From: Variovorax sp. CF079 | GTDB taxonomy: Bacteria; Pseudomonadota; Gammaproteobacteria; Burkholderiales; Burkholderiaceae_C | Direction: 5' to 3' | DNA: 64,000 nucleotides | NCBI RefSeq assembly: GCF_900101545.1 | Contig: NZ_FMZU01000006.1 | Span: 186,001 to 250,000, forward strand | Part shown: piece after piece, positions 1 to 64,000 of the stretch | Numbering within the stretch: position 1 is the stretch's first letter | Layout: each line of letters opens with the position of its first letter | Notes under the pieces: generated by a model | What the model saw: the letters and a program-made list of their open reading frames with translations, nothing else | The model's database searches: none | What the model was told of the DNA's origin: nothing | Program-made: the position numbers and the translations under genes

Positions 1-599
1 TAGGCCAGCCGCGAACGCAGCGTGCCCTTGCTGTCGAACAGCTCCACCTGCGAGGGCCCGTTCACGAAGCCGCACAGCCGTGCATCGTCGACCGCCGGCG
101 CCAACATCGGCTTGTCGCCGCAGCGCAGTGCCGACAACTGGCCGCGCTCGGTGAACTCGGCCGAGGCACGTTCGCCCGGCTCGGCATAGAAAGCGATGCG
201 GCGCACCTGGCCGCCGGGATGGAAGCTGCGCGTCAGGCCGGTTTCATGGCCGTTCTCGTAGATCGCCTCGCGCAGCACGCGGCCTGTGGGCGAGAACTCG
301 CGTGCGCGGCCCTGCATGTTGCCGTTGGCGTTGACGCTGTGCTCCTTCACGAGCTTGCCCTTGTCGTAGTAGCGCACCAGGCCCATGAAGACGCCGTTCT
401 GGATCTGCTGCTCGCGCATCAGCTCGCCGCTGTCGCGGTCCTTGCAGCGCATGAGGCCGGTCTTGCCTGCGGTGGTGTTGCCGTTGGCCGGATTCACGCT
501 CTGGCCGTTGAGCTCGCAGTCCTGCACCGCGTGCGCAGCGGGATGGAAGAGGGCGGCGAATACGGCAACGAGTCCGGCAATGCGCAGAGAAGTGACCAT
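1..599 (-). CDS. YwqK/MORN-like exported protein, partial (C-terminus off the left edge)
   Basis: About 199 codons are visible and the frame is still open at base 1. The protein starts with a signal peptide (MVTSLRIAGLVAVFAALFHP, ending at AHA) followed by mature sequence. It then carries repeated short strands of the type DKGKLVKEHSVNANGN, SPTGRVLREAIYENG and HPGGQVRRIAFY, which resemble the repeats of the YwqK antitoxin-like family. The start ATG lies 22 bases after the stop of the VOC gene on the same strand, so the two are probably cotranscribed. No toxin partner is visible and the repeat family is widely over-named as antitoxin. I would treat it as an exported repeat protein of unknown function. 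Confidence 0.7.
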   Translation of the reverse strand, partial: MVTSLRIAGLVAVFAALFHPAAHAVQDCELNGQSVNPANGNTTAGKTGLMRCKDRDSGELMREQQIQNGVFMGLVRYYDKGKLVKEHSVNANGNMQGRAREFSPTGRVLREAIYENGHETGLTRSFHPGGQVRRIAFYAEPGERASAEFTERGQLSALRCGDKPMLAPAVDDARLCGFVNGPSQVELFDSKGTLRSRLA

Positions 600-621
600 G
601 GCGAAGCGGATGAAGTTCAGG

Positions 622-1035
622 TCATGCGTCGTAGACGGTGTCCAGCGATCGGAATCCCTTTGCCTCGATCGGGTTGCCGAAGGGGTCGCAGAAGAACATC
701 GTCCATTGCTCGCCCGGCTGGCCTTCGAAGCGGACCTGCGGTTTCAGCACGAAGTCGGTGCCGGCCGCCTGCAGGCGCTCGGCCAGCGCGCGCCACGCGG
801 GCAGCTCGAGCACGATGCCGAAGTGCGGCATCGGCACCATTACCTCGCCGACGTGGCCGGTGCGCGAGGTGGCGAAGGGCTCGCCGAGGTGCAGCGAGAT
901 CTGGTGGCCGAAGAAGTCGAAGTCGACCCAGGTGTCGGTGCTGCGGCCTTCGGTACAGCCGAGCAGGCCGCCGTAGAAGCGCCGCGCCTCATCGAGATCG
1001 CGGACATGGAAGGCAAGGTGAAATATGCTGCGCAT
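622..1035 (-). CDS. VOC superfamily (glyoxalase-fold) protein
   Basis: This 137-residue protein opens with MRSIFHLAFHVRDLDEARRF, the usual first beta-alpha-beta unit of a vicinal oxygen chelate protein. It ends with FFCDPFGNPIEAKGF, where the FxDPxGNxxE motif supplies the C-terminal metal-ligand glutamate; an N-terminal histidine (HLAFHV) would be another ligand. The length suits a single-domain member. The substrate cannot be told from sequence; dioxygenase, isomerase and resistance proteins share the fold. I chose the ATG at 1035 because the homologous core begins there. Longer in-frame starts run into the divergent gene. Confidence 0.8.
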   Translation of the reverse strand: MRSIFHLAFHVRDLDEARRFYGGLLGCTEGRSTDTWVDFDFFGHQISLHLGEPFATSRTGHVGEVMVPMPHFGIVLELPAWRALAERLQAAGTDFVLKPQVRFEGQPGEQWTMFFCDPFGNPIEAKGFRSLDTVYDA

Positions 1036-1072
1036 GTAACAAGCATAGCCGCGCTGCTTCGCTTTGACACCC

Positions 1073-2338
1073 ATGGATACAACTCCGATGACCTCGCCCG
1101 CCGCCTCTCCCGCCCCTGATCCCACCACTCGGCTGCTGCACGCCGACCGTCATTTCGGCGTCGAGCAGGGCGGCGTGCACATGGCGGTGCACCCGTCGGT
1201 GCAGTACGGCTACGAGCGCGTCGAAGACCTGATTGGCGTGTTCCAGGGCACGCTGAAGAACCGCTTCAACTACGCGCGCCAGGGCACGCCGACCACCGCG
1301 GCGCTGGAGGCCAAGCTCACGGCGCTCGAGGAGGGCGTGGGCACCGTCTGTTTCGCGACCGGCATGGCCGCGGTCTCGGCCGTGTTCCTGACGCTGCTGC
1401 GCGCAGGCGACCACCTGGTCGCGAGTCGTCATCTGTTCGGCAACACCCACAGCGTGCTGGGCACGCTCCAGGGGCTGGGCATTCAAGTGGGCCTGGTCGA
1501 CGCGTCGTCGGCGGCAGCGGTGGCCGATGCGCTCACGCCCGCGACCCGCATGGTGTTCGTCGAGACCATCGCCAACCCCGGCACGCAGGTGCCCGACCTG
1601 GCGGGCATCGGCCGGCTCTGCGCCGAACGCGGCCTCGTCTACGTGGTGGACAACACCATCACCTCGCCGGCCCTGTTCCGGCCGAAGACGGTGGGCGCGA
1701 GCCTGTCGCTCAACTCGCTGACCAAGACCATCGCCGGCCACGGCAATGCGCTTGGCGGTGCGGTGACCGACACCGGCCTCTTCGACTGGAGCGGCTTCCC
1801 CAACATCTTTGCCGGCTATCGCCAGGGTGATGCGAAGCAGTGGGGCTTGGTGCAATTGCGCAAGAAGGGGCTGCGCGACCTGGGCGGCTCGTTGAGCTCG
1901 GACCATGCCCATCGCATCGCCGTCGGCGCCGAAACCCTGGCCCTGCGCGTCGCGCAGAGCAGCGCGACGGCCCTGTCGCTGGCCCGCTTCCTGGAGAGCC
2001 ATCCGGCGGTGGCGCGCGTGCACTACCCGATGCTCGAATCGCATCCGCAGCATGCATTGGCGCGCGCACATTTCGCTTCGGGCGCCTGGCTGCTGTCCTT
2101 CGAGCTGCAGGATCCGCAGGCCTGCATACCCGTCATCAACCGGCTCCAGATCCCGATCAAGGCGACCGGCATGGGCGATACGCGCACGCTGATCATTCCG
2201 GTGGCGCCGACCATCTTCTGGGAGGCCGGTCTCGCGAGGCGGGCCGAGATGGGCATTGCGGAGGGGCTGATCCGCGTCTCGGTCGGGCTCGAGCGCGAGA
2301 GCGATCTGGTCGCCGATTTCGCGGCGGCGCTGGCATGA
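1073..2338 (+). CDS. Cystathionine gamma-synthase family PLP-dependent enzyme
   Basis: This is a 421-residue Cys/Met-metabolism PLP enzyme. It shows the substrate-loop and cofactor features of the family: YARQGTPTTAALEAKLTALE near the N-terminus, ATGMAAVSAV for phosphate binding, VVDNTITSPALFRP with the PLP-ring aspartate, and SLTKTIAGHGNALGG with the Schiff-base lysine. Such enzymes catalyse gamma-replacement or elimination on homoserine esters or cystathionine in the cytosol. The exact reaction is not decided by sequence; cystathionine gamma-synthase, O-succinylhomoserine sulfhydrylase and methionine gamma-lyase types are all possible. ATG 1073 and ATG 1088 are both possible starts. The gene is divergent from the VOC gene with under 40 bases between them. 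Confidence 0.82.
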   Translation: MDTTPMTSPAASPAPDPTTRLLHADRHFGVEQGGVHMAVHPSVQYGYERVEDLIGVFQGTLKNRFNYARQGTPTTAALEAKLTALEEGVGTVCFATGMAAVSAVFLTLLRAGDHLVASRHLFGNTHSVLGTLQGLGIQVGLVDASSAAAVADALTPATRMVFVETIANPGTQVPDLAGIGRLCAERGLVYVVDNTITSPALFRPKTVGASLSLNSLTKTIAGHGNALGGAVTDTGLFDWSGFPNIFAGYRQGDAKQWGLVQLRKKGLRDLGGSLSSDHAHRIAVGAETLALRVAQSSATALSLARFLESHPAVARVHYPMLESHPQHALARAHFASGAWLLSFELQDPQACIPVINRLQIPIKATGMGDTRTLIIPVAPTIFWEAGLARRAEMGIAEGLIRVSVGLERESDLVADFAAALA

Positions 2339-2393
2339 GCCGCCGGGCCGCTCCCCAGGCGAATACCGCAGCGCGCAGCGCGGAGGTTGCCTG

Positions 2394-3398
2394 ATGACCG
2401 GCTGGCTTTCCCGCCTGCGCTGGCATCGTCCGCTGTGTGCCCTCGGCTTCGCGTTCCTGTGCGCCGGCGCCGCGCCCGCCTTTGCGGCCGGCGAAGGCAG
2501 CGCCAAGCCCTTCTGCCCGCCGCCGGCCGCCATGCCCGACCTGTCGGCCGAGGCCATGCGGCGCGCGATGCAGCAGGCGATCGACCGCGGCCTCTTGTGG
2601 CGCATCGAGAAGGACGGCCGCAGCTCCTGGCTCTACGGCACCATGCACCTGGGCAAGGCCGAGTGGATGGTGCCGGGGCCGCGCGTGCTGCGCGCGCTGA
2701 TGCAGAGCGACACGCTGGCACTCGAACTCGATTTGCTCGATCCGGCGACGCTGGCCGTGTTCAGCGCGCCAGCTGACCAGGCGGTCAGCGCGCGCGTGCT
2801 CACGCCGGAACGGCAGCGCCGCCTGGACCGGCAAGCTGCCGCCGCCTGCCTGCCCCAGGGCGCGCTGGCCCGGCTGCGGCCGATCCTGCAGGTCACGACG
2901 CTGTCGATGCTCGCGGCGCGCTCCGAGGGGCTGTATGGCGACTACGGCAGCGAGGCCTTTCTCGCCGGCCTGGCGCGCGCCCGCGGCAAGCCCATCGTCG
3001 CGCTCGAGACCGCAGCGGACCAGTTGAAGATGCTCGGCGGCGATTCCGAGGCGGAGGAGGGCGAGCAGATCGACCAGGCCCTCGACGAACTCGAATCGGG
3101 CCGGACCGGCGCGCTGGCGGGCGAGCTGGCGCAGGCCTGGGCGCGCAACGACTGGGCGCGGCTCGACAGCTACACGCAATGGTGCGATTGCATGCGCACG
3201 CCCGCCGATCGGCGCGCGCTCAAGCGCCTGCTCGACGATCGCAACCCCGGCTTGGCCGATGGCATCGCGCGCCTGCATGCGCGGGGCCAGCGCGTGTTCG
3301 GCGCGGTCGGCGCATTGCACATGGTCGGACCGACGGGCCTGCCGGCGCTGCTGGCGGCGCGCGGCTTTCGCGTGACGGCGGTAGTGCCCGGCCCTTGA
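2394..3398 (+). CDS. TraB/GumN family protein
   Basis: The protein has 334 residues and an N-terminal signal or anchor segment ending near AAPAFAAGEG. It carries the family signatures: WLYGTMHLGKAEW with the GTMHxG motif, a DDRNPGLADGIARL segment with the conserved arginine-asparagine pair, and a C-terminal AVGALHMVGPTGLPALL motif. TraB/GumN proteins are related to metal-dependent peptidases such as Tiki, and bacterial members are usually exported. No substrate is known here. It lies 55 bases after the PLP enzyme on the same strand; the copper genes follow after 29 bases. Confidence 0.82.
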   Translation: MTGWLSRLRWHRPLCALGFAFLCAGAAPAFAAGEGSAKPFCPPPAAMPDLSAEAMRRAMQQAIDRGLLWRIEKDGRSSWLYGTMHLGKAEWMVPGPRVLRALMQSDTLALELDLLDPATLAVFSAPADQAVSARVLTPERQRRLDRQAAAACLPQGALARLRPILQVTTLSMLAARSEGLYGDYGSEAFLAGLARARGKPIVALETAADQLKMLGGDSEAEEGEQIDQALDELESGRTGALAGELAQAWARNDWARLDSYTQWCDCMRTPADRRALKRLLDDRNPGLADGIARLHARGQRVFGAVGALHMVGPTGLPALLAARGFRVTAVVPGP

Positions 3399-3427
3399 GC
3401 GCAGGACTGGCCGATAATCGCCGCCTC

Positions 3428-3784
3428 ATGTCCTGCCTGCGCCACGCCCGCCACCTCGGCCGCTTCGTGCTGCTGTGGTTCGCGCTGTCGCTGGGCGTGG
3501 CGGTCGCCTCGCCGATCGTGAATCCGCAGGCGGTGGAGCTGGTCTGTTCCAGTGCCGGCGCCGTCAAGATGGTCGTGCAGACCGACGACGGCGCGCAGGA
3601 GCTGGGCATGAGCCACATGGACTGCCCGCTGTGCGTGTTGACCGGCGCGCCGCCACCCGCAGCAGCGGTTGCGCTGCCGAGTCCTCTCCCGCTGGCCCAT
3701 GCGGTCCAGCCCATTCCGGCCGCACGCATCGCCGCGGCCACCGCCGCGCCGCTGCCCGCGCGCGGGCCGCCTTCCTTCTCCTGA
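3428..3784 (+). CDS. DUF2946 family small exported protein (copper-linked)
   Basis: This 118-residue protein has a hydrophobic N-terminus (RFVLLWFALSLGVAVA) typical of a signal peptide or single anchor. The centre holds GMSHMDCPLCVLTGAPPP, whose Met, His and paired Cys residues suit a copper-binding site. The C-terminus is rich in Ala and Pro. DUF2946 members are commonly found in front of copper-related TonB receptors, as here, where the receptor starts 79 bases later and a PCu(A)C chaperone follows. The ATG at 3428 gives the signal sequence directly; upstream in-frame starts would overlap the TraB gene. A role in copper handling is inferred from motif and neighbours. Confidence 0.75.
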   Translation: MSCLRHARHLGRFVLLWFALSLGVAVASPIVNPQAVELVCSSAGAVKMVVQTDDGAQELGMSHMDCPLCVLTGAPPPAAAVALPSPLPLAHAVQPIPAARIAAATAAPLPARGPPSFS

Positions 3785-3862
3785 ACTTTTCATTCGTCGC
3801 AGCGCAGCACCCGCGGGGTGCCGGCTGCCGGCCGACCTGGCCTGAAGTTCTGGAGAGAATCC

Positions 3863-6175
3863 GTGAGAGAGAAATCCCTGGCCCTGGCGTTCGCCGTGGC
3901 CGTTCCCTGGGCCGCGCCGGCAATGGCGCAAGACGCGGCATCGCCGCCTGAAGGCCTGATTCGTTCCCTCGGCACCGTCACCGTGACCGGTGGCCGGCCG
4001 AGTTCGCTGCCGACGCAGATTCCCACCACCATCGAAGGCGTGACGCGCGAGCAGATCGGCGAGACGGTGAACGCCACCGACAGCGAGGACGCGCTCAAGT
4101 ACCTGCCGAGCCTGGTGGTGCGCAAGCGCTACATCGGCGACTTCAACCACGCGGTGCTCGCGACGCGTGCCTCGGGCACCGGCAACAGCGCCCGCTCGCT
4201 GGTGTTTGCCGACGGCATCCCCTTGTCGAACCTGCTGGGCAACGGCGCCACCTTCGCGCCGCGCTGGGGCATGGTCTCGCCGGAGGAGATCGAGCGCGTC
4301 GATGTGCTCTACGGCCCGTTCTCGGCCGCCTACTCGGGCAACTCGGCCGGCGCTGTGGTCGATTACGTGACGCGCATGCCGACGCAGTTCGAGGCGCATG
4401 CCAAGCTCACGGGTTTCCGCTCGAACTTCGATCTCTACGGCAGCCATTCCTCGCCCGCCGGCAACCAGGTCGATCTCTCGCTCGGCAGCCGCAGCGGCGA
4501 CTGGTCGTGGTGGCTCGGCCTGAGCCGCACGCAAAGCAAGGGCCAGGCGCTGGTGTTCGCCAACCGTCTGCTGAGCGCGGGCACGGTGGGCAGTGCCGGC
4601 ACGCCGGTCACCGGCGCGGTACCGGGGCTCAACTCTTCGAACCAGCCCTGGTGGCTGCTCGGCGGCACGACGATCTACGACACGACCCAGGAGCAGGCCA
4701 AGATCAAGCTGGCTTACGATTTCTCGCCCACGCTGCGCGCCACCTACACGCTGGGCACCTGGAACAACAGCACGAGCGGCACGGTCGACAGTTGGTTGCG
4801 CGACCGCTTCGGCCAGCCGGTCTATTCGGGCCGCGTCAACATCGCCGGCCGCGTCTACAACCTCGACACGCCCAGCGCCGCCTTCGCCCCGACCCAGACC
4901 GATCTGCGGCACACCATGCATGGCCTCTCGGTCAAGAGCAACACGCTGGGGCAGTTCGACTGGGAGGTCGCGGCCAGCCTGTTCGACTACGCGAGCGACA
5001 TCGCGCGCACGCCGACTGCGGCGCTGCCCGCTGCCTTCTACGGCGGCGCGGGGCGTATCACCGACATGGACGGCACCGGCTGGAACACCCTCAAGGCCGC
5101 CGGCACCTGGCGTCCGAGCGGGTCCGCAGAGGGCATCGGCGCCCATGTGCTCGACTTCGGATTCCAGCAGGAGCGCTACAAGCTGCGCACGCTGGTGAGC
5201 AATACGCCCGACTGGATCGAGGGCGGGGCCACGAGCCGCTTCTCGGCCTTCACCGGCAACACCGAGCTGCAGTCGCTCTACGCGCAGGACACGTGGCGCT
5301 TCGCCCGGAACTGGAAGTCCACGCTCGGCCTGCGCCACGAGCGCTGGCAAGCCGACGGCGGCACGCTCGCCAACGCGACGGCCGTGCGAGCCTTTCCGAC
5401 CCGTACCGACAGCTACAACTCGCCCAAGGCCGCGATCGCCTGGCAGGCCTCGCCCGAGTGGCTCTTCAAGGCATCGACCGGCCGCGCGGTGCGCATGCCC
5501 ACGGTGAGCGAGCTCTATCAGGGCTCGATCGAGGGCAACACCATCCGCAACAGCGACCCGACGCTGCGGCCCGAGCGTTCGGTCACGACCGAGCTGAGCG
5601 CGGAACGCGATCTCAAGCGCTGGGGCATCGACGGCCTGCTGCGCACCACGCTGTTTTTCGAACGGACGAAGGACGCGCTCTACAGCCAGCAGCTGCGCCC
5701 GGGCGTCACCACGGTGCAGAACGTCGATGCGATCCGCACCCGCGGACTGGAGCTCGCCTTCCAGGGCGTCGACGTCGGCATCCAGGGGCTGGACCTCTCC
5801 GCCAGCCTGACGCTGGCCGATTCCGAGATCACCGCCAACCGCGGCTTTCCCGCCAGCGTGGGCAAAGCGCAGCCGCGCGTGCCGCGCACCCGCGCCACGC
5901 TGCTCGCCACCTACCGGCCCGACGCCCGCTGGTCATACTCCATCGGCGCGCGCTACAGCGGCAGGCAGTACGGTTCGCTCGACAACAGCGATCCGAACGG
6001 TTCCGCCTACATGGGCTTCAGCAAGTACTTCGTCGCCGACGTGCGCGTGCGCTATCGGATCGACAGGCAGTGGAGCGCAGCCTTCGGCATCGACAACCTC
6101 AACAACAACAAGTACTGGGCTTTCCACCCCTACCCGCAACGCACCTTCGTGGCCGAACTCAAGTTCGACCTTTGA
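3863..6175 (+). CDS. TonB-dependent outer-membrane receptor, probably for copper
   Basis: From a GTG start at 3863, preceded by GGAGAG at 3852, the product is 770 residues. It has a signal peptide (LALAFAVAVPWAAPAMA), a plug domain with LVFADGIPLSNLLGNGA and EEIERVDVLYGPFSAAYSGN, and a long beta-barrel ending in ...VAELKFDL. The terminal hydrophobic strand fits BAM targeting, although the last residue is Leu rather than Phe. TonB receptors import bound metal using inner-membrane energy. The flanking DUF2946 and PCu(A)C genes make copper or a copper chelate the best guess. An in-frame ATG at 3818 would put 15 residues ahead of the signal peptide and is less likely. Confidence 0.85.
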   Translation: MREKSLALAFAVAVPWAAPAMAQDAASPPEGLIRSLGTVTVTGGRPSSLPTQIPTTIEGVTREQIGETVNATDSEDALKYLPSLVVRKRYIGDFNHAVLATRASGTGNSARSLVFADGIPLSNLLGNGATFAPRWGMVSPEEIERVDVLYGPFSAAYSGNSAGAVVDYVTRMPTQFEAHAKLTGFRSNFDLYGSHSSPAGNQVDLSLGSRSGDWSWWLGLSRTQSKGQALVFANRLLSAGTVGSAGTPVTGAVPGLNSSNQPWWLLGGTTIYDTTQEQAKIKLAYDFSPTLRATYTLGTWNNSTSGTVDSWLRDRFGQPVYSGRVNIAGRVYNLDTPSAAFAPTQTDLRHTMHGLSVKSNTLGQFDWEVAASLFDYASDIARTPTAALPAAFYGGAGRITDMDGTGWNTLKAAGTWRPSGSAEGIGAHVLDFGFQQERYKLRTLVSNTPDWIEGGATSRFSAFTGNTELQSLYAQDTWRFARNWKSTLGLRHERWQADGGTLANATAVRAFPTRTDSYNSPKAAIAWQASPEWLFKASTGRAVRMPTVSELYQGSIEGNTIRNSDPTLRPERSVTTELSAERDLKRWGIDGLLRTTLFFERTKDALYSQQLRPGVTTVQNVDAIRTRGLELAFQGVDVGIQGLDLSASLTLADSEITANRGFPASVGKAQPRVPRTRATLLATYRPDARWSYSIGARYSGRQYGSLDNSDPNGSAYMGFSKYFVADVRVRYRIDRQWSAAFGIDNLNNNKYWAFHPYPQRTFVAELKFDL

Positions 6176-6205
6176 CTTTGACTCACACTCCCAAGGACCG
6201 TCCCC

Positions 6206-6694
6206 ATGAACCTCTCGATCGCCATCAGAACCCTCGCGCTCTGCGCCGCCTTGACGGGTGCCGCCGGTGCTTTTTCGCAAACACCCGCCGCCGTCCAGGT
6301 GCGCGACGCCTGGGTGCGCCAGTCGGTGCCCGGCCAGAGCGGGACCGGCGCTTTCATGAAGCTCACCGCGCCGGCCGGCGCGCGGCTGGTCGGCGTCTCG
6401 ACGCCCGCGGCCGGTGTAGCGGAAGTACACGAAATGAAGATGGAGGGCGACACGATGCGCATGCGCGCCGTGCCGGGCCTCGATCTGCCGGCCGGCAAGA
6501 CCGTCGAGCTCAAGCCTGGTGGCTACCACCTGATGCTGATGGACCTCAAGCAGCCGCTGGCCAAGGGTGCCAGCGTGCCGGTCACGCTGCACTTCGAGGA
6601 CGCGAAGGGCAAAACGAGCACGTTGGAACTCAAGCTGCAGGTGGGCGCGCCGGCCGATGGCGCGGCGGCGCCGGCGCACAACCACAAGCACTAG
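6206..6694 (+). CDS. PCu(A)C periplasmic copper chaperone
   Basis: This 162-residue protein has a cleavable signal peptide ending near AGAFSQ. It shows the PCu(A)C copper signature with exact family spacing: His75 and Met86 in VHEMKMEGDTMRM, and His108 and Met110 in GGYHLMLM, with 21 residues between Met86 and His108. Such proteins carry Cu(I) in the periplasm, often to the cytochrome oxidase CuA site. The tail ends in AHNHKH, a His-rich extension that could bind further metal. It follows the TonB receptor by 30 bases, so uptake and delivery are probably made together. Confidence 0.92.
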   Translation: MNLSIAIRTLALCAALTGAAGAFSQTPAAVQVRDAWVRQSVPGQSGTGAFMKLTAPAGARLVGVSTPAAGVAEVHEMKMEGDTMRMRAVPGLDLPAGKTVELKPGGYHLMLMDLKQPLAKGASVPVTLHFEDAKGKTSTLELKLQVGAPADGAAAPAHNHKH

Positions 6695-6777
6695 CTTTAG
6701 CGCCTGCCGCGGCGACAAAAGCGCATCCCCTTGGAGTAAGCTGCCCGGACAAGAATCACTCTCCAGGAGACCTCCCC

Positions 6778-7551
6778 ATGAGCGACGCGAGCAAGCCTTT
6801 CGCCTTCAGCCAGTTCGTCCCGGGCTTCGACTTCCTCCAGAGCCTTGCGAGCGGTGCTGCGGGGAGCGCGAGCACGGTGCCCGGCATGCCGAGCCTGTCG
6901 AGCTGGGTGGCGCCGACCTTGAGCGTCGAAGAGGTCGACAAGCGCATCCAGGAACTCAAGACCGTGCAGTACTGGCTGGAGCAGAACGGTCACGCGCTCA
7001 AGGCCACCATCCAGGCGCTCGAGGTGCAGAAGATGACGCTCTCGACGCTGCGCGGCATGAATGTGCGCATGGAGGATCTGGCCAACGCGTTCACGCGGCA
7101 AGCGACGGCACCTGTCGCGGCGCCGGCGCCGCGCGCTGCACCGCCGGCTCCGCCGCCTGTGCCGGAACCGGAGGACGAGCCGGAGAACGAACCCGAAGAC
7201 ATCGAGACGCCGGTCGCGGCAGCCCGGGGCAACGGGCGCGGCAAGACCTCGGCGACTGCCGTCGCATCGTCGGACGCATCCGCCGGCGTGGTCGACCCGC
7301 TGCAATGGTGGGGCGCGCTCACGCAGCAGTTCCAGCAGATCGCCAGTTCGGCCCTGCAGGACGCGTCCCAGCTGAAAATGCCGGACATGGCCAAGCCGCT
7401 GGCCGATGCGGTCGGCAATGCGATGGGCACCGCATCGGGCAAGAAGCCGGCACGCAAGACGGCCGCGGCCGCCACGAAGAAGGCGCCGGCTGCGCCCGGC
7501 GCGGCCAAGAAATCCACGGCGCCGGCGCGCAAGCGAGCGCGCGGACGCTGA
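6778..7551 (+). CDS. phaM: PhaM-type polyhydroxyalkanoate granule regulator
   Basis: This 257-residue protein begins with SKPFAFSQFVPGFDFLQSLA and a helical block (TLSVEEVDKRIQELKTVQYW) typical of PhaM. A Pro/Glu-rich linker follows, then a second helical segment around QQFQQIASSALQDASQL. The C-terminus is a histone-H1-like Lys/Ala/Arg tail (about residues 222-257). In Cupriavidus necator, PhaM activates PHA synthase and binds both DNA and granules; the basic tail is the DNA-binding part. The gene is preceded by CAGGAGACC as ribosome-binding site and stands 83 bases after the copper chaperone, so it probably has its own promoter. Confidence 0.85.
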   Translation: MSDASKPFAFSQFVPGFDFLQSLASGAAGSASTVPGMPSLSSWVAPTLSVEEVDKRIQELKTVQYWLEQNGHALKATIQALEVQKMTLSTLRGMNVRMEDLANAFTRQATAPVAAPAPRAAPPAPPPVPEPEDEPENEPEDIETPVAAARGNGRGKTSATAVASSDASAGVVDPLQWWGALTQQFQQIASSALQDASQLKMPDMAKPLADAVGNAMGTASGKKPARKTAAAATKKAPAAPGAAKKSTAPARKRARGR

Positions 7552-7585
7552 TCCCCACACCGAACCACGCCAGAGAGCCGAGTCC

Positions 7586-8854
7586 ATGAAGCTGTTTCCC
7601 TCCGGTCACGCCACCCATCCGCAATGGCGCATGGCGGCCGGGCTCGTGCTGGCCCAATTGCGGGCGCAGATGGCGTTGCCCGACTACGCACGTTCGCCCA
7701 CGCTGGGCCTGCTCTACATCACCGACCACTACGCCGAGGATGCGCAGGAGATCCTCGACCACCTCGGCGCCGAGTTGCCCGAGATCACCGACTGGTCGGG
7801 CACCGTGGGCATCGGCGTCTCGGCCAACAACGCCGAGTACTTCGACGAGCCGGCACTCAGCGTGATGCTGTGCCAGCTCCCGAGCGACCAATACCGCGTG
7901 TTCTCGGGCGTGGCGCCGCTCGCCAGCACCGAGATGAGCGGCTTCGCGGCGCACACGGCGCTCGTGCATGCCGACCCGGCCACGCCCGAACTCGCCGAGC
8001 TGATCGCCGAGATGGCGGGCCGCACCGACACCGGCTACCTGTTCGGCGGCCTCTCCTCGGGCCGCGCCGGATCGCTGCAGTTCGCCATCGGCGGCAACGG
8101 CAATATCCGCGGCCACGGCGCCGCGGGCGGCGTGTTCTCGGGCGGGCTTTCGGGCGTGGTGTTCGGCGAGGGCGTGCGTGTGGTGTCCAGGGTTACCCAG
8201 GGCTGCCAGCCTGTGTCGCGCGAGCGCGTGATCACCGAAGCCGACGGCAACCTGCTGCTGCGGCTCGACGGCGAGCCGGCGCTCGACGTGCTGCTGGCCG
8301 AGCTCGGCGTTTCGCTGGAGGCGCCGCAGGAGGCGATCGATGCCGTGCGCGCCACGCTGGTCGGCCTGGTCGATGCCGGCAGCGACAGCATCCGTCGCAC
8401 CGGCGACCTCGGCGCCGACGTGCTGGTGCGCCACATCATCGGCCTCGACCCCACGCGTCGCGGCGTCGCGATCGCCGACACGGCCGAAGCCGGCATGCGC
8501 ATGACCTTCTGCCGCCGCAATGCGCAGGCCGCGCGCGCCGACCTGATGCGCGTGTGCGCCGAGGTCCGCGAAGAACTCGAACCCCAGGAGCAGACGCTCG
8601 CGACCGCACGCGCCGTCGCAGCCGGCGAAGCCGAGGCCGCGCCCCATCCGGCGCGCCGCATCGCCGGCGCCGTGTACGTGAGCTGCTCGGGCCGCGGCGG
8701 CCCGCATTTCGGTGCGCCCGGGGCCGAGCTGCAGATCGTGCGCCATGCGCTCGGCGACGTGCCGCTGGTCGGCTTCTTCGCCGCCGGCGAGATCGCACGC
8801 CATCACCTCTACGGCTACACCGGCGTGCTGACCGTGTTCACCGCGGACGACTGA
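7586..8854 (+). CDS. FIST domain protein (FIST_N plus FIST_C)
   Basis: This 422-residue soluble protein matches the two-part FIST sensory module. The N-terminal half has GLLYITDHYAEDAQEILDHL and TVGIGVSANNAEYFDEPALS, and the C-terminal half has GAVYVSCSGRGGPHFGAPGA and PLVGFFAAGEIARHHLYGYT. FIST domains are thought to bind small ligands such as amino acids and usually sit in front of signalling domains. This one has no output domain, so it is either a free ligand-binding protein or works with a partner. It starts 34 bases after phaM on the same strand, with no terminator between, so cotranscription is likely. Confidence 0.85.
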   Translation: MKLFPSGHATHPQWRMAAGLVLAQLRAQMALPDYARSPTLGLLYITDHYAEDAQEILDHLGAELPEITDWSGTVGIGVSANNAEYFDEPALSVMLCQLPSDQYRVFSGVAPLASTEMSGFAAHTALVHADPATPELAELIAEMAGRTDTGYLFGGLSSGRAGSLQFAIGGNGNIRGHGAAGGVFSGGLSGVVFGEGVRVVSRVTQGCQPVSRERVITEADGNLLLRLDGEPALDVLLAELGVSLEAPQEAIDAVRATLVGLVDAGSDSIRRTGDLGADVLVRHIIGLDPTRRGVAIADTAEAGMRMTFCRRNAQAARADLMRVCAEVREELEPQEQTLATARAVAAGEAEAAPHPARRIAGAVYVSCSGRGGPHFGAPGAELQIVRHALGDVPLVGFFAAGEIARHHLYGYTGVLTVFTADD

Positions 8855-8903
8855 AAACTCACTGCCCTGCGTGCGCGAAAGCGCGAGAGTCCGGCGGGGA
8901 ACA

Positions 8904-8989
8904 CCGCGGAACCGGCTTTGCCGGGCCGCTGGTGTTGCCCCCGGAGAGGGGGTTGGCGGACCACACGAAGTGGGGGAGCCTGGGGGTGA
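8904..8989 (+). repeat. Dispersed intergenic repeat, copy 1
   Basis: The 54 bases 8904-8957 match the reverse complement of 55554-55607 at 49 of 54 positions. They contain two hairpin-forming parts: CCGGC-TTT-GCCGG and CCCCC-GGAGA-GGGGG. After a variable stretch, both copies end in AGCC followed by a G-run and TGA (here 8977-8989). Each copy fills the gap between convergent genes, here between the FIST gene and the M20 gene. The element looks like a REP-type bidirectional terminator or mobile palindrome. The rest of 8855-8991 holds no gene. Confidence 0.8.
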
Positions 8990-8991
8990 GT

Positions 8992-10167
8992 TCAATCCCG
9001 CAGGAAGCGTTCGGTCAGAAGCACCCAGTACGCGGAGCCGATGGCGACGTTGTCGTCGTTGAAGTCGTAGCCGGGGTTGTGCACCATGCAGGCGCCGTGG
9101 CTGTCGCCCTCTCCATTGCCGATCAGCAGATAACTGCCGGGCACGCGCTCGAGCATGAAGGCGAAGTCCTCGCTGCCGGGCAGCGCCGGCGCCTGCAGCG
9201 TGACGCGCTCCGGGCCGAGCAGTTCGAGCGCCACTTCGCGCGCGAAGGCGGTTTCCTCGGGCGCGTTGACCAGCACCGCATAGCCGGGCCGCCAGTCGAT
9301 CTGCGCCTTGATGCCGAAGCTCTCTGCCTGTGCCGCGACGAGCGCCTTGATGCGCTCTTCGAGCCTGCCGCGCACCTCGCGGTCGAGCGCGCGCACGCTG
9401 ATCTCCAGCACGGCGCTCTGCGGGATCACGTTGTTGGCCTTTCCGGCATGGATGGCGCCCACCGTGACCACGGCCATCTGCAGCGGGTCGATGTTGCGCG
9501 ACACCACGGTCTGCAACGCCATCACGATGCTGGCCGCGGCGACGATAGGGTCGGCGGTGCGGTGCGGCATCGCGCCATGGCCGCCGATGCCGGCGAGCGT
9601 GACGGTGGCGTAGTCCGACGAGGCCATCGCCGGGCCTTCGCGCAGCGCCAGCCGGCCTTGCGGCAGGCCCGGCATGTTGTGCATCGCGAAGATCGCGTCG
9701 CACGGGTACTTGTCGAACAGGCCGTCCTCCATCATCCGCAACGCGCCGCCGCCGCCTTCCTCGGCCGGCTGGAAGATCAGGTTCAGCGTGCCGTCGAAGC
9801 GGCCGCGTTCGGCGAGATGGTGTGCGGCGGCCAGCAGCATGGCCGTGTGGCCGTCGTGGCCGCAGGCATGCATCACGCCGGCGTGGCTGCTCGCGTAGGC
9901 GAGGCCGGTGGCTTCGTCGATCGGCAGCGCATCCATGTCGGCGCGAAGGCCGAGCCGGCGCTTGCCCTTGCCGCGCACCAGCCGGCCCACCACGCCGGTG
10001 CCGCCGAGGCCGCGCTCGACCGCGTAGCCCCAGCTCTCCAGCTTCGCGGCGACCAGCGCCGAGGTGCGGTGCTCGTCGAAGGCCAGTTCGGGATGGTGGT
10101 GGATGTCGCGCCTGAGGCCGATGAATTCGCCGGCCTGCGCATGCAATTGTTCGAGGAGTGTGCTCAT
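8992..10167 (-). CDS. M20 family amidohydrolase (hippurate-hydrolase type)
   Basis: The 391-residue protein shows the metal-ligand and catalytic motifs of M20D aminoacylases: RRDIHHHPELAFDE, LRADMDALPIDE, MHACGHDGHTAML (HxCGHDxH) and IFQPAEEGGGG with the paired glutamates. The dimerisation insert includes VTLAGIGGHGAMPH. These cytosolic enzymes cleave N-acyl amino acids or related amides using two divalent metals. It follows a Bug binding-protein gene by 9 bases, and a LysR gene is divergent. The operon may therefore take up and cleave an acylated compound, but the substrate is not readable. Confidence 0.9.
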   Translation of the reverse strand: MSTLLEQLHAQAGEFIGLRRDIHHHPELAFDEHRTSALVAAKLESWGYAVERGLGGTGVVGRLVRGKGKRRLGLRADMDALPIDEATGLAYASSHAGVMHACGHDGHTAMLLAAAHHLAERGRFDGTLNLIFQPAEEGGGGALRMMEDGLFDKYPCDAIFAMHNMPGLPQGRLALREGPAMASSDYATVTLAGIGGHGAMPHRTADPIVAAASIVMALQTVVSRNIDPLQMAVVTVGAIHAGKANNVIPQSAVLEISVRALDREVRGRLEERIKALVAAQAESFGIKAQIDWRPGYAVLVNAPEETAFAREVALELLGPERVTLQAPALPGSEDFAFMLERVPGSYLLIGNGEGDSHGACMVHNPGYDFNDDNVAIGSAYWVLLTERFLRD

Positions 10168-10176
10168 GAGGCCAGC

Positions 10177-11163
10177 TTACTGCGGCTGCAGGTTGATCGA
10201 CTTGGCGATGCTGCGGTAGCGCGCCGTTTCGGCCTCGAAGAACTTCGCCGATTCGGCCAGCGACATCGGCGCCGAAGCCACCTGCGTCTGGGCCGCGAGC
10301 TGGGCGCGCACGGCCGGGTCCTTCAGGGTCGCGCCGATCGCCTTGTGCAGGCGCTGCACCACTTCTTCCGGCGTGTTCTTCGGCACCATGAAGCCGCTCC
10401 AGATCTTGTAGGAGAAGTTCTTCTGCTCCTTGCCTTCGCTCACGGCCGGCACGTTCTTGAGCAGCTCGGAGCGCTGCGCGCCAAGCTGGCCGATCACCTT
10501 GAGCCGGCCCTGCTCGGCCAGCGCGCCCATGGCCGCGCTGTAGACCAGCACCGCGAAGTCCACCTGGCCGCCGCCGATGTCCTGCAGGAGCGGTGCGTTG
10601 CCCTTGTACGGCGCATGCATGAGCTTGATGCCGGCCTGCTGCTGCACGTTCTCGAGGATCAGGTGATAGAGCGATCCGACGCCCACGCTGCCGTAGCTCA
10701 GCGGCGCGTCGCCGGACTTGCGCGCCAGCGCGATCAGCTCGTCGACGGTGTTGGCCGGCAGGTCCTTGCGCGCGACGAAGACCATCACGGCGTCGGTCAC
10801 CGGATGCACGAGGCGGAAGTCCTCGGCCTTGAGCTTGACGGCCGCATTGGCCAGCGGCGAGAGGATCACCTCGTTCGGCGAGCCCTGGAAGATGTAGTAG
10901 CCGTCGGCGGGCGCCGCCAGCACCTTCTGCGCAGCCATCGCGCCGCTGACGCCACCGAGGTTCTCCACCACGACCTGTTGGCCCAGTTCCTTGCCCAGCG
11001 GCACGGTGAAGATGCGCGCGGCCGCGTCGGAGGGTCCGCCGGCCGGGTAGGGAACCATCAGGCTGACGGGCTTCGTTGGATAGGTCTGCGCGAAGGCCGT
11101 GCTTGCGGCGAGCATGAGGCCGGCAAGAAGTAGGGTGCGCGAAGGTCGGGACAACGGTTTCAT
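10177..11163 (-). CDS. Bug-family (TctC-like) periplasmic substrate-binding protein
   Basis: This 328-residue protein has a signal peptide (RTLLLAGLMLAASTAFA) and the Bug opening YPTKPVSLMVPYPAGGPSD. It shows the family motif VVVENLGGVSGAMAAQKVLA with the conserved GG/G turn. Bug proteins capture small carboxylates or aromatics in the periplasm for tripartite tricarboxylate transporters. No TctA or TctB gene is in the window, so it is an orphan receptor of the kind abundant in Bordetella and Comamonadaceae. It is the first gene of an operon with the M20 amidohydrolase and is divergent from a LysR regulator, which probably controls both. Confidence 0.9.
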   Translation of the reverse strand: MKPLSRPSRTLLLAGLMLAASTAFAQTYPTKPVSLMVPYPAGGPSDAAARIFTVPLGKELGQQVVVENLGGVSGAMAAQKVLAAPADGYYIFQGSPNEVILSPLANAAVKLKAEDFRLVHPVTDAVMVFVARKDLPANTVDELIALARKSGDAPLSYGSVGVGSLYHLILENVQQQAGIKLMHAPYKGNAPLLQDIGGGQVDFAVLVYSAAMGALAEQGRLKVIGQLGAQRSELLKNVPAVSEGKEQKNFSYKIWSGFMVPKNTPEEVVQRLHKAIGATLKDPAVRAQLAAQTQVASAPMSLAESAKFFEAETARYRSIAKSINLQPQ

Positions 11164-11215
11164 CGGGGCTCCGGTGGATGCCAGCGAATCGTAGGAGTCG
11201 TCAATCCGAACGTCC

Positions 11216-11235
11216 AATGCATTGTTGTCTGCATT
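11216..11235. promoter_or_regulatory. Candidate LysR operator in the divergent region
   Basis: AATGC and GCATT are separated by 10 bases, forming a dyad inside the 110-base gap between the Bug gene and the LysR gene. Size and position suit a LysR-type binding site. It is only a pattern match; no experimental or comparative support is available here. Confidence 0.45.
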
Positions 11236-11273
11236 AGCATGACTTCGATGCACTACTTTGTCGGGCACCCACG

Positions 11274-12158
11274 ATGACGCTGGTTCAACTAAGGCATCTG
11301 ATCTCGCTCGCAAAGAGCGGCTCCTTCAGCAAGGCCGCACAGGCCCAGCACCTGACCCAGCCGGCGTTGAGCCGCAGCATCCGCGCGCTCGAGGACGAAC
11401 TGGGTATGCCGCTGTTCGACCGGGTCGGACGCCGCAACGAACTCACCGCTTTCGGGCGCGAAGTGCTGAGCCGCGCGCGCCAGCTGGTGTTCGAGGCCGA
11501 CGAGTTGCGCGACAGCGGCCGGCTAATGCGCGAGGGGCAGGGCGGCGTGATCCGCATCGGCATGGGCTCGGGTCCCGGCGCGATGCTGATGACGCCTTTT
11601 CTGATGCGCATGGCGACCCGCCATCCGAAGATGCGCGTGGTCGTGTCGCGCGGCGGCACCGATCTGCTGGCGCAGGCGCTGCGCGCGCGCACGCTCGATG
11701 CGCTGGTTGTCGATGCGCGTTCGCTGAAGCCCGCGGCCGACCTGGAGCTGAGCGCGCTGCACGAAATGCGCGGCGTCTTCATGTGCCGCCGCGGCCATCC
11801 GCTCGCGCGGCTTCGCAGCGCGGTGAGCTTCGAGGCGGTTCAGCGCTATCCCGTAGCCTCCACGCCGCTGAGCGACGAGGTGGCGCGCACCTTGGTCGAA
11901 GCCTATGGACCCGAGGCGCACCCGGCACTCTGCGTGACGCTGCAGTGCGAGGAAGTCCCGAGCCTGGTGGAGGTGGTGCGCCGGAGCGACGCCGTGCTGC
12001 TGGCCATTCGCGCGGCGGCGCCAGACCTGGTCGAGCTGAAGATGAAACCCGAGCTGAATGGCGTCGCGCGTTTCGGCCTCGTGACCTTGCGCCGGCGCAC
12101 CGAGGCGCCGGCGCTGCCGATCCTGCGCGAGCTGATGCAGGAGTTGCTGCGCGACTGA
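11274..12158 (+). CDS. LysR family transcriptional regulator
   Basis: The protein has 294 residues. The N-terminus is a LysR winged helix-turn-helix (LRHLISLAKSGSFSKAAQAQ, then LTQPALSRSIRALEDELG and PLFDRVGRRNELT). The rest is a periplasmic-binding-protein-like effector domain. It is divergent from the Bug/M20 operon and a dyad lies between them, the standard arrangement for a LysR regulator of the neighbouring operon. The inducer is probably the transported or cleaved compound. It converges with the first oxidoreductase gene, leaving a gap of 9 bases. Confidence 0.92.
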   Translation: MTLVQLRHLISLAKSGSFSKAAQAQHLTQPALSRSIRALEDELGMPLFDRVGRRNELTAFGREVLSRARQLVFEADELRDSGRLMREGQGGVIRIGMGSGPGAMLMTPFLMRMATRHPKMRVVVSRGGTDLLAQALRARTLDALVVDARSLKPAADLELSALHEMRGVFMCRRGHPLARLRSAVSFEAVQRYPVASTPLSDEVARTLVEAYGPEAHPALCVTLQCEEVPSLVEVVRRSDAVLLAIRAAAPDLVELKMKPELNGVARFGLVTLRRRTEAPALPILRELMQELLRD

Positions 12159-12167
12159 GACTGAGAC

Positions 12168-13436
12168 CTAGGAGGTGGCGAAAGCGAAGTCGACCTCGGG
12201 CTTGAGGCCGCTCACGATGCGCGCGATCGATTTGCCCGAGCCGCAGGCGTGGGTCCAGCCCAGCGTGCCGTGGCCGGTGTTGAGGAACAGGTTCGGCAGC
12301 TTCGTTTTGCCGATCAGCGGCACGTTGCTGGGCGTCGCCGGCCGCAGTCCGGTCCAGAACTGGGCTTGCGTGCTGTCGCCGGCGCCAGGGAACAGCTCTT
12401 CGACGCGCCGCACGATGGCCTCGCAGCGCACGCGGTTCAGGTCGCGGTCGTAGCCGTTGAGTTCGGCCGTGCCGGCGATGCGCAGGCGGTCGCCGGTGGC
12501 CGAGGTGTAGCGCGAGAACACCAGCTTGTACTCGTCGTCGGTCAAAGAGACCTGGTGCGCCTTCGAGGCATCCTTCACCGGCAGCGTGACCGAGTAGCCC
12601 TTGGCCGGGTAGATCGGCAGCCGGATGCCCAGCGGCGTCGCGTAGAGCGGGCTCAGCGAGCCCATCGCCAGCACGAAGGCGTCGCCGCGGATGCGCTGGA
12701 AGCGGCCTTCGTTGTCTGTCGCTTCCACGTGGTCGATGCTGCCGCCTGCTTCGCGCAGCGCGGTCACGGTGTGGCTCATGAGGAAGTTCACGCCGGCCGC
12801 AGAGGCCAGTGCGACCAGTTCGCGCGCGAAGCGGTTGGCATCGCCAGATTCGTCTTCGGCCGTGTAGGTGGCGCCGGCCAACTGGGGCCGGATGTGAGCT
12901 AGCGCGGGCTCGATCTTCACCGCCTCGTCGGCCGAGATCACCTGGCGCTCGCAGCCCAGTGCGCGCATCTGCTCGGCCGGCTTCAGTGCGCCGTCGAATT
13001 CCTTCTGTGTCGTATAGAAGTGCAGGATGCCCTGGGTGCGCTGGTCGTAGCTGAGACCGGTGTCGCGGCGCAGCTGCTGCAGCGTGTCGCGGCTGTAGGT
13101 GCCCAGGCGCACGATCTGCTCGATGTTGTGGCGCGTGCGCGCCGGCGTGCATTCGCGCAGGAACTGCAGGCCCCAGAGCCACTGGCGCATGTCGGCGCGG
13201 ATGCGAAAGAGGAGCGGTGCATCTTCCTTGCCGAGCCATTGCAGCACCTTGAGCGGCGCGCTCGGGTTGGCCCAGGGTTCGGCATGGCTGACCGAGATCT
13301 GGCCGCCGTTGGCGAAGCTGGTTTCGGCAGCCGGTGTGGCCTGCCGGTCGATCACGGTCACTTCGTGGCCGAGTTGCTGGAGGTAGTAAGCCGAGGTCAC
13401 GCCGAGCAGGCCGGCGCCGAGAACGATCACGCGCAT
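12168..13436 (-). CDS. FAD-dependent D-amino-acid dehydrogenase-like oxidoreductase, riboswitch-controlled
   Basis: The 422-residue protein begins with MRVIVLGAGLLGVTSAYYLQ, the dinucleotide-binding GxGxxG, followed by the acidic end of the second strand in TVIDRQ. It carries ETSFANGGQISVSHAEPWAN, a conserved block of DadA-type enzymes, and ends with the FAD-contact segment GHGTLGWTHACGSGKSIA. DadA enzymes oxidise D-amino acids to oxo acids and ammonia at the membrane. A glycine riboswitch with a terminator precedes it, so glycine or a related amino acid is the likely signal and perhaps substrate. The ATG at 13436 begins the Rossmann strand. The gene is one half of a tandem duplication with 13761-15008. 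Confidence 0.88.
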   Translation of the reverse strand: MRVIVLGAGLLGVTSAYYLQQLGHEVTVIDRQATPAAETSFANGGQISVSHAEPWANPSAPLKVLQWLGKEDAPLLFRIRADMRQWLWGLQFLRECTPARTRHNIEQIVRLGTYSRDTLQQLRRDTGLSYDQRTQGILHFYTTQKEFDGALKPAEQMRALGCERQVISADEAVKIEPALAHIRPQLAGATYTAEDESGDANRFARELVALASAAGVNFLMSHTVTALREAGGSIDHVEATDNEGRFQRIRGDAFVLAMGSLSPLYATPLGIRLPIYPAKGYSVTLPVKDASKAHQVSLTDDEYKLVFSRYTSATGDRLRIAGTAELNGYDRDLNRVRCEAIVRRVEELFPGAGDSTQAQFWTGLRPATPSNVPLIGKTKLPNLFLNTGHGTLGWTHACGSGKSIARIVSGLKPEVDFAFATS

Positions 13437-13488
13437 TTCGAGAACCTTTGAGGTTGCAGCGCTTGAACGCAACGGAAACGGAAGCTCG

Positions 13489-13523
13489 AAAAAGAAAGCA
13501 ACCGGACCATGCGTCCAAGTTGC
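13489..13523 (-). terminator. Intrinsic terminator in the riboswitch expression platform
   Basis: On the minus strand, GCAAC (13523-13519) pairs with GTTGC (13502-13498), and GGAC with GTCC inside it, around a short loop. TTTCTTTTT follows at 13497-13489. This U-tract hairpin sits between aptamer II and the start codon, so it is the likely switch that glycine binding prevents from forming. Confidence 0.7.
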
Positions 13524-13525
13524 CG

Positions 13526-13732
13526 CTCCCCCTGTCCTCGGTACCTGAGAGATTCACCCGCTGCGCCCGCAGCAGGTTTGCTCCTTCGGTGCATCACATG
13601 GCGTGATGGCTCTCCAGACGGCTTTGACAGTTGATGCAGTACAGGCTCATCGCGTGAGCCGACCTGAGCGTTTATGGGAGTTTGCGCCTTCGGTGGAGCC
13701 GCTTCCCGCGGCCCGCTCTCCTGCAGTGCAGC
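13526..13732 (-). promoter_or_regulatory. Tandem glycine riboswitch upstream of the first oxidoreductase
   Basis: Read on the minus strand, aptamer I (about 13725-13625) has GGAGAG, then CCGAAGGCGCAAAC and CGCTCAGG. Aptamer II (about 13620-13526) has CTGGAGAG, CCGAAGGAGCAAAC, GAATCTCTCAGGTACCGAGG and ACAGGGGGAG. These are the classic paired glycine-aptamer signatures. Glycine binding usually turns expression on. A terminator hairpin follows directly, so control is probably transcriptional. The 5' end reaches nearly to the stop of the upstream paralogue, so its promoter overlaps that gene's end or transcription comes from it. Confidence 0.93.
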
Positions 13733-13760
13733 AATTGTAAGGCGGCGAGGAGGCGCGCGG

Positions 13761-15008
13761 CTACGGATTTCTGAAGGCGAACTCGAGCTCGGGCCTGAGG
13801 CCGCTCACGATCCGGGCAATCGACTTGCCGGCGCCGCAGGCGTTGATCCAGCCGCGCGCGCCCGGCGCGACATTGAGGAACAGGTTGAACAGGCGGGTCT
13901 TGCCGATCATCGGCAGCCCGTCCCGGCTGACGGCATGCACGACCGTCTCGAGGGAGGCATGCGCCGTGTCGGCCGCGCCGGGCAGCAGCGTTTCGATGCG
14001 GCGCAGGATGGCGTCGACGCGGTCCGAATCGGGCTCGCTCTCTTCGTCGAAGCTGGCGCGTACCGTGGCGGAGACCCGCAGGCAGTCGCTGCCCGGCGTT
14101 TCGATGCGCCGGATGCCCAGCTTGCCCTGCCGGTCGCGCAGCGCGACGCGCGGTGCGCGGGTCGCGTCCTTGAGAGGGATCGTGACGATGTATTCGCGCA
14201 GGAAGCGAAAAGGCATGGCGATCTTCAGCTTTTCGGCGTGTATCGCGCTGGAGATGCCGAGCGCCAGCACATAGGCCTGGCCGCGCAGGACGACGGGCTG
14301 GCCGTCGGCATCGAGCAGCTCGACATGGTCGATGCGGCCTGCGCGCTCCTCCAGGGAGATCACCGTGTGCTGGGTCAGGAAGCGCACGCCGGCCGCGCGG
14401 CACAGGAACACCATGCTGGCCGCGAACTGAGCCGGGTCGCGCGCCGCCGGATCGTCGAGCGAATAGGCTGCGCCGGCGAGCTCGCCGCGCAGGGCCTGCA
14501 GGGCCGGCTCGATGCGCAGCGCCTCTTCGGCCGAGACCAGGCGCTCCTCGCATCCCAGATCTTTCCAATGAGAGGCGCGCGCCAGCCGGGCGTTGAAGGC
14601 GTCGGCATCGGTGTAGATGCTCAGCAGGCCCGGGTTGCGCTGGCCCGGGGGCACGCCGGCTTCGTCGCGCAACGAACGCACGATGTCGCGGCTGTAGGCG
14701 CCCAGCCGGACGAGGTGTTCGATCGGCTTGGATTTCGGCGCCTCGCCGATGGCGCGATCGAGCAGCTTCGCGAAGCGTCGCCGCAGGCGCACGTACAGCC
14801 CCACCCATTTCGCGCGGGCGGCACGGCGAGCGGCGGATTGCCGAAGAAGCTGGTCGGCCGCGGCCGTGACGACCGTGTCGACGCGCCCGCGCGCCTTGGC
14901 GGCCGGCGTGGCATGCCTGTCGACCACCGTCACTTCGTGGCCCAGCTGTTGAAGGTAATAGGCCGATGTCACGCCGAGCAAGCCGGCGCCGAGTACAACC
15001 ACGCGCAT
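13761..15008 (-). CDS. Second D-amino-acid dehydrogenase-like oxidoreductase, probably degenerating paralogue
   Basis: The 415-residue protein is clearly paralogous to 12168-13436: MRVVVLGAGLLGVTSAYYLQ at the start, LVRLGAYSRD in the middle and NACGAGKSIARIVSGLRPE at the end. About residues 37-70 differ sharply. Where the paralogue has ETSFANGGQIS, this one reads KARGRVDTVVTAAADQLLRQ. A neighbouring frame over the same bases reads TSFFGNPPLAVPP, close to the lost motif, which suggests two compensating frameshifts. The frame is otherwise intact. It also has its own glycine riboswitch. Activity is doubtful; it could be a recently inactivated or repurposed copy. Confidence 0.75.
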   Translation of the reverse strand: MRVVVLGAGLLGVTSAYYLQQLGHEVTVVDRHATPAAKARGRVDTVVTAAADQLLRQSAARRAARAKWVGLYVRLRRRFAKLLDRAIGEAPKSKPIEHLVRLGAYSRDIVRSLRDEAGVPPGQRNPGLLSIYTDADAFNARLARASHWKDLGCEERLVSAEEALRIEPALQALRGELAGAAYSLDDPAARDPAQFAASMVFLCRAAGVRFLTQHTVISLEERAGRIDHVELLDADGQPVVLRGQAYVLALGISSAIHAEKLKIAMPFRFLREYIVTIPLKDATRAPRVALRDRQGKLGIRRIETPGSDCLRVSATVRASFDEESEPDSDRVDAILRRIETLLPGAADTAHASLETVVHAVSRDGLPMIGKTRLFNLFLNVAPGARGWINACGAGKSIARIVSGLRPELEFAFRNP

Positions 15009-15090
15009 GTCCAGATCCTTTTGGGATGGCATGAACGGCGGGTCTGGGCGCTCACTGTGCGGAGCTGCCGTAACCCGGGGTTCAGATGCC

Positions 15091-15292
15091 GCTCCCCCTG
15101 TCCTTGGTACCTGAGAGATTCATCCGCTGCGACCTGCAACGGACTTGCTCCTTCGGCGCATCACCTGGCGTGATGACTCTCCAGACGGCAATTGACTAGA
15201 TGAGCAGTGATTCGAACCGATGCGAGGTTCACCTGAGCGTTCATGGGAGTTTGCGCCAACGGTGGGATGTCGATGCATCCGCTTTTCTGCGG
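15091..15292 (-). promoter_or_regulatory. Glycine riboswitch upstream of the second oxidoreductase, aptamer I altered
   Basis: On the minus strand, aptamer II (about 15187-15091) keeps CTGGAGAG, CCGAAGGAGCAAG, GAATCTCTCAGGTACC and ACAGGGGGAG. Aptamer I (about 15292-15231) keeps GCGCAAACTCCC and CGCTCAGG. However, the usual CCGAAGG reads CCGTTGG and the 5' GGAGAG is not recognisable. No U-tract terminator follows. A small hairpin (ATCC and GGAT) covers the AGGA ribosome-binding site, so control, if any, may be at translation. The gap 15009-15327 holds nothing else. Confidence 0.85.
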
Positions 15293-15327
15293 TAAGAATC
15301 TTAGCTTAGAAACCGGTTTCCTGGCCG

Positions 15328-16062
15328 TCACGCGCGGCGCAGGCGGGTGAACAGCTCGAACTCCCAATTGCGCATGCCCAGCAGCAGCGTGTAGCCCTCG
15401 CGCTCCTTGGGCGAGAGCTTCTGGTCGGTCTGGTGTTGCTGGGCGAAATCCTGGGCCACGCGCTGCAGCCGGTCCAGAAAGGCCGGCGCCAGCGAGCGGC
15501 TGATCGAGCCGTGAACCAGCAGCAAGCCTTCGGCCGGCCCGTCGAAGCCGCCTCGGTAGTAGTCGAGCACCACGTTCTCGCGGAAGAAGTCCATCACCGG
15601 CCCGTGCGGGCGCCAGCGGAAGGTCTTGGCGAGTTTCAGGCGGTAGCGGTTCAGCGGCCGGAGCTCGATGATGCCGATGCGGTCGAGTTGCGCGAGGTAG
15701 CCGATGCATTCGGCCTCGCTGATCCGGTAGGCGGTCACGATCTGCTCCAGCGTCCACTGGCTCAGGACGCAGATGGCCAGGAGCAGCAGCTTCTTGTCCT
15801 TGACCACGGCCTTTTCCTGCTCGAGCGTCAATTCCTTGAGCAGCGGCTGCGCATCGGCCACGCGGCGGGCGAGTTCGGCGAAGTCGATCTTGAGTGCACG
15901 GCAGATCGCATCGACCCGCGTGAGCGGCATGTCGCCCTTGGCGAGCATGCGCTTGACGCTGGATTCGGCCATGTCGAGCGACTTGGCGAGATCCGCATAG
16001 GTCATGCGGGCGGTTTTGAGCTCGTTCTTGAGAGCCTGCACAAGGTCGACGGTGGTGCTCAT
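15328..16062 (-). CDS. XRE-type helix-turn-helix regulator
   Basis: The protein has 244 residues. Residues about 17-60 form a Cro/C1-type HTH: MTYADLAKSLDMAESSVKRM, then LTRVDAICRALKIDFAELAR. After a helical linker, the remainder looks like a winged helix (WTLEQIVTAYRISEAECIGY) and an alpha/beta tail I do not recognise. It is a cytosolic DNA-binding protein. It lies divergent from the lipid operon at 16183 with 120 bases between, so that operon is the most obvious target, although autoregulation alone is possible. Confidence 0.8.
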   Translation of the reverse strand: MSTTVDLVQALKNELKTARMTYADLAKSLDMAESSVKRMLAKGDMPLTRVDAICRALKIDFAELARRVADAQPLLKELTLEQEKAVVKDKKLLLLAICVLSQWTLEQIVTAYRISEAECIGYLAQLDRIGIIELRPLNRYRLKLAKTFRWRPHGPVMDFFRENVVLDYYRGGFDGPAEGLLLVHGSISRSLAPAFLDRLQRVAQDFAQQHQTDQKLSPKEREGYTLLLGMRNWEFELFTRLRRA

Positions 16063-16182
16063 GGCGGGAGTATTGGGATTTGATACCTGAGGTCGTGAAA
16101 AAGTACTCCGTATCGATTCTCGATGCTCCCGGAGCGGTTGACAACCTACATTCCGCCGCACACACATCACCCGGAGCCCGCC

Positions 16183-17025
16183 ATGCCTCTGCCTTCTCTG
16201 ACCCGCCGCGAACTTGGCCTCTTGTCCCTCTTCGTCCTGCTCCTGCTGCTTGCGATCGCCGGCCCGGCCCTGCCGGCGCCCGGCCTGGGCGGCGCGCCTT
16301 TCGCCGACGACCGCGGTTGGCACGGCGTGCCCTATGCGATGGACGTGCTGAGCAACCTGCCTTTCGCGGTGATCGGCGTCTGGGGGCTGCGCTGGCTGCG
16401 CTGGCTGGAACGGGCGCACGAGGAGGCGCAGGACGCCGCGCCGCTGCCCCAGGCCATGGCCCAGCCGCCGGTCAACACGCTCGACTGCGCCTGGATGTTC
16501 TTCGCGGGCCTGATCCTCATCGCCGCCGGCTCGGCCTTTTACCACCTGCAGCCCGACGGCCTGCGGCTGGCGGCGGACCGCGCCGGCATGGCGGTGGCCT
16601 TCGCCGGCCTGATCGGCTGTGCCGTCTGCGAGCGAGTCAGCGCCCGCGCCGGCTGGCCGGCCGCCTGGTTCACGCTGACCGGCGGGCTGCTGGCGGTGGC
16701 CGTCCACCAGGTGAGCGGCAACGTGCTGCCGTGGGCGCTGGTCCAGTTCGGCGGCATGGCGCTGGTGCTCGCGCTGGCACTTGCCAAGCCCCTGGACGGC
16801 GCCATCGGCCTCAGGCTCGGCTGGGTGATCTTCTTCTACGCGCTGGCCAAGTTGCTCGAGCTGTCGGACCATGCCATTTACGAAGCGACGCATCATCTGA
16901 TGTCGGGCCACAGCCTCAAGCACCTGGTCGCGGCGCTGGCGGCGCTGCCGGTGCTGCATGCGTTGCAGTCCATGGGGCGGCAGACGCTGCGGCACAATCC
17001 GGGCGCGGCCGCGGTGACGGCCTGA
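16183..17025 (+). CDS. Multi-pass membrane protein of the CREST hydrolase type (alkaline-ceramidase-like)
   Basis: The 280-residue protein is mostly membrane segments (for example LLSLFVLLLLLAIAGPALP). It carries the three motif sets of the CREST superfamily in order: Ser117-x3-His121 in GSAFYHLQP, Asp132 in LRLAADRAGM, and His243-x3-His247 in SGHSLKHLVA. In alkaline ceramidases and PAQR proteins these residues bind zinc and cleave amide or ester bonds in lipids. The ATG at 16183 follows a GGAG ribosome-binding site. It stands 21 bases before the MFS-acyltransferase gene, implying one lipid operon. The specific substrate is unknown, and many bacterial members are labelled only as hypothetical. 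Confidence 0.7.
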   Translation: MPLPSLTRRELGLLSLFVLLLLLAIAGPALPAPGLGGAPFADDRGWHGVPYAMDVLSNLPFAVIGVWGLRWLRWLERAHEEAQDAAPLPQAMAQPPVNTLDCAWMFFAGLILIAAGSAFYHLQPDGLRLAADRAGMAVAFAGLIGCAVCERVSARAGWPAAWFTLTGGLLAVAVHQVSGNVLPWALVQFGGMALVLALALAKPLDGAIGLRLGWVIFFYALAKLLELSDHAIYEATHHLMSGHSLKHLVAALAALPVLHALQSMGRQTLRHNPGAAAVTA

Positions 17026-17046
17026 GGAACCCGCCAGGGAATTCGC

Positions 17047-19008
17047 ATGACAGCACCGGTCGACGCCTCCATTGCCATCGCGCCCGAAGCGCATGCGCAC
17101 GCCAATCAATTCGCCTTGCTCGGGCAGCGGAGGTTCGGCCCGTTCTTCTGGACCCAGTTCGCTGGCGCGGCGAACGACAACCTCTTCAAGTTCGCATTCA
17201 CCGTGATGGTGACCTACCAGCTGCAGCTGGGCTGGATGCCGCCGGCCATGGCGGGATTGGCCATCGGCGCACTCTTCATCCTGCCCTTCCTGCTGTTCTC
17301 GGCGACCGCGGGGCAGCTCACCGACAAGTACGACAAGACGAAGATGATCCGCTTCGTCAAGAATCTCGAGATCGCGATCATGGCGGTGGCGGCGTGGGGC
17401 TTCATGCGTGCGGACGCCGTGGTCCTGCTGGGCTGCGTGTTCCTGATGGGGCTGCATTCCACGCTGTTCGGTCCGGTCAAGTTCGCCTACCTGCCGCAGG
17501 TGCTTGATGCGCGGGAGCTCACCGGCGGCAACGGCATGGTCGAGATGGGGACCTTCGTCGCCATCCTGCTGGGACAGGTGGCCGGGGGCCTTCTCGTGGC
17601 ATTGCCGCAGGTCGGCCACACCACGGTGGCGGTGGCTTGCGTGCTGTTGGCGCTCACGGGGCGCGCGGTGGCGCAGGCGATTCCACCCGCGCCGGCCACC
17701 GATCCGGGCCTCGTGATCAACTGGAATCCGTTCAGCGAAACCTGGCGCAATCTCAAGCTGGCGCACGGCAACCTGGTCGTGTTCCGTTCGCTCCTGGGCA
17801 TCTCGTGGATGTGGTTCTTCGGCGCCGTGTTCCTGAGCCAGTTCCCGAGCTTTGCGAAGGAGGTACTGCACGGCAACGAGCAGGTCGCCTCCCTGCTGCT
17901 GGTGGTGTTCTCGGTCGGCATCGGCATCGGCTCGCTGCTGTGCGAAACCCTGAGCCGCCGCCAGGTGGAGATCGGCCTGGTGCCGCTGGGCGCGATCGGC
18001 ATGAGCGTGTTCGCCATCGATCTCTACTTCGCCTCGCGCGCGCTGCCGCCCGCGGCGGAGATGGGGCTCGGTGCCTTCATGGCCCAGCCCGTCCATTGGC
18101 GCGTGATGGCCGACCTCGGCCTGCTGTCGCTCTTCGCGGGGCTCTACAGCGTGCCGATGTACGCGCTGATCCAGCTGCGCAGCCAGCCCACGCACCGGGC
18201 TCGGATCATCGCGGCCAACAACATCCTCAATGCCCTGTTCATGATCGGCAGCGCGGTCATCGCCGGCGCGCTGCTCAAGGCCGGCTTCACGATCCCGCAG
18301 ATCTTCTTGTTTACCGGCATCGCCAATGCGGTGGTGGCCTTCTACATCTTCATGCTGGTGCCGGAGTACCTGCTGCGCTTCGTGGCCTGGGTGCTGTCGC
18401 GCATCGTCTACCGCTTCGACGTCAAGGGCGAGGAGCACATTCCGGCCGAGGGCGCTGCCGTGCTGGTCTGCAACCACGTGAGCTTCATCGATGCGGTGCT
18501 GCTGATGGCCGCGAGCCCGCGGCCGATCCGCTTCATCATGGACCACCGCATCTTCCGCGTGCCGGTGCTCGGCTGGCTGTTCCGGTTGGCCAAGGCCATT
18601 CCGATCGCGCCGCAGAAGGAAGACCCGGCAGCCTATGAAGAAGCCTTCGCGCGCGCGATACAGGTGCTGCGCGAGGGCGATCTGCTCGCCATCTTCCCCG
18701 AGGGCGCGATCACGCGCGACGGCAGCCTGCAGCCCTTCAAGGGCGGCGTGATGAAGATCCTCGAGGCCGCGCGTGCCGAGGGCATCGATCCGCCGGTGAT
18801 CCCGATGGCGCTGACCAATCTCTGGGGCTCCTACTTCAGCCGCGTCGAGGTGCGCGACGGCGAGAACGTGGCCATGGTGCGTCCGTTCCGACGCGGCTTT
18901 TTCAGCCGGGTGGGGCTCCATGTCGGCAGTGCGATGCGCCACGCCGAGGTGCAGCCCGAGGCTTTGCAGCGGCGCGTGAGCGGGCTGCTGGAAAGCCAGC
19001 CGAGCTGA
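17047..19008 (+). CDS. Fused MFS lysophospholipid transporter and PlsC-type acyltransferase
   Basis: In this 653-residue protein, about residues 25-430 are a 12-helix MFS transporter of LplT type (FWTQFAGAANDNLFKFAFTV, then GQLTDKYDKTKMIRFVKNLE). About residues 440-640 are a glycerolipid acyltransferase with NHVSFID (the NHx4D motif, His about residue 477) and FPEG near residue 550. Related proteins import lysophospholipid across the inner membrane and re-acylate it. Many homologues carry a third acyl-ACP synthetase domain, as in Aas; this one ends after the acyltransferase, so an acyl donor must come from elsewhere. Its stop overlaps the PAP2 gene start by one base. Confidence 0.9.
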   Translation: MTAPVDASIAIAPEAHAHANQFALLGQRRFGPFFWTQFAGAANDNLFKFAFTVMVTYQLQLGWMPPAMAGLAIGALFILPFLLFSATAGQLTDKYDKTKMIRFVKNLEIAIMAVAAWGFMRADAVVLLGCVFLMGLHSTLFGPVKFAYLPQVLDARELTGGNGMVEMGTFVAILLGQVAGGLLVALPQVGHTTVAVACVLLALTGRAVAQAIPPAPATDPGLVINWNPFSETWRNLKLAHGNLVVFRSLLGISWMWFFGAVFLSQFPSFAKEVLHGNEQVASLLLVVFSVGIGIGSLLCETLSRRQVEIGLVPLGAIGMSVFAIDLYFASRALPPAAEMGLGAFMAQPVHWRVMADLGLLSLFAGLYSVPMYALIQLRSQPTHRARIIAANNILNALFMIGSAVIAGALLKAGFTIPQIFLFTGIANAVVAFYIFMLVPEYLLRFVAWVLSRIVYRFDVKGEEHIPAEGAAVLVCNHVSFIDAVLLMAASPRPIRFIMDHRIFRVPVLGWLFRLAKAIPIAPQKEDPAAYEEAFARAIQVLREGDLLAIFPEGAITRDGSLQPFKGGVMKILEAARAEGIDPPVIPMALTNLWGSYFSRVEVRDGENVAMVRPFRRGFFSRVGLHVGSAMRHAEVQPEALQRRVSGLLESQPS

Positions 19009-19661
19009 TGCTGTTCCTGCCTGACGGCTTCTGGTATTCGATCACCTGGTTCGGTGACAGCGGCTTCCTGCTGCCTGTCGCGGCCTGGATTGCCGTGTGG
19101 CTGGGCGTGCGGACGGTCACACGGCCGATCGCATGGCGCTGGCTCGCGCTGTTCGGCTCCGCCGGCGCCATGGTGGCCGCTTCGAAGATCGCCTTCATGG
19201 GCTGGGGCATCGGCAGCGCCATGCTCAACTTCACCGGCATCAGCGGGCACACCATGCTCTCGGCCAGCGTCTGGCCGGTCGCCTTCTGGCTGACCGCAGC
19301 GCATTGGGAACCGCGCGTGCGCGTCTCCGCCGCCACGCTCGGCTGGGTCTTCGCTGCGCTCATCGGGCTGTCGAGGCTGGCGATCTATGCCCATTCCAAG
19401 TCGGAGGTGGCCGCCGGATTCGCGCTGGGCGCGGCCGTCAGCGCGTTCTTCCTGTGGCAGCAACAGCACCGGCCGCCGCCGCGGCTTCATTGGATCCTGC
19501 TGCTGATCAGCATGGTCTCGCCGATGCTCTTCCTGCGCCCCGGCACTACAGCGCCCACGCACGACGCGCTCGGGGTGATCGCGGTGCGGCTGGCCGGTAC
19601 CGAGCGGCCCTTCACGCGCGACGACCTGCTGCGCCGTCGGGTGCGCCAAGGTATCGACTAG
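19008..19661 (+). CDS. PAP2-family membrane phosphatase
   Basis: This 217-residue membrane protein has PAP2-like motifs: KIAFMGWGIG for motif C1, SGH at residues 79-81 (motif C2 with the acid histidine), and SRLAIYAHSKSE (motif C3), where His129 is the predicted nucleophile. Motif C3 normally ends in Asp; here it is Glu133. PAP2 enzymes remove phosphate from phosphatidate, PGP or undecaprenyl pyrophosphate at the outer face of the inner membrane. The TGATG overlap with the acyltransferase gene indicates translational coupling, so a role in phospholipid remodelling is most likely. Confidence 0.82.
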   Translation: MLFLPDGFWYSITWFGDSGFLLPVAAWIAVWLGVRTVTRPIAWRWLALFGSAGAMVAASKIAFMGWGIGSAMLNFTGISGHTMLSASVWPVAFWLTAAHWEPRVRVSAATLGWVFAALIGLSRLAIYAHSKSEVAAGFALGAAVSAFFLWQQQHRPPPRLHWILLLISMVSPMLFLRPGTTAPTHDALGVIAVRLAGTERPFTRDDLLRRRVRQGID

Positions 19662-19764
19662 AGATACCGGAGGCGCCGCAAGGTGCCACTGGTGCAGTAA
19701 TTTGCGCCTCGCTGAGGAAGTGCGAACCATCATTCGCGCACCTTCACTACGCCGCGAGGCATTC

Positions 19765-20250
19765 ATGCAACCCTTCTCTTCCACCGTTTCCATCCAACGC
19801 GACACCCGTGCCTGGCAAGTCCAGGTCTGGATCTCCTTCGGGATGGCCGTGTTCCTCTGCGCGACCGGGCTCGGCTGGCTGCCGGGGCAGGCGCTGGACC
19901 GCGCGTTCATGGTGATGGGCTACGTGTTCTGCCTCTCGGCCGCCTTCGTGCTGGCGAAGTTCGTGCGTGACAACCAGCGCGGCACGACGCCCGGTGCCGG
20001 CGACACGCCGATGTGGAAGCTGGTCGTCTGGGGCGGCTTCTTCACCGCGATGGGCCTGACCGGCTGGGGCCTGCTGCGGATGGAGATCAGCGAGACCTAC
20101 AAGGCCTTTCTCGGCGTGAGCTGGCTGTTCCTGATCAGCTCGGCCTTCACGCTCGCCAAGACCCTGCGCGACCGCCATGAAACCGATCTCGCCGAGGCGC
20201 GCCTCCAAGGCCGCCGCGAAGCCCGCGCCGAAGCCGGCCAGGGCGAATGA
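19765..20250 (+). CDS. YiaA/YiaB-family inner-membrane protein
   Basis: The 161-residue protein contains two copies of a two-helix membrane unit (WQVQVWISFGMAVFLCATGL, and WKLVVWGGFFTAMGLTGWGL). Each is followed by a second helix and a charged turn (LAKFVRDN and LAKTLRDR), the pattern of the YiaAB domain. The C-terminus is a charged, Ala/Arg-rich tail. The family has no established biochemical function. The ATG at 19765 starts just before the first conserved block. It stands 103 bases after the lipid operon and 35 bases before a small exported protein. Confidence 0.8.
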   Translation: MQPFSSTVSIQRDTRAWQVQVWISFGMAVFLCATGLGWLPGQALDRAFMVMGYVFCLSAAFVLAKFVRDNQRGTTPGAGDTPMWKLVVWGGFFTAMGLTGWGLLRMEISETYKAFLGVSWLFLISSAFTLAKTLRDRHETDLAEARLQGRREARAEAGQGE

Positions 20251-20285
20251 AGCACTCCATACACCTCATCTTTCGAAAGCACATC

Positions 20286-20744
20286 ATGAAGAAGTCCTTC
20301 GTCACGGTACTGATGGCGGCTTGCGCCGCGATGGCGGGTGTTGCCGCCCCGCTTCACGCTCATGCACAGAGCGAAGCCTCGGCAGCGCTCTCGATGCTGC
20401 CGCTGGCCTCGGTCGTCGGCGTCGCCTCGGTGGCCGGCAGCGCGGCGAGTGCCTCGGTGGCCTTGCCCGCGGCGCTGTCGGTGGGCGGCTCGGTGCTTAC
20501 GGTGGTGGCGGTAGAGGCATCGGTCGACGGTACCGTCTACCTGCTCGAACGTGCCTCCGATGGCGCCCGGGCCAGCGTCAAGGTACTGGGCCGCGCGGCC
20601 CACGGTGCCTCGGTCATTGTCGGCACGATGGTCACGGTCAGCGTGATCGGCTCGGGCATCGTGCTGTCGGCGGCCGGCGAGGTGCTGGCCTTCGTGCCCA
20701 ACGCGGTCGGCCGCGCGCTGCTCTACAACGAGAGGCTGTCATGA
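20286..20744 (+). CDS. Small exported or membrane protein of unknown function
   Basis: The protein has 152 residues and a clear signal peptide (MKKSFVTVLMAACAAMAGVA ending near AHAQ). Two long hydrophobic Ala/Val/Ser/Gly-rich stretches follow, and the end is NAVGRALLYNERLS. I do not recognise a named family. Its stop overlaps the ATG of the DUF2145 gene in ATGA, so the two are translationally coupled. The Gly/Ala-rich segments could insert in a membrane. A function together with its two coupled neighbours is the best inference. Confidence 0.65.
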   Translation: MKKSFVTVLMAACAAMAGVAAPLHAHAQSEASAALSMLPLASVVGVASVAGSAASASVALPAALSVGGSVLTVVAVEASVDGTVYLLERASDGARASVKVLGRAAHGASVIVGTMVTVSVIGSGIVLSAAGEVLAFVPNAVGRALLYNERLS

Positions 20745-21625
20745 GGCGCGCGCCCACCAACTTCGGCCCCTACGAGATCGAGTACCGGGCCCAGGTTTCC
20801 CGCCCGCGCCGAATGCTCCGGGCCATTCTTCAGGTGTTTGCGGCGGCGGCGGCCGTGGTGCTGGCGGGGCTCTTCCTGTTTCCGCTCAACGCGCACGCCG
20901 GTCGTTCCTGTGAGCAGCAGAAGCCCGGCGCGGCGGCGGTCATGAAGGGTATGCAGCTCGCCGAGCGCACGGCACAAGGGCTCGATGCAAGCGGTGCGCG
21001 GGTCGTGCTGCTGGCGCGTGCGGGGCAAGACCTGAGCAAGTACGGCCTGCGCTACTCGCATCTGGGCCTGGCCTACAAGACAGAGGCGGGAACGTGGCGC
21101 GTGGTCCACAAGCTCAACCAGTGCGGCACGGCGGTGGCAGCCATCTATCGCCAAGGGCTGGGCGAATTCTTCCTCGATGACCTCTGGCGCCATGAAGCCG
21201 CCTGGGTGATCCCGGCGCCGGCCGTGCAGGCGCAGGTGCTGGCGGCGCTCAACGAATCGCCCGCTCGCATCACGCGGCTGCACGCCGCGCCCTACAGCAT
21301 CGTGAGCTACGTCTGGGGTCACAAGTACCAGCAGTCGAACCAATGGGCGATCGAGACGCTGGCTGCGGCGATGGAGCCCGGCACCATCCGCACCCGCGAG
21401 CAGGCGCAGGCCTGGCTGCAGTTCAAGGGCTACGAGCCCGGCGTGCTGAAGCTCGGGCCGCTCACGCGACTCGGCGGACGCGTGGGTTCGGCCAACGTGG
21501 CCTTCGACGACCATCCCAACGAGAAGCGCTTCTCCGATCGGATCGAAACGGTGACGGTCGATTCGGTGTTCGCCTGGCTGCCGCGGGCGGGGCTCGGCGC
21601 CGCGCCGGTGGTGCTGCGCCTATGA
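20741..21625 (+). CDS. DUF2145 domain exported protein
   Basis: The 294-residue protein has an N-terminal hydrophobic segment (AILQVFAAAAAVVLAGLFLF) ending at NAHAG. DUF2145 features follow: SCEQQKPGAAAVMKGMQLAE, YSHLGLAYKTEAGTWRVVHK and LNQCGTAVAAIYRQG. The conserved Cys, His and Tyr residues recall a papain- or NlpC-like layout, but that is a guess. The product should face the periplasm. It overlaps both neighbours by four bases (ATGA), making it the middle of a coupled trio. No member of this family has a proven activity that I know of. Confidence 0.75.
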   Translation: MRRAPTNFGPYEIEYRAQVSRPRRMLRAILQVFAAAAAVVLAGLFLFPLNAHAGRSCEQQKPGAAAVMKGMQLAERTAQGLDASGARVVLLARAGQDLSKYGLRYSHLGLAYKTEAGTWRVVHKLNQCGTAVAAIYRQGLGEFFLDDLWRHEAAWVIPAPAVQAQVLAALNESPARITRLHAAPYSIVSYVWGHKYQQSNQWAIETLAAAMEPGTIRTREQAQAWLQFKGYEPGVLKLGPLTRLGGRVGSANVAFDDHPNEKRFSDRIETVTVDSVFAWLPRAGLGAAPVVLRL

Positions 21626-23055
21626 GCCCGGCAAGCGGCATCCTAGTATCGCGCCGCACCCTGCTCGCCGCCGCACTGATGGGGGCCGGCCTGCTGCTGG
21701 TCTCGCCCACGGAGGTCCATAGCGGAACGCTGCACCCCGTCGAGAACGTGACGCGGCTCTACACGGTGAAAGTCGAACGTGTGGTGACTCCGCGCTCGCG
21801 CGAAGCAGTTCGCAACGCGCTTCTCGAGTGGCCCGGCCTGATCGCTGTAGGCGGCGGACGCTATTCCATGGGCGGCCAGGTTGCAGTCGCAGGTGGCCTG
21901 CACATCGACATGCGTGAAATGAATCGGCTGGTCTGGCTGCGCCCCGACACGAAGACGGTGCGTGTGGAGGCCGGCATGCGCTGGCGCGACCTGCAGGATC
22001 ACATCGACGCACATCAACTCTCGGTGCAGACCATGCAGAGCTATGCCAACTTCACCGTCGGCGGCTCCGTGTCGGTGAACGCTCATGGCCGGTATGTGGG
22101 CCATGGGCCGATCGGGCACTCTGTGCGAGCGCTGCAGCTGGTGCTGGCCGATGGCGAGATCGTCGAGGTCGATCGTCAGAAGCACCCGGAGCTTTTTCGC
22201 GCGGCCATCGGCGGCTACGGCGCCGTCGGCGTGATCACGGAGGTCGAGCTTGCACTGGACGACAACGTGCGGATCGAACGCACGGTCGAGGCACTGGCGC
22301 TGCGGGACTATCCGGCCTGGTTCGAGCGGGAAGTGCGGGCCGCAAACGGATTCCTCCTGCACAACGCTGACTTGGTCCCGCCCTTTTTCGACGAGGCATC
22401 GGCCGTGAGCTGGCGTCGCTCGGACAAGCCACTGACGGTGGCCGCACGACTGGTTCCGCGCGATCGGAGCTATCGGCTGGAACAGGGCATGGTCTGGGCA
22501 GTGACCGAGCTGCCGAACGGCGATGCGCTGCAGCGCAAATACATCCGCCCTGCGTTGCTCGATAGACCGGAGGTGGTCTGGCTGAACTACGAGGCGAGCC
22601 TGGACCTTCGTTCGCTGGAGCCAGCCAGCCGGCGAGCAACCACCTACGTGCTTCAGGAGTACTTCATTCCGACGCAGCACTTTCTCGTCTTTGCAACCGA
22701 GATGGCACGGATCATCCGAAAGCACCAGGCGAAAGTGCTCAATGTGTCGATCCGGCATTCGCCGACCGACGAGGTGTCGATGTTGGCTTGGGCACGCGAG
22801 GAAGTGTTTTCATTCGTCGTGTACTACAAGCAGCGCACCGACTCCCAAGCCTTGGAAGATGCCGGCCGCTGGACCCGCGACATGATCGACGCTGCGCTGA
22901 AGTGCGGCGGAACCTATTACCTGCCCTATCAGCTGCATGCGACCCGGGCGCAATTTGCTGCCGCCTATCCTCAGGCTGATGCGTTCCGGGCCGTGAAGCG
23001 CGCGGTAGACCCTCAAGGACGGCTGAGCAATGCGCTGTGGCAGCGATACCTTTGA
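21622..23055 (+). CDS. FAD-binding oxidoreductase with Tat-like signal (VAO/PCMH fold)
   Basis: The 477-residue protein begins with VSRRTLLAAALMGAGLLL, a twin-arginine-like signal. The FAD-binding PCMH domain follows: LIAVGGGRYSMGGQVAVAGG, FTVGGSVSVNAHGRYVGHGP and IGGYGAVGVITEVELAL. The FAD-attachment position seen as His in covalent members is Arg here, so FAD is probably non-covalent. The C-terminus ends with DPQGRLSNALWQRYL, a typical last segment of lactone or alditol oxidase relatives. Export through Tat would fit a cofactor loaded in the cytosol. The substrate is unknown. It is coupled to the DUF2145 gene through an ATGA overlap. Confidence 0.8.
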   Translation: MSPASGILVSRRTLLAAALMGAGLLLVSPTEVHSGTLHPVENVTRLYTVKVERVVTPRSREAVRNALLEWPGLIAVGGGRYSMGGQVAVAGGLHIDMREMNRLVWLRPDTKTVRVEAGMRWRDLQDHIDAHQLSVQTMQSYANFTVGGSVSVNAHGRYVGHGPIGHSVRALQLVLADGEIVEVDRQKHPELFRAAIGGYGAVGVITEVELALDDNVRIERTVEALALRDYPAWFEREVRAANGFLLHNADLVPPFFDEASAVSWRRSDKPLTVAARLVPRDRSYRLEQGMVWAVTELPNGDALQRKYIRPALLDRPEVVWLNYEASLDLRSLEPASRRATTYVLQEYFIPTQHFLVFATEMARIIRKHQAKVLNVSIRHSPTDEVSMLAWAREEVFSFVVYYKQRTDSQALEDAGRWTRDMIDAALKCGGTYYLPYQLHATRAQFAAAYPQADAFRAVKRAVDPQGRLSNALWQRYL

Positions 23056-23076
23056 ATCGAAACAGGAGCTATTGAG

Positions 23077-24162
23077 ATGAGCAAGTCCTTGCGTTTGTCC
23101 GAAAAGTGGTTTCGCCGCGGCCTCTGGGTGGTGGCGCTGGTGTTCGCGAGCTTTCTGGTCGGGCTGGGCAGCACGATCGTCGGCGATCTGCCGCAGGTCG
23201 AGCGCACGCTGACCCTCGACGATTTCATCGACAAGGCGGCGGCCGAGCCGCTTCGCGCCACGATCCGCAACGCGCAGCGCACCGAGCAGGAGTCGACACG
23301 CGAGCGCGAGCAGGCGGAGCTCGCGCTCCTGACCGCCCAGCAGACCAGCCGGGCGGCGCGCGAGACCTTCGGCAACTGGCTCGCGACGCGGCGCGCCACT
23401 GCGCAGCCCGACCAGGACACCGAGTTGATCGCGCGCACCAAGGCGCTCGATACGCTGAAGGCCAGGGAAGACGACGCCCAGAGGGCCGTGGGCGCGCAGC
23501 GCCAGATCGCGCTCGATGCGCGGCAGGCGCGCCAGAGCGCGCAGCAGAAACTCGCGCCGCTGGAAGACGAAGCGCGCAAGAAGCTCGAGGCGGAAAACCG
23601 TCGCGTCGAACTGCGCGTGTTCGGCTACCGGCTCGCGCTCACCTTGCCGCTGCTCTTGATCGCCGGCTGGCTCTTCGTGAAGAAGCGCAAGAGCACCTAC
23701 TGGCCTTTCGTGTGGGGCTTCATCTACTTCGCGCTCTTCGCCTTCTTCGTCGAGCTCGTGCCCTATCTGCCGAGCTATGGCGGCTATGTGCGCTACGTGG
23801 TCGGCATCGTGGTGACCGTGCTCGTGGGGCGCTACGCCATCATCGCGCTCAACCGCTATCTCGCGCGCCAGAAGCTGGCCGAGGCGCAGCCCGACACGGT
23901 GCGCCGCAACGAGCTGAGCTACGACACCGCGCTGGCGCGGCTCGCCAAGAGTGTGTGCCCGGGCTGCGAACGGCCGGTGGACCTGAAGAACACCGAGATC
24001 GATTTCTGCCCGCATTGCGGCATCGGCCTGTTCGATCACTGCGGCGTCTGCGAAGCGCGCAAGAGCGCGTTCTCGCGCTTCTGCCACGCCTGCGGGACCG
24101 GTGCGGCTGCCGCGGCGGCGCCGGGTATTCCGCCTCAGGTCCAGCCTGCGTCCACCACGTAG
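23077..24162 (+). CDS. Membrane protein with coiled coil and C-terminal double zinc ribbon
   Basis: The 361-residue protein has a first membrane helix (about residues 15-35) and a long charged helical stretch (about 60-180, rich in Glu, Arg, Gln and Ala) likely to form a coiled coil. Several membrane helices follow (about 185-270). The C-terminal zinc-ribbon pair begins near residue 294: CPGC, CPHC, CGVC and CHAC. I do not recognise a named function. It follows the flavoprotein by 21 bases and may belong to the same transcription unit. Its last 28 bases overlap the end of the convergent SDR gene. Confidence 0.72.
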   Translation: MSKSLRLSEKWFRRGLWVVALVFASFLVGLGSTIVGDLPQVERTLTLDDFIDKAAAEPLRATIRNAQRTEQESTREREQAELALLTAQQTSRAARETFGNWLATRRATAQPDQDTELIARTKALDTLKAREDDAQRAVGAQRQIALDARQARQSAQQKLAPLEDEARKKLEAENRRVELRVFGYRLALTLPLLLIAGWLFVKKRKSTYWPFVWGFIYFALFAFFVELVPYLPSYGGYVRYVVGIVVTVLVGRYAIIALNRYLARQKLAEAQPDTVRRNELSYDTALARLAKSVCPGCERPVDLKNTEIDFCPHCGIGLFDHCGVCEARKSAFSRFCHACGTGAAAAAAPGIPPQVQPASTT

Positions 24163-24905
24163 TCCTGCGCGGTGCACATCTTCGAATCGTCGGCCGCGAG
24201 AAAGAGCGCCATGCTGGCGATGTCCTCGGCCATCACGCGGCCCGGCAGGCACTGGGCGGCATCGATCTGGGCCTCGGATTCGGGCTTGACCCAGAGCTTC
24301 AACTGGCGCTCGGTCATCACCCAGCCCGGCACGATCGAGTTCACGCGGATGTTGGCCTTGCCGAGGTCGCGCGCCAGCGAACGCGTGAGGCCGCGCGCGG
24401 CCGCCTTGCAGGCCTGGTAGACCGGGTAGCCGGCGCCCTTGATCATCCAGCTGATCGAGCCGAAGTTGATGATCGACCCGCCGCCCTGCGCGCGCATGTC
24501 CTCGGCCACGGCCTGCGCGGCGAAGAACTGGTGCTTGAAGTTGATCGCCACCAGCCGATCGAAGTCTTCGCTCGTGACGTCGGCCATCTCGTGGCGGCGG
24601 TCGTTGGCCGCATTGTTGAGCAGCACGCGGATCGGCCCGAAGCGCGCGCGCACCGCGGCGATGGCTGCGCCAAGCGCTGCGACGTCGGTCACGTCGCACT
24701 CGTGGAACAGCACCTCGTTTTCGCCCTGCAACCGGGCGGCAAGCGCGCAGCCCGCAGCCGCATCGATGTCGCAGAAGCCCACATGCGCGCCCTGCGCATG
24801 GAAGGCGCGCACCAGGCTTTCGCCGATGCCGGTGGCGCCGCCGGAGATGAACACGCTGCGGCCGGCGAGCGATGGATAGCGGGCGGAGGGGGGCGATGCC
24901 GTCAT
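24135..24905 (-). CDS. SDR family oxidoreductase, probably a sugar dehydrogenase
   Basis: This 256-residue classical SDR has SGGATGIGESLVRAF (TGxxxGIG cofactor motif), LLNNAAND (NNAxx), SISW for the catalytic Ser, YPVYQACK (YxxxK), and an IVPGWVMTERQ segment after it. The acidic residue after strand 2 (CDIDAA) favours NAD over NADP. It is divergent from an aldose 1-epimerase with 119 bases between, which suggests oxidation of an aldose such as arabinose, xylose or galactose. The ATG at 24905 was chosen because it directly precedes the Rossmann strand. Confidence 0.85.
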   Translation of the reverse strand: MTASPPSARYPSLAGRSVFISGGATGIGESLVRAFHAQGAHVGFCDIDAAAGCALAARLQGENEVLFHECDVTDVAALGAAIAAVRARFGPIRVLLNNAANDRRHEMADVTSEDFDRLVAINFKHQFFAAQAVAEDMRAQGGGSIINFGSISWMIKGAGYPVYQACKAAARGLTRSLARDLGKANIRVNSIVPGWVMTERQLKLWVKPESEAQIDAAQCLPGRVMAEDIASMALFLAADDSKMCTAQDYVVDAGWT

Positions 24906-25024
24906 GAGGAGGATCCGTGCAGGAACGAAGTGCCAGTTGCGATTCTCCACGCCAACGATGGTGCGTGTCACCCGGGTGGCCGAGAATGCCGCGTTCGCAT
25001 CAACGATCGAAGGCACGCACTCCC

Positions 25025-25942
25025 ATGAACGACAACGACGAACTGGTGCATCTTGCGGCGGGCGCATTGCATCTGGTGCTGGCGCCGGAGGTCGGCGGCG
25101 CGATCGCAGCCCTCTACGATGAGCGCGACGGCCGGCGCTTCGACTGGTTGCGGCCGGCCACGGCCGATGCGCTGGCCGCACGTCATCTCCTGGCCATGGC
25201 GAGTTTTCCGCTCCTGCCCTGGTGCAATCGCCTTCGCGACGGCCGCGCGCATGTCGGCGGGCGCGACATCGCCATTGCGCCGGGCCATCCTGCGGGGCCC
25301 TCGGGCCGGCATCCGCTTCACGGCATCGGTTGGCAACGGCCATGGCAGGTGGCAGAGGCCTCGCCAATCCGCGCGGAGCTCGTGCTGAGCGTCGAGGCCG
25401 ATGCCCAGTGGCCCTGGCGCTTCGAAGCCTCGCAGCTGTTCGAACTCGATGCGACGGGGCTGCGTTGCACCATCACGCTGATCAACCGCGACAGCGCCCC
25501 GATGCCGGCCGGCATCGGCCATCACCCCTACTTCATCCATCACGCGGGCACACGCCTGTCGGCGAACACCGGCGCCATGTGGCGTGGCGATGCGGAGGTG
25601 ATGCCGGTCGCGCTCGAGCCGACGCAAGAGGTGGCCCGGCTGCGCGAAGGCGTGGAGCTGGCCGAGCTCGATCTGGACAACAACTTCACAGGATGGCTGC
25701 GTGAGGCCCGCATCGAATGGCCGACGGCTTCGTGCGCGCTGGCGATGGCGGCCGAGGCGCCGCTCGACTTCTTCGTCCTGTACTGCCCGAGCGGCGCGGA
25801 TCATTTCTGCGCCGAGCCGGTGAGCCAGTGCACCGATGCTTTCAACCTGTGGGACCGCCATGGGCTCGGCGAAGTGGGCGGCACTGTCCTCGCGCCCGGG
25901 GCCTCGCTTTCAGGGCGCTGGTCTCTGCTGCCGCAGCGCTGA
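25025..25942 (+). CDS. Aldose 1-epimerase (mutarotase) family protein
   Basis: The 305-residue protein matches the galactose-mutarotase fold. It has LLPWCNRLRDGR near the N-terminus, HPLHGIGWQRPW with the first catalytic histidine region, GIGHHPYFIHH with the second, and HFCAEPVSQC with the catalytic glutamate. These enzymes interconvert alpha and beta anomers of aldoses in the cytosol. Its divergent SDR neighbour could oxidise the beta anomer, so together they would form a short non-phosphorylating sugar oxidation step. The ATG at 25025 stands just before the conserved core. Confidence 0.88.
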   Translation: MNDNDELVHLAAGALHLVLAPEVGGAIAALYDERDGRRFDWLRPATADALAARHLLAMASFPLLPWCNRLRDGRAHVGGRDIAIAPGHPAGPSGRHPLHGIGWQRPWQVAEASPIRAELVLSVEADAQWPWRFEASQLFELDATGLRCTITLINRDSAPMPAGIGHHPYFIHHAGTRLSANTGAMWRGDAEVMPVALEPTQEVARLREGVELAELDLDNNFTGWLREARIEWPTASCALAMAAEAPLDFFVLYCPSGADHFCAEPVSQCTDAFNLWDRHGLGEVGGTVLAPGASLSGRWSLLPQR

Positions 25943-26036
25943 CGCGGGCACTCCCGCGTGCGGCGTATGGCTTCCGGCGTGTTCTCGCGCGAGCGGGTTC
26001 TGGCTACGCTCGACGCCTTTGATTCAGAGCACGATC

Positions 26037-26426
26037 ATGTTCAGGAACCTCATTCGCCGCCATGCCGCCGCAGGTCTTTACGTCGCGTCGGTCGCTGCGG
26101 CCTTGCTGTCTGCGGCGAGCCTCGTGACCCATGCGCAGGAGCCGGCGACCGTCCGTCTCTTCAAGGTGGTTTCGCCGCGCGACGACATCGTGGTCGGCAT
26201 CGAGGCGGCTCAGCTCGGCGCCAGCAGCACGCCGGAAGTGCAGCGCTTCGCGGCGCTGCTGGCGGACAAGAGTCCCTTGACGGTGTGGCAGTACGCGTCG
26301 CAAAAGGATGCGGGCGGCGCGCTGGTGCAGGCGCCGCTGCGGCAGGTCGCGCTGTTCAAGAACGAGCTGCTGCGCATCGAGCCCTACACGACGCCGCTGC
26401 CCATCAAGGTGCCTGGCGCCAAGTAG
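26037..26426 (+). CDS. Small exported protein, unknown function
   Basis: The protein has 129 residues. A signal peptide (AAAGLYVASVAAALLSAASL) ends near THAQ. The mature part of about 95 residues is mixed alpha/beta in character, with TVRLFKVVSPRDDIVVGIEA and LLRIEPYTTPLPIKVPGAK. I recognise no family. It stands alone, 94 bases after the epimerase, and converges with tgt. Upstream in-frame starts would overlap the epimerase and lack the signal peptide at their N-terminus. Confidence 0.65.
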   Translation: MFRNLIRRHAAAGLYVASVAAALLSAASLVTHAQEPATVRLFKVVSPRDDIVVGIEAAQLGASSTPEVQRFAALLADKSPLTVWQYASQKDAGGALVQAPLRQVALFKNELLRIEPYTTPLPIKVPGAK

Positions 26427-26433
26427 GCGCTTC

Positions 26434-28643
<2,210 letters not shown>

Positions 28644-28718
28644 GGTGCTTGAGGGCCGGACGGGCCCGTGCCAAGGAGGCGGAGGAAGAGGCGGCGAAGA
28701 GCCGGGCAGAATTGTCCC

Positions 28719-30833
28719 ATGCCCGCCGCCGCCAAGTCGTCTCCACCGGAAAAGCCCGCAGCAGCACCGGCGCCAGCGCCCGGCGCGGGCCTGAGCCCGG
28801 TGCAGCGCGCGCTGCGCAAGCTCGGGCTCCTGCGCGACATCGATTTCGCGCTGTACCTGCCGATGCGCTACGAGGACGAGACGCGCATCGTGCGGCTGGC
28901 CGACACGCGCGACGGCGACACGGCCCAGATCGAGGCCGTGGTGAAGGATTGCGAAGTCGTGTTCAGGCCGCGCCGTCAGCTGATCGTGACGGTGGACGAC
29001 GGCAGCGACACCTGCCAGCTGCGCTTCTTCAACTTCTATCCCTCGCAGCAGAAGCAGCTCGCGGTCGGCGCGCGGGTGCGGGTGCGCGGTGAGGTGCGCG
29101 GCGGTTTCGTCGGGCGGCAGATGATGCATCCGACGGTCAAGGCCGCGGGCACGGAGCTGCCGCAGGCGTTGACGCCGGTGTACTCGACGATTGCGGGGCT
29201 GGCCCAGCCGGTGCTGCGGCGCGAAGTGCGCTCCGGCTTGGCGCGGGCAGTGCTCGACGAGACCGTTCCGCCGGCGCTCGCGCCGTCGGGCGCATGGGAA
29301 CTGCGCCGGGCGTTGAGCTTTCTCCACTACCCGGCGCCCGACGTGGCGATGGCCACGCTGGAAGACCACAGCCACCCCGCCTGGCAGCGGCTCAAGGCCG
29401 ACGAACTGCTGGCGCAGCAGCTCTCGCAACTGCAGGCGCGCCGGGCCCGCGCGGCGCAGCGCGCGCCGGTGCTTTCGGCGGCGGCTTCCGGTGACTCGCT
29501 GTACAAGGAACTGCTGGCCACGCTGCCCTTTGCATTGACCGGCGCACAGCATCGGGTCGGCGAGGAGATCACGCACGACCTCGCTCGCGACGTCCCGATG
29601 CACCGCCTGCTGCAGGGCGACGTGGGCTCCGGCAAGACCGTGGTGGCGGCGCTGGCCGCCGCGCGCTGCATCGATGCCGGCTACCAGTGCGCACTGATGG
29701 CGCCCACCGAGATCCTCGCGGCGCAGCACTTCGGCAAGCTGGTCGGCTGGCTCGACCCCTTGCTGGCCGAGCGCGGCCTGCGTGTCGCCTGGCTCACCGG
29801 CAGCCAGAAGAAGAAGGAGCGCGACGCGATGTCGGCCGCGGTCGAGAACGGCGAGGCCGCGCTCGTGATCGGCACGCATGCGGTGATCTCGGAGAAGGTG
29901 CGCTTCGACAAGCTCGCGCTGGCGATCATCGACGAGCAGCACCGCTTCGGCGTTGCGCAGCGCCTGGCCCTGCGCGGCAAGGCCGTCGGCGACCTCGAAC
30001 CACACCTGCTGATGATGAGTGCCACCCCAATCCCGCGCACGCTCGCGATGAGCTACTACGCCGACCTCGACGTCTCCACGCTCGACGAGCTGCCGCCGGG
30101 CCGCACGCCGATCGTGACCAAGCTGGTGGCCGATCACCGCCGCGACGAGGTCATCGATCGCATCCGCGCCCAGCTTGCGCAAGGGCGGCAGGTCTACTGG
30201 GTCTGCCCGCTGATCGAAGAAAGCGAGGCGGTCGATTTGCGCAACGCGACTGAAACGCGTGACGAGCTGGCCGCCGCACTCGGCGCGCGGGTCAGCGTGG
30301 GGCTGCTGCACTCGCGCATGCCGACAGCCGAGAAGCAGGCGGTGATGGAGAGCTTCACGGCCAACCGGCTCCAGGTGCTGGTCAGCACCACGGTGATCGA
30401 GGTCGGCGTCGACGTACCCAATGCCTCGCTGATGGTGATCGAGCATGCCGAGCGCTTCGGGCTTTCGCAGCTGCATCAGCTGCGCGGGCGTGTCGGACGT
30501 GGCGCGGCCGCTTCGGCCTGCGTGCTGCTCTATGCGCCGAACGAAGGCGGCCGGGTCGGCGAGGCGGCGCGCGCGCGGCTCAAGGCGATGGCCGAAACCA
30601 GCGACGGCTTCGAGATCGCACGGCGCGACCTCGAGATCCGCGGGCCCGGCGAATTCCTCGGCGCGCGGCAGTCGGGCGCGCCGCTCCTGCGCTTTGCCGA
30701 CCTGAGCACCGATGTGTTGCTGCTCGATTGGGCGCGGGCGCTGGCGCCGCGCATGCTCGACCGCCATCCGGAACTCGCAATCAAGCACGTCGACCGCTGG
30801 CTCGGCAGCAAGGCGGAGTACCTCAAAGCCTGA
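28719..30833 (+). CDS. recG: ATP-dependent DNA helicase RecG
   Basis: The 704-residue helicase has an N-terminal wedge/OB domain ([20 protein letters not shown]). The superfamily 2 motor follows: [20 protein letters not shown] (Walker A near residue 303), [13 protein letters not shown] (DEQH near 405), [11 protein letters not shown], and [14 protein letters not shown] (motif VI). RecG reverses stalled forks and processes Holliday junctions. The start has a Pro/Ala-rich stretch of about 20 residues before the core. It is followed after 43 bases by oxyR. Confidence 0.97.
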
Positions 30834-30876
30834 ATTCGGCAGAGGTCGCAGCGTCTGCGCATAATTGACGCAGGCT

Positions 30877-31842
30877 ATGACTCTCACCGAACTCAAATAC
30901 ATCGTTGCAGTCGCGCGTGAGCGGCATTTCGGCAAGGCGGCCGAGGCCTGCTACGTGTCGCAGCCCACCTTGTCGGTCGCGATCAAGAAGCTGGAAGACG
31001 AACTCGAGGTCAAGCTTTTCGAGCGCAGCGCGGGCGAGGTCACGGTCACGCCGCTGGGCGAGCAGATCGTGCAGCAGGCCCAGAGCGTGCTCGACCAGGC
31101 CGCGAGCATCAAGGAGATTGCCAAGCGCGGCAAGGACCCGCTGTCGGGGCCGCTCAACCTGGGCGTGATCTACACCATCGGCCCGTACCTGCTGCCCGAC
31201 CTGGTGCGCCAGAACATCGCGCGCACCCCCCAGATGCCGCTGGTGCTGCAGGAGAACTTCACCGTCAAGCTGCTCGAGATGCTGCGCGCCGGCGAGATCG
31301 ACTGCGCGATCATGGCCGAGCCCTTTCCCGACACCGGCCTGGCGATGGCAGCGCTCTACGACGAGCCCTTCATGGCGGCCGTGCCCGTCCATCATCCGCT
31401 GGCGGAGCGCGAATCCGTGAGCTCCGACGAGCTCAAGAAGGAGACCATGCTGCTGCTCGGCACCGGCCACTGTTTTCGCGACCACGTGCTCGAGGTCTGC
31501 CCCGAGTTCGCGCGCTTCTCAAGCAATGCCGAGGGCATCCGCAAGAGCTTCGAGGGCTCGTCGCTCGAAACCATCAAGCACATGGTGGCGGCCGGCATGG
31601 GCGTGACGCTGGTGCCGCGCCTGTCGGTGCCGAACGGTGCGCTCAAGTCCAAGGCCAAAGGCCGCGGCAAGGAGCCCGAGCAGATCGTGCGTTACCTCCC
31701 CGTGCGCGACGAGCAGGGCGGCGAGCCGACGCGCCGCGTGGTGCTGGCCTGGCGCCGCAGCTTCACGCGCTACGAGGCCATCGCGGCGCTGCGCAACGCG
31801 ATCTACGCCTGCGAGCTGCCGGGCGTCAAACGACTCTCGTAG
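30877..31842 (+). CDS. oxyR: Peroxide-sensing LysR regulator OxyR
   Basis: This is a 321-residue LysR protein. The N-terminal HTH is [20 protein letters not shown] with [16 protein letters not shown]. The redox pair is Cys199 and Cys208 ([11 protein letters not shown]), at exactly the E. coli OxyR positions, and [13 protein letters not shown] lies in the effector domain. Oxidation to a disulfide switches DNA contacts and activates peroxide defence genes. It directly precedes dps, a classic OxyR target, with a candidate site between. A CATAAT element at 30860 inside a CTGCG-N9-CGCAG dyad may be its -10 region. Confidence 0.95.
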
Positions 31843-31873
31843 GACTTGCTGTCATCGGCCTGCGCGTTCGACC

Positions 31874-31910
31874 CCGGCCGAGGGCAATCGCTGCGATAGA
31901 GTTTGGCTGT
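31874..31910 (+). promoter_or_regulatory. Candidate OxyR binding site upstream of dps
   Basis: OxyR contacts four quarter-sites, ATAG-N7-CTAT-N7-ATAG-N7-CTAT. Here the spacing-matched quarters are CCGG (31874), CAAT (31885), ATAG (31896) and CTGT (31907), giving 11 of 16 matches with the last three quarters strong. It ends 69 bases before the dps start. This is a pattern match only. Confidence 0.5.
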
Positions 31911-31978
31911 TGTGAAGCCCGCCCTTGGCTTCTAAAGTTTCTGACCGCCAATCCAACCTTGAAGAAAGAACTCGCGCA

Positions 31979-32572
31979 ATGGCCAAAGTCGTGAAGAAAT
32001 CCAAGTCCCCGATCTCCGCTGCACCCTCGGCCTCCACTGGCAAAGTGCCCAAGAAGGGCGGCGCCGTGGTGGCCCTGGAGTCGGGCAGCCGCAATGCGCC
32101 GATCATCAACATCGGCATCGAGCGTCAGGACCGCGCCGCCATCGCCGAAGGCCTGAGCCGCGTGCTGGCCGACACCTACACGCTCTACCTCACCACGCAC
32201 AATTTCCACTGGAACGTGACCGGCCCGCACTTCAACTCGCTGCATGCGATGTTCATGGCGCAGTACACGGAGCTCTGGGGTTCGACCGACGTCATTGCCG
32301 AGCGCATCCGCGCCCTGGGTCATTACGCGCCGGGCTCGTATGCCGAGTTCAGCAAGATCGCGACCGTGCCCGACGTGCCGAAAGATCCGCCGAAGGCGAT
32401 GGAGATGGTGCGCATCCTGGTCAAGGGCCACGAGACCGTTTCGCGCATCGCGCGCGAGTTCATCCCGGTGGCCGAGGAGGCCGGCGACGACCCGACCGCC
32501 GACATGCTCACCGCGCGCTGCACGGTGCACGACCAGACGGCCTGGATGCTGCGTTCGCTGCTCGAGGACTGA
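31979..32572 (+). CDS. dps: Dps-family DNA-protecting ferritin-like protein
   Basis: The 197-residue protein has a basic N-terminal tail of about 45 residues (MAKVVKKSKSPISA, then GKVPKKGG) likely to bind DNA. The four-helix core follows. Ferroxidase residues are visible in HNFHWNVTGPHFNSLHAMF and STDVIAERIRALG. The position usually holding Asp or Glu four residues after the second histidine is Met here (HAMFM), which may weaken iron oxidation. The dodecamer stores iron and shields DNA under peroxide stress. OxyR next door is the probable activator. It converges with the receptor gene, leaving 10 bases. Confidence 0.92.
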   Translation: MAKVVKKSKSPISAAPSASTGKVPKKGGAVVALESGSRNAPIINIGIERQDRAAIAEGLSRVLADTYTLYLTTHNFHWNVTGPHFNSLHAMFMAQYTELWGSTDVIAERIRALGHYAPGSYAEFSKIATVPDVPKDPPKAMEMVRILVKGHETVSRIAREFIPVAEEAGDDPTADMLTARCTVHDQTAWMLRSLLED

Positions 32573-32582
32573 TCCGCCCCGA

Positions 32583-34736
32583 TCAGAACTTGGCGCGCAG
32601 GGTCAGCTGCAGTTCGCGCGGCGGACCCGGAATGATCAGGTTGTCGACGCTGCCGTGGGCCGAGATGTAGTGCTTCTTGTCGAAGATGTTCTTCAGGTTC
32701 AGCGCCAACTCGTAGCGATCCGTCTTGTAGCTGCCCGCCAGGTCGGCCGTCATGTAGCCTGGCAGGGTCACCAGGTTGGTCAGGGAGGCGTAGCGCGCGG
32801 CCACGTAGTTCAGGCCGCCGCCCGCGCTGAAGCCATGGCCCAGGTCCTTCATGAGCCAGACGAAGGCCGAGTGCCGCGGCGTGAGCGGTGCGACCTTGCC
32901 CTGGACCGGGATGGGTGCACCGACCGGCAGTTGCAGTGAACTGACGGTGGCCACCGACTTGACCATCCGCCCGTCCAGGTAGGCATAGCCCGCGCTCACG
33001 TCCCAGCGCCCCGGCAGCTTGCCGGCGAGCGTGAGTTCCAGTCCGTTGGTGCGCTGCGTGCCCACGTTGATCTGCCGCGCCGGATTGGCCGGATCGCTGT
33101 TCTTGATGCCCGAGCGCTCCAGGTTGAAGGCCGCGGCCGTGAAGCTGAGCGCACCGTCCAGGAAGTCCAGCTTGGCGCCGATCTCCTTGTTGACCGTGAT
33201 CTCGGGTGCGTTGTCCGCGTTGCTGGCCGAGAGCGCGAAGGTTTCCGCCGAGGGCTGGAAGGAGCGGCTGTACGACAGGTAGTAGGACTGCGCCTCGCCG
33301 GGCTGCCACACCAGGCCGGCGCGCGGGCTGAACTTCTTGTCGGTGCGCGTCAGGGGCGGGAGACTGCGCTCGAACGAGGTCTCCTGGTCGAACACGTCGT
33401 AGCGCCCGCCGACCAGCGCCTTCCATTGCGGCGCCAGCGTGATCTGGTTCTGCGCGTACAGCGCAGAGGTTTTGAAGGTGGAGTTGCTGGGAATCGCGCT
33501 CGTCGCCAGATAATTGGCGAGCGGGATGGGTGGCGGAACAGCGACAGGATTGAAGATGCTGACGCGCTGAAAACCGACGCCCGAGGACACGGAATAGGCG
33601 CGCTTGTCCTGCACGCCGAACTCCGTGCCGACGAGCCATTCCTGCTTGAAGCCGCCGATGTCGTTGCGCCACGTCAAGTCGGTCTGGTTGAACCAGCCGC
33701 TCTCGTCCCGATCGACGAAGCCGCGGGTGCGGCCCACGGTCAGGCGCACGGGGTCGGTGGTGCCGCTGGGCAGCGTGTTGTAGCGATCCAGGTGGTAGCT
33801 GGAGTAGCGCGTCGTGTTGCGCAGGTTCAGTTCATCGCTGAAACGATGGTTCAGCGTGCCGGTGAAAGACTGGACCTTGGAGGTGCTCGTGTCGTCGCGC
33901 TTGGCCAGGGCGGAGCCGTAGTAGGTGCCGATCGGCACGTCGACCGGCCGGCCGTTGAGCGCCGGGATGCCGAAATCCGTCAGTCGCTGGTCGTGGGCGT
34001 TGGTGTATTGCAGCAGCAGGTCGGTCTGCGGGCTGAACTTCATCGCGAGCGAGGGCGCGATGCTGTAGCGGTCGATGAACTGCTGGTCGCGGTAGCTGCC
34101 CGACTTCTCGCGGGCGACGTTGAGTCGGAACGCCATGTTCTCGCCGATGGGCGTGTTGAGGTCCGCGGTCGCGCGCTTGAAGTCGTGGCTTCCCAGGCCG
34201 AGCGACACCTCGCCGAAGGACTCTCCGAATACCGGCTTCTTCGTGACGCGGTTGATCAGGCCGCCCGACGACCCGCGGCCGTAGAGCACTGCGGCCGGCC
34301 CCTTGAGCACCTCGATGCGCTCGGTATCCGACAGGTCGCGGAAGTACAGCGCGTCGTCGCGCACACCATCCACGAACCAGTCGGCGATGGCGGTGAAGCC
34401 GCGGATGACCACTTGGTCGCGCTGGCCGTCGCCGCTGCTGAAGGAGACGCCCGGCGCATTGCGCAACGCATCCTGCATCGAGGTGACGCCTTGATCGCGC
34501 AGCAATTGCGCCGGCAGCACGTTGACGGCTTGCGGTATGTCGCGCAGCGGTGCGCTGCCCTTGGTGGCGGTGCTGCTGGCGGCCGGGGCGTACCCGGCGT
34601 CCTGCTCCGTGCTGACCGTGATTTCCTTCAGCGTGTTGTTCTGGGCCTGCGCCGTGCAATGCAGCAAGGCGAGCGCGGCAGCGGTCAGGGGCAGATGGCG
34701 CAGGCGTGGGCGCAGCGCGCGTGGGCGTAGAGACAT
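32583..34736 (-). CDS. TonB-dependent siderophore receptor
   Basis: The 717-residue protein has an N-terminal signal (LPLTAAALALLHCTAQAQ) and a plug with DIPQAVNVLPAQLLRDQG, VVIRGFTAIADWFVDGVRDD and LKGPAAVLYGRGSSGGLINR. The 22-strand barrel ends in LQLTLRAKF with the terminal Phe expected of outer-membrane proteins. The plug pattern is that of ferric-siderophore receptors of the Fiu/FhuE type. Import needs TonB-ExbBD. I found no good Fur box in the 225-base gap up to ubiA, which is unusual for an iron receptor. The siderophore cannot be named. Confidence 0.88.
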   Translation of the reverse strand: MSLRPRALRPRLRHLPLTAAALALLHCTAQAQNNTLKEITVSTEQDAGYAPAASSTATKGSAPLRDIPQAVNVLPAQLLRDQGVTSMQDALRNAPGVSFSSGDGQRDQVVIRGFTAIADWFVDGVRDDALYFRDLSDTERIEVLKGPAAVLYGRGSSGGLINRVTKKPVFGESFGEVSLGLGSHDFKRATADLNTPIGENMAFRLNVAREKSGSYRDQQFIDRYSIAPSLAMKFSPQTDLLLQYTNAHDQRLTDFGIPALNGRPVDVPIGTYYGSALAKRDDTSTSKVQSFTGTLNHRFSDELNLRNTTRYSSYHLDRYNTLPSGTTDPVRLTVGRTRGFVDRDESGWFNQTDLTWRNDIGGFKQEWLVGTEFGVQDKRAYSVSSGVGFQRVSIFNPVAVPPPIPLANYLATSAIPSNSTFKTSALYAQNQITLAPQWKALVGGRYDVFDQETSFERSLPPLTRTDKKFSPRAGLVWQPGEAQSYYLSYSRSFQPSAETFALSASNADNAPEITVNKEIGAKLDFLDGALSFTAAAFNLERSGIKNSDPANPARQINVGTQRTNGLELTLAGKLPGRWDVSAGYAYLDGRMVKSVATVSSLQLPVGAPIPVQGKVAPLTPRHSAFVWLMKDLGHGFSAGGGLNYVAARYASLTNLVTLPGYMTADLAGSYKTDRYELALNLKNIFDKKHYISAHGSVDNLIIPGPPRELQLTLRAKF

Positions 34737-34961
34737 GGATTTCCTTCAGGGCAAGAACCGGATCGCGAAGCGCCACGCGGCTCGCCATCGAAGCGATGAC
34801 TAAACCGGATGTGCCCTGCCTGGAAATGTCTGGGTTGGGTGCCTTTTGCGCGGTCCTGGCGCTGGGCCGGGCTCGATGCAAAGGGTGATCGCGTCGCGCG
34901 AACCGCCGGATTCTAGTGTGGCAAACGAGGGCGTCTATTTGGCGTGACGCAAAATCGGCCC

Positions 34962-35843
34962 ATGTCCGCATCCACTGCTGCCGCGCCGCGCGGCCGCCTC
35001 TCGCTCTACCTGGACCTGATCCGCTGGAATCGTCCCGCCGGTTGGCTGCTGCTGCTGTGGCCGTCGCTCGGCGCCCTGTGGTTTGCCGCCGGAGGCTGGC
35101 CGGGCTGGCACCTGCTCACCGTGTTCGTGCTGGGCACCATCCTCATGCGCAGCGCCGGCTGCTGCGTCAACGACGTGGCCGATCGCGATTTCGACCGCCA
35201 TGTCAAGCGCACCGCCCAGCGGCCCGTCACCAGCGGAGCCATCTCGGTCAAGGAGGCGCTCGCCGTGGGGGCGGTGCTCGCGCTGGCCGCCTTTGCGCTG
35301 GTGCTCACGACCAACCGCGTCACCGTGCTGTGGTCGTTCGCGGCCTTGGCTGTGACCCTGATCTATCCGTATGCCAAGCGCTTCGTGTCGATTCCGCAGG
35401 CGGTGCTGGGCATCGCATTCAGCTTCGGCATCCCGATGGCCTTCGCGGCCGTGCAGTCCAGCGTGCCGGCTTTCGCGTGGTGGCTGCTGGCGGGCAACCT
35501 GTTCTGGGTGCTGGCCTACGACACCGAGTACGCGATGGTTGATCGCGACGACGACCTGAAGATCGGCATGAAGACCTCGGCCATCACCTTCGGCCGCTTC
35601 GATGTTGCGGCCGTGATGGCGAGCTACGCGATCTTTCTGGCGGTGTGGGCCGCGGCCGGCGCGAGCGAGGCCCTGGGCCCCGCCTTCTTCGCCGCCATTG
35701 GCATCGCGGCGGCGCAGGCGCTGTGGCATTGGCGGCTGATTCGCGACCGCACGCGTGACGGCTGCTTCAAGGCCTTCCGGCTCAACCACTGGCTGGGCTT
35801 CACCGTGTTTGCCGGTGTCGTGGCCGGCTACGCGCTGCGCTGA
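34962..35843 (+). CDS. ubiA: 4-hydroxybenzoate octaprenyltransferase
   Basis: The 293-residue multi-pass protein has both aspartate-rich motifs of Ubi[21 protein letters not shown] and [20 protein letters not shown]. It begins at the [18 protein letters not shown] segment typical of the family. It attaches the polyprenyl chain to 4-hydroxybenzoate in ubiquinone synthesis at the inner membrane. I chose the ATG at 34962; a GTG at 34944 is also in frame. It is divergent from the siderophore receptor and converges with proC. Confidence 0.96.
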
Positions 35844-35855
35844 AGCCGCGCTGCC

Positions 35856-36713
35856 TCAATCGCGGCCGAATTCCTTGGCGAGTTCGCCGGCGCGCTGGTG
35901 TGCGGCGCGGATCGCGGCCTTGAACTTCGCCTTGACGTCCGCGCTCTCGAGCGAGCTGATCGCTGCATAGGTGGTGCCGCCCTTGGAGGTCACGCGCTCG
36001 CGCAGCACCGCGGGCGGCTCGCTCGCATTGCCGGCCAGGGCCGATGCGCCGCTGAAGGTGCCCACGGCGAGGCGATGCGCCTGCTCGGGCGAGAGGCCCA
36101 GCTCGACGCCGGCCTCCGTCATGGCCTCGATGAAATAGAAGACATAAGCGGGGCCCGAGCCCGAGACCGCGGTCACGGCATCGAGCGCGCCTTCGGCATC
36201 GACCCACAGCAGGTCGCCGGTGGCATCCAGCACCTGTTCGGCCAGCTTGCGGCCGGCGGCATCGACCGCCGGGCGCGCGAACAGGCCGGTCATGCCCTGG
36301 CCGACCAGGGCCGGCGTATTGGGCATGGCACGCACCACGCGCTCCGTGGCCAGCCAGCGCGCGATGCTGTCGGAGGGGATGCCCGCCGCGACGCTGAGAT
36401 GCAGCGCCTCGCTCGCCAGAGCGCGGACCGGTCGCGCGGCCTCCGCAAAGCTCTGCGGCTTGACGGCCCAGACCACGACGGCGCAACGCGCGAGAGCGGC
36501 ACCGGCCTCGGGTTGGGCGGTGATGCCGAAGTCGTGCAGGAGCCGTGCGCGGGCTTCGGCAAAAGGTTCGACCACTTCGAAGGTCTCTGCAGGGACATCC
36601 CGCTTGATGAGCCCGCCGATGATGGCGCTGGCCATGTTGCCGCCGCCGATGAATCCGATCGGCGGCAAAGGGGTCGGTTCCCGGCGGGGCAGGAAGGTGA
36701 CTGCGATGTTCAT
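35856..36713 (-). CDS. proC: Pyrroline-5-carboxylate reductase
   Basis: The 285-residue enzyme has IGFIGGGNMASAIIGGL (NADP-binding GxGxxx), RAMPNTPALVGQGMTGLF, DAVTAVSGSGPAYVFYFIEA and SKGGTTYAAISSLE, the last being the standard ProC C-terminal signature. It performs the final step of proline synthesis in the cytosol. Its start has a short extra N-terminus (about 20 residues) before the Rossmann strand. It is divergent from the ribosomal operon; between 36714 and 36883 I see no further gene or clear motif. Confidence 0.96.
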   Translation of the reverse strand: MNIAVTFLPRREPTPLPPIGFIGGGNMASAIIGGLIKRDVPAETFEVVEPFAEARARLLHDFGITAQPEAGAALARCAVVVWAVKPQSFAEAARPVRALASEALHLSVAAGIPSDSIARWLATERVVRAMPNTPALVGQGMTGLFARPAVDAAGRKLAEQVLDATGDLLWVDAEGALDAVTAVSGSGPAYVFYFIEAMTEAGVELGLSPEQAHRLAVGTFSGASALAGNASEPPAVLRERVTSKGGTTYAAISSLESADVKAKFKAAIRAAHQRAGELAKEFGRD

Positions 36714-36883
36714 GACTTGTTCCGTGACACTCAACGATGGCCCAGCGCTCTCGCGGCAGCGGCCGGACCGAAATTGTCGCCGCTCGCCAGTGCCCGGCAA
36801 TGCAGAAGCAGGCAGTTTTTGAAAGCGCGCGCTCACATCTAAAAATAATCGCTGAGTGTTGTGCGGCGTCACGGATTGGCCGG

Positions 36884-36912
36884 TTGACAGTACTCGTAGG
36901 CCGTGCAACAAT
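36884..36912 (+). promoter_or_regulatory. Candidate sigma-70 promoter of the rplN operon
   Basis: A perfect -35 (TTGACA, 36884-36889) is followed after exactly 17 bases by AACAAT (36907-36912) as -10. Transcription would start near 36919, giving a leader of about 145 bases before rplN. This makes the spc cluster an independent transcription unit here. Confidence 0.7.
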
Positions 36913-36917
36913 CGCGG

Positions 36918-36981
36918 GCTTCGCTTTTCAAAAGGCGAAGCTTCTGCCCAACGGAGGCGCATCAAAGTGGTTTTGATGCGC
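36918..36981 (+). promoter_or_regulatory. Two hairpins in the rplN leader
   Basis: Hairpin 1 pairs GCTTCGC (36918-36924) with GCGAAGC (36935-36941), with further TTTT/AAAA pairing inside. Hairpin 2 is a perfect 10-bp stem, GCGCATCAAA (36957-36966) with TTTGATGCGC (36972-36981), around a 5-base loop. Neither is followed by a U-tract, so they are not intrinsic terminators. They could be a ribosomal-protein binding leader or stabilise the mRNA 5' end. Confidence 0.6.
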
Positions 36982-37064
36982 GGACGACGGGCCCAAGACT
37001 GACCGCAGAGCCTTCGCAGGGAAATCCTGGGGAGATGAGCGGTACAAGTTGGGAACTACTAGAC

Positions 37065-37433
37065 ATGATCCAAACTGAATCCCGGCTCGATGTGGCCGAC
37101 AACACGGGCGCGAAATCCGTCCTGTGTATCAAGGTGCTCGGCGGCTCCAAGCGGCGTTATGCCAGCGTGGGCGACGTCATCAAGGTCAGCATCAAGGAAG
37201 CCGCTCCGCGTGGTCGCGTCAAGAAGGGCGAGATCTACAGCGCAGTGGTGGTCCGTACCGCCAAGGGCATCCGTCGCAGCGACGGTTCGCTCGTCAAGTT
37301 CGACGGCAATGCCGCCGTTCTGCTCAACGCCAAGCTGGAGCCCATCGGCACCCGCATCTTCGGACCGGTCACGCGCGAACTGCGCACCGAGAAGTTCATG
37401 AAGATCGTGTCGCTGGCCCCCGAAGTTCTGTAA
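37065..37433 (+). CDS. rplN: Ribosomal protein L14
   Basis: The 122-residue protein starts [17 protein letters not shown], the near-universal L14 N-terminus, and contains [20 protein letters not shown] and [17 protein letters not shown]. It sits at the 30S interface near L19. The start is fixed by homology; an in-frame ATG at 37035 with a GGGGAG in front would add ten residues and is rejected. It is the first gene of the operon here, because rpsQ and the S10 cluster do not precede it; proC does, on the other strand. Confidence 0.97.
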
Positions 37434-37446
37434 GGACAACAACGCC

Positions 37447-37764
37447 ATGAACAAGATTCGCAAAGGCGACCAGGTCATCGTGTTGGCCGGGCGCGACAAG
37501 GGCAAGCGCGGCACGGTGTCGCTGCGCAAGGACGACTCGCACCTGATCGTCGACGGCATCAATCTGGTCAAGAAGCACACCAAGCCGAACCCGCTCAAGG
37601 GCACGACCGGTGGCATCGTCGAGAAGGCCATGCCGATTCACCAATCCAACGTGGCGATCTTCAATGCCGCGACCGGCAAGGCCGATCGCGTGGGCATCAA
37701 GGTCACGGACGGCAAGCGCGTGCGCGTCTTCAAGTCCAGCGGCGACGAAATCAAGACCGCCTAA
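37447..37764 (+). CDS. rplX: Ribosomal protein L24
   Basis: The 105-residue protein starts [20 protein letters not shown], the KOW motif of L24, and includes [15 protein letters not shown] and [15 protein letters not shown]24 is an early assembly initiator that binds the 5' region of 23S rRNA. It lies 13 bases after rplN and 11 before rplE in the standard spc order. Confidence 0.98.
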
Positions 37765-37775
37765 GGGGTACTTAC

Positions 37776-38315
37776 ATGGCACGTCTCCAACAACACTATC
37801 GCGAAAAAGTCGCGAAAGACCTGACCGAAAAGTTCGGCTACAAGTCGCCGATGCAGGTTCCGCGTCTGACCAAGATCACGCTCAACATGGGTGTGGGCGA
37901 AGCGGTCGCCGACAAGAAGGTCCTCGACAACGCCGTCGCCGACCTGACCAAGATCGCCGGCCAGAAGCCGGTCGTGACCAAGTCGAAGAAGGCGATCGCC
38001 GGCTTCAAGATTCGCGAGAACCAGCCGATCGGCTGCATGGTCACGCTGCGCGGCGTGCAGATGTATGAGTTCCTGGACCGTTTCGTGACCGTGGCCCTGC
38101 CGCGCGTGCGCGACTTCCGCGGCATTTCCGGCCGTGCGTTCGACGGCCGCGGCAACTACAACATCGGCGTGAAAGAGCAGATCATTTTCCCCGAGATCGA
38201 ATACGACAAGGTCGATGCCCTGCGCGGTCTCAATATCAGCATCACGACGACGGCCAAGACCGACGAAGAGGCCAAGGCGCTTCTCGCGGGCTTCCGTTTC
38301 CCGTTCAAGAACTGA
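37776..38315 (+). CDS. rplE: Ribosomal protein L5
   Basis: The 179-residue protein has [39 protein letters not shown] and [20 protein letters not shown], all standard L5 segments. L5 binds 5S rRNA and forms the central protuberance. In E. coli, S8 represses the operon by binding mRNA near this gene's start. I cannot confirm that structure here because the rplX-rplE gap is only 11 bases. Confidence 0.98.
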
Positions 38316-38323
38316 GGTGATTT

Positions 38324-38629
38324 GTGGCTAAAGTAGCTTTGATCGAGCGCGAACTCAAGCGCGACAAACTGGTCGCAAAGTACGCCGCCAAGCACGCGGA
38401 ACTGAAGGCGATCGCCAACGACGCGAAGAAGAGCGACGAAGAGCGCGCAGCCGCCCGCCTGGGCCTGCAGAAGCTCCCGCGCAACGCCAACCCGACGCGC
38501 CAGCGCAACCGCTGCGAAATCACCGGCCGCCCGCGCGGCACCTTCCGCCAATTCGGTCTGGCCCGCGCCAAGATCCGTGAACTGGCTTTCGCTGGCGACA
38601 TCCCCGGTGTCACCAAGGCCAGCTGGTAA
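38324..38629 (+). CDS. rpsN: Ribosomal protein S14 (zinc-free long form)
   Basis: The 101-residue protein begins at GTG 38324, preceded by GAGGTGA, and reads [20 protein letters not shown]. It ends with [20 protein letters not shown] and IPGVTKASW. It has no CxxC pairs, so it is the long zinc-independent S14 typical of proteobacteria. It binds the head of the small subunit. The gap to rplE is 8 bases. Confidence 0.97.
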
Positions 38630-38649
38630 GCCAGGCAGGAGCAAACAAT

Positions 38650-39045
38650 ATGAGCATGAGTGATCCCATTGCCGACCTGCTGACGCGTATCCGCAACGCG
38701 CAGATGGTGGCGAAGCCCACCGTGTCGGTCCCGTCTTCCAAGGTGAAGATCGCGATCGCACAGGTGCTGAAGGACGAGGGCTACATCGACGGCTTCCAGG
38801 TCAAGACCGAAGCCGGCAAGACCGAACTCGAAATTGCACTGAAGTACTACGCTGGCCGCCCGGTCATCGAGCGCATCGAGCGCGTGAGCCGTCCCGGCCT
38901 GCGCGTCTACAAGGCCAGCGCCGCAATTCCGCAAGTCCAGAACGGCCTCGGCGTTGCCATCGTCACGACCCCCAAGGGCGTGATGACCGACCGCAAGGCC
39001 CGCGCTACCGGTGTCGGTGGCGAAGTGCTGTGCTACGTCGCCTAA
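38650..39045 (+). CDS. rpsH: Ribosomal protein S8
   Basis: The 131-residue protein starts [20 protein letters not shown] and ends with [13 protein letters not shown], with STPKG-like [13 protein letters not shown] before it. S8 binds helix 21 of 16S rRNA and in E. coli is the translational repressor of this operon. An internal ATG two codons later could also serve as start. Confidence 0.98.
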
Positions 39046-39069
39046 ACGAGACATCGAGGAGAAACTGAA

Positions 39070-39603
39070 ATGTCCCGAGTAGGAAAAATGCCGGTCGCCA
39101 TCCCCGCAGGCGTGGATGTGTCGATCAAGGAAGACCAGATCAGCGTCAAGGGCACGGGCGGCACGCTCAACCTGGCGTTGAACGCGCTGGTCAATGTCGT
39201 CAGCAAGGACGGCAAGCTGAGCTTCGAACCCGCCAACGAATCGCGTGAAGCCAACGCGATGAGCGGCACGGTTCGCCAGCTGGTGAACAACATGGTGGTC
39301 GGTGTGACCAAGGGCTTCGAGAAGAAGCTGAGCCTGATCGGCGTGGGCTACAAGGCCCAGGCGCAGGGCGCCAAGCTGAACCTGCAAGTCGGTTACTCGC
39401 ATCCGGTCAACATCGACATGCCGCAAGGCATCACGGTGGCGACGGCGACGCCGACCGAAATCGTGATCAAGGGCGCCGACCGCCAACGCGTCGGCCAAGT
39501 GGCCGCTGAGATCCGCGCGATTCGTCCGCCCGAGCCTTACAAGGGCAAGGGCATCCGCTATGCGGACGAGAAGATCGTGATCAAAGAGACCAAGAAGAAG
39601 TAA
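39070..39603 (+). CDS. rplF: Ribosomal protein L6
   Basis: The 177-residue protein begins [20 protein letters not shown] and contains [20 protein letters not shown] and [20 protein letters not shown] near the end, the L6 signature. It sits near the factor-binding site of the large subunit. It has usual length and spacing between rpsH and rplR. Confidence 0.98.
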
Positions 39604-39614
39604 GGGGCAGCAAA

Positions 39615-39983
39615 ATGATGTTGACCAAAAAAGCACAGCGTCTTCGCCGTTCGCGCCAGACCCGCATCCGCATTGCGACGCAAGGCGTGGCGCGCCTGAC
39701 GGTGAACCGCACCAATCTGCACATCTACGCCACCGTCATCTCCGACGACGGCACCAAGGTGATTGCCACTGCATCGACGGCCGAAGCCGAAGTGCGTACC
39801 TCGCTGGGTGGTTCCGGCAAGGGCGGCAACGCCGCTGCGGCCACCGTGGTCGGCAAGCGCATCGCTGAAAAGGCGAAGGCCGCCGGCATCGAGAAGGTCG
39901 CTTTCGACCGCGCAGGTTTCGCCTACCACGGCCGCGTCAAGGCGCTGGCCGATGCGGCTCGCGAAGCCGGCCTGCAGTTCTAA
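39615..39983 (+). CDS. rplR: Ribosomal protein L18
   Basis: The 122-residue protein starts [20 protein letters not shown]; the second ATG (39618) is the more common family start. It includes [20 protein letters not shown] and [20 protein letters not shown], which bind 5S rRNA with L5. Spacing is 11 bases after rplF and 18 before rpsE. Confidence 0.97.
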
Positions 39984-40001
39984 CCGGACACGAGATTCAA
40001 A

Positions 40002-40520
40002 ATGGCAAAGATTCAGGCAAGAACGCAGAGCGAAGGCCCCGAAGACGGTCTGCGCGAGAAGATGATCGCGATCAACCGCGTCACCAAGGTGGTGAAGGGC
40101 GGTCGTATCCTCGGTTTCGCGGCACTCACCGTGGTGGGTGACGGCGACGGCCGCGTCGGCATGGGCAAGGGCAAGTCGAAGGAAGTGCCGGCCGCCGTGC
40201 AGAAGGCGATGGAAGAAGCGCGTCGCAACCTCGCGAAGATCTCGATCAAGAACGGCACGCTGCATCACCGCGTGACGGGCCATTGGGGCGCTGCCTCGGT
40301 GGTCATGATCCCGGCCCCGAAGGGTACCGGCATCATCGCCGGCGGCCCGATGCGCGCCGTGTTCGAAGTCATGGGCATCACCGACATCGTGGCCAAGAGC
40401 CATGGTTCCTCGAACCCCTACAACATGGTCCGTGCCACGCTGGACGGCCTGAAGAATTCGACGACGGCGTCCGAAGTCGCTGCCAAGCGCGGCCTGACCG
40501 TCGAACAACTCTTCGCCTGA
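40002..40520 (+). CDS. rpsE: Ribosomal protein S5
   Basis: The 172-residue protein contains [20 protein letters not shown] and [20 protein letters not shown], the double-stranded RNA-binding S5 motif. [20 protein letters not shown] follows. S5 acts in decoding accuracy and mRNA unwinding at the entry tunnel. Confidence 0.98.
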
Positions 40521-40534
40521 ACGGGAGTATCGAC

Positions 40535-40720
40535 ATGACGACGCAACAACAAACCCTCAAGGTGCAATTGGTCAAGAGCCCGATCGGCACCAAGGAATCG
40601 CATCGCGCCACCGTGCGTGGCCTCGGCCTGCGCAAGCTCAACAGCGTGAGCGAGCTGCAGGACACGCCCGCGGTGCGCGGCATGATCAACAAGATCAGTT
40701 ATCTGGTCAAAGTGCTCTAA
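40535..40720 (+). CDS. rpmD: Ribosomal protein L30
   Basis: The 61-residue protein begins [20 protein letters not shown] and contains [14 protein letters not shown] and [18 protein letters not shown], the compact L30 pattern. GGGAG precedes the ATG. It follows rpsE by 14 bases. Its small size is normal for bacterial L30. Confidence 0.97.
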
Positions 40721-40744
40721 ACAGAGTCGCTGAGAGAGACGTAT

Positions 40745-41176
40745 ATGGAACTCAATGGCATCAAGCCGGCTGACGGCTCCAAGCACGCCAAGCGCCGTGT
40801 TGGCCGCGGCATCGGCTCCGGCCTGGGCAAGACCGCGGGTCGCGGTCACAAGGGTCAGAAGTCGCGTGCGGGCGGTTTCCACAAGGTCGGCTTCGAAGGC
40901 GGCCAGATGCCGCTGCAGCGTCGCCTGCCCAAGCGCGGCTTCAAGTCGCAGCTGCTCAAGTACAACGCCGAAGTAACGCTGACCTCGCTCGAGAAGCTCG
41001 GCCTGGCCGAAGTCGACGTGCTGGCGCTCAAGCAAGCCGGCCTGGTCGGTCAGATCGCCAAGGTCGTCAAGGTCATCAAGTCGGGTGAACTCACCAAGGC
41101 CGTCAAGCTGACCGGCATCGGTGCGAGCGCCGGCGCCAAGGCTGCGATCGAAGCAGCCGGCGGCAGCGTGGCCTGA
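40745..41176 (+). CDS. rplO: Ribosomal protein L15
   Basis: The 143-residue protein begins [20 protein letters not shown] and has [20 protein letters not shown] and [17 protein letters not shown], the Gly/Arg-rich extension that threads into 23S rRNA. It ends with [16 protein letters not shown]. It is 20 bases before secY. Confidence 0.98.
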
Positions 41177-41196
41177 TCGGACTGAAAGAAGTCTTC

Positions 41197-42507
41197 GTGG
41201 CAACCAACGCGGCAACGCTCGCAAAAACAGGCAAGTTCGGCGACCTGCGTCGCCGGCTCGTCTTTTTGCTGCTCGCGCTCGTGGTCTATCGCATCGGAGC
41301 TCACATTCCGGTGCCGGGCATCAACCCGGACCAACTCGCGCAGCTGTTCCAGGGCCAGCAGGGCGGCATCCTGAGCCTGTTCAACATGTTCTCGGGCGGG
41401 GCGCTGTCGCGCTTCACCGTGTTCGCGCTGGGCATCATGCCGTACATCTCCGCGTCGATCATCATGCAGTTGATGACCTACGTGGTGCCGACCTTCGAGC
41501 AATTGAAGAAGGAAGGCGAAGCCGGCCGGCGCAAGATCACCCAGTACACGCGCTACGGCACGCTGGGCCTGGCGCTGTTCCAGTCCTTCAGCATCGCGGT
41601 CGCTCTGGAATCGTCGGCAGGCCTCGTGATTTCGCCCGGCTTCGGCTTCCGCATCACGGCGATGGTCAGCCTCACGGCCGGCTCGATGTTCCTGATGTGG
41701 CTCGGCGAGCAGATCACCGAGCGCGGCCTCGGCAACGGGATTTCGATCCTGATCTTTGCGGGCATCGCGGCCGGCCTGCCGAGCGCGATCGGCGGATTGC
41801 TCGAACTGGTGCGCACCGGCGCCATGAACGTGATCGTCGCGCTGTTCATCGTCGCGGTGGTCATCCTGGTGACCTACTTCGTCGTGTTCGTCGAACGCGG
41901 TCAGCGCAAGATCCTCGTGAACTACGCGCGGCGCCAGGTCGGCAACAAGGTCTACGGCGGTCAGTCCTCGCACCTGCCGCTGAAGCTGAACATGGCCGGC
42001 GTGATCCCGCCGATCTTCGCGTCGTCGATCATTCTGCTGCCGACCACGGTCGTGGGCTGGTTCAGCACCGGCGAGAGCATGCGCTGGATCAAGGACATCG
42101 CGAGCGCGCTGACGCCGGGGCAGCCGATCTACGTGCTGCTCTATGCCACCGCGATCGTGTTCTTCTGCTTCTTCTACACGGCGCTCGTGTTCAACAGCCG
42201 CGAGACGGCCGACAACCTGAAGAAGAGCGGTGCGTTCATTCCAGGCATTCGCCCAGGTGACCAGACCGCGCGCTATATCGACAAGATCCTGGTTCGTCTG
42301 ACGCTGGCCGGCGCGGTGTACATCACCTTCGTCTGCCTGCTGCCCGAGTTCCTGATCCTGAAATACAACGTGCCGTTCTATTTTGGCGGCACCTCTCTGC
42401 TGATCATCGTGGTTGTCACGATGGACTTCATGGCCCAAGTGCAGAACTACATGATGTCGCAGCAGTACGAATCGCTACTAAAGAAGGCCAATTTCAAGAC
42501 TTCCTAG
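41197..42507 (+). CDS. secY: Preprotein translocase subunit SecY
   Basis: The 436-residue, ten-helix channel protein begins at GTG 41197 ([20 protein letters not shown]). It shows [20 protein letters not shown], the SecY signature [20 protein letters not shown], and [20 protein letters not shown] in the ribosome-contact loop. It forms the SecYEG pore of the inner membrane. Its usual place after rplO is kept. The next gene is infA rather than rpmJ. Confidence 0.98.
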
Positions 42508-42516
42508 GCGATTGAG

Positions 42517-42735
42517 ATGTCGAAGGACGATGTCATCCAGATGCAAGGCGAGGTTCAGGAGAACCTGCCGAATGCGACCTTCCGCGTGAAGCTGGAAAAT
42601 GGACACATCGTGCTGGGGCATATTTCCGGAAAGATGCGGATGCACTACATCCGCATCCTTCCAGGTGACAAGGTCACCGTCGAGTTGACGCCCTATGACT
42701 TGAGCCGGGCGCGCATTGTGTTTCGGGCGAAATGA
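42517..42735 (+). CDS. infA: Translation initiation factor IF-1
   Basis: The 72-residue S1-fold protein starts [20 protein letters not shown] and contains [20 protein letters not shown] and [20 protein letters not shown], fully typical of IF-1. It blocks the ribosomal A site during initiation. Its position between secY and rpmJ differs from E. coli but is common in other bacteria. Some betaproteobacteria carry a second infA, which cannot be checked here. Confidence 0.97.
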
Positions 42736-42769
42736 GTCGCCGGGTTGGACAGAGTTTTAGGAGAATGAA

Positions 42770-42883
42770 ATGAGAGTTTCGGCTTCGGTCAAAACCATTT
42801 GCCGTAATTGCAAGATCATCCGCCGCAAGGGTGTGGTGCGCGTGATCTGTACCGACCCGCGCCACAAGCAGCGCCAGGGTTGA
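42770..42883 (+). CDS. rpmJ: Ribosomal protein L36 (zinc form)
   Basis: The frame encodes 37 residues, [20 protein letters not shown] and then [17 protein letters not shown]. Cys11, Cys14, Cys27 and His32 form the zinc site, so this is the C+ paralogue. AGGAG precedes the ATG. It is the smallest gene of the window and sits 24 bases before rpsM. Confidence 0.97.
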
Positions 42884-42907
42884 TTGAAAGAGTATTAGAG
42901 GACGCAC

Positions 42908-43273
42908 ATGGCACGTATTGCTGGCATCAACATTCCGCCGCACAAGCACGCTGAGATCGGCCTGACCGCCATCTTCGGCATCGGTCGCACCCGCGCCCGC
43001 AAGATCTGCGAAGCGAGCGGCATCGAATATTCGAAGAAGATCAAGGATCTGACCGACGCCGATCTCGAGAAGATCCGCGACCAGATCGCGCTCTTCACCA
43101 TCGAAGGTGACCTGCGTCGCGAAACGACGATGAACATCAAGCGCTTGATGGACATCGGCTGCTACCGCGGCTTCCGTCACCGTCGCGGCCTGCCGATGCG
43201 CGGCCAGCGCACGCGCACCAACGCCCGCACCCGCAAGGGTCCGCGCAAGGCCGCGCAGTCCCTGAAGAAATAA
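42908..43273 (+). CDS. rpsM: Ribosomal protein S13
   Basis: The 121-residue protein has [40 protein letters not shown] and the basic tail [20 protein letters not shown]. It contacts the large subunit and the P-site tRNA. It starts the alpha operon in E. coli, where S4 represses it through an upstream pseudoknot. The gap here is only 24 bases, so that control is not evident. Confidence 0.98.
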
Positions 43274-43285
43274 GGATAGATCAGC

Positions 43286-43690
43286 ATGGCTAAAGCTCCT
43301 GCCAACAACGCAGCGCAACGCGTTCGCAAGAAGGTCCGCAAGAACGTGGCGGACGGCGTCGCGCACGTGCACGCCTCGTTCAACAACACGATCATCACGA
43401 TCACCGATCGCCAGGGCAACGCTCTGTCGTGGGCGTCGTCGGGTGGCCAGGGCTTCAAGGGCTCGCGCAAGTCGACGCCGTTCGCTGCGCAGGTCGCTTC
43501 GGAAGTCGCCGGTCGCGCTGCGGTGGAACAAGGCATCAAGAACCTCGACGTCGAGATCAAGGGCCCGGGCCCGGGACGCGAATCGTCGGTGCGCGCGCTC
43601 GCCGCGCTCGGCATCCGCATCAACTCGATCGCCGATGTGACGCCGGTTCCGCACAACGGCTGCCGCCCGCAAAAGCGCCGTCGCATCTAA
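43286..43690 (+). CDS. rpsK: Ribosomal protein S11
   Basis: The 134-residue protein contains [40 protein letters not shown] and the C-terminal [17 protein letters not shown], all typical S11 segments. It lies in the platform of the 30S subunit. A terminator-like hairpin follows its stop. Confidence 0.98.
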
Positions 43691-43704
43691 GGCGAGGACG
43701 CCCG

Positions 43705-43744
43705 GCGCAGTCAGCTTTCGAGCCGGCTGCGCGTTTTGTTTTTT
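43705..43744 (+). terminator. Terminator or attenuator between rpsK and rpsD
   Basis: GCGCAG (43705-43710) pairs with CTGCGC (43727-43732), with an inner GCT-TTCG-AGC stem capped by a UUCG-type loop. GTTTTGTTTTTT follows directly. This is a convincing intrinsic-terminator shape inside a normally continuous operon, so it probably causes partial termination. Confidence 0.7.
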
Positions 43745-43824
43745 CAACAAGCCCACCGCCATCGGCACGCCGCTGATGGCTCCCGCAGACAGCCTCTGCG
43801 GCAGATGACACAAAGGAAGATCAA

Positions 43825-44448
43825 GTGGCACGCTACCTCGGCCCCAAGGCCAAACTTTCCCGCCGCGAAGGCACCGACCTGTTCCTGAAGAGCGCCCGCC
43901 GTTCGATCCAGGACAAGGCCAAGTTCGACTCCAAGCCCGGCCAGCATGGCCGCACTTCTGGTCAGCGCACCTCCGACTTCGGTCTGCAGCTGCGCGAGAA
44001 GCAGAAGGTCAAGCGCATGTACGGCGTGCTCGAGAAGCAGTTCCGCCGCTACTTCGAGGAAGCCGATCGCCGCCGTGGCAACACCGGCGCCAACCTGCTG
44101 TTCATCCTCGAATCGCGCCTGGACAACGTGGTCTACCGCATGGGCTTCGGCTCCACGCGCGCCGAAGCGCGCCAGCTGGTCTCGCACAAGGCGATCACGG
44201 TGAACGGCCAGTCGGTCAACATCCCGTCGTACCTGGTCAAGACCGGCGACGTGATTGCCGTGCGCGACAAGTCGAAGAAGCAGACCCGCATCGCCGAAGC
44301 GCTGCAGCTCGCCCAGCAGGTCGGCATTCCGGCCTGGGTCGAAGTGAATGCCGACAAGGGCGAAGGCACCTTCAAGAAGGTGCCCGATCGCGACGAATTC
44401 GCGGCCGACATCAACGAATCGCTGATCGTCGAACTGTATTCGAGGTAA
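43825..44448 (+). CDS. rpsD: Ribosomal protein S4
   Basis: The 207-residue protein starts [20 protein letters not shown], then has [20 protein letters not shown] and the S4 RNA-binding domain [20 protein letters not shown]. It lacks the Cys zinc site (C- form). S4 nucleates 30S assembly and is the alpha-operon repressor in E. coli. Unusually long gaps of 134 and 129 bases flank it, each with a strong hairpin. Confidence 0.98.
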
Positions 44449-44461
44449 CAGGCGAAAACGT

Positions 44462-44518
44462 GCCGCCATCCGGCGGCCCGGACTTTGATTTTTTGTTCCC
44501 TGCCGCGGACACCGCGGC
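44462..44518 (+). terminator. Hairpins between rpsD and rpoA
   Basis: GCCGCC-ATCC-GGCGGC (44462-44477) is followed, after ten bases, by a T-rich stretch ending near 44495. A second perfect dyad, GCCGCGG-ACA-CCGCGGC, spans 44502-44518. The first may attenuate transcription; the second lies 60 bases before rpoA and could mark an RNA-binding or processing site. Confidence 0.5.
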
Positions 44519-44577
44519 CGGGCACTTCACCAGCCTTACCGGTGTAACGAGCCGGGGGTATTGAGAGGAAGTTCTGC

Positions 44578-45567
44578 ATGCAAACCACCCTGCTGAAACC
44601 CAAGACCATCCAGGTCGAGCAACTTGCCGCCAACAAGGCCAAGGTCACGCTCGAGCCCTTCGAGCGCGGCTACGGCCACACGCTCGGCAACGCGCTGCGC
44701 CGCGTGCTGCTGTCGTCGATGGTCGGTTACTCCGCCACCGAAGTGACGATCGCCGGCGTGCTGCATGAGTACTCGTCGATCGACGGCGTGCAGGAAGACG
44801 TCGTCAACATCCTGCTGAACCTCAAGGGCGTGGTGTTCAAGCTCCACAACCGCGATGAAGTCACGCTGAGCCTGCGCAAGGACGGCGAAGGCGCGGTGAC
44901 CGCGTCGGATATCCAGACGCCGCACGACGTCGAGATCATCAACCCCGACCACGTGATCGCCCACCTGTCGCAGGGCGGCAAGCTCGACATGCAGATCAAG
45001 GTCGAGAAGGGCCGCGGCTATGTGCCCGGCACGATGCGCCGCTACGCGGACGAGCCGACCAAGTCGATCGGCCGTATCGTGCTCGACGCTTCGTTCTCGC
45101 CGGTCAAGCGCGTGAGCTACACGGTCGAAAGCGCCCGCGTCGAGCAGCGTACCGACCTCGACAAGCTCCTGGTCGAGATCGAGACCAACGGCGCGATCAC
45201 CGCCGAAGACGCGGTTCGCGCCTCGGCCAAGATCCTGGTTGAGCAACTGGCCGTGTTCGCGCAGCTCGAAGGCGGCGAACTCGCTGCGTTCGATGCACCC
45301 GCGCCGCGCAGCGCCCAGCAGTTCGATCCGATCCTGCTGCGCCCGGTCGACGAGCTCGAACTCACGGTGCGTTCGGCCAACTGCCTGAAGGCCGAAAACA
45401 TCTACTACATCGGTGACCTGATCCAGCGCACCGAGAACGAGCTGCTCAAGACCCCGAACCTGGGTCGCAAGTCGCTCAACGAAATCAAGGAAGTGCTCGC
45501 CTCGCGCGGCCTGACCTTGGGCATGAAGCTCGAAAGCTGGCCACCGGCCGGCCTCGATAAGCGTTAA
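44578..45567 (+). CDS. rpoA: RNA polymerase alpha subunit
   Basis: The 329-residue protein has the dimerising NTD ([36 protein letters not shown]) and the C-terminal domain that binds UP elements and activators ([40 protein letters not shown]). The length is standard. It is transcribed with rpsD upstream and rplQ downstream. Confidence 0.98.
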
Positions 45568-45644
45568 GAATCACCACACCTGTGTGTTGCACCGGGCAGT
45601 ACCTGACACGGCTGCCTGTTTTTATAAAGTAAAGGAAAAGCACC

Positions 45645-46046
45645 ATGCGTCACGGACACGGACTCCGCAAACTCAACCGCACCAGCTCGCACCGCCTCGC
45701 GATGCTGCAGAACATGATGAACTCGCTCATCGAGCATGAGGTCATCAAGACCACGGTCCCCAAGGCCAAGGAACTGCGCCGCGTCATCGAGCCGATGATC
45801 ACCCTGGCCAAGAAGCCGACGGTCGCCAACAAGCGCCTGGCTTTCGATCGCCTGCGCGACCGCGACAGCGTGGTCAAGCTGTTCGGCGAACTCGGCCCGC
45901 GCTACCAGGCACGTCCGGGCGGCTACACGCGCATCCTGAAAATGGGTTTCCGCGTGGGCGACAACGCGCCGATGGCGCTGGTCGAACTGGTCGATCGTCC
46001 CGAAGTGACGGAAGCCCCTGCCGACGAGCAGGCCGGCGAAGAATAA
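45645..46046 (+). CDS. rplQ: Ribosomal protein L17
   Basis: The 133-residue protein begins [20 protein letters not shown], has the [20 protein letters not shown] core and [20 protein letters not shown]. It lies near the peptide tunnel exit. A GGCAG/CTGCC hairpin with TGTTTTT stands in the 77-base gap before it. Initiator tRNA follows 18 bases after its stop. Confidence 0.98.
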
Positions 46047-46048
46047 GC

Positions 46049-46054
46049 TATAAT
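46049..46054 (+). promoter_or_regulatory. Consensus -10 box (TATAAT) ahead of tRNA-fMet
   Basis: TATAAT lies two bases after the rplQ stop and 10 bases before the mature tRNA 5' end, the right distance for a start near 46061. No good -35 is seen at 16-18 bases upstream. It may give the tRNA its own promoter on top of read-through. Confidence 0.5.
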
Positions 46055-46064
46055 TCCATCTTGC

Positions 46065-46141
<77 letters not shown>

Positions 46142-46173
46142 AATTTCCGGCAACCCAAAAGGTTGTTGCTGAA

Positions 46174-46210
46174 AAAGCAAAACGCCCACTTCGAGTGGGC
46201 GTTTTGCTTT
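46174..46210 (+). terminator. Strong intrinsic terminator after tRNA-fMet
   Basis: A perfect 17-bp stem joins 46174-46190 and 46194-46210 around a 3-base loop. The sequence runs A-rich at the left and T-rich at the right (AACGCCCACTTCGAGTGGGC in the centre). It ends the ribosomal/tRNA transcript and could also act on the other strand. Confidence 0.9.
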
Positions 46211-46338
46211 CCGGCTGCTAAAGAAAAGACTGCGCGCCATCGGTTTTGGGATCTGCCCCAAGGGCGTTTCGCTCCCAGTTTTCTGTTAGTGCCAAATTAC
46301 TCTTTTCGCCGTGAAACGAGTCTAAAACGCCCACGCCG

Positions 46339-46354
46339 TGTGACAAAGATCACG
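46339..46354 (+). promoter_or_regulatory. CRP-like site upstream of the 46445 gene
   Basis: TGTGA-CAAAGA-TCACG matches the CRP/Vfr half-sites TGTGA-N6-TCACA at 9 of 10 positions. It lies 91-106 bases before the next ATG. A further small dyad, ATGT-GTA-ACAT, is at 46371-46381. The rest of 46211-46444 shows no gene. Confidence 0.5.
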
Positions 46355-46444
46355 GATGCGTGCGCGTGACATGTGTAACATCTGGCCGATTCGAGAACAG
46401 TTGAAGGACGAGAAGTCTGTGAATTGCGCAAATAAGGGACTTTC

Positions 46445-46855
46445 ATGATCGACCCTTCGATTTCGCGGAATCTGATTGAAAACGCAATGGGCGCTGTCGA
46501 GCAGGCGGTCGACTATATTTTCAATGACGAGCCTGCCGTTCCATTTCACCCGACGACCGATCTTCTTTCTCTCAGTCCGAGCGAGGAAGACCAGATTCGT
46601 CGCGGCGAACAGGCGAATTACCGCAGCCGTCCCACGACGTCGGCGCTCAGTTTTTGCCTGACTTCGGCTATTTCGCTGCTGGCGATTGCGCATTCATTGA
46701 TCGATCAGCCCGCAGCCCTGTCGCCGGTCGAGCGGGAACAGCTGTGGAAAAAGCTGGCCGCGGAAACCAAGATTGCGGGGCGCGCTGCCTATCGCGCGGC
46801 GCTCATCCTCTCGGATCCGGGCGCCGAGGCAGCGACCCACGAGGAAGTACTCTGA
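46445..46855 (+). CDS. Hypothetical protein, 136 residues
   Basis: The protein is soluble-looking apart from one hydrophobic helix (ALSFCLTSAISLLAIAHSLI). It starts MIDPSISRNLIENAMGAVEQ and ends LILSDPGAEAATHEEVL. I recognise no domain. Codon use is visibly less GC-rich than its neighbours, which hints at a different origin or weak expression. It stands alone between the terminator and the convergent RidA gene. The CRP-like site ahead of it suggests nutrient-dependent control. Confidence 0.6.
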   Translation: MIDPSISRNLIENAMGAVEQAVDYIFNDEPAVPFHPTTDLLSLSPSEEDQIRRGEQANYRSRPTTSALSFCLTSAISLLAIAHSLIDQPAALSPVEREQLWKKLAAETKIAGRAAYRAALILSDPGAEAATHEEVL

Positions 46856-46881
46856 GGCTGCGGGCGCGGTAGCCGCTGGGC

Positions 46882-47277
46882 TCAGTCGGGCAGCACCGCC
46901 GTGACCTCGATCTCCACCTTGGCGCGCGACTCCACCAGCGCTGCGACCTGCACGCAAGTCATCGCCGGGAAGTTCCGGCCCATCGTTTCGCGATAAACCG
47001 GCCCGAGCTCGCCCAGGCGCCGGTTGTATTCGTCGCGGTCGGTCACGTACCAGGTCATGCGCACCATGTGCTCGGGGCCGGCGCCGGCTTCGCGCAGGAT
47101 GTCGGCGATGTTGCGCAGGGCCTGTCCTGTCTGCTCGATGAAATCGTCCGACACGAACTGCTGCTGCGCATTCCAGCCGACCTGGCCGCCGACGAACACC
47201 ATCGTGCCGCGCGCGGCAACGCCGTTCGCATAGCCCTTCGGGGGTGCCCAGCCGGGCGGTTGCAAAAGTTTGATCAT
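46882..47277 (-). CDS. RidA family enamine/imine deaminase
   Basis: The 131-residue protein begins [20 protein letters not shown] and contains VFVGGQVGWNAQQQFVSDDF and FPAMTCVQVAALVESRAKVE, where the conserved Arg of the RidA active site lies. RidA proteins hydrolyse reactive enamines and imines with release of ammonia. It is the last gene of the aromatic-CoA operon and overlaps the ligase stop in ATGA. Because the 2-aminobenzoyl-CoA pathway yields an amino-cyclohexene (enamine) CoA product, a direct role in removing that amino group is plausible. Confidence 0.88.
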   Translation of the reverse strand: MIKLLQPPGWAPPKGYANGVAARGTMVFVGGQVGWNAQQQFVSDDFIEQTGQALRNIADILREAGAGPEHMVRMTWYVTDRDEYNRRLGELGPVYRETMGRNFPAMTCVQVAALVESRAKVEIEVTAVLPD

Positions 47278-48890
47278 GGTGTGATTTGCCTCAGTTTGAA
47301 TCGTTGGAGCTTGCCGGTCTCGGTGCGCGGCAGCGCAGCGACGAACTCGATCTCCCGTGGGTATTTGAAGGGCGCGATGGTGGCCTTGACGTGGTCCTGC
47401 AGCGCCTTGACCAGGGCAGCATCGCCGGTCTGGCCGGGCTTGAGCACGCAGAAGGCCTTGACGATCATTCCGCGTTCCTCGTCGGGCTTGCCGACCACGC
47501 CGCATTCGGCGACCGCCGGATGCTTCAGCAGCGCGTCTTCGACCTCCGGCCCGCCGACGTTGTAGCCGGCGGTGATGATCATGTCGTCGGCGCGCGACTG
47601 GTAGAAGAAGTAGCCGTCCTCGTCCTGCACGAAGGCGTCGCCGGGATAGTTCCAGCCCTTCTTCACATAGTCGGCCTGCCGCGGATCGTCGAGGTAGCGG
47701 CATCCGACCGGCCCGATGAGCGCCAGCCGGCCGACGGTGCCGCGCGGCACTTCATTGCCCTCATCGTCCACCACCTTGGCGGTGAATCCCGGCACGACCT
47801 TGCCGACCGCGCCGCGCCGAACCTGGTCGCCGGCGGCCGAAATGTAGATGTGGAACACCTCGGTGCCGCCGATGCCGTCCAGCATCTCGATGCCCGTGGC
47901 GTCCTTCCACAGCTGGCGGGTCGCGTCGGGCAGGGCCTCGCCCGCGCTCACGCTGATGCGCAGGCTCGGCACGCCGGAAGCCTTGGCGAAAGGCGCCATC
48001 TGCCTGTAGAAGGTGGGGGCCGTGTAGCAGATGGTGGCGCCGACCTCGCGGATCGCCTTGACCATCGTCTCCGGCGTGTAGGGGCCATCGTGGAAATACA
48101 CGGATGCGCCGGCCCACATCGGGAAGACCAGCAAGCCGCCCAGGCCGAAGGTGAAGGCCAGCGGCGGCGAGCCCAGCACGATGTCGTCGCTGCGCGCCTG
48201 CAGCACGTGACGCGGCCAGGTCTCGCACATCGCGAGCACGTCGCGGTGGGTGGTCACGGGCGCCTTCGGCTTGCCGGTGGTGCCGGAGGTGAAGGCCAGC
48301 AGCGCAATGTCGTCGGCGGCTGTAGGGCAGGCCTTGAACACGCCGCTCTTGGCGTCAGCGCGCGCGCTCAGCGAATCGGCTGCATCCGGCTGGTTGAAGG
48401 CCACGAGGGTCTGCAGCACCGGATGCGCCTGCTGGGCGATCCGCAGCTCGTCGAGCAACTTGCCATCGCACAGCGCGACCACCGGCCGCGATTTCTCGAT
48501 GATGTCGCCCAGCTCTTTCGCGCGCAGCAGCGGCATGGTGGCGACCGCGATCAGGCCGGCCTTGACCACGGCCAGCCAGGCCAGCGCCATAGCGATCGAA
48601 TTGCCTCCGCGCAACAGCACGCGGTTGCCGGGCACCAGGCCCAGGTCTTCCACCAGCACCTGCGCGATGCGGTCGACCTCGGTCGCGGCCTCGGCGTAGC
48701 TCAGCGTGCGGGCCGGCGAGCGCAGCATCGGCTTGTCCGCCAGGCCATTGGCGCTGGCCTTGTCGAACAGGACCTCGACCAGGTTGAGTTGGTCGGGCAA
48801 CTGCAATTCGGGCCGGTCGTACCGGAACATGGGCAGTTGCTCCGCCGGCGGCAGACGGTCGTGAACGAAGCGATCGGTCTGCGCACTCAT
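47274..48890 (-). CDS. Aryl-CoA ligase, probably 2-aminobenzoate-CoA ligase
   Basis: The 538-residue adenylate-forming enzyme has [20 protein letters not shown] (P-loop), [13 protein letters not shown] and [20 protein letters not shown] (hinge region). [15 protein letters not shown] carries the C-terminal catalytic lysine. It belongs to the benzoate-CoA ligase branch. The neighbouring monooxygenase/reductase makes 2-aminobenzoate (anthranilate) the likeliest substrate; salicylate or benzoate are alternatives. Its start overlaps the acyl-CoA dehydrogenase stop by four bases. Confidence 0.85.
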
Positions 48891-50083
48891 GCCTGGCTCC
48901 GCAAGACGGACTTGCCGATGATCAGTTGCTGCACCTCGGTCGCACCCTCGTAGATGCGCAGCGAACGGATGTCGCGGTAGAGGCTCTCGACCTTGGTGCC
49001 CACCTTCACACCGAGGCCGCCGTGCATCTGCAGCGCCATGTCGATCACGCGGCTCGCGTTCTCGGTCGCGCACATCTTGGCCATCGCCGCCGCGGCCGTG
49101 AGGTCGCCGACGGCGGGCCCGCCACGGGCTTCGCTGTCGTCTCGCATCCAGGCGGCGCGGTAGGTGAGCAGCGCCGCGCTGTCGATCAGCGCCGCCATCT
49201 CGCCGAGCTTGGCCTGCGTGAGCTGGAAGTCGGCCAGTGTCTGGCCGAACATGCGCCGGCGGCTCGCATGGTGGACCGCTTCGGCCAGCGCGCGCCGCGC
49301 CATGCCGAGCGCAGCGCCGGCGACCGAGGCGCGAAAGATGTCGAGCGTGCGCATCGCGAGCTTGAAGCCGCCATGCAGCTCGCCGAGCTGGGCCTCGCGC
49401 GGCACGACGCAGCCGTCGAAGCGCAGCGTGGCAAGCGGGTGCGGCGCCATCACTTCGATGTGTGCCGAGGTGTCGAGTCCGGCCGTCTTCGCATCGACGA
49501 CGAAGGCCGTGATGCCGCGCGAGCCGGCGGCCGGATCGGTTTTCGCGAACACGCAGTAGAAGTCCGCGATGCCGCCATTGCTGATCCAGGTCTTCTCGCC
49601 CGTGAGCCGCCAGCCGTCCGAGATGGCGACAGCCTGCATCGCCATCGCGCCGACGTCCGAGCCCGCCTCGGGTTCGCTGAGCGCAAAGGCCGCGATCTTG
49701 TCGCCGCGCGCCACAGCGCCGAGGTAGTCGCGCTGCTGTGAGGCGCTGCCGGCCAGCGTGATGGCGCCGCTGCCGAGGCCCTGCATCGCAAAGGCGAAAT
49801 CGGCCAGCGGCGAATGGAAGGCCAGCGTTTCGCGCAGCAGCACCAGCGCGCGCGAATCGAGGCGTTCCAGCGCGCCGCCCGAAGAAGCCGGCACGCAATA
49901 GCGCAGCCAGCCGCCCTGGCCGAGCCGCTTCACCCAGTCGCGGCACGCGGCGCGATCGTCGCGCTCGTCCACCGACTGGGCGGCTGCCCAGGGCAGCAGA
50001 TCGCGCGCCAGCGCCCGATGCGCATCGTCGAAGAAGGGCAGCGCCAGGTGCGCCGTGGAAGGAGGTACGGGCGAAGCAGCCAT
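48887..50083 (-). CDS. Acyl-CoA dehydrogenase
   Basis: This 398-residue flavoprotein has [20 protein letters not shown] and [18 protein letters not shown], which bind FAD and substrate. [20 protein letters not shown] and [20 protein letters not shown] follow, and [20 protein letters not shown] carries the C-terminal catalytic region with Glu in YEGATE. In this operon it would desaturate a ring-derived CoA thioester. It overlaps the ligase gene, and the ATG at 50083 follows the hydratase stop after 4 bases. Confidence 0.9.
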
Positions 50084-50087
50084 TGCG

Positions 50088-50942
50088 TCAGTCTCCGCCG
50101 AACACCGGCTTGCGCTTGGCCGCAAAGGCTTCGAAGGCGCGCCTGAAGTCCTCGGTCTGCATGCAGATCGCCTGCGCCTGCGCCTCGGCCTCGATCGCCT
50201 GGTCGATGGTCATCGCCCATTCCTGCGACAGCATGGTCTTGGTCATGCCGTGCGCGAAGCTCGGGCCTTCGGCGAGCTCGCGCGCCACGGCGGTGGCGGC
50301 GCCGAGCAGCGCGCTGCTCTCGTGCAGCGCGTTGAAGAAGCCCCAGGCGTGGCCTTCCTGCGCCGTCATCGCGCGGCCGGTAAAGAGCAGCTCCGAGGCG
50401 CGGCCCTGTCCGATCACGCGCGGCAGCAGCGCGCAGGCACCCATGTCGGCGCCGGCCAGTCCGACGCGCGTGAAGAGGAATGCGGTGCGCGCTGCGGGCG
50501 TGCCGTATCGCAGGTCGCAGGCCAGCGCGATCATCGCGCCGGCGCCGGCACAGACCCCGTCGATCGCGCCGACGATGGGTTGCGGGCAATGGCGGATCGC
50601 CTTCACCAGGTCGCCCGTCATGCGCGTGAACTCGAGCAGTTCGGGCATGTGCATCTGCGTGAGCGGCCCGATGATCTCGTGCACGTCGCCGCCTGAACAG
50701 AAGTTGCCGCCCGCGCCCGTCACGACGATTGCCTTGACGTCGGTCGCGAAATTCAGCGCGCGAAACAGGTCGCGCAGCTCGGCGTAGGAGTCGAAAGTCA
50801 GCGGATTCTTGCGCTCCGGCCGGTTCAGCGTGACCGTGCCGATGCCGTCCTCGAAGGACCAGCTGAAATGCTCGGCCTCGTAGTCGGCCTTCGGCTCGAA
50901 TTGCGCGCGCATGGGACTGCTTGCGCCGATGTAGTGCTTCAT
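50088..50942 (-). CDS. Enoyl-CoA hydratase/isomerase family protein
   Basis: The 284-residue crotonase-fold protein shows [40 protein letters not shown] (oxyanion-hole GG) and [20 protein letters not shown]. The C-terminus ([12 protein letters not shown]) is typical. It would hydrate or cleave a ring-derived unsaturated CoA ester. It overlaps the MarR gene stop by four bases, within a continuous operon. Confidence 0.9.
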
Positions 50943-51415
50943 AGGGCCTCCGCCAATTGTTGATGTGAATGCTGCTTGACCTTGCCGAGCAGCTTGTGGA
51001 GCTGCGTGACCTCCTTCGCGTTCAGGCCCGCGAAGGCATCGACGATCCATGCCTCGTGTTGTTGCGCCATCTCGTTGAAGAGCTTGCGGCCACGCGTGGT
51101 GAGGCGCACGCGCCAGGCGCGGCGATCGCCCTCGACGTCGACGCGCTCGACCAGCCCCTCGGCCACCAGCTGGTCGGTGATGCCGGTGACGTTGCCGCCG
51201 GTCACCATCATGCGGCGCGACAGCTCGTTCATCTTCAGCCCGTCCGGCGAGCGTTCGAGTTGCGACATCAGGTCGAAGCGGGGCAGGGTGGTGGCGAACT
51301 GCTCGCGCAGCTCGTTGCGCACCTGCTTCTCGATAAGCTGGGTGCATGTCAGCAACCGCAGCCAGAGGCGCAGCTCGTCGGGGTGCTCGCTGTGGGCTCT
51401 TGCTTCGAGGTCCAT
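50939..51415 (-). CDS. MarR family regulator
   Basis: The 158-residue protein has a MarR winged helix: [20 protein letters not shown] for the recognition helix, then [20 protein letters not shown] for the wing. MarR proteins repress aromatic catabolism and are usually released by the aromatic or its CoA ester. It is the second gene of the operon. The best operator is the palindrome at 53790-53803, which overlaps the operon promoter, giving negative autoregulation. Confidence 0.88.
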
Positions 51416-51416
51416 G

Positions 51417-53780
51417 CTATTGATCCTCCTCGCTGTTGCGCGGCACGGCCGTCGCAGCCGCCGCGGCGGCCAGCTGTTGCTGCTTGGCGATCTCGCGGTA
51501 CATCTGGTCGCGCCCGCTCAGGTATTGCTTGGGCCAGTCGACGTCGCGGCTTTGCAGCTTGGCCGTTTCGTGCAGGGTCCACGCCGGGTCGGCCAGGTGC
51601 GGCCGTGCGATCGCGCACAGGTCGGCGCGGCCCGCGGCGATGATGCTGTTGGCCTGGTCGGCTTCGGTGATGGCGCCGACCGCAATGGTCGAGATGCCGA
51701 CCTCGTTGCGGATGCGGTCCGCAAAAGGCGTCTGGTACATGCGTCCGTACACCGGTTTCGCCGTGCGCGTGGTCTGGCCCGAAGAGACGTCGATGAAGTC
51801 GCAGCCCGCTTCCTTGAAGAGCCGCGCCACCACCACCGCGTCGGCATCGGTGTTGCCGCCGGGCGCCCAGTCATGGGCCGAGATGCGCACGCTCATTGGC
51901 CGTTCGGTGGGCCAGGCCGCGCGCATCGCGCGGAACACTTCCAGCGGATAGCGGCAGCGGTTCTCGAGGCTGCCGCCGTACTCGTCGGTGCGCAGGTTGG
52001 TCAGCGGGCTGATGAAGGAAGCCAGCAGGTAGCCGTGCGCGCAGTGCAGCTCGAGCCAGTCGAAGCCGGCTTCGGCCGCGCGACGCGTCGAGGCGACGAA
52101 CTGGTCGCGCAAAGTGTTCATCTCTGCTCGCGTCATGGCGGCGGGCAATTGGTTCTGTTCGCCGTAGGCCAGCTCGCTGGCGGCGATCAGCGGCCAGTTG
52201 TCTTGCGGCAGCGGTTCGTCGATCTCTTCCCAGCCCAGCTGGGTCGAGCCCTTCGGCCCGCTGTGGCCCAGCTGCATGCCGATCTTCGCCGTGGTCTGCG
52301 TGTGCACGAAGTCGACGATGCGCCTGAAGGCGGCCGACTGCGCATCGTTGTAGAGACCCGTGCAGCCGGGCGTGATGCGGCCCTCGGGCGTCGGGCTGGT
52401 CATCTCGACGAACACCATCGCGGCGCCGCCGAGCGCGCGCGCGCCAAGGTGCACGAGCAGGAAATCCTGCGGCACGCCGTCGACCGCGCTGTAGGTCGCC
52501 ATGGGCGAAACCAGAATGCGATTCTTGAGCGTGAGGCCGCGCACCGTGAGCGGCATCAGCATCGGAGGCAGCGGCTTGCCGCCCGCGAGCCACGCCTCGT
52601 AGCCGCCCAGCCATTGCGTGTCGCGCAGGCGCAGGTTCTCGTGGCTGATGCGCTGCGAGCGCGTCATGAGCGAGTAGGCGAACTGCTCGATCTCCATGCC
52701 GGTGTAGCGGTGCACGTTCTCGAACCATTCGGTCGAATTGCGCGCCGCGTTCTGGATCTTGAGCACCTCGACGCTGCGCCGCGCCTCATAGGCTTCGAGC
52801 ACATGGTCGACGCTGCCGCCGCGCGCGAACTCATCGCTGAGGTCGATCGCATCCTCGAGCGCGAGCTTGGTACCCGAGCCGATCGAGAAGTGCGCCGTGT
52901 GCGCCGCGTCGCCCATCAGCACCACCGGCACGCTCTTGCCATTCACCTCGACGCGGTGCGTCCAGTGCTTGCAGACCACGCGCGGAAAGCGGATCCAGTT
53001 GGCCGAGCCGCGCAGATGCGTGGCGTTGCTGATCAGCTCGTGACCGCCGAGGTATTTGGCGAAGAGCTTTTCGCAGAAGGCGATCGCTTCGGGCTGCTCC
53101 ATCTTGTCGAGGCCATGGGCCTGCCACACCGCTTCGGGCGTTTCGACGATGAAGGTCGAGGTCTTGTCGTCGAACTGGTAGGCGTGGGCCTGGAACCAGC
53201 CGTGCTCGGTCTTCTCGAAGGCGAAGGTGAAGGCATCGAAGGTCTGGTGTGTGCCGAGCCAGACGAAGCGGCACTGGCGCAGATCGATGTCGGGCTCGAA
53301 GACGTCCGCATAGCGCTGGCGAATGCGGCTGTTGAGGCCGTCGCTGGCGATCACCAGGTCGGCGCCGTACTGCGCGGCCAGGGCCTGGTCATCCGTGGCG
53401 TCGGTCTCGAACACCAGCTTGACGCCGAGCGCCAGGCAGCGCTCCTGCAGGATGTTCAAGAGGCGCTTGCGGCCGATGCCGCAGAAGCCGTGGCCGCCCG
53501 AGCGCACCTGGCGTCCCTTGAAGAACACCTGAATGTCGTCCCAGTGATGGAACTCACGGCCGATCAGCGCGGCCGTTTCGGGATCGGCGGCCGCGAGGTT
53601 GGCGAGCGTCTGGTCGCTCAGCACCACGCCCCAGCCAAAGGTGTCGAAGGGGCGGTTGCGTTCGATCACCGTGACCTCGAGCGCCGGCCGCCGGGCCTTC
53701 ATCAGGAGCGCGAAGTAGAGGCCGGCCGGACCGCCGCCGATGCACAGCACGTGCTGCAGATCTGTTGCGAAGCTATTCAT
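51417..53780 (-). CDS. Two-domain flavoprotein: 2-aminobenzoyl-CoA monooxygenase/reductase type
   Basis: In this 787-residue protein, residues 1-390 are a class A FAD monooxygenase ([20 protein letters not shown], and [20 protein letters not shown]-like [18 protein letters not shown]). Residues about 405-775 are an old-yellow-enzyme FMN domain ([40 protein letters not shown]). This fusion matches the Azoarcus enzyme that hydroxylates and then reduces 2-aminobenzoyl-CoA. Databases also name it salicylyl-CoA 5-hydroxylase. It heads the operon. No ribosome-binding site precedes the ATG, and the predicted promoter would start transcription a few bases before it. Confidence 0.88.
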
Positions 53781-53786
53781 GGATCA

Positions 53787-53816
53787 ATAGTTTAGGCCTA
53801 AACAATCTGTTGTCAA
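53787..53816 (-). promoter_or_regulatory. Operon promoter overlapped by a perfect palindrome (MarR operator)
   Basis: On the minus strand, TTGACA (53816-53811) is followed after 16 bases by TAAACT (53794-53789). A perfect 14-bp palindrome, GTTTAGGCCTAAAC, spans 53790-53803 and covers the -10 and spacer. Bound repressor would block polymerase. The start codon is at 53780, so the transcript would have almost no leader. Confidence 0.75.
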
Positions 53817-53878
53817 CCCGGCAAGGGTTTTCGCCGAGGTCGGTTGACGAAGTTCGCCGCTGCTGGCAAAAATCAGCC

Positions 53879-55147
53879 ATGTCAAGCCTGTTGCCGAAGA
53901 TCGAGTCCCAGCTTTCCACGCTGCCGGTTCCCATCACGCTGCAATTGCCCGATGGGCGGAAGGTCGCAAAGCCAGGCTCACGCGTCACGCTCGCCTTCTC
54001 CGAATGGTCGGCGCTCGCCAAGCTCACCGCTCGGCAGATCGGTGCCATCGGCGAGGCCTACGTCGAGGGACGGGTCCAGATCGAAGGGAAGATGCGCGAC
54101 CTGATCGATATCGCGGTCAGCCTGCTGCCCGGCAATCCGGCGGAAACCAACACCAACTGGTGGAGCCGGCTGCAGCGGCGCACCAAGTCGCGCGGCTCGC
54201 ACTCGCTGGGCAAGGATGCGGCGCAGATCGAGTTCCACTACGATGTGTCGGACGACTTCTATGCGCTGTGGCTCGACCCGCGGCGCGTCTATTCGTGCGC
54301 CTATTTCCGAGACGCCGGGATGACGCTGGCGCAGGCCCAGGAGGCCAAGCTCGACCACATCTGCCGCAAGCTCATGCTGCAGCCGGGTGAGCGCTTCCTC
54401 GACATCGGCTCGGGCTGGGGTGCGCTCCTGCTGTGGGCGGCCGAGCACTACGGCGTCGATGCGACCGGCATCACGCTGTCGAAGAACCAGCATGCGCACG
54501 TGACGCGCATGATTGAGGAGAAGGGCCTGCAGGGCCGCGTACGAGTCGAACTGCTCGACTACCGAAAACTCGACAGCGACAAGCCCTTCGACAAGATCTC
54601 GTCGGTCGGCATGTTCGAACACGTCGGCAGCGTCAACATGCCGACTTACTTTCGCAAGATCCATTCATTGCTCAAGCCGGGCGGCCTGGTCATGAACCAT
54701 GGCATCACTTCGGGCCAGCTCGACTACAAGCAGCTCGGAGCCGGCATGGGCGATTTCATCGAGAAATACATCTTCCCGGGCGGCGAACTGCTGCACGTCA
54801 CGCATGTGCTGCGCGAGACGGTGTCCGCGGGCCTGGAGATGGTCGACACCGAAAACCTGCGGCCGCACTATGCGCGCACGCTCTGGGCCTGGTCGGACGC
54901 GCTCGAGTCCCGGCTCGACGAGGCGCGCGAGGTCCTGCAGCGCGCCGGCGGCCACCAGGGCGGCAATGCCGAGCGCATCCTGCGTGCCTACCGCCTGTAT
55001 CTGGCCGGTTCGGCGATGTGCTTCGAGCAGGGCTGGATTTCGCTGCACCAGATGCTCGCCACCCGGCCCGACGGAAAGGTCGAGGGCGGCGCGCTGCGCG
55101 GCGCGCAATCGGTGTACCCTTTTGTCCGCGACTACATCTACAAATAA
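53879..55147 (+). CDS. Cyclopropane-fatty-acyl-phospholipid synthase family methyltransferase
   Basis: The 422-residue SAM methyltransferase has an N-terminal sterol-carrier-like part and the CFA core: IEFHYDVSDDFYALWLDPRR, YSCAYFRDAGMTLAQAQEAK, FLDIGSGWGALLLWAAEHYG (SAM motif I) and SSVGMFEHVGSVNMPTYFRK. It adds a methylene or methyl group to unsaturated phospholipid chains at the membrane. It is divergent from the aromatic operon. A TTGACG at 53844 could be its -35. Another family role, such as mycolic-type or sphingoid methylation, cannot be excluded. Confidence 0.9.
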   Translation: MSSLLPKIESQLSTLPVPITLQLPDGRKVAKPGSRVTLAFSEWSALAKLTARQIGAIGEAYVEGRVQIEGKMRDLIDIAVSLLPGNPAETNTNWWSRLQRRTKSRGSHSLGKDAAQIEFHYDVSDDFYALWLDPRRVYSCAYFRDAGMTLAQAQEAKLDHICRKLMLQPGERFLDIGSGWGALLLWAAEHYGVDATGITLSKNQHAHVTRMIEEKGLQGRVRVELLDYRKLDSDKPFDKISSVGMFEHVGSVNMPTYFRKIHSLLKPGGLVMNHGITSGQLDYKQLGAGMGDFIEKYIFPGGELLHVTHVLRETVSAGLEMVDTENLRPHYARTLWAWSDALESRLDEAREVLQRAGGHQGGNAERILRAYRLYLAGSAMCFEQGWISLHQMLATRPDGKVEGGALRGAQSVYPFVRDYIYK

Positions 55148-55161
55148 CCGAGCGAGGCACC

Positions 55162-55485
55162 ATGCTGTATCGATTCAAATCGCGGGCCAGCCCCCCCTTC
55201 GTGATGCTCGAAACCCACGCGCGTCAGTTGTTCGACATCATCGGCAAGGCGCCGGAGCGCAAGGGCATCGTGACGGTGGAGCAGATGCCGGCCGCCATCG
55301 CGGCGCTGGAGGCGGCCATGGCGCGTGAAGCCCACAACGCCCACAACAACGACGATTTCGCCGTCGAAGGCCATGACGAGGCGGCCGAGAAGCAGCACAT
55401 CACGCTGCACCAGCGCGCCGTGCCCTTGCTGCACATGCTCAAGGCGTCGCTGGCCGACCGCAAGGACGTGATGTGGGAGGTGTGA
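55162..55485 (+). CDS. DUF1840 domain protein
   Basis: The 107-residue protein begins MLYRFKSRASPPFVMLETHA and contains the segment VTVEQMPAAIAALEAAM, with HITLHQRAVPLLHMLKASLA near the end, the DUF1840 pattern. The family is small, cytosolic and typical of betaproteobacteria, with no known function. It lies 14 bases after the methyltransferase gene with GAGCGAGG before the ATG, so the two are probably cotranscribed. Confidence 0.88.
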   Translation: MLYRFKSRASPPFVMLETHARQLFDIIGKAPERKGIVTVEQMPAAIAALEAAMAREAHNAHNNDDFAVEGHDEAAEKQHITLHQRAVPLLHMLKASLADRKDVMWEV

Positions 55486-55607
55486 TCACCCCCCAGGCTT
55501 GCTCGCTTCGCGTAGAGCCTGTCCTGAGCCTGTCGAAGGGAGCCTGTCGAAGGGCCAACCCCCTCTCCGGGGGCGCCGCCTGCGGCCCGGCGAAGCCGGT
55601 TCCGCGG
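55486..55607 (-). repeat. Dispersed intergenic repeat, copy 2, with a 14-base tandem insert
   Basis: This is the inverted copy of 8904-8989. Bases 55554-55607 match copy 1 at 49 of 54, and TCAC plus a C-run and AGGCT (55486-55499) match its other end. Between them lie two exact tandem copies of AGCCTGTCGAAGGG (55527-55540, 55541-55554) and a partial third (55516-55523). Like copy 1, it separates convergent genes. The rest of 55608-55660 holds no gene. Confidence 0.8.
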
Positions 55608-55660
55608 CGGCCCACGGTCCGGCGCGCTGCGCGCACCAATGGATCAGGAACGCCAGGGGC

Positions 55661-56677
55661 TTAGTCCACCTTGGCCCCGGAGGCCTTGACCACCTTCGCC
55701 CACTTGGCGTGTTCGCTGTCGATCATCTTGGCGAACTCGGCCGGCGAGTTGCCGCTCGGGATCGCGCCCTGGGCCAGCATCTTTTCCTTGATCGCCGCGG
55801 TGCCGAGCGACTTGGCCACTTCCTGCTGAATGCGGTTCACGATCTCGGGCGGGGTGCCGGCCGGGGCCAGCAGGCCGAACCATGAGCTGGCTTCGTAGCC
55901 CTTGAGCATGGGGCCGCCGGCCTCTTCGACCGTCGGCACGTCGGGCAAGGCCGGCGAGCGCTTCGAGCTGGTCACGGCCAGCGCCTTGAGCTTGCCGCCC
56001 TTGATCTGCTGCATCGACGAGGGCAGGTTGTCGAACATCACGTCGGCGTTGCCGCCCACCAGGTCCAGCAGCGCCGGGCCCGATCCGCGATAGGGGATGT
56101 GCGTCATGAAGCTGCCGGTCATGGTCTTGAAGAGCTCGCCCGCCAGGTGGATCGAGGTGCCGCTGCCGCTCGAAGCCATGTTGAGCTTGCCGGGATTCGC
56201 CTTCGTGTACTTCACGAAGTCGGCCACGCTGTTGATGTTGAGCGCGCGCGCCTTGTCGGCATTCATCTCCATCACGTTGGGCACCGCGGCCACCAGCGTG
56301 ATCGGCGCGAAGTCCTTGATCGGGTCGTAGGGCAGCTTGGGGTACAGCGCGCGGTTGATGCCGTGCGTGCCCACCGTGCCCATCAGCAGCGTGTAGCCGT
56401 CGTTCGGCGCCTTGGCCACGATCTCGGCGCCCACGTTGCCGCCGGCGCCTGCGCGGTTGTCGACGATGAACTGCTGGCCGAAGGCCTTGGAGAGCTCCGG
56501 CGCCACGGCGCGCGCAAGGAGGTCGGTGGTACCGCCGGGCGCGAAGGGCACCACGATGCGCACCGGCTTGGTCGGCCAGCTGCCTTGGGCCGCCGCGGGC
56601 CCGGCAGCCAGCACCAGGGCGGCAATCGCGCCCAGCGCCAGTGCAGAGCGGCGGCGGGATTGGAACGAGAGGGTCAT
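55661..56677 (-). CDS. Bug-family periplasmic substrate-binding protein
   Basis: The 338-residue protein has a signal peptide ([20 protein letters not shown]) and [20 protein letters not shown], then [20 protein letters not shown], the Bug signature. It would bind a small organic acid in the periplasm. No transporter membrane subunits are nearby. It follows the LysR gene on the same strand after 77 bases. The start at 56677 puts the signal peptide first; an in-frame ATG at 56698 is also possible. Confidence 0.9.
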
Positions 56678-56754
56678 GCGTGTTTCCTGTTGATGCATGG
56701 CACCGAGTTTGACAGGCGAAGCGCCTCGTTCGTCGCGGGTGAAACCCCGTGTGC

Positions 56755-57678
56755 TCAGATCCCCTGCATGCGGGCCGCGAAGCGCTGCTCGCGAAACTTC
56801 TCGACCACGAAGTCGACGAACACGCGCGTCTTCGCCGGCAGCAGCTTCTTGCTCGGGTAGTAGAGCGAGATCGGCCCCGAGTCGGCATACCAGCCCGGCA
56901 GCACGCGCACCAGCTCGCCGCTTTGCAAGCCGTGCAGCGCGAAAGCCATCGGCAGCAACGCGATGCCCAGGCCCATCATCGCGGCGTGGGCGATCGCCTC
57001 GGGGTCGCTGAAGACCAGGCGCGGCTTTGCATCCGCCGCGCCTTCGTCGCCGGCCGCGTTGCGCAGCGTCCAGGCCCGCACCCGCCCGGTGGGTGAGGAG
57101 CGCCGCATGATGGCGTCGAAGGCGGCCAGGTCGGACGGGTGCTCCGGCACCGGCTTGCCGGCCATGTACGCGGGCGCCGCGACCGCCACGATGTGGATGC
57201 GCGCGAGCTCGCGCGCCACCACGCCGGGCGTCAGCTCGATGCCGCCGCCGATCGCGGCGTCGAAGCCCTCGCCGACCAGGTCGACCTGCCGGTTGTCGAA
57301 ATGCCAGTCGGGCACGACCGCCGGGTAGCGCGCCAGGAACTCGCCGACCAGCGGCACCACGTACGTGCGCCCGAAGGCCTGGCCCATGCTGACCTTGAGC
57401 GTGCCGGCCGGCTGGCCCCCGGCTTCGGCGGCGCCTGCCATGGCGTCGGCCAGCGTGCCGAGCGCACCGCCGATCTGCAGCAGCAGCCGCTCGCCGCTCT
57501 CGGTCAGGGTCAGCTTGCGTGTGCTGCGCTGGAACAGGCGCACGCCCAGACCCGCTTCGAGGCGCGCGACGTTCTTGCTCACCGCGGCAGGCGTCAGGCC
57601 GAGTTGTCGGGCGCCGGCGGAGAAGCTGCCGGCCTCGGCGCTGCGGACGAAGGATTCGAGATGGCTCAGCGGCTGCAT
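56755..57678 (-). CDS. LysR family transcriptional regulator
   Basis: The protein has 307 residues. The HTH is [20 protein letters not shown] with [20 protein letters not shown]. The effector domain includes [20 protein letters not shown]. It is divergent from an SDR gene (110-base gap), a common regulator/target pair of the AaeR/DmlR branch. A TCAACC-ACG-GGTTGA dyad in the gap is a likely site. It might also influence the downstream Bug gene. Confidence 0.9.
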
Positions 57679-57688
57679 GGGTGCATTT

Positions 57689-57746
57689 TCAACCACGGGT
57701 TGAGATTGCTAGGGCAGTTTTACGGCTACCGGCAATGCAATGCAAT
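57689..57746. promoter_or_regulatory. Candidate LysR operator region
   Basis: TCAACC and GGTTGA form a dyad around ACG (57689-57703), 11 bases ahead of the LysR start. Three direct copies of GCAAT follow at 57732-57746, nearer the SDR gene. Both are candidates for regulator contacts in the divergent region. Confidence 0.45.
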
Positions 57747-57788
57747 CCCCAAACTACAGGCATTCCACAACCACTTCGAAAGCGCACC

Positions 57789-58550
57789 ATGTCCCCAAGC
57801 ACTTCTTCCAAGCCCGTTCTGGCCGGCAAGACGGCCTTCGTCACCGGCGGCTCGCGAGGCATCGGCGCCGCCATCGTGCGGCGTCTCGCCAAGGACGGCG
57901 CCGCCGTCGCCTTCAGCTATGCCAGCAACGAGGCTGCGGCCAAGGAACTTGCCGGCAGCATCGAAGCCGCGGGCGGGCGCGCGATCGCGCTGCGCGTCGA
58001 CAGCGCCGATGCCGATGCGCTGCGCACGGCGATCGACGAAAGCGCGCGCACCTTCGGCCGGCTCGACATCCTGGTCAACAACGCCGGCGTTCTCAAGCTG
58101 GGCGCCGCCGACCAGATCTCGCTGGAAGACTTCGACCTCACGCTGAACGTCAACGTGCGCGCCGTCTTCGTCGCCATCCAGGCGGCGCTGCGCCACATGG
58201 GCGAGGGCGGCCGCATCATCAACATCGGCAGCACCAACGCCGAGCGCATGCCCTTCCCTGGCGGCGGCGTCTATGCGATGAGCAAGTCCGCACTCACCGG
58301 GCTCGTGCAAGGCTTCGCGCGCGACCTCGGCCCGCGCGGCATCACGATCAACAACGTGCAGCCCGGCCCGGTCGATACCGACATGAACCCCAAGGACGGC
58401 CCGATGGCCTCGGCCATGCATGGTTTCATGGCCATTCCGCGGCACGGCCGCGGCGAAGAGATCGCGGGCATGGTGGCCTACCTCTCGAGCCCGGAAGCGG
58501 CCTTCGTGACCGGCGCGGGCCTCAACATCGACGGTGGGTTTGCAGCCTGA
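57789..58550 (+). CDS. SDR family oxidoreductase
   Basis: This 253-residue classical SDR has AFVTGGSRGIGAAIVRRLAK (TGxxxGIG), ILVNNAGVLKLGAAD (NNAG), IINIGSTNAERMPFPGGGVY with the catalytic Ser, YAMSK (YxxxK) and NNVQPGPVDTDMNP. SYAS after the second strand suggests NADP preference. The pairing with LysR resembles quinone- or aldehyde-responsive SDR units. Its last 73 bases overlap the convergent MarR gene. Confidence 0.88.
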   Translation: MSPSTSSKPVLAGKTAFVTGGSRGIGAAIVRRLAKDGAAVAFSYASNEAAAKELAGSIEAAGGRAIALRVDSADADALRTAIDESARTFGRLDILVNNAGVLKLGAADQISLEDFDLTLNVNVRAVFVAIQAALRHMGEGGRIINIGSTNAERMPFPGGGVYAMSKSALTGLVQGFARDLGPRGITINNVQPGPVDTDMNPKDGPMASAMHGFMAIPRHGRGEEIAGMVAYLSSPEAAFVTGAGLNIDGGFAA

Positions 58551-58993
58551 GCGTCCGGGCCGGCCACCGACGCGATCAGCCGGTCGAGGGTGGCACTCAG
58601 GTGCTTCAGATCTTCGGCGCCGACGCCCGCGAACAGCTCGGCCTCGCGTTCCCACGCCTGCACGCGGACCGTCTCGAACAGCGCCTTGCCGGCGCTGCTC
58701 AGGTGGAGGCGGCTGCGGCGCAGGTCGGTCGGGTCTTCGTGGCGGTGCAGGCGCTTGTGGCGCTTCAGCCCCGCCAGCGCGCGGCTCACCGCCATCTTGT
58801 CGAGGCCGGTGAGCTCGCAAAGCTGCGTGGCCGTCAGGCCGGGCTGCGTGCCCAGCACCGCCATCGTGCGCCACTCGTTGAGCGTGAGCGCGTGCTGGCG
58901 CCCGACCCGCTGCTGGAAAGGCCGCGCCGTCAGGTTGACGACCCGGACCAGCTTGAAGAAGACCGAGTCCTCGAAGCCAGCCTCGGTGTTCAT
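58478..58993 (-). CDS. MarR family regulator, last gene of the E1 operon
   Basis: The 171-residue protein has a MarR-type HTH: LTATQLCELTGLDKMAVSRA, then LHRHEDPTDLRRSRLHLSSA for the wing. Its start overlaps the E1 beta stop in ATGA, so it is translated with the dehydrogenase subunits. Its C-terminal part (about 24 codons) lies opposite the end of the SDR gene, and the tail after VAGPDAQAA may be non-essential. It probably regulates the E1 operon. Confidence 0.82.
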   Translation of the reverse strand: MNTEAGFEDSVFFKLVRVVNLTARPFQQRVGRQHALTLNEWRTMAVLGTQPGLTATQLCELTGLDKMAVSRALAGLKRHKRLHRHEDPTDLRRSRLHLSSAGKALFETVRVQAWEREAELFAGVGAEDLKHLSATLDRLIASVAGPDAQAANPPSMLRPAPVTKAASGLER

Positions 58994-59988
58994 CCGCACA
59001 AGGCCCTGGCAGTTTGAACGATCCGCTCGGCGCCGACGCGCGATTGCGCTTCGAGCACCGGCGAATAGCCGACCGGGATGCGCGGCGCGCCCAGGCGTGC
59101 GACCCGGCAGCCGGTGGCCTCCGCCGCACTGGCCGCGATCTCGGCGCCGAAGCCGGCGGCCTGCACCGCCTCGTGCACGACCAGCAGGCGGCCCGTGCGT
59201 TCGCAGGAGGAGAGCACCGACTCGCGGTCCCAGGGCCACAGCGTGCGCAGGTCGAGCAGATCGACCTCGATGCCTTCGGCCGCCAGCGTGTCGCAGGCGG
59301 CGCCACACGCCTGCATCTGCCGGCTCCAGCTCACCAGCGTGAGCGCGTTGCCGCGGCGCAGCTGCGCCGCCTTGCCGAGCGGCACCACCCGCGTTTCGTC
59401 GACCTCGCCGCGCGAGGCCCACAGGTTCTTGTGCTCGATGTAGACCACCGGGTCGCCGCACTGCATCGCGGCGCGCAGCAGCGAATGGTTGTCCTGCGGC
59501 GTCGAAGGGCACACCACCACCACGCCCGGCAGGTGCGCGAACCAGGCTTCGAGCGACTGCGAATGCTGCGCCGCCGAGGCATCCCAGATGCCGCCCGGCA
59601 TGCGCGCGACCATCGGCACACGGCCCTGGCCGCCGAACATGAAGCGGTTCTTGGCGGCCTGGTTCACCAGCTCGTCCATGCCGCACAGCGCGAAGTCGAC
59701 CACGCGCATCTCGACCACCGGCCTGAGTCCTGCCAGCGCCATGCCGACGCCAGCGCCCATGATCGCGGCCTCGGAGATCGGCGTGTCGATCACGCGCTCG
59801 GCGCCGAAGCGCTGCTGCAGCCCCTTGTACTGGCCGAAGATGCCGCCGCGGCCGACGTCCTCGCCGAGCACGACCACGCGCGAATCGGCTTCCATTTCGC
59901 GCTGTACCGCGAGCGCGGCCGCTTCGGCATAGCTGAGTTCGTGCACAGTGCTGCCGGCGGCGCGGCCGCCCGCGATGTCGCTCGTCAT
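58990..59988 (-). CDS. 2-oxoacid (pyruvate/acetoin-type) dehydrogenase E1 beta subunit
   Basis: This 332-residue protein is a transketolase-like beta subunit. It has LSYAEAAALAVQREMEADSR, VVLGEDVGRGGIFGQYKGLQ, RVIDTPISEAAIMGAGVGMA and LDLRTLWPWDRESVLSSCER, the usual E1 beta signatures. It forms an alpha2-beta2 enzyme with the gene before it and decarboxylates a 2-oxoacid or acetoin with TPP. E2 and E3 are not in the window. ATG 59988 overlaps the alpha stop in ATGA; ATG 59994 is also possible. Confidence 0.88.
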   Translation of the reverse strand: MTSDIAGGRAAGSTVHELSYAEAAALAVQREMEADSRVVVLGEDVGRGGIFGQYKGLQQRFGAERVIDTPISEAAIMGAGVGMALAGLRPVVEMRVVDFALCGMDELVNQAAKNRFMFGGQGRVPMVARMPGGIWDASAAQHSQSLEAWFAHLPGVVVVCPSTPQDNHSLLRAAMQCGDPVVYIEHKNLWASRGEVDETRVVPLGKAAQLRRGNALTLVSWSRQMQACGAACDTLAAEGIEVDLLDLRTLWPWDRESVLSSCERTGRLLVVHEAVQAAGFGAEIAASAAEATGCRVARLGAPRIPVGYSPVLEAQSRVGAERIVQTARALCG

Positions 59989-61004
59989 GTCCATTGGCCC
60001 GCTCCGGTGGTCTGCACATCGGTGAAGGCGGCGCCGGGCTCGGGCCAGGGCGCGGCATCGGCGGCGGCGAGTGCGGCGGCGACTTCTGCCTCCGCCTCGT
60101 CCTCGATCGCATCGAGCAGAGCGGCGTCCATGCCGTCGGCGATCAGGCGGCCGCGCGCCCGCGCGACCGGGTCGGTCTCCAGCGCCGCAGCCAGCTCGGC
60201 CGGGTCGCGGTAGGCGGCGAGGTCGACCGACACATGGCCCTTCACGCGGTAGGTGAGCGCGTGCAGCAGCCGCGGCCCGCCGCCGGCGCGCACCTCGGCG
60301 ACCAGCCTGCCCGCGGCCGCATGCACCGCGAACACGTCGTTGCCGTCGACCCGGGTGGCGGCGATGTCCATCGCCTCGGCGCGCGCGGAGGCGCCTTCGC
60401 CGGCGGTCATCGGGCCGCTGGCGGTGGTTGCGCTCCAGCGGTTGTCCTCGCAGACGAAGAGCACCGGCAGCCGGTACACGCGCGCCCAGTTCAGCGACTC
60501 GAGAAAGGGGCCGCGGTTGATCGCGCCGTCGCCGAAGAAGCAGACCGTGATCGCATCCTTCTTCTGCAGCTTCTGGGCATGCGCCGCGCCAACCGCGATC
60601 GGCAGCCCGGCCGCGACCACGCCGTTGGCGCCCAGCATGCCGACCGAGAAGTCGGCGATGTGCATCGAGCCGCCCTTGCCGCCGTTGAAGCCGCTGGCCT
60701 TGCCGAACAGCTCGCACATCATGCGCACGAGGTCGGCGCCCTTGGCCAGCGTGTGGCCGTGGCCGCGGTGAGTCGAGGTCAGGTAGTCGGCGGGGAGCAG
60801 ATGGGCGCAGACGCCGGCTGGCACCGCCTCCTGGCCGGTCGACAGATGCAGCGGGCCGCGAACCTTGGCGACGCCGGCGGCTTCCTGGCCGTAGGCGCTC
60901 ACGCCACCCTGGCTGGCCGCCTCGGCGGCATTCTCGAAGGCGCGGATGCGCAGCATCGTGCGGTAGAGCGCGCGCCGCGCGGGCTCGGGAATCGGCAAAT
61001 CCAT
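59985..61004 (-). CDS. 2-oxoacid (pyruvate/acetoin-type) dehydrogenase E1 alpha subunit
   Basis: The 339-residue protein has GPLHLSTGQEAVPAGVCAHL, YLTSTHRGHGHTLAKGADLV and FGDGAINRGPFLESLNWARV, followed by VLFVCEDN, the TPP motif GDG...N. The region GFNGGKGGSMHIADFSVGM carries the phosphorylation-loop equivalent. It is closest to acetoin dehydrogenase and bacterial PDH alpha chains. The regulator immediately upstream resembles AcoR in domain content, which favours acetoin, but substrate is not proven. Confidence 0.88.
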   Translation of the reverse strand: MDLPIPEPARRALYRTMLRIRAFENAAEAASQGGVSAYGQEAAGVAKVRGPLHLSTGQEAVPAGVCAHLLPADYLTSTHRGHGHTLAKGADLVRMMCELFGKASGFNGGKGGSMHIADFSVGMLGANGVVAAGLPIAVGAAHAQKLQKKDAITVCFFGDGAINRGPFLESLNWARVYRLPVLFVCEDNRWSATTASGPMTAGEGASARAEAMDIAATRVDGNDVFAVHAAAGRLVAEVRAGGGPRLLHALTYRVKGHVSVDLAAYRDPAELAAALETDPVARARGRLIADGMDAALLDAIEDEAEAEVAAALAAADAAPWPEPGAAFTDVQTTGAGQWT

Positions 61005-61101
61005 ATCGGCTCCAGCGCAGCACACATCTGCGCTTTGCCGAAAATCGTATCGGGCGTGACCAATGCGCGTGAGCGGGCTAACCCGGCCGCGAGGCCGACC
61101 T

Positions 61102-62289
61102 TCATTCAGGCGCGTTCTGCTGCCAGCTCTTGAGACGGCGATAGAGCGTGCCGCGCGACACCCGCAGTTGGCGCGCGGCATGCGAGATGTTGCCGTAGTG
61201 CGTAGCCAGGGTCTCCTCGATCAGCTTGCGGCTGTGGCCGCGCAGCGTGCCGTCGCTGGCGGGCGGCTGGGTCGGCGCGACCGGCTGTACCTCGTCGAGT
61301 GGCGTCGAGTCGTTGGGCGCTTCGGCCGGCACGTTCACCGCATGCCGGAAATCGACCCCGTCGTGCGCCTGCAGCCGGGCCTGCAGCCAGACGCCGAGCC
61401 CGCTTGCGAGCCGCACCGGCTGCGCGGCCTCGTGGCGGGTCATGCGCAGCAGGCCCTCGAGGTCGAGGCCGAACAACTGCTCGGCATCGCAGGCCCCAGA
61501 CTCTGGCAGCCGGCCGATCAGCCGCATGCCGGCCGTGTTGAGCCAGGCCACGGTGCCATCGGGCGCGATGCCGGCCAGGGCCTCGAGCGGCGTGCCCAGC
61601 AGCGCCGGGCTGGCCTGGAAGCGCAGCACCAGCCGGTCCTGCGACTGCGCCTGCAGCAGGCGGTTCTCGATCGTCGTCGCGTAGAGCGCGACCATCGACG
61701 CGGCATCGAAGCCGAAGCGCCGCGCCTCGACCGAGATGTCGAGCACCGCGGCCAGCCGGCCGTGCACGTCGCGGATCGGTGCCGCCGCGCACTGCATCTC
61801 GCGCAGGTACTCGAAGTAGTGCTCGGCGCCCTGCACCGTGCAGGCCTGGCCGGTGGTCGCCACGATGCCCGGCGCCGTGGTGCCGACCACGCTCTCGGCG
61901 ATGTTGACGCCCAGGCGAGCGGTCTTCTGCAGGATCGGCTGCTGCGCCGCGGCCGGATGGTGCGTGACGTGCATGATCACGCCCTGCGCATCGGTCAGCA
62001 GCACGCGGCAGTCGGTGCCGGCGAGCGAGCTCTCCATGCTCGCCAGCTCGTGGCGCGCGGCCTCGAGCAGCTCGCGGTTGCGGCCCAGCGTGCCGTGCAG
62101 GCGGCTCGGCGTGACGGCGTCGAAGGCGATGACGCGGCGCGTGTTCGCATGGGCGCGCGTGCAGCGCATCCACGACTGGAGCACCGCCTCGCCGACCAGG
62201 CCGGAAGGGCGCACGCCTTCCTCGAAGAACTGCTGCCGGGCCAGCGCCACGCGCTCGGCGCGCGTATTGGCGAAGGGGGACAGGGGCAT
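61102..62289 (-). CDS. GAF-Fis regulator of AcoR type without the AAA+ domain
   Basis: The 395-residue protein has an AcoR-like N-terminus (VLQSWMRCTRAHANTRRVIA), a GAF domain around CRVLLTDAQGVIMHVTH and GVNIAESVVGTTAPGIVATT, and a PAS-like part near GIAPDGTVAWLNTAGMRLIG. The Fis-type HTH is at the end (HYGNISHAARQLRVSRGTLY). The GAFTGA-bearing AAA+ module that normally lies between sensor and HTH is absent. It therefore cannot remodel sigma-54 polymerase and must act as a conventional activator or repressor. It is divergent from the PQQ dehydrogenase gene. Confidence 0.88.
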   Translation of the reverse strand: MPLSPFANTRAERVALARQQFFEEGVRPSGLVGEAVLQSWMRCTRAHANTRRVIAFDAVTPSRLHGTLGRNRELLEAARHELASMESSLAGTDCRVLLTDAQGVIMHVTHHPAAAQQPILQKTARLGVNIAESVVGTTAPGIVATTGQACTVQGAEHYFEYLREMQCAAAPIRDVHGRLAAVLDISVEARRFGFDAASMVALYATTIENRLLQAQSQDRLVLRFQASPALLGTPLEALAGIAPDGTVAWLNTAGMRLIGRLPESGACDAEQLFGLDLEGLLRMTRHEAAQPVRLASGLGVWLQARLQAHDGVDFRHAVNVPAEAPNDSTPLDEVQPVAPTQPPASDGTLRGHSRKLIEETLATHYGNISHAARQLRVSRGTLYRRLKSWQQNAPE

Positions 62290-62320
62290 GGCCGTCTCCT
62301 GTGATCGAGGAGGCTGAATT

Positions 62321-62337
62321 TGTTCCGCAATGGAACA
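62321..62337. promoter_or_regulatory. Candidate operator between the GAF-Fis regulator and PQQ dehydrogenase
   Basis: TGTTCC-GCAAT-GGAACA is a perfect 6-5-6 dyad, 32 bases before the regulator start and 82 before the dehydrogenase start. Fis-type HTH dimers of AcoR relatives bind dyads of this size. I found no good sigma-54 promoter (GG-N10-GC with full flanks) in the gap. Confidence 0.6.
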
Positions 62338-62418
62338 GTCGAGGTCTAGGGAAATCCCGAGGGTGAACAAAGCGTGCGCGCGCACCATTCTTCGATACAC
62401 AACGACCGGAGACGCACG

Positions 62419-64000
62419 ATGAACAAGACCCACGCCGCGCTCGCGCTCGGCGCGCTGCTGTGCCTGGCCGCAGCACCCGCCGCGGCCCAGACCAAGGGCT
62501 CCGCCGAGCACATCAAGGCCGTCACGCAGCGCGTGGACGGCAACTTCATCCGCAGCAACGCCGCGAAGACGGCCGACTGGCCCAGCCATGGCCTCGACTA
62601 CGCGGAAACGCGCTTCAGCAAGCTCGACCAGATCAACGCCGGCAACGTGAAGGAGCTCGGCCTCGCCTGGTCCTACAACCTCGAATCCACGCGCGGCGTG
62701 GAGGCCACGCCGCTGGTGGTCGACGGCATCATGTACGTCAGCGCCTCCTGGAGCGTGGTGCACGCCATCGACGTGCGCACCGGCAAGAAGATCTGGAGCT
62801 TCGATCCGAAGGTGGACAAGTCCAAGGGCTTCAAGGGCTGCTGCGACGTGGTCAACCGCGGCGTCGCGCTCTACCAGGGCAAGGTGTTCGTGGGGGCCTA
62901 CGACGGGCGCCTGATCGCGCTCGATGCCGCCACCGGCCAGCCGGTCTGGGAGAAGGACACCATCGTCGACCGTTCGAAGTCCTACACCATCACCGGCGCG
63001 CCGCGCGTCTTCAAGGGCAAGGTGGTCATCGGCAACGGCGGCGCCGAGTACGGCGTGCGCGGCTACATCACGGCCTACGACGCGGCCACCGGCGAGCAGA
63101 AGTGGCGCTGGTTCACCGTGCCGGGCGACCCGTCCAAGCCCTTCGAGGACGCCTCGATGGCCAAGGCCGCCAAGACCTGGGACCCTTCGGCCAAATACTG
63201 GGAGGCGGGCGGCGGCGGCACCGCCTGGGACACGCTCGCCTTCGACCCCGAGCTCAACCTCATGTACGTGGGCACCGGCAACGGCTCGCCATGGGCGCGC
63301 AGCAAGCGCAGCCCCAAGGGCGGCGACAACCTCTACTTGGCCTCGATCGTCGCGCTCAACCCCGACACCGGCAAATACGTCTGGCACTACCAGCAGACGC
63401 CAGGCGACAACTGGGACTACACCTCGACCCAACCGATGATCCTGGCCGACCTGAAGATCGACGGCAAGCCGCGCAAGGTGATCCTGCATGCGCCGAAGAA
63501 CGGCTTCTTCTTCGTCATCGACCGCAGCAACGGCAAGTTCATCTCGGCCAAGAATTTCGTCGAGGTGAACTGGGCCACCGGCTACGACAAGAAAGGCCGG
63601 CCGATCGAGGTGGCCGCCGCGCGCCAGAACGAGAAGCCCGGCGACAGCATCCCCGGCCCCTTCGGCGCGCACAACTGGCATTCGATGTCCTTCAATCCGC
63701 AGACCGGCCTGGTCTACCTGCCGGCGCAGAACATCCCGCTGAGCCTGATGGACGACAAGGCCTGGAAGTTCAACGAGAACATGCCGGCCCGGCCGCATGC
63801 AGCGCTCGGCTGGAACACCGCCATGTTCATCAATGCCGAGCCGCCCAAGAGCAAGCCCATGGGCCGCCTCGTCGCGTGGGACCCGGTGGCGCAGAAGGAA
63901 GCCTGGGGCGTCGAGCATGTCTCGCCCTGGAACGGCGGCACGCTGACCACGGCCGGCAACCTGGTGTTCCAGGGCACGGCCGACGGGCGCTTCGCGGCCT
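62419..64000 (+). CDS. PQQ-dependent alcohol dehydrogenase, partial (3' end off the right edge)
   Basis: The visible 527 codons start with a signal peptide ([20 protein letters not shown] ending AAAQ). They carry beta-propeller W motifs ([28 protein letters not shown]). Cys141-Cys142 form the vicinal disulfide that sits over PQQ (GFKGCCDVV), and the catalytic Asp is Asp333 ([10 protein letters not shown]). Thr335 stands where lanthanide enzymes have Asp, so calcium is the expected metal. It oxidises alcohols in the periplasm. A C-terminal cytochrome c domain, as in quinohaemoproteins, would lie beyond the window. The ATG follows GGAGACG. Confidence 0.93.

Follow-up and report, generated by a model that had tools for sequence, protein, structure and literature searches.

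Two genes of the DadA family, c1 and c2, lie head to tail on the minus strand of Variovorax sp. CF079, each behind a glycine riboswitch, which raises the question of whether the two copies still do the same work. The window, the whole stretch of DNA analysed, spans 64,000 nucleotides. The start codons, ATG 13436 in c1 and ATG 15008 in c2, are 1572 nucleotides apart, and the riboswitches have their 3' ends (13522 and 15088) separated by 1566. Direct repeats link the c1 unit to the c2 unit, with matches of 131 nt (82%), 143 nt (78%), 59 nt (75%), 57 nt (86%), 51 nt (92%) and 35 nt (91%), all at spacings of 1566-1599. Because the repeats recur at similar spacing and the aptamers are homologous, a joint duplication of riboswitch and gene as one unit is supported at the sequence level. 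The original prediction described this layout, with 1572 nucleotides between the start codons and about 1565 between the riboswitch ends, and a unit copied whole; the distances, the PF01266 matches of both proteins, the repeats and the gene tree all agree with it. The reading that we regard as probable is that c1 stayed DadA-type after the duplication, while c2 was repurposed with an altered riboswitch and promoter.

The c1 gene (12168..13436, minus strand) encodes 422 residues, assigned to the DadA-type FAD amino acid dehydrogenases by NF001933, PF01266 and its motifs. It exceeds the cut-off of the NCBIfam D-amino acid dehydrogenase model NF001933 (496.4 bits against 383; PRK00711 is the corresponding DadA entry) and scores 226.5 bits with PF01266. 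The FANGGQ loop and the GLRP arginine motif are present in all 32 sampled c1 proteins, 20 from genes beside c2 and 12 from further c1 loci; in one of them, G replaces the A of the loop. Its nearest solved relatives by sequence are the glycine oxidases 4ysh and 7cyx, found in a profile search with looser E limits; at strict E-values the search of solved structures returns no matches. The glycine oxidase (ThiO/GO) model TIGR02352 gives 111.7 bits for c1 and 61.0 for c2, both far below its cut-off of 250.8. A structure model of c1 was set aside, its alignment being too shallow (mean pLDDT 54.9). Judged by its sequence, c1 is an ordinary DadA, for which we infer glycine, D-alanine or a near relative as the substrate. 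Among the 66 named c1 loci, drawn from the best 80 of 264 found (14 of the 80 matched at c2), 60 have a riboswitch before the gene.

The c2 gene (13761..15008, minus strand; 415 residues from ATG 15008, alternative ATG 15032) is a diverged paralogue whose protein aligns with c1 at 45% identity. It remains in the fold family of DadA, with 158.2 bits for PF01266 (DAO superfamily, gathering cut-off 27.9), but its 214.6 bits for NF001933 fall below 383; the earlier label of a 'DadA-like' pair therefore fits c1, whereas c2 is no longer a typical DadA. The FAD-binding ends are kept in all 29 c2 proteins, including the N-terminal Rossmann motif and GKS. In the same 29 proteins, E38 is replaced by K or R, the FANG loop (41-44) falls into alignment gaps, G280 is E, R365 of the substrate-arginine motif is absent and the GH motif G388H389 has become AP, and the newly fixed residues are invariant throughout. 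Flavin loop FANGGQ and the substrate-carboxylate arginine, which we take from glycine oxidase work to be required for catalysis in DadA and glycine oxidase, are thus missing from every c2. Residues 38-100 are variable and basic; a frameshift as the origin of this odd segment is unsupported, the segment being in frame in all 29 relatives with conserved in-frame flanks. A structure model of c2 reaches a mean pLDDT of 62 with a low-confidence C-terminus, and Foldseek with this low-confidence model gives 4ysh as top match; its matches have rmsd values of ~8-14 and place c2 in the DAO fold only. Since the flavin-loop and substrate-carboxylate residues are lost while the FAD-binding ends are kept under purifying selection, c2 has most likely kept FAD binding and ceased to act as a D-amino acid dehydrogenase.

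The riboswitches diverge along with the proteins. Rfam model RF00504, with a gathering threshold of 32 bits, recognises aptamer 2 (13522..13627, 57.8 bits) and aptamer 1 (13643..13733, 39.2 bits) of c1 on the minus strand, and the core of this aptamer 1 is canonical in 31 of 32 c1 leaders. At c2, on the same strand, aptamer 2 is canonical (15088..15194, 54.3 bits), and aptamer 1 (15210..15299) reaches only 21.0 bits (E 0.42) with an altered core (GCAGAAAAG, CCGTTGG) and retained helices. Both sites thus have a significant match, as the original prediction would have it, and its tandem riboswitch stands for c1 but, formally, not for c2. Aptamer 1 of c1 is itself weak, exceeding the threshold in 18 of 20 tandem loci and falling below it in L040 and L041. 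Across the 29 c2 loci, aptamer 2 passes in 28 and aptamer 1 in one; G056 is the sole case with no detectable riboswitch at c2. The core elements of c2 aptamer 1 are canonical in 2/29 for GCAGGAGAG and in 0/29 for CCGAAGGCGCAA. P1, a covarying P2 with compensatory changes and the base of P3 are nonetheless kept in an alignment of 24 of the 29 aptamer-1 regions (A7; L083 and four unrecognised regions omitted). The outgroup c2 (L147) still has a canonical core, and a series runs from there through partly changed cores (L104, L105) to the altered state. The arrangement resembles known tandem glycine riboswitches in that a single expression platform follows a pair of aptamers, with three of the four aptamers over the gathering score; it differs in standing before DadA-type genes, not gcv or transporter genes, and in the non-canonical core of c2 aptamer 1. 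In published 'ghost aptamer' singleton glycine riboswitches, aptamer 2 is reported as the conserved one in a transporter context (PMC6944388). With one tandem aptamer degraded, its partner (aptamer 2) conserved and the P1 region kept, c2 falls into this class; unlike the ghosts described there, its aptamer 1 retains P1, the covarying P2 and the P3 base, and its change can be traced from L147 via L104 and L105.

Downstream of the aptamers, the c1 expression platform (13456..13526, minus strand) can form two mutually exclusive helices, as judged by pairing and covariation. One, H1 (13498-13523), has a U-rich tract (13489-13497) behind it; the other, H2x (13456-13526), uses the 3' strand of P1. 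In the alignment of 25 of 32 c1 leaders (A6; six shorter and one unmatched omitted), H2x has 94.1% of cells paired and three pairs with two-sided change, and only one shuffle in 500 attains its covariation score; H1 is 95.6% conserved, with no two-sided change. A terminator-like pattern matches at 13502-13518, in a scan whose two matches across the window are not above the shuffles (mean 1.6). At c2, the platform helix (15028..15090, minus strand) also includes the 3' strand of P1, and in the alignment of 28 of 29 c2 leaders (A5) it has 94.0% of cells paired and five pairs with two-sided change, the covariation being reached in none of 500 shuffles. A short AUCC/GGAU hairpin (15015..15027, minus strand; 91.9% of cells paired) covers the c2 Shine-Dalgarno sequence, with one pair showing two-sided change and three invariant. 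An ON/OFF fold comparison covers 87 c1 leaders and 29 c2 leaders (L147 together with 28 of 29 copies from the genus), with 13 skipped. By this simple method, 27 of the c1 leaders score as harder and 34 as easier, an inconsistent sign; for c2, 17 are harder and five easier, which leans OFF. On balance, a switch that is OFF with glycine is slightly the more probable direction.

Upstream of the aptamers, the two units also differ. A -10-like TACAAT (13734..13739, minus strand) precedes c1, and since 29 of 32 c1 leaders carry TA[CG]AAT at 4-14 nt upstream of aptamer 1, c1 may have its own promoter; a scan of the window with the sigma-70 consensus finds no full promoter site. For c2, a -10-like TAAGAT (15298..15303, minus strand) was recognised by eye from the sequence and its relatives. 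Just upstream of it lies a perfect 12-nt palindrome, GAAACCGGTTTC (15309..15320), a candidate operator of the LacI/PtxS type. The pattern GAAACCGGTT[TC]C occurs in 20 of 29 c2 leaders against none of 32 c1 leaders, and the genome as a whole holds three exact sites for the palindrome pattern and none for the reversed control. In Pseudomonas, with its PtxS/kgu regulon, the PtxS operator is the 14-mer TGAAACCGGTTTCA (PMC3402500, PMC11678583). The inner 12 nt of this 14-mer match at c2 and the outer T...A pair does not; the flanks differ, although a few c2 sites keep the A. In this genome, and likewise in 9 of 16 others (in the other seven, further sites were read in part), an ABC transporter gene has the full 14-mer before it. 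The operon behind this 14-mer in CF079 is read as kgu-like, with sugar-acid genes and a LacI regulator. The c2 palindrome core and this operon thus recall the PtxS/kgu regulon; the missing T...A pair sets the c2 sites apart, and the operator here is putative.

The distribution of c2 bears on its age and its necessity. Of 100 genomes from the genus, 29 carry c2, which also occurs in one other genus; it was not found in the remaining 71, some of them incomplete, so the genus does not depend on it. Sixty of the 100 have a c1-type match and no c2, and 11 have neither. All 29 c2 loci were retrieved from this set, 20 of them with an adjoining c1, together with the 12 further c1 loci. In the tree, c2 forms one clade (31 rows, L147 and L211 being the same contig) with support 100, nested among family-wide c1 genes, so that the two copies do not fall into unrelated clades; the c2 branch carries long-branch warnings and its sister group is without clear placement. 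Apart from L211, the tree leaves out the loci from L198 upwards; loci duplicating the fetched genomes and proteins shorter than 380 or longer than 520 residues are also omitted. A gene for an HTH_26 (Cro/C1-type) regulator (15328..16062, minus strand; PF13443, 39.8 bits) lies directly upstream of c2, and this order holds in 29/29 c2 loci; the regulator precedes c1 in three outside loci, from a Rhodoferax MAG (L149), Pseudacidovorax (L152) and Xenophilus (L167). A MAG from a different genus (L147 = G473) also has the c2-c1 tandem, and a further MAG (L165) has a c2 remnant between two riboswitches. As dated from the tree and these loci, the duplication, whose age the original prediction had raised, is old, preceding the split of the Variovorax and Xenophilus-like lineages.

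A redundant duplicate in decay, with reading frames open by chance, would account for the faster evolution of c2, for its absence from 71 of 100 genomes and for the fragment that is all the L165 MAG retains. The median omega over 190 genome pairs is 0.38 for c2 and 0.125 for c1. A value of 0.38 argues that c2 is maintained under moderate purifying selection and is not decaying; the closest c2 pairs reach 0.09-0.27, and none of the 29 genes has an internal stop. The invariance of the new c2 residues, the riboswitch kept at 28 of 29 copies and the palindrome common to 20 of 29 also speak against decay, which we regard as very unlikely. Gene conversion was considered for the near-identical first 37 residues of c1 and c2 and shows no sign: pS there is 0.44 within and 0.45 between genomes, against 0.44-0.50 in other segments and 0.60 in residues 38-100, and pN is 0.056 there against 0.60 in residues 38-100. 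The original prediction suggested that DadA-type enzymes behind glycine riboswitches oxidise glycine or a close relative, or provide a glycine-overflow route; in such a route, both enzymes would be induced by glycine. Riboswitches at both genes and the resemblance of c1 to glycine oxidases among solved structures fit this reading, as does a second DadA family behind a glycine riboswitch in four genomes, all within the 11 that lack c1 and c2 (chance 8e-5). The route requires an ON switch, and the platforms do not indicate one, folding giving no consistent sign for c1 and leaning OFF for c2; the gcv operon, moreover, carries its own riboswitch. Glycine oxidation or overflow is, from the sequences, at best compatible with c1 and unlikely for c2, because the substrate-handling residues of c2 are gone; for the pair as a whole, the overflow route is improbable.

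Several forms of repurposing can be envisaged for c2. As a non-catalytic FAD-binding partner subunit of c1, it would complete a heteromeric, glycine-responsive dehydrogenase, a notion in line with the adjoining c1 in 20 of 29 c2 genomes, the riboswitch before both genes and the existence of heteromeric DAO-fold enzymes, heterotetrameric sarcosine oxidase being among the matches. Five of the 29 c2 genomes (G053, G056, G064, G088, G092), however, have no c1 match at E 1e-60, three of these (G053, G056, G092) being at least 99% complete in at most 20 contigs, and 60 of 100 genomes have the c1-type match without c2, which makes a partnership doubtful. Somewhat better placed, yet still tentative, is a flavin oxidoreductase with a new substrate, possibly in sugar-acid metabolism by way of the PtxS-like palindrome. 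The conserved FAD-binding ends favour it, as do the palindrome core shared with the PtxS 14-mer and the sugar-acid genes and LacI regulator, as read, of the operon behind that 14-mer; the loss of flavin loop and substrate arginine in 29/29 and the lack of the T...A pair weigh against it, and a redox role of c2 is putative. A slightly less probable form, which we hold as a minority view, makes c2 a flavin-binding pseudo-dehydrogenase turned sensor or regulator, its inputs being a LacI-family repressor at the promoter and a glycine riboswitch whose aptamer 1 serves as a non-glycine or differently specific scaffold, a state of the aptamer that became fixed across species.

In conclusion, the preferred history of retention in c1 and repurposing in c2 would begin with an ancestral unit of promoter, tandem glycine riboswitch and dadA beside the HTH regulator gene, duplicated in tandem before the lineages split. 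The c1 copy would have continued as a glycine-controlled FAD dehydrogenase of the DadA type. The c2 copy would have retained its FAD-binding ends, lost the flavin-loop and substrate-carboxylate residues and fixed residues of its own. Glycine would still act on c2 through aptamer 2, and aptamer 1, its ligand core changed, would have turned into a structural scaffold. In most c2 genomes the promoter appears to have gained the LacI/PtxS-like palindrome, and c2 therefore probably integrates two signals. The locus offers a natural series of about 30 genomes in which one unit stays static and its twin loses catalytic residues, converts an aptamer and gains a palindrome, so that the order and necessity of the c2 changes are testable across the series. 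A literature search, which did not extend to supplementary tables, found no paper linking glycine riboswitches to DadA-type flavoenzymes; the loci described here suggest that, in Comamonadaceae-type bacteria, such enzymes are widely targeted by these riboswitches.

In the window, two DAO-family genes (PF01266) lie head to tail on the minus strand, copy 1 at 12168-13436 and copy 2 at 13761-15008, each preceded by an aptamer pair. Against Rfam RF00504, the gene-proximal aptamer 2 (13522-13627, minus strand) and the upstream aptamer 1 (13643-13733, minus strand) of copy 1 score 57.8 and 39.2 bits, and aptamer 2 of copy 2 (15088-15194, minus strand) 54.3 bits, all over the gathering score; aptamer 1 of copy 2 (15210-15299, minus strand) reaches 21.0 bits (E 0.42), under that score. 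The original prediction of a tandem glycine riboswitch at both genes is thus borne out in part, with RF00504 matches at both sites and the fourth aptamer below threshold. The distance between the start codons is 1572 bases and that between the riboswitch 3' ends 1566, in agreement with the spacings first claimed; direct repeats between the units have spacings of 1566-1599. The duplicated riboswitch-gene unit is real. One more tandem glycine riboswitch is located elsewhere in the genome, upstream of a gene read as gcvT. A match to Rfam Bcj11 (RF02835) at 17747-17868 falls within an MFS/acyltransferase coding frame (17047-19008) and therefore probably reflects protein conservation, not an sRNA.

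Copy 1 is an ordinary, well conserved DadA, scoring 496.4 bits with the NCBIfam D-amino acid dehydrogenase model (cut-off 383). The FANGGQ loop and the GLRP arginine motif, which aligns with the G-R-P motif of solved glycine oxidases, are present in 32/32 sampled relatives, the loop with G for A in one. Among 100 genomes of the genus, 29 (own genome counted) carry copy 2, at 52-100% identity to the window's copy. It differs from an ordinary DadA and, judged by its residues, is probably a repurposed FAD-fold paralogue. All 29 proteins retain the Rossmann motif at the N-terminus and GAGKSIARI at the C-terminus. In all of them, E38, T39 and S40 are substituted, FANG of copy 1 faces gaps, G280 becomes E, R365 becomes H, Q or Y, and G388-H389 becomes A-P. 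The arginine and the FANG loop presumably serve the substrate and the flavin, respectively, roles in the DAO fold adopted here from glycine oxidase work. Residues 38-100 are hypervariable, with a mean net charge of +10.0 versus +1.1 for copy 1.

Decay of copy 2 into a pseudogene might account for such divergence, and its median omega does exceed that of copy 1 (0.38 versus 0.125; 190 pairwise comparisons among the 20 genomes in which the copies adjoin). It is disfavoured by the lack of internal stops in 29/29 copies, by the omega of 0.38 itself and by the newly fixed residues, which are invariant throughout the clade; the closest copy-2 pairs give 0.09-0.27. The first 37 residues are nearly identical between the copies, with a nonsynonymous difference of 0.056 versus 0.60 in the next segment. 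Gene conversion has left no sign there, the synonymous difference being 0.44 within and 0.45 between genomes, like that of most other segments.

In a gene tree of 134 rows (131 distinct), copy 2 (31 rows, L147 and L211 being the same contig) forms a single clade (support 100) that arises from within the copy-1 genes of the family; the tree program gives a long-branch warning. A Cro/C1-type HTH_26 regulator gene (15328-16062, minus strand) lies directly upstream of copy 2 in 29/29 loci. The same gene followed by copy 1 is seen in a Rhodoferax MAG (L149), Pseudacidovorax (L152) and Xenophilus (L167), an order that looks ancestral, and within the genus in G071 (L237); this neighbourhood is absent at outside loci L153, L164 and L190 and at 12 further copy-1 loci (L106-L117). 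One MAG from a different genus of the family (L147, contig of G473) has copy 2 followed by copy 1, each with an aptamer. In a Xenophilus-like MAG (L165:4880-5650), only a copy-2 fragment is left, with a riboswitch on either side (second aptamers at 88.7 and 116 bits); here the riboswitch outlives the gene. L147 and L165 cluster with Xenophilus in the copy-1 tree. The simplest history would be one tandem duplication before the Variovorax-type and Xenophilus-like lineages split, after which copy 2 would have been lost repeatedly and copy 1 relocated; transfer between lineages may also have occurred. The copies are adjacent in 20/29 copy-2 genomes, as a partnership would have it; an obligate one is spoken against by five of the 29 (G053, G056, G064, G088, G092), where copy 1 goes unmatched at E 1e-60. 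Seven loci with neither copy behind the HTH gene (L235, L238, L247, L253, L255, L256, L257) show no riboswitch leftover there; six of these genomes carry copy 1 at another site, and in G046 (L247) it was not found. At L238, where the dadA cluster is lost, a short remnant resembling copy-1 residues 336-371 sits just 3' of the HTH gene.

Aptamer 2 is above threshold in 28/29 copy-2 loci; the one copy 2 without a detectable aptamer (G056, L036/L095) is in a genome also lacking a copy-1 match. Aptamer 1 passes at one copy-2 locus (L029) versus 18/20 tandem loci for copy 1. Its cores GCAGGAGAG and CCGAAGGCGCAA occur in 2/29 and 0/29 copy-2 loci, versus 31/32 each at copy 1, and both persist in the outgroup copy 2 (L147). 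Across 24 copy-2 loci, P1 of aptamer 1 is invariant and P2 carries compensatory changes at three pairs (7, 10 and 2 sequences). A 'ghost aptamer' process has been proposed for glycine riboswitches (PMC6944388); the state of copy-2 aptamer 1 resembles it, here in a duplicated twin.

In the copy-1 expression platform, a helix built with the P1 3' strand (H2x) shows three two-sided pair changes and a covariation score found in 1/500 shuffles. The hairpin it excludes (H1) is conserved without two-sided changes; the U-rich tract behind it in the window is missing from some relatives, and terminator-scan matches were no more numerous than in shuffles. The corresponding copy-2 helix covaries more strongly (five pairs, 0/500 shuffles), beside a short hairpin over the Shine-Dalgarno. 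Were glycine to stabilise P1, it would disrupt the platform helices sharing its 3' strand, and by that logic both switches would be OFF. In the energy comparison, ribosome-site opening gives mixed signs at copy 1 (of 87 leaders, 27 become harder to open and 34 easier) and leans to harder at copy 2 (17 harder against 5 easier, of 29). Overall, OFF with glycine is slightly favoured.

Closely 5' of aptamer 1, TA[CG]AAT is present in 29/32 copy-1 leaders. The palindrome GAAACCGGTT[TC]C occurs in 20/29 copy-2 leaders versus 0/32 of copy 1, by eye directly 5' of a -10-like sequence. The exact 12-mer has three sites in its own 6.8 Mb genome (reversed control, 0) and 1-3 in each of 16 others (control, 0 or 1). 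Of 18 sites read, 10 lie upstream of an amino-acid-type ABC transporter, all with the full TGAAACCGGTTTCA, six at copy 2 and two beside a TctC-like gene; the transporter-associated site is seen in at least 9/16 other genomes. In the own genome (L281:3319-10075, contig C19), the transporter operon behind the 14-mer continues with a gene without family match, one resembling sugar kinases, one for a 2-hydroxyacid dehydrogenase (PF02826) and, last, one for a LacI-type regulator; the names kinase and LacI, and 'kgu-like' for the operon, are readings of translations. Pseudomonas PtxS binds TGAAACCGGTTTCA upstream of the kgu operon (PMC3402500, PMC11678583). The outer T...A pair of that 14-mer is missing at copy 2, and a PtxS-like repressor at the copy-2 promoter is therefore a candidate only.

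A model (R1) built from the 28 aptamers of alignment A4 was run on the named loci, the best 80 of 264, and finds an aptamer upstream of the matched gene in 74/80: 60/66 matched at copy 1 (exceptions L161, L174, L179, L181, L196, L197) and 14/14 at copy 2. They span Variovorax, Acidovorax, Delftia, Xenophilus, Rubrivivax and two Nevskiales MAGs; riboswitch control of the copy-1 gene extends beyond the local. A glycine riboswitch also precedes a different DadA family (PRK12409 equivalog) in 4/100 genomes of the genus (L048, L049, L050 and L051 in G078, G057, G027 and G035), the one tested, L048, scoring 739.6 bits (cut-off 494). All four fall among the 11 genomes in which neither copy 1 nor copy 2 was matched (chance 8e-5). 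In two other genomes of the genus (L065, L069), the riboswitch is followed, by eye, by an apparent ABC transporter substrate-binding protein gene. In the portions searched of PMC3766115, PMC12452182, PMC2211319 and PMC2258182, supplementary tables aside, no DadA gene turned up with the terms used. Judged by titles and abstract openings, none of the papers listed in literature searches on glycine riboswitches with DadA-type or amino acid oxidase genes concerns such a link.

In conclusion, the duplicated unit does not represent a glycine-oxidising enzyme that doubled recently. The copies split long ago: one remained a conservative enzyme, and the other became a fast-evolving, probably repurposed paralogue of the FAD fold, still behind its glycine switch. 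Given the wide copy-1 riboswitch association and the PRK12409 cases, glycine and a DadA-type enzyme are likely to be truly connected in function.
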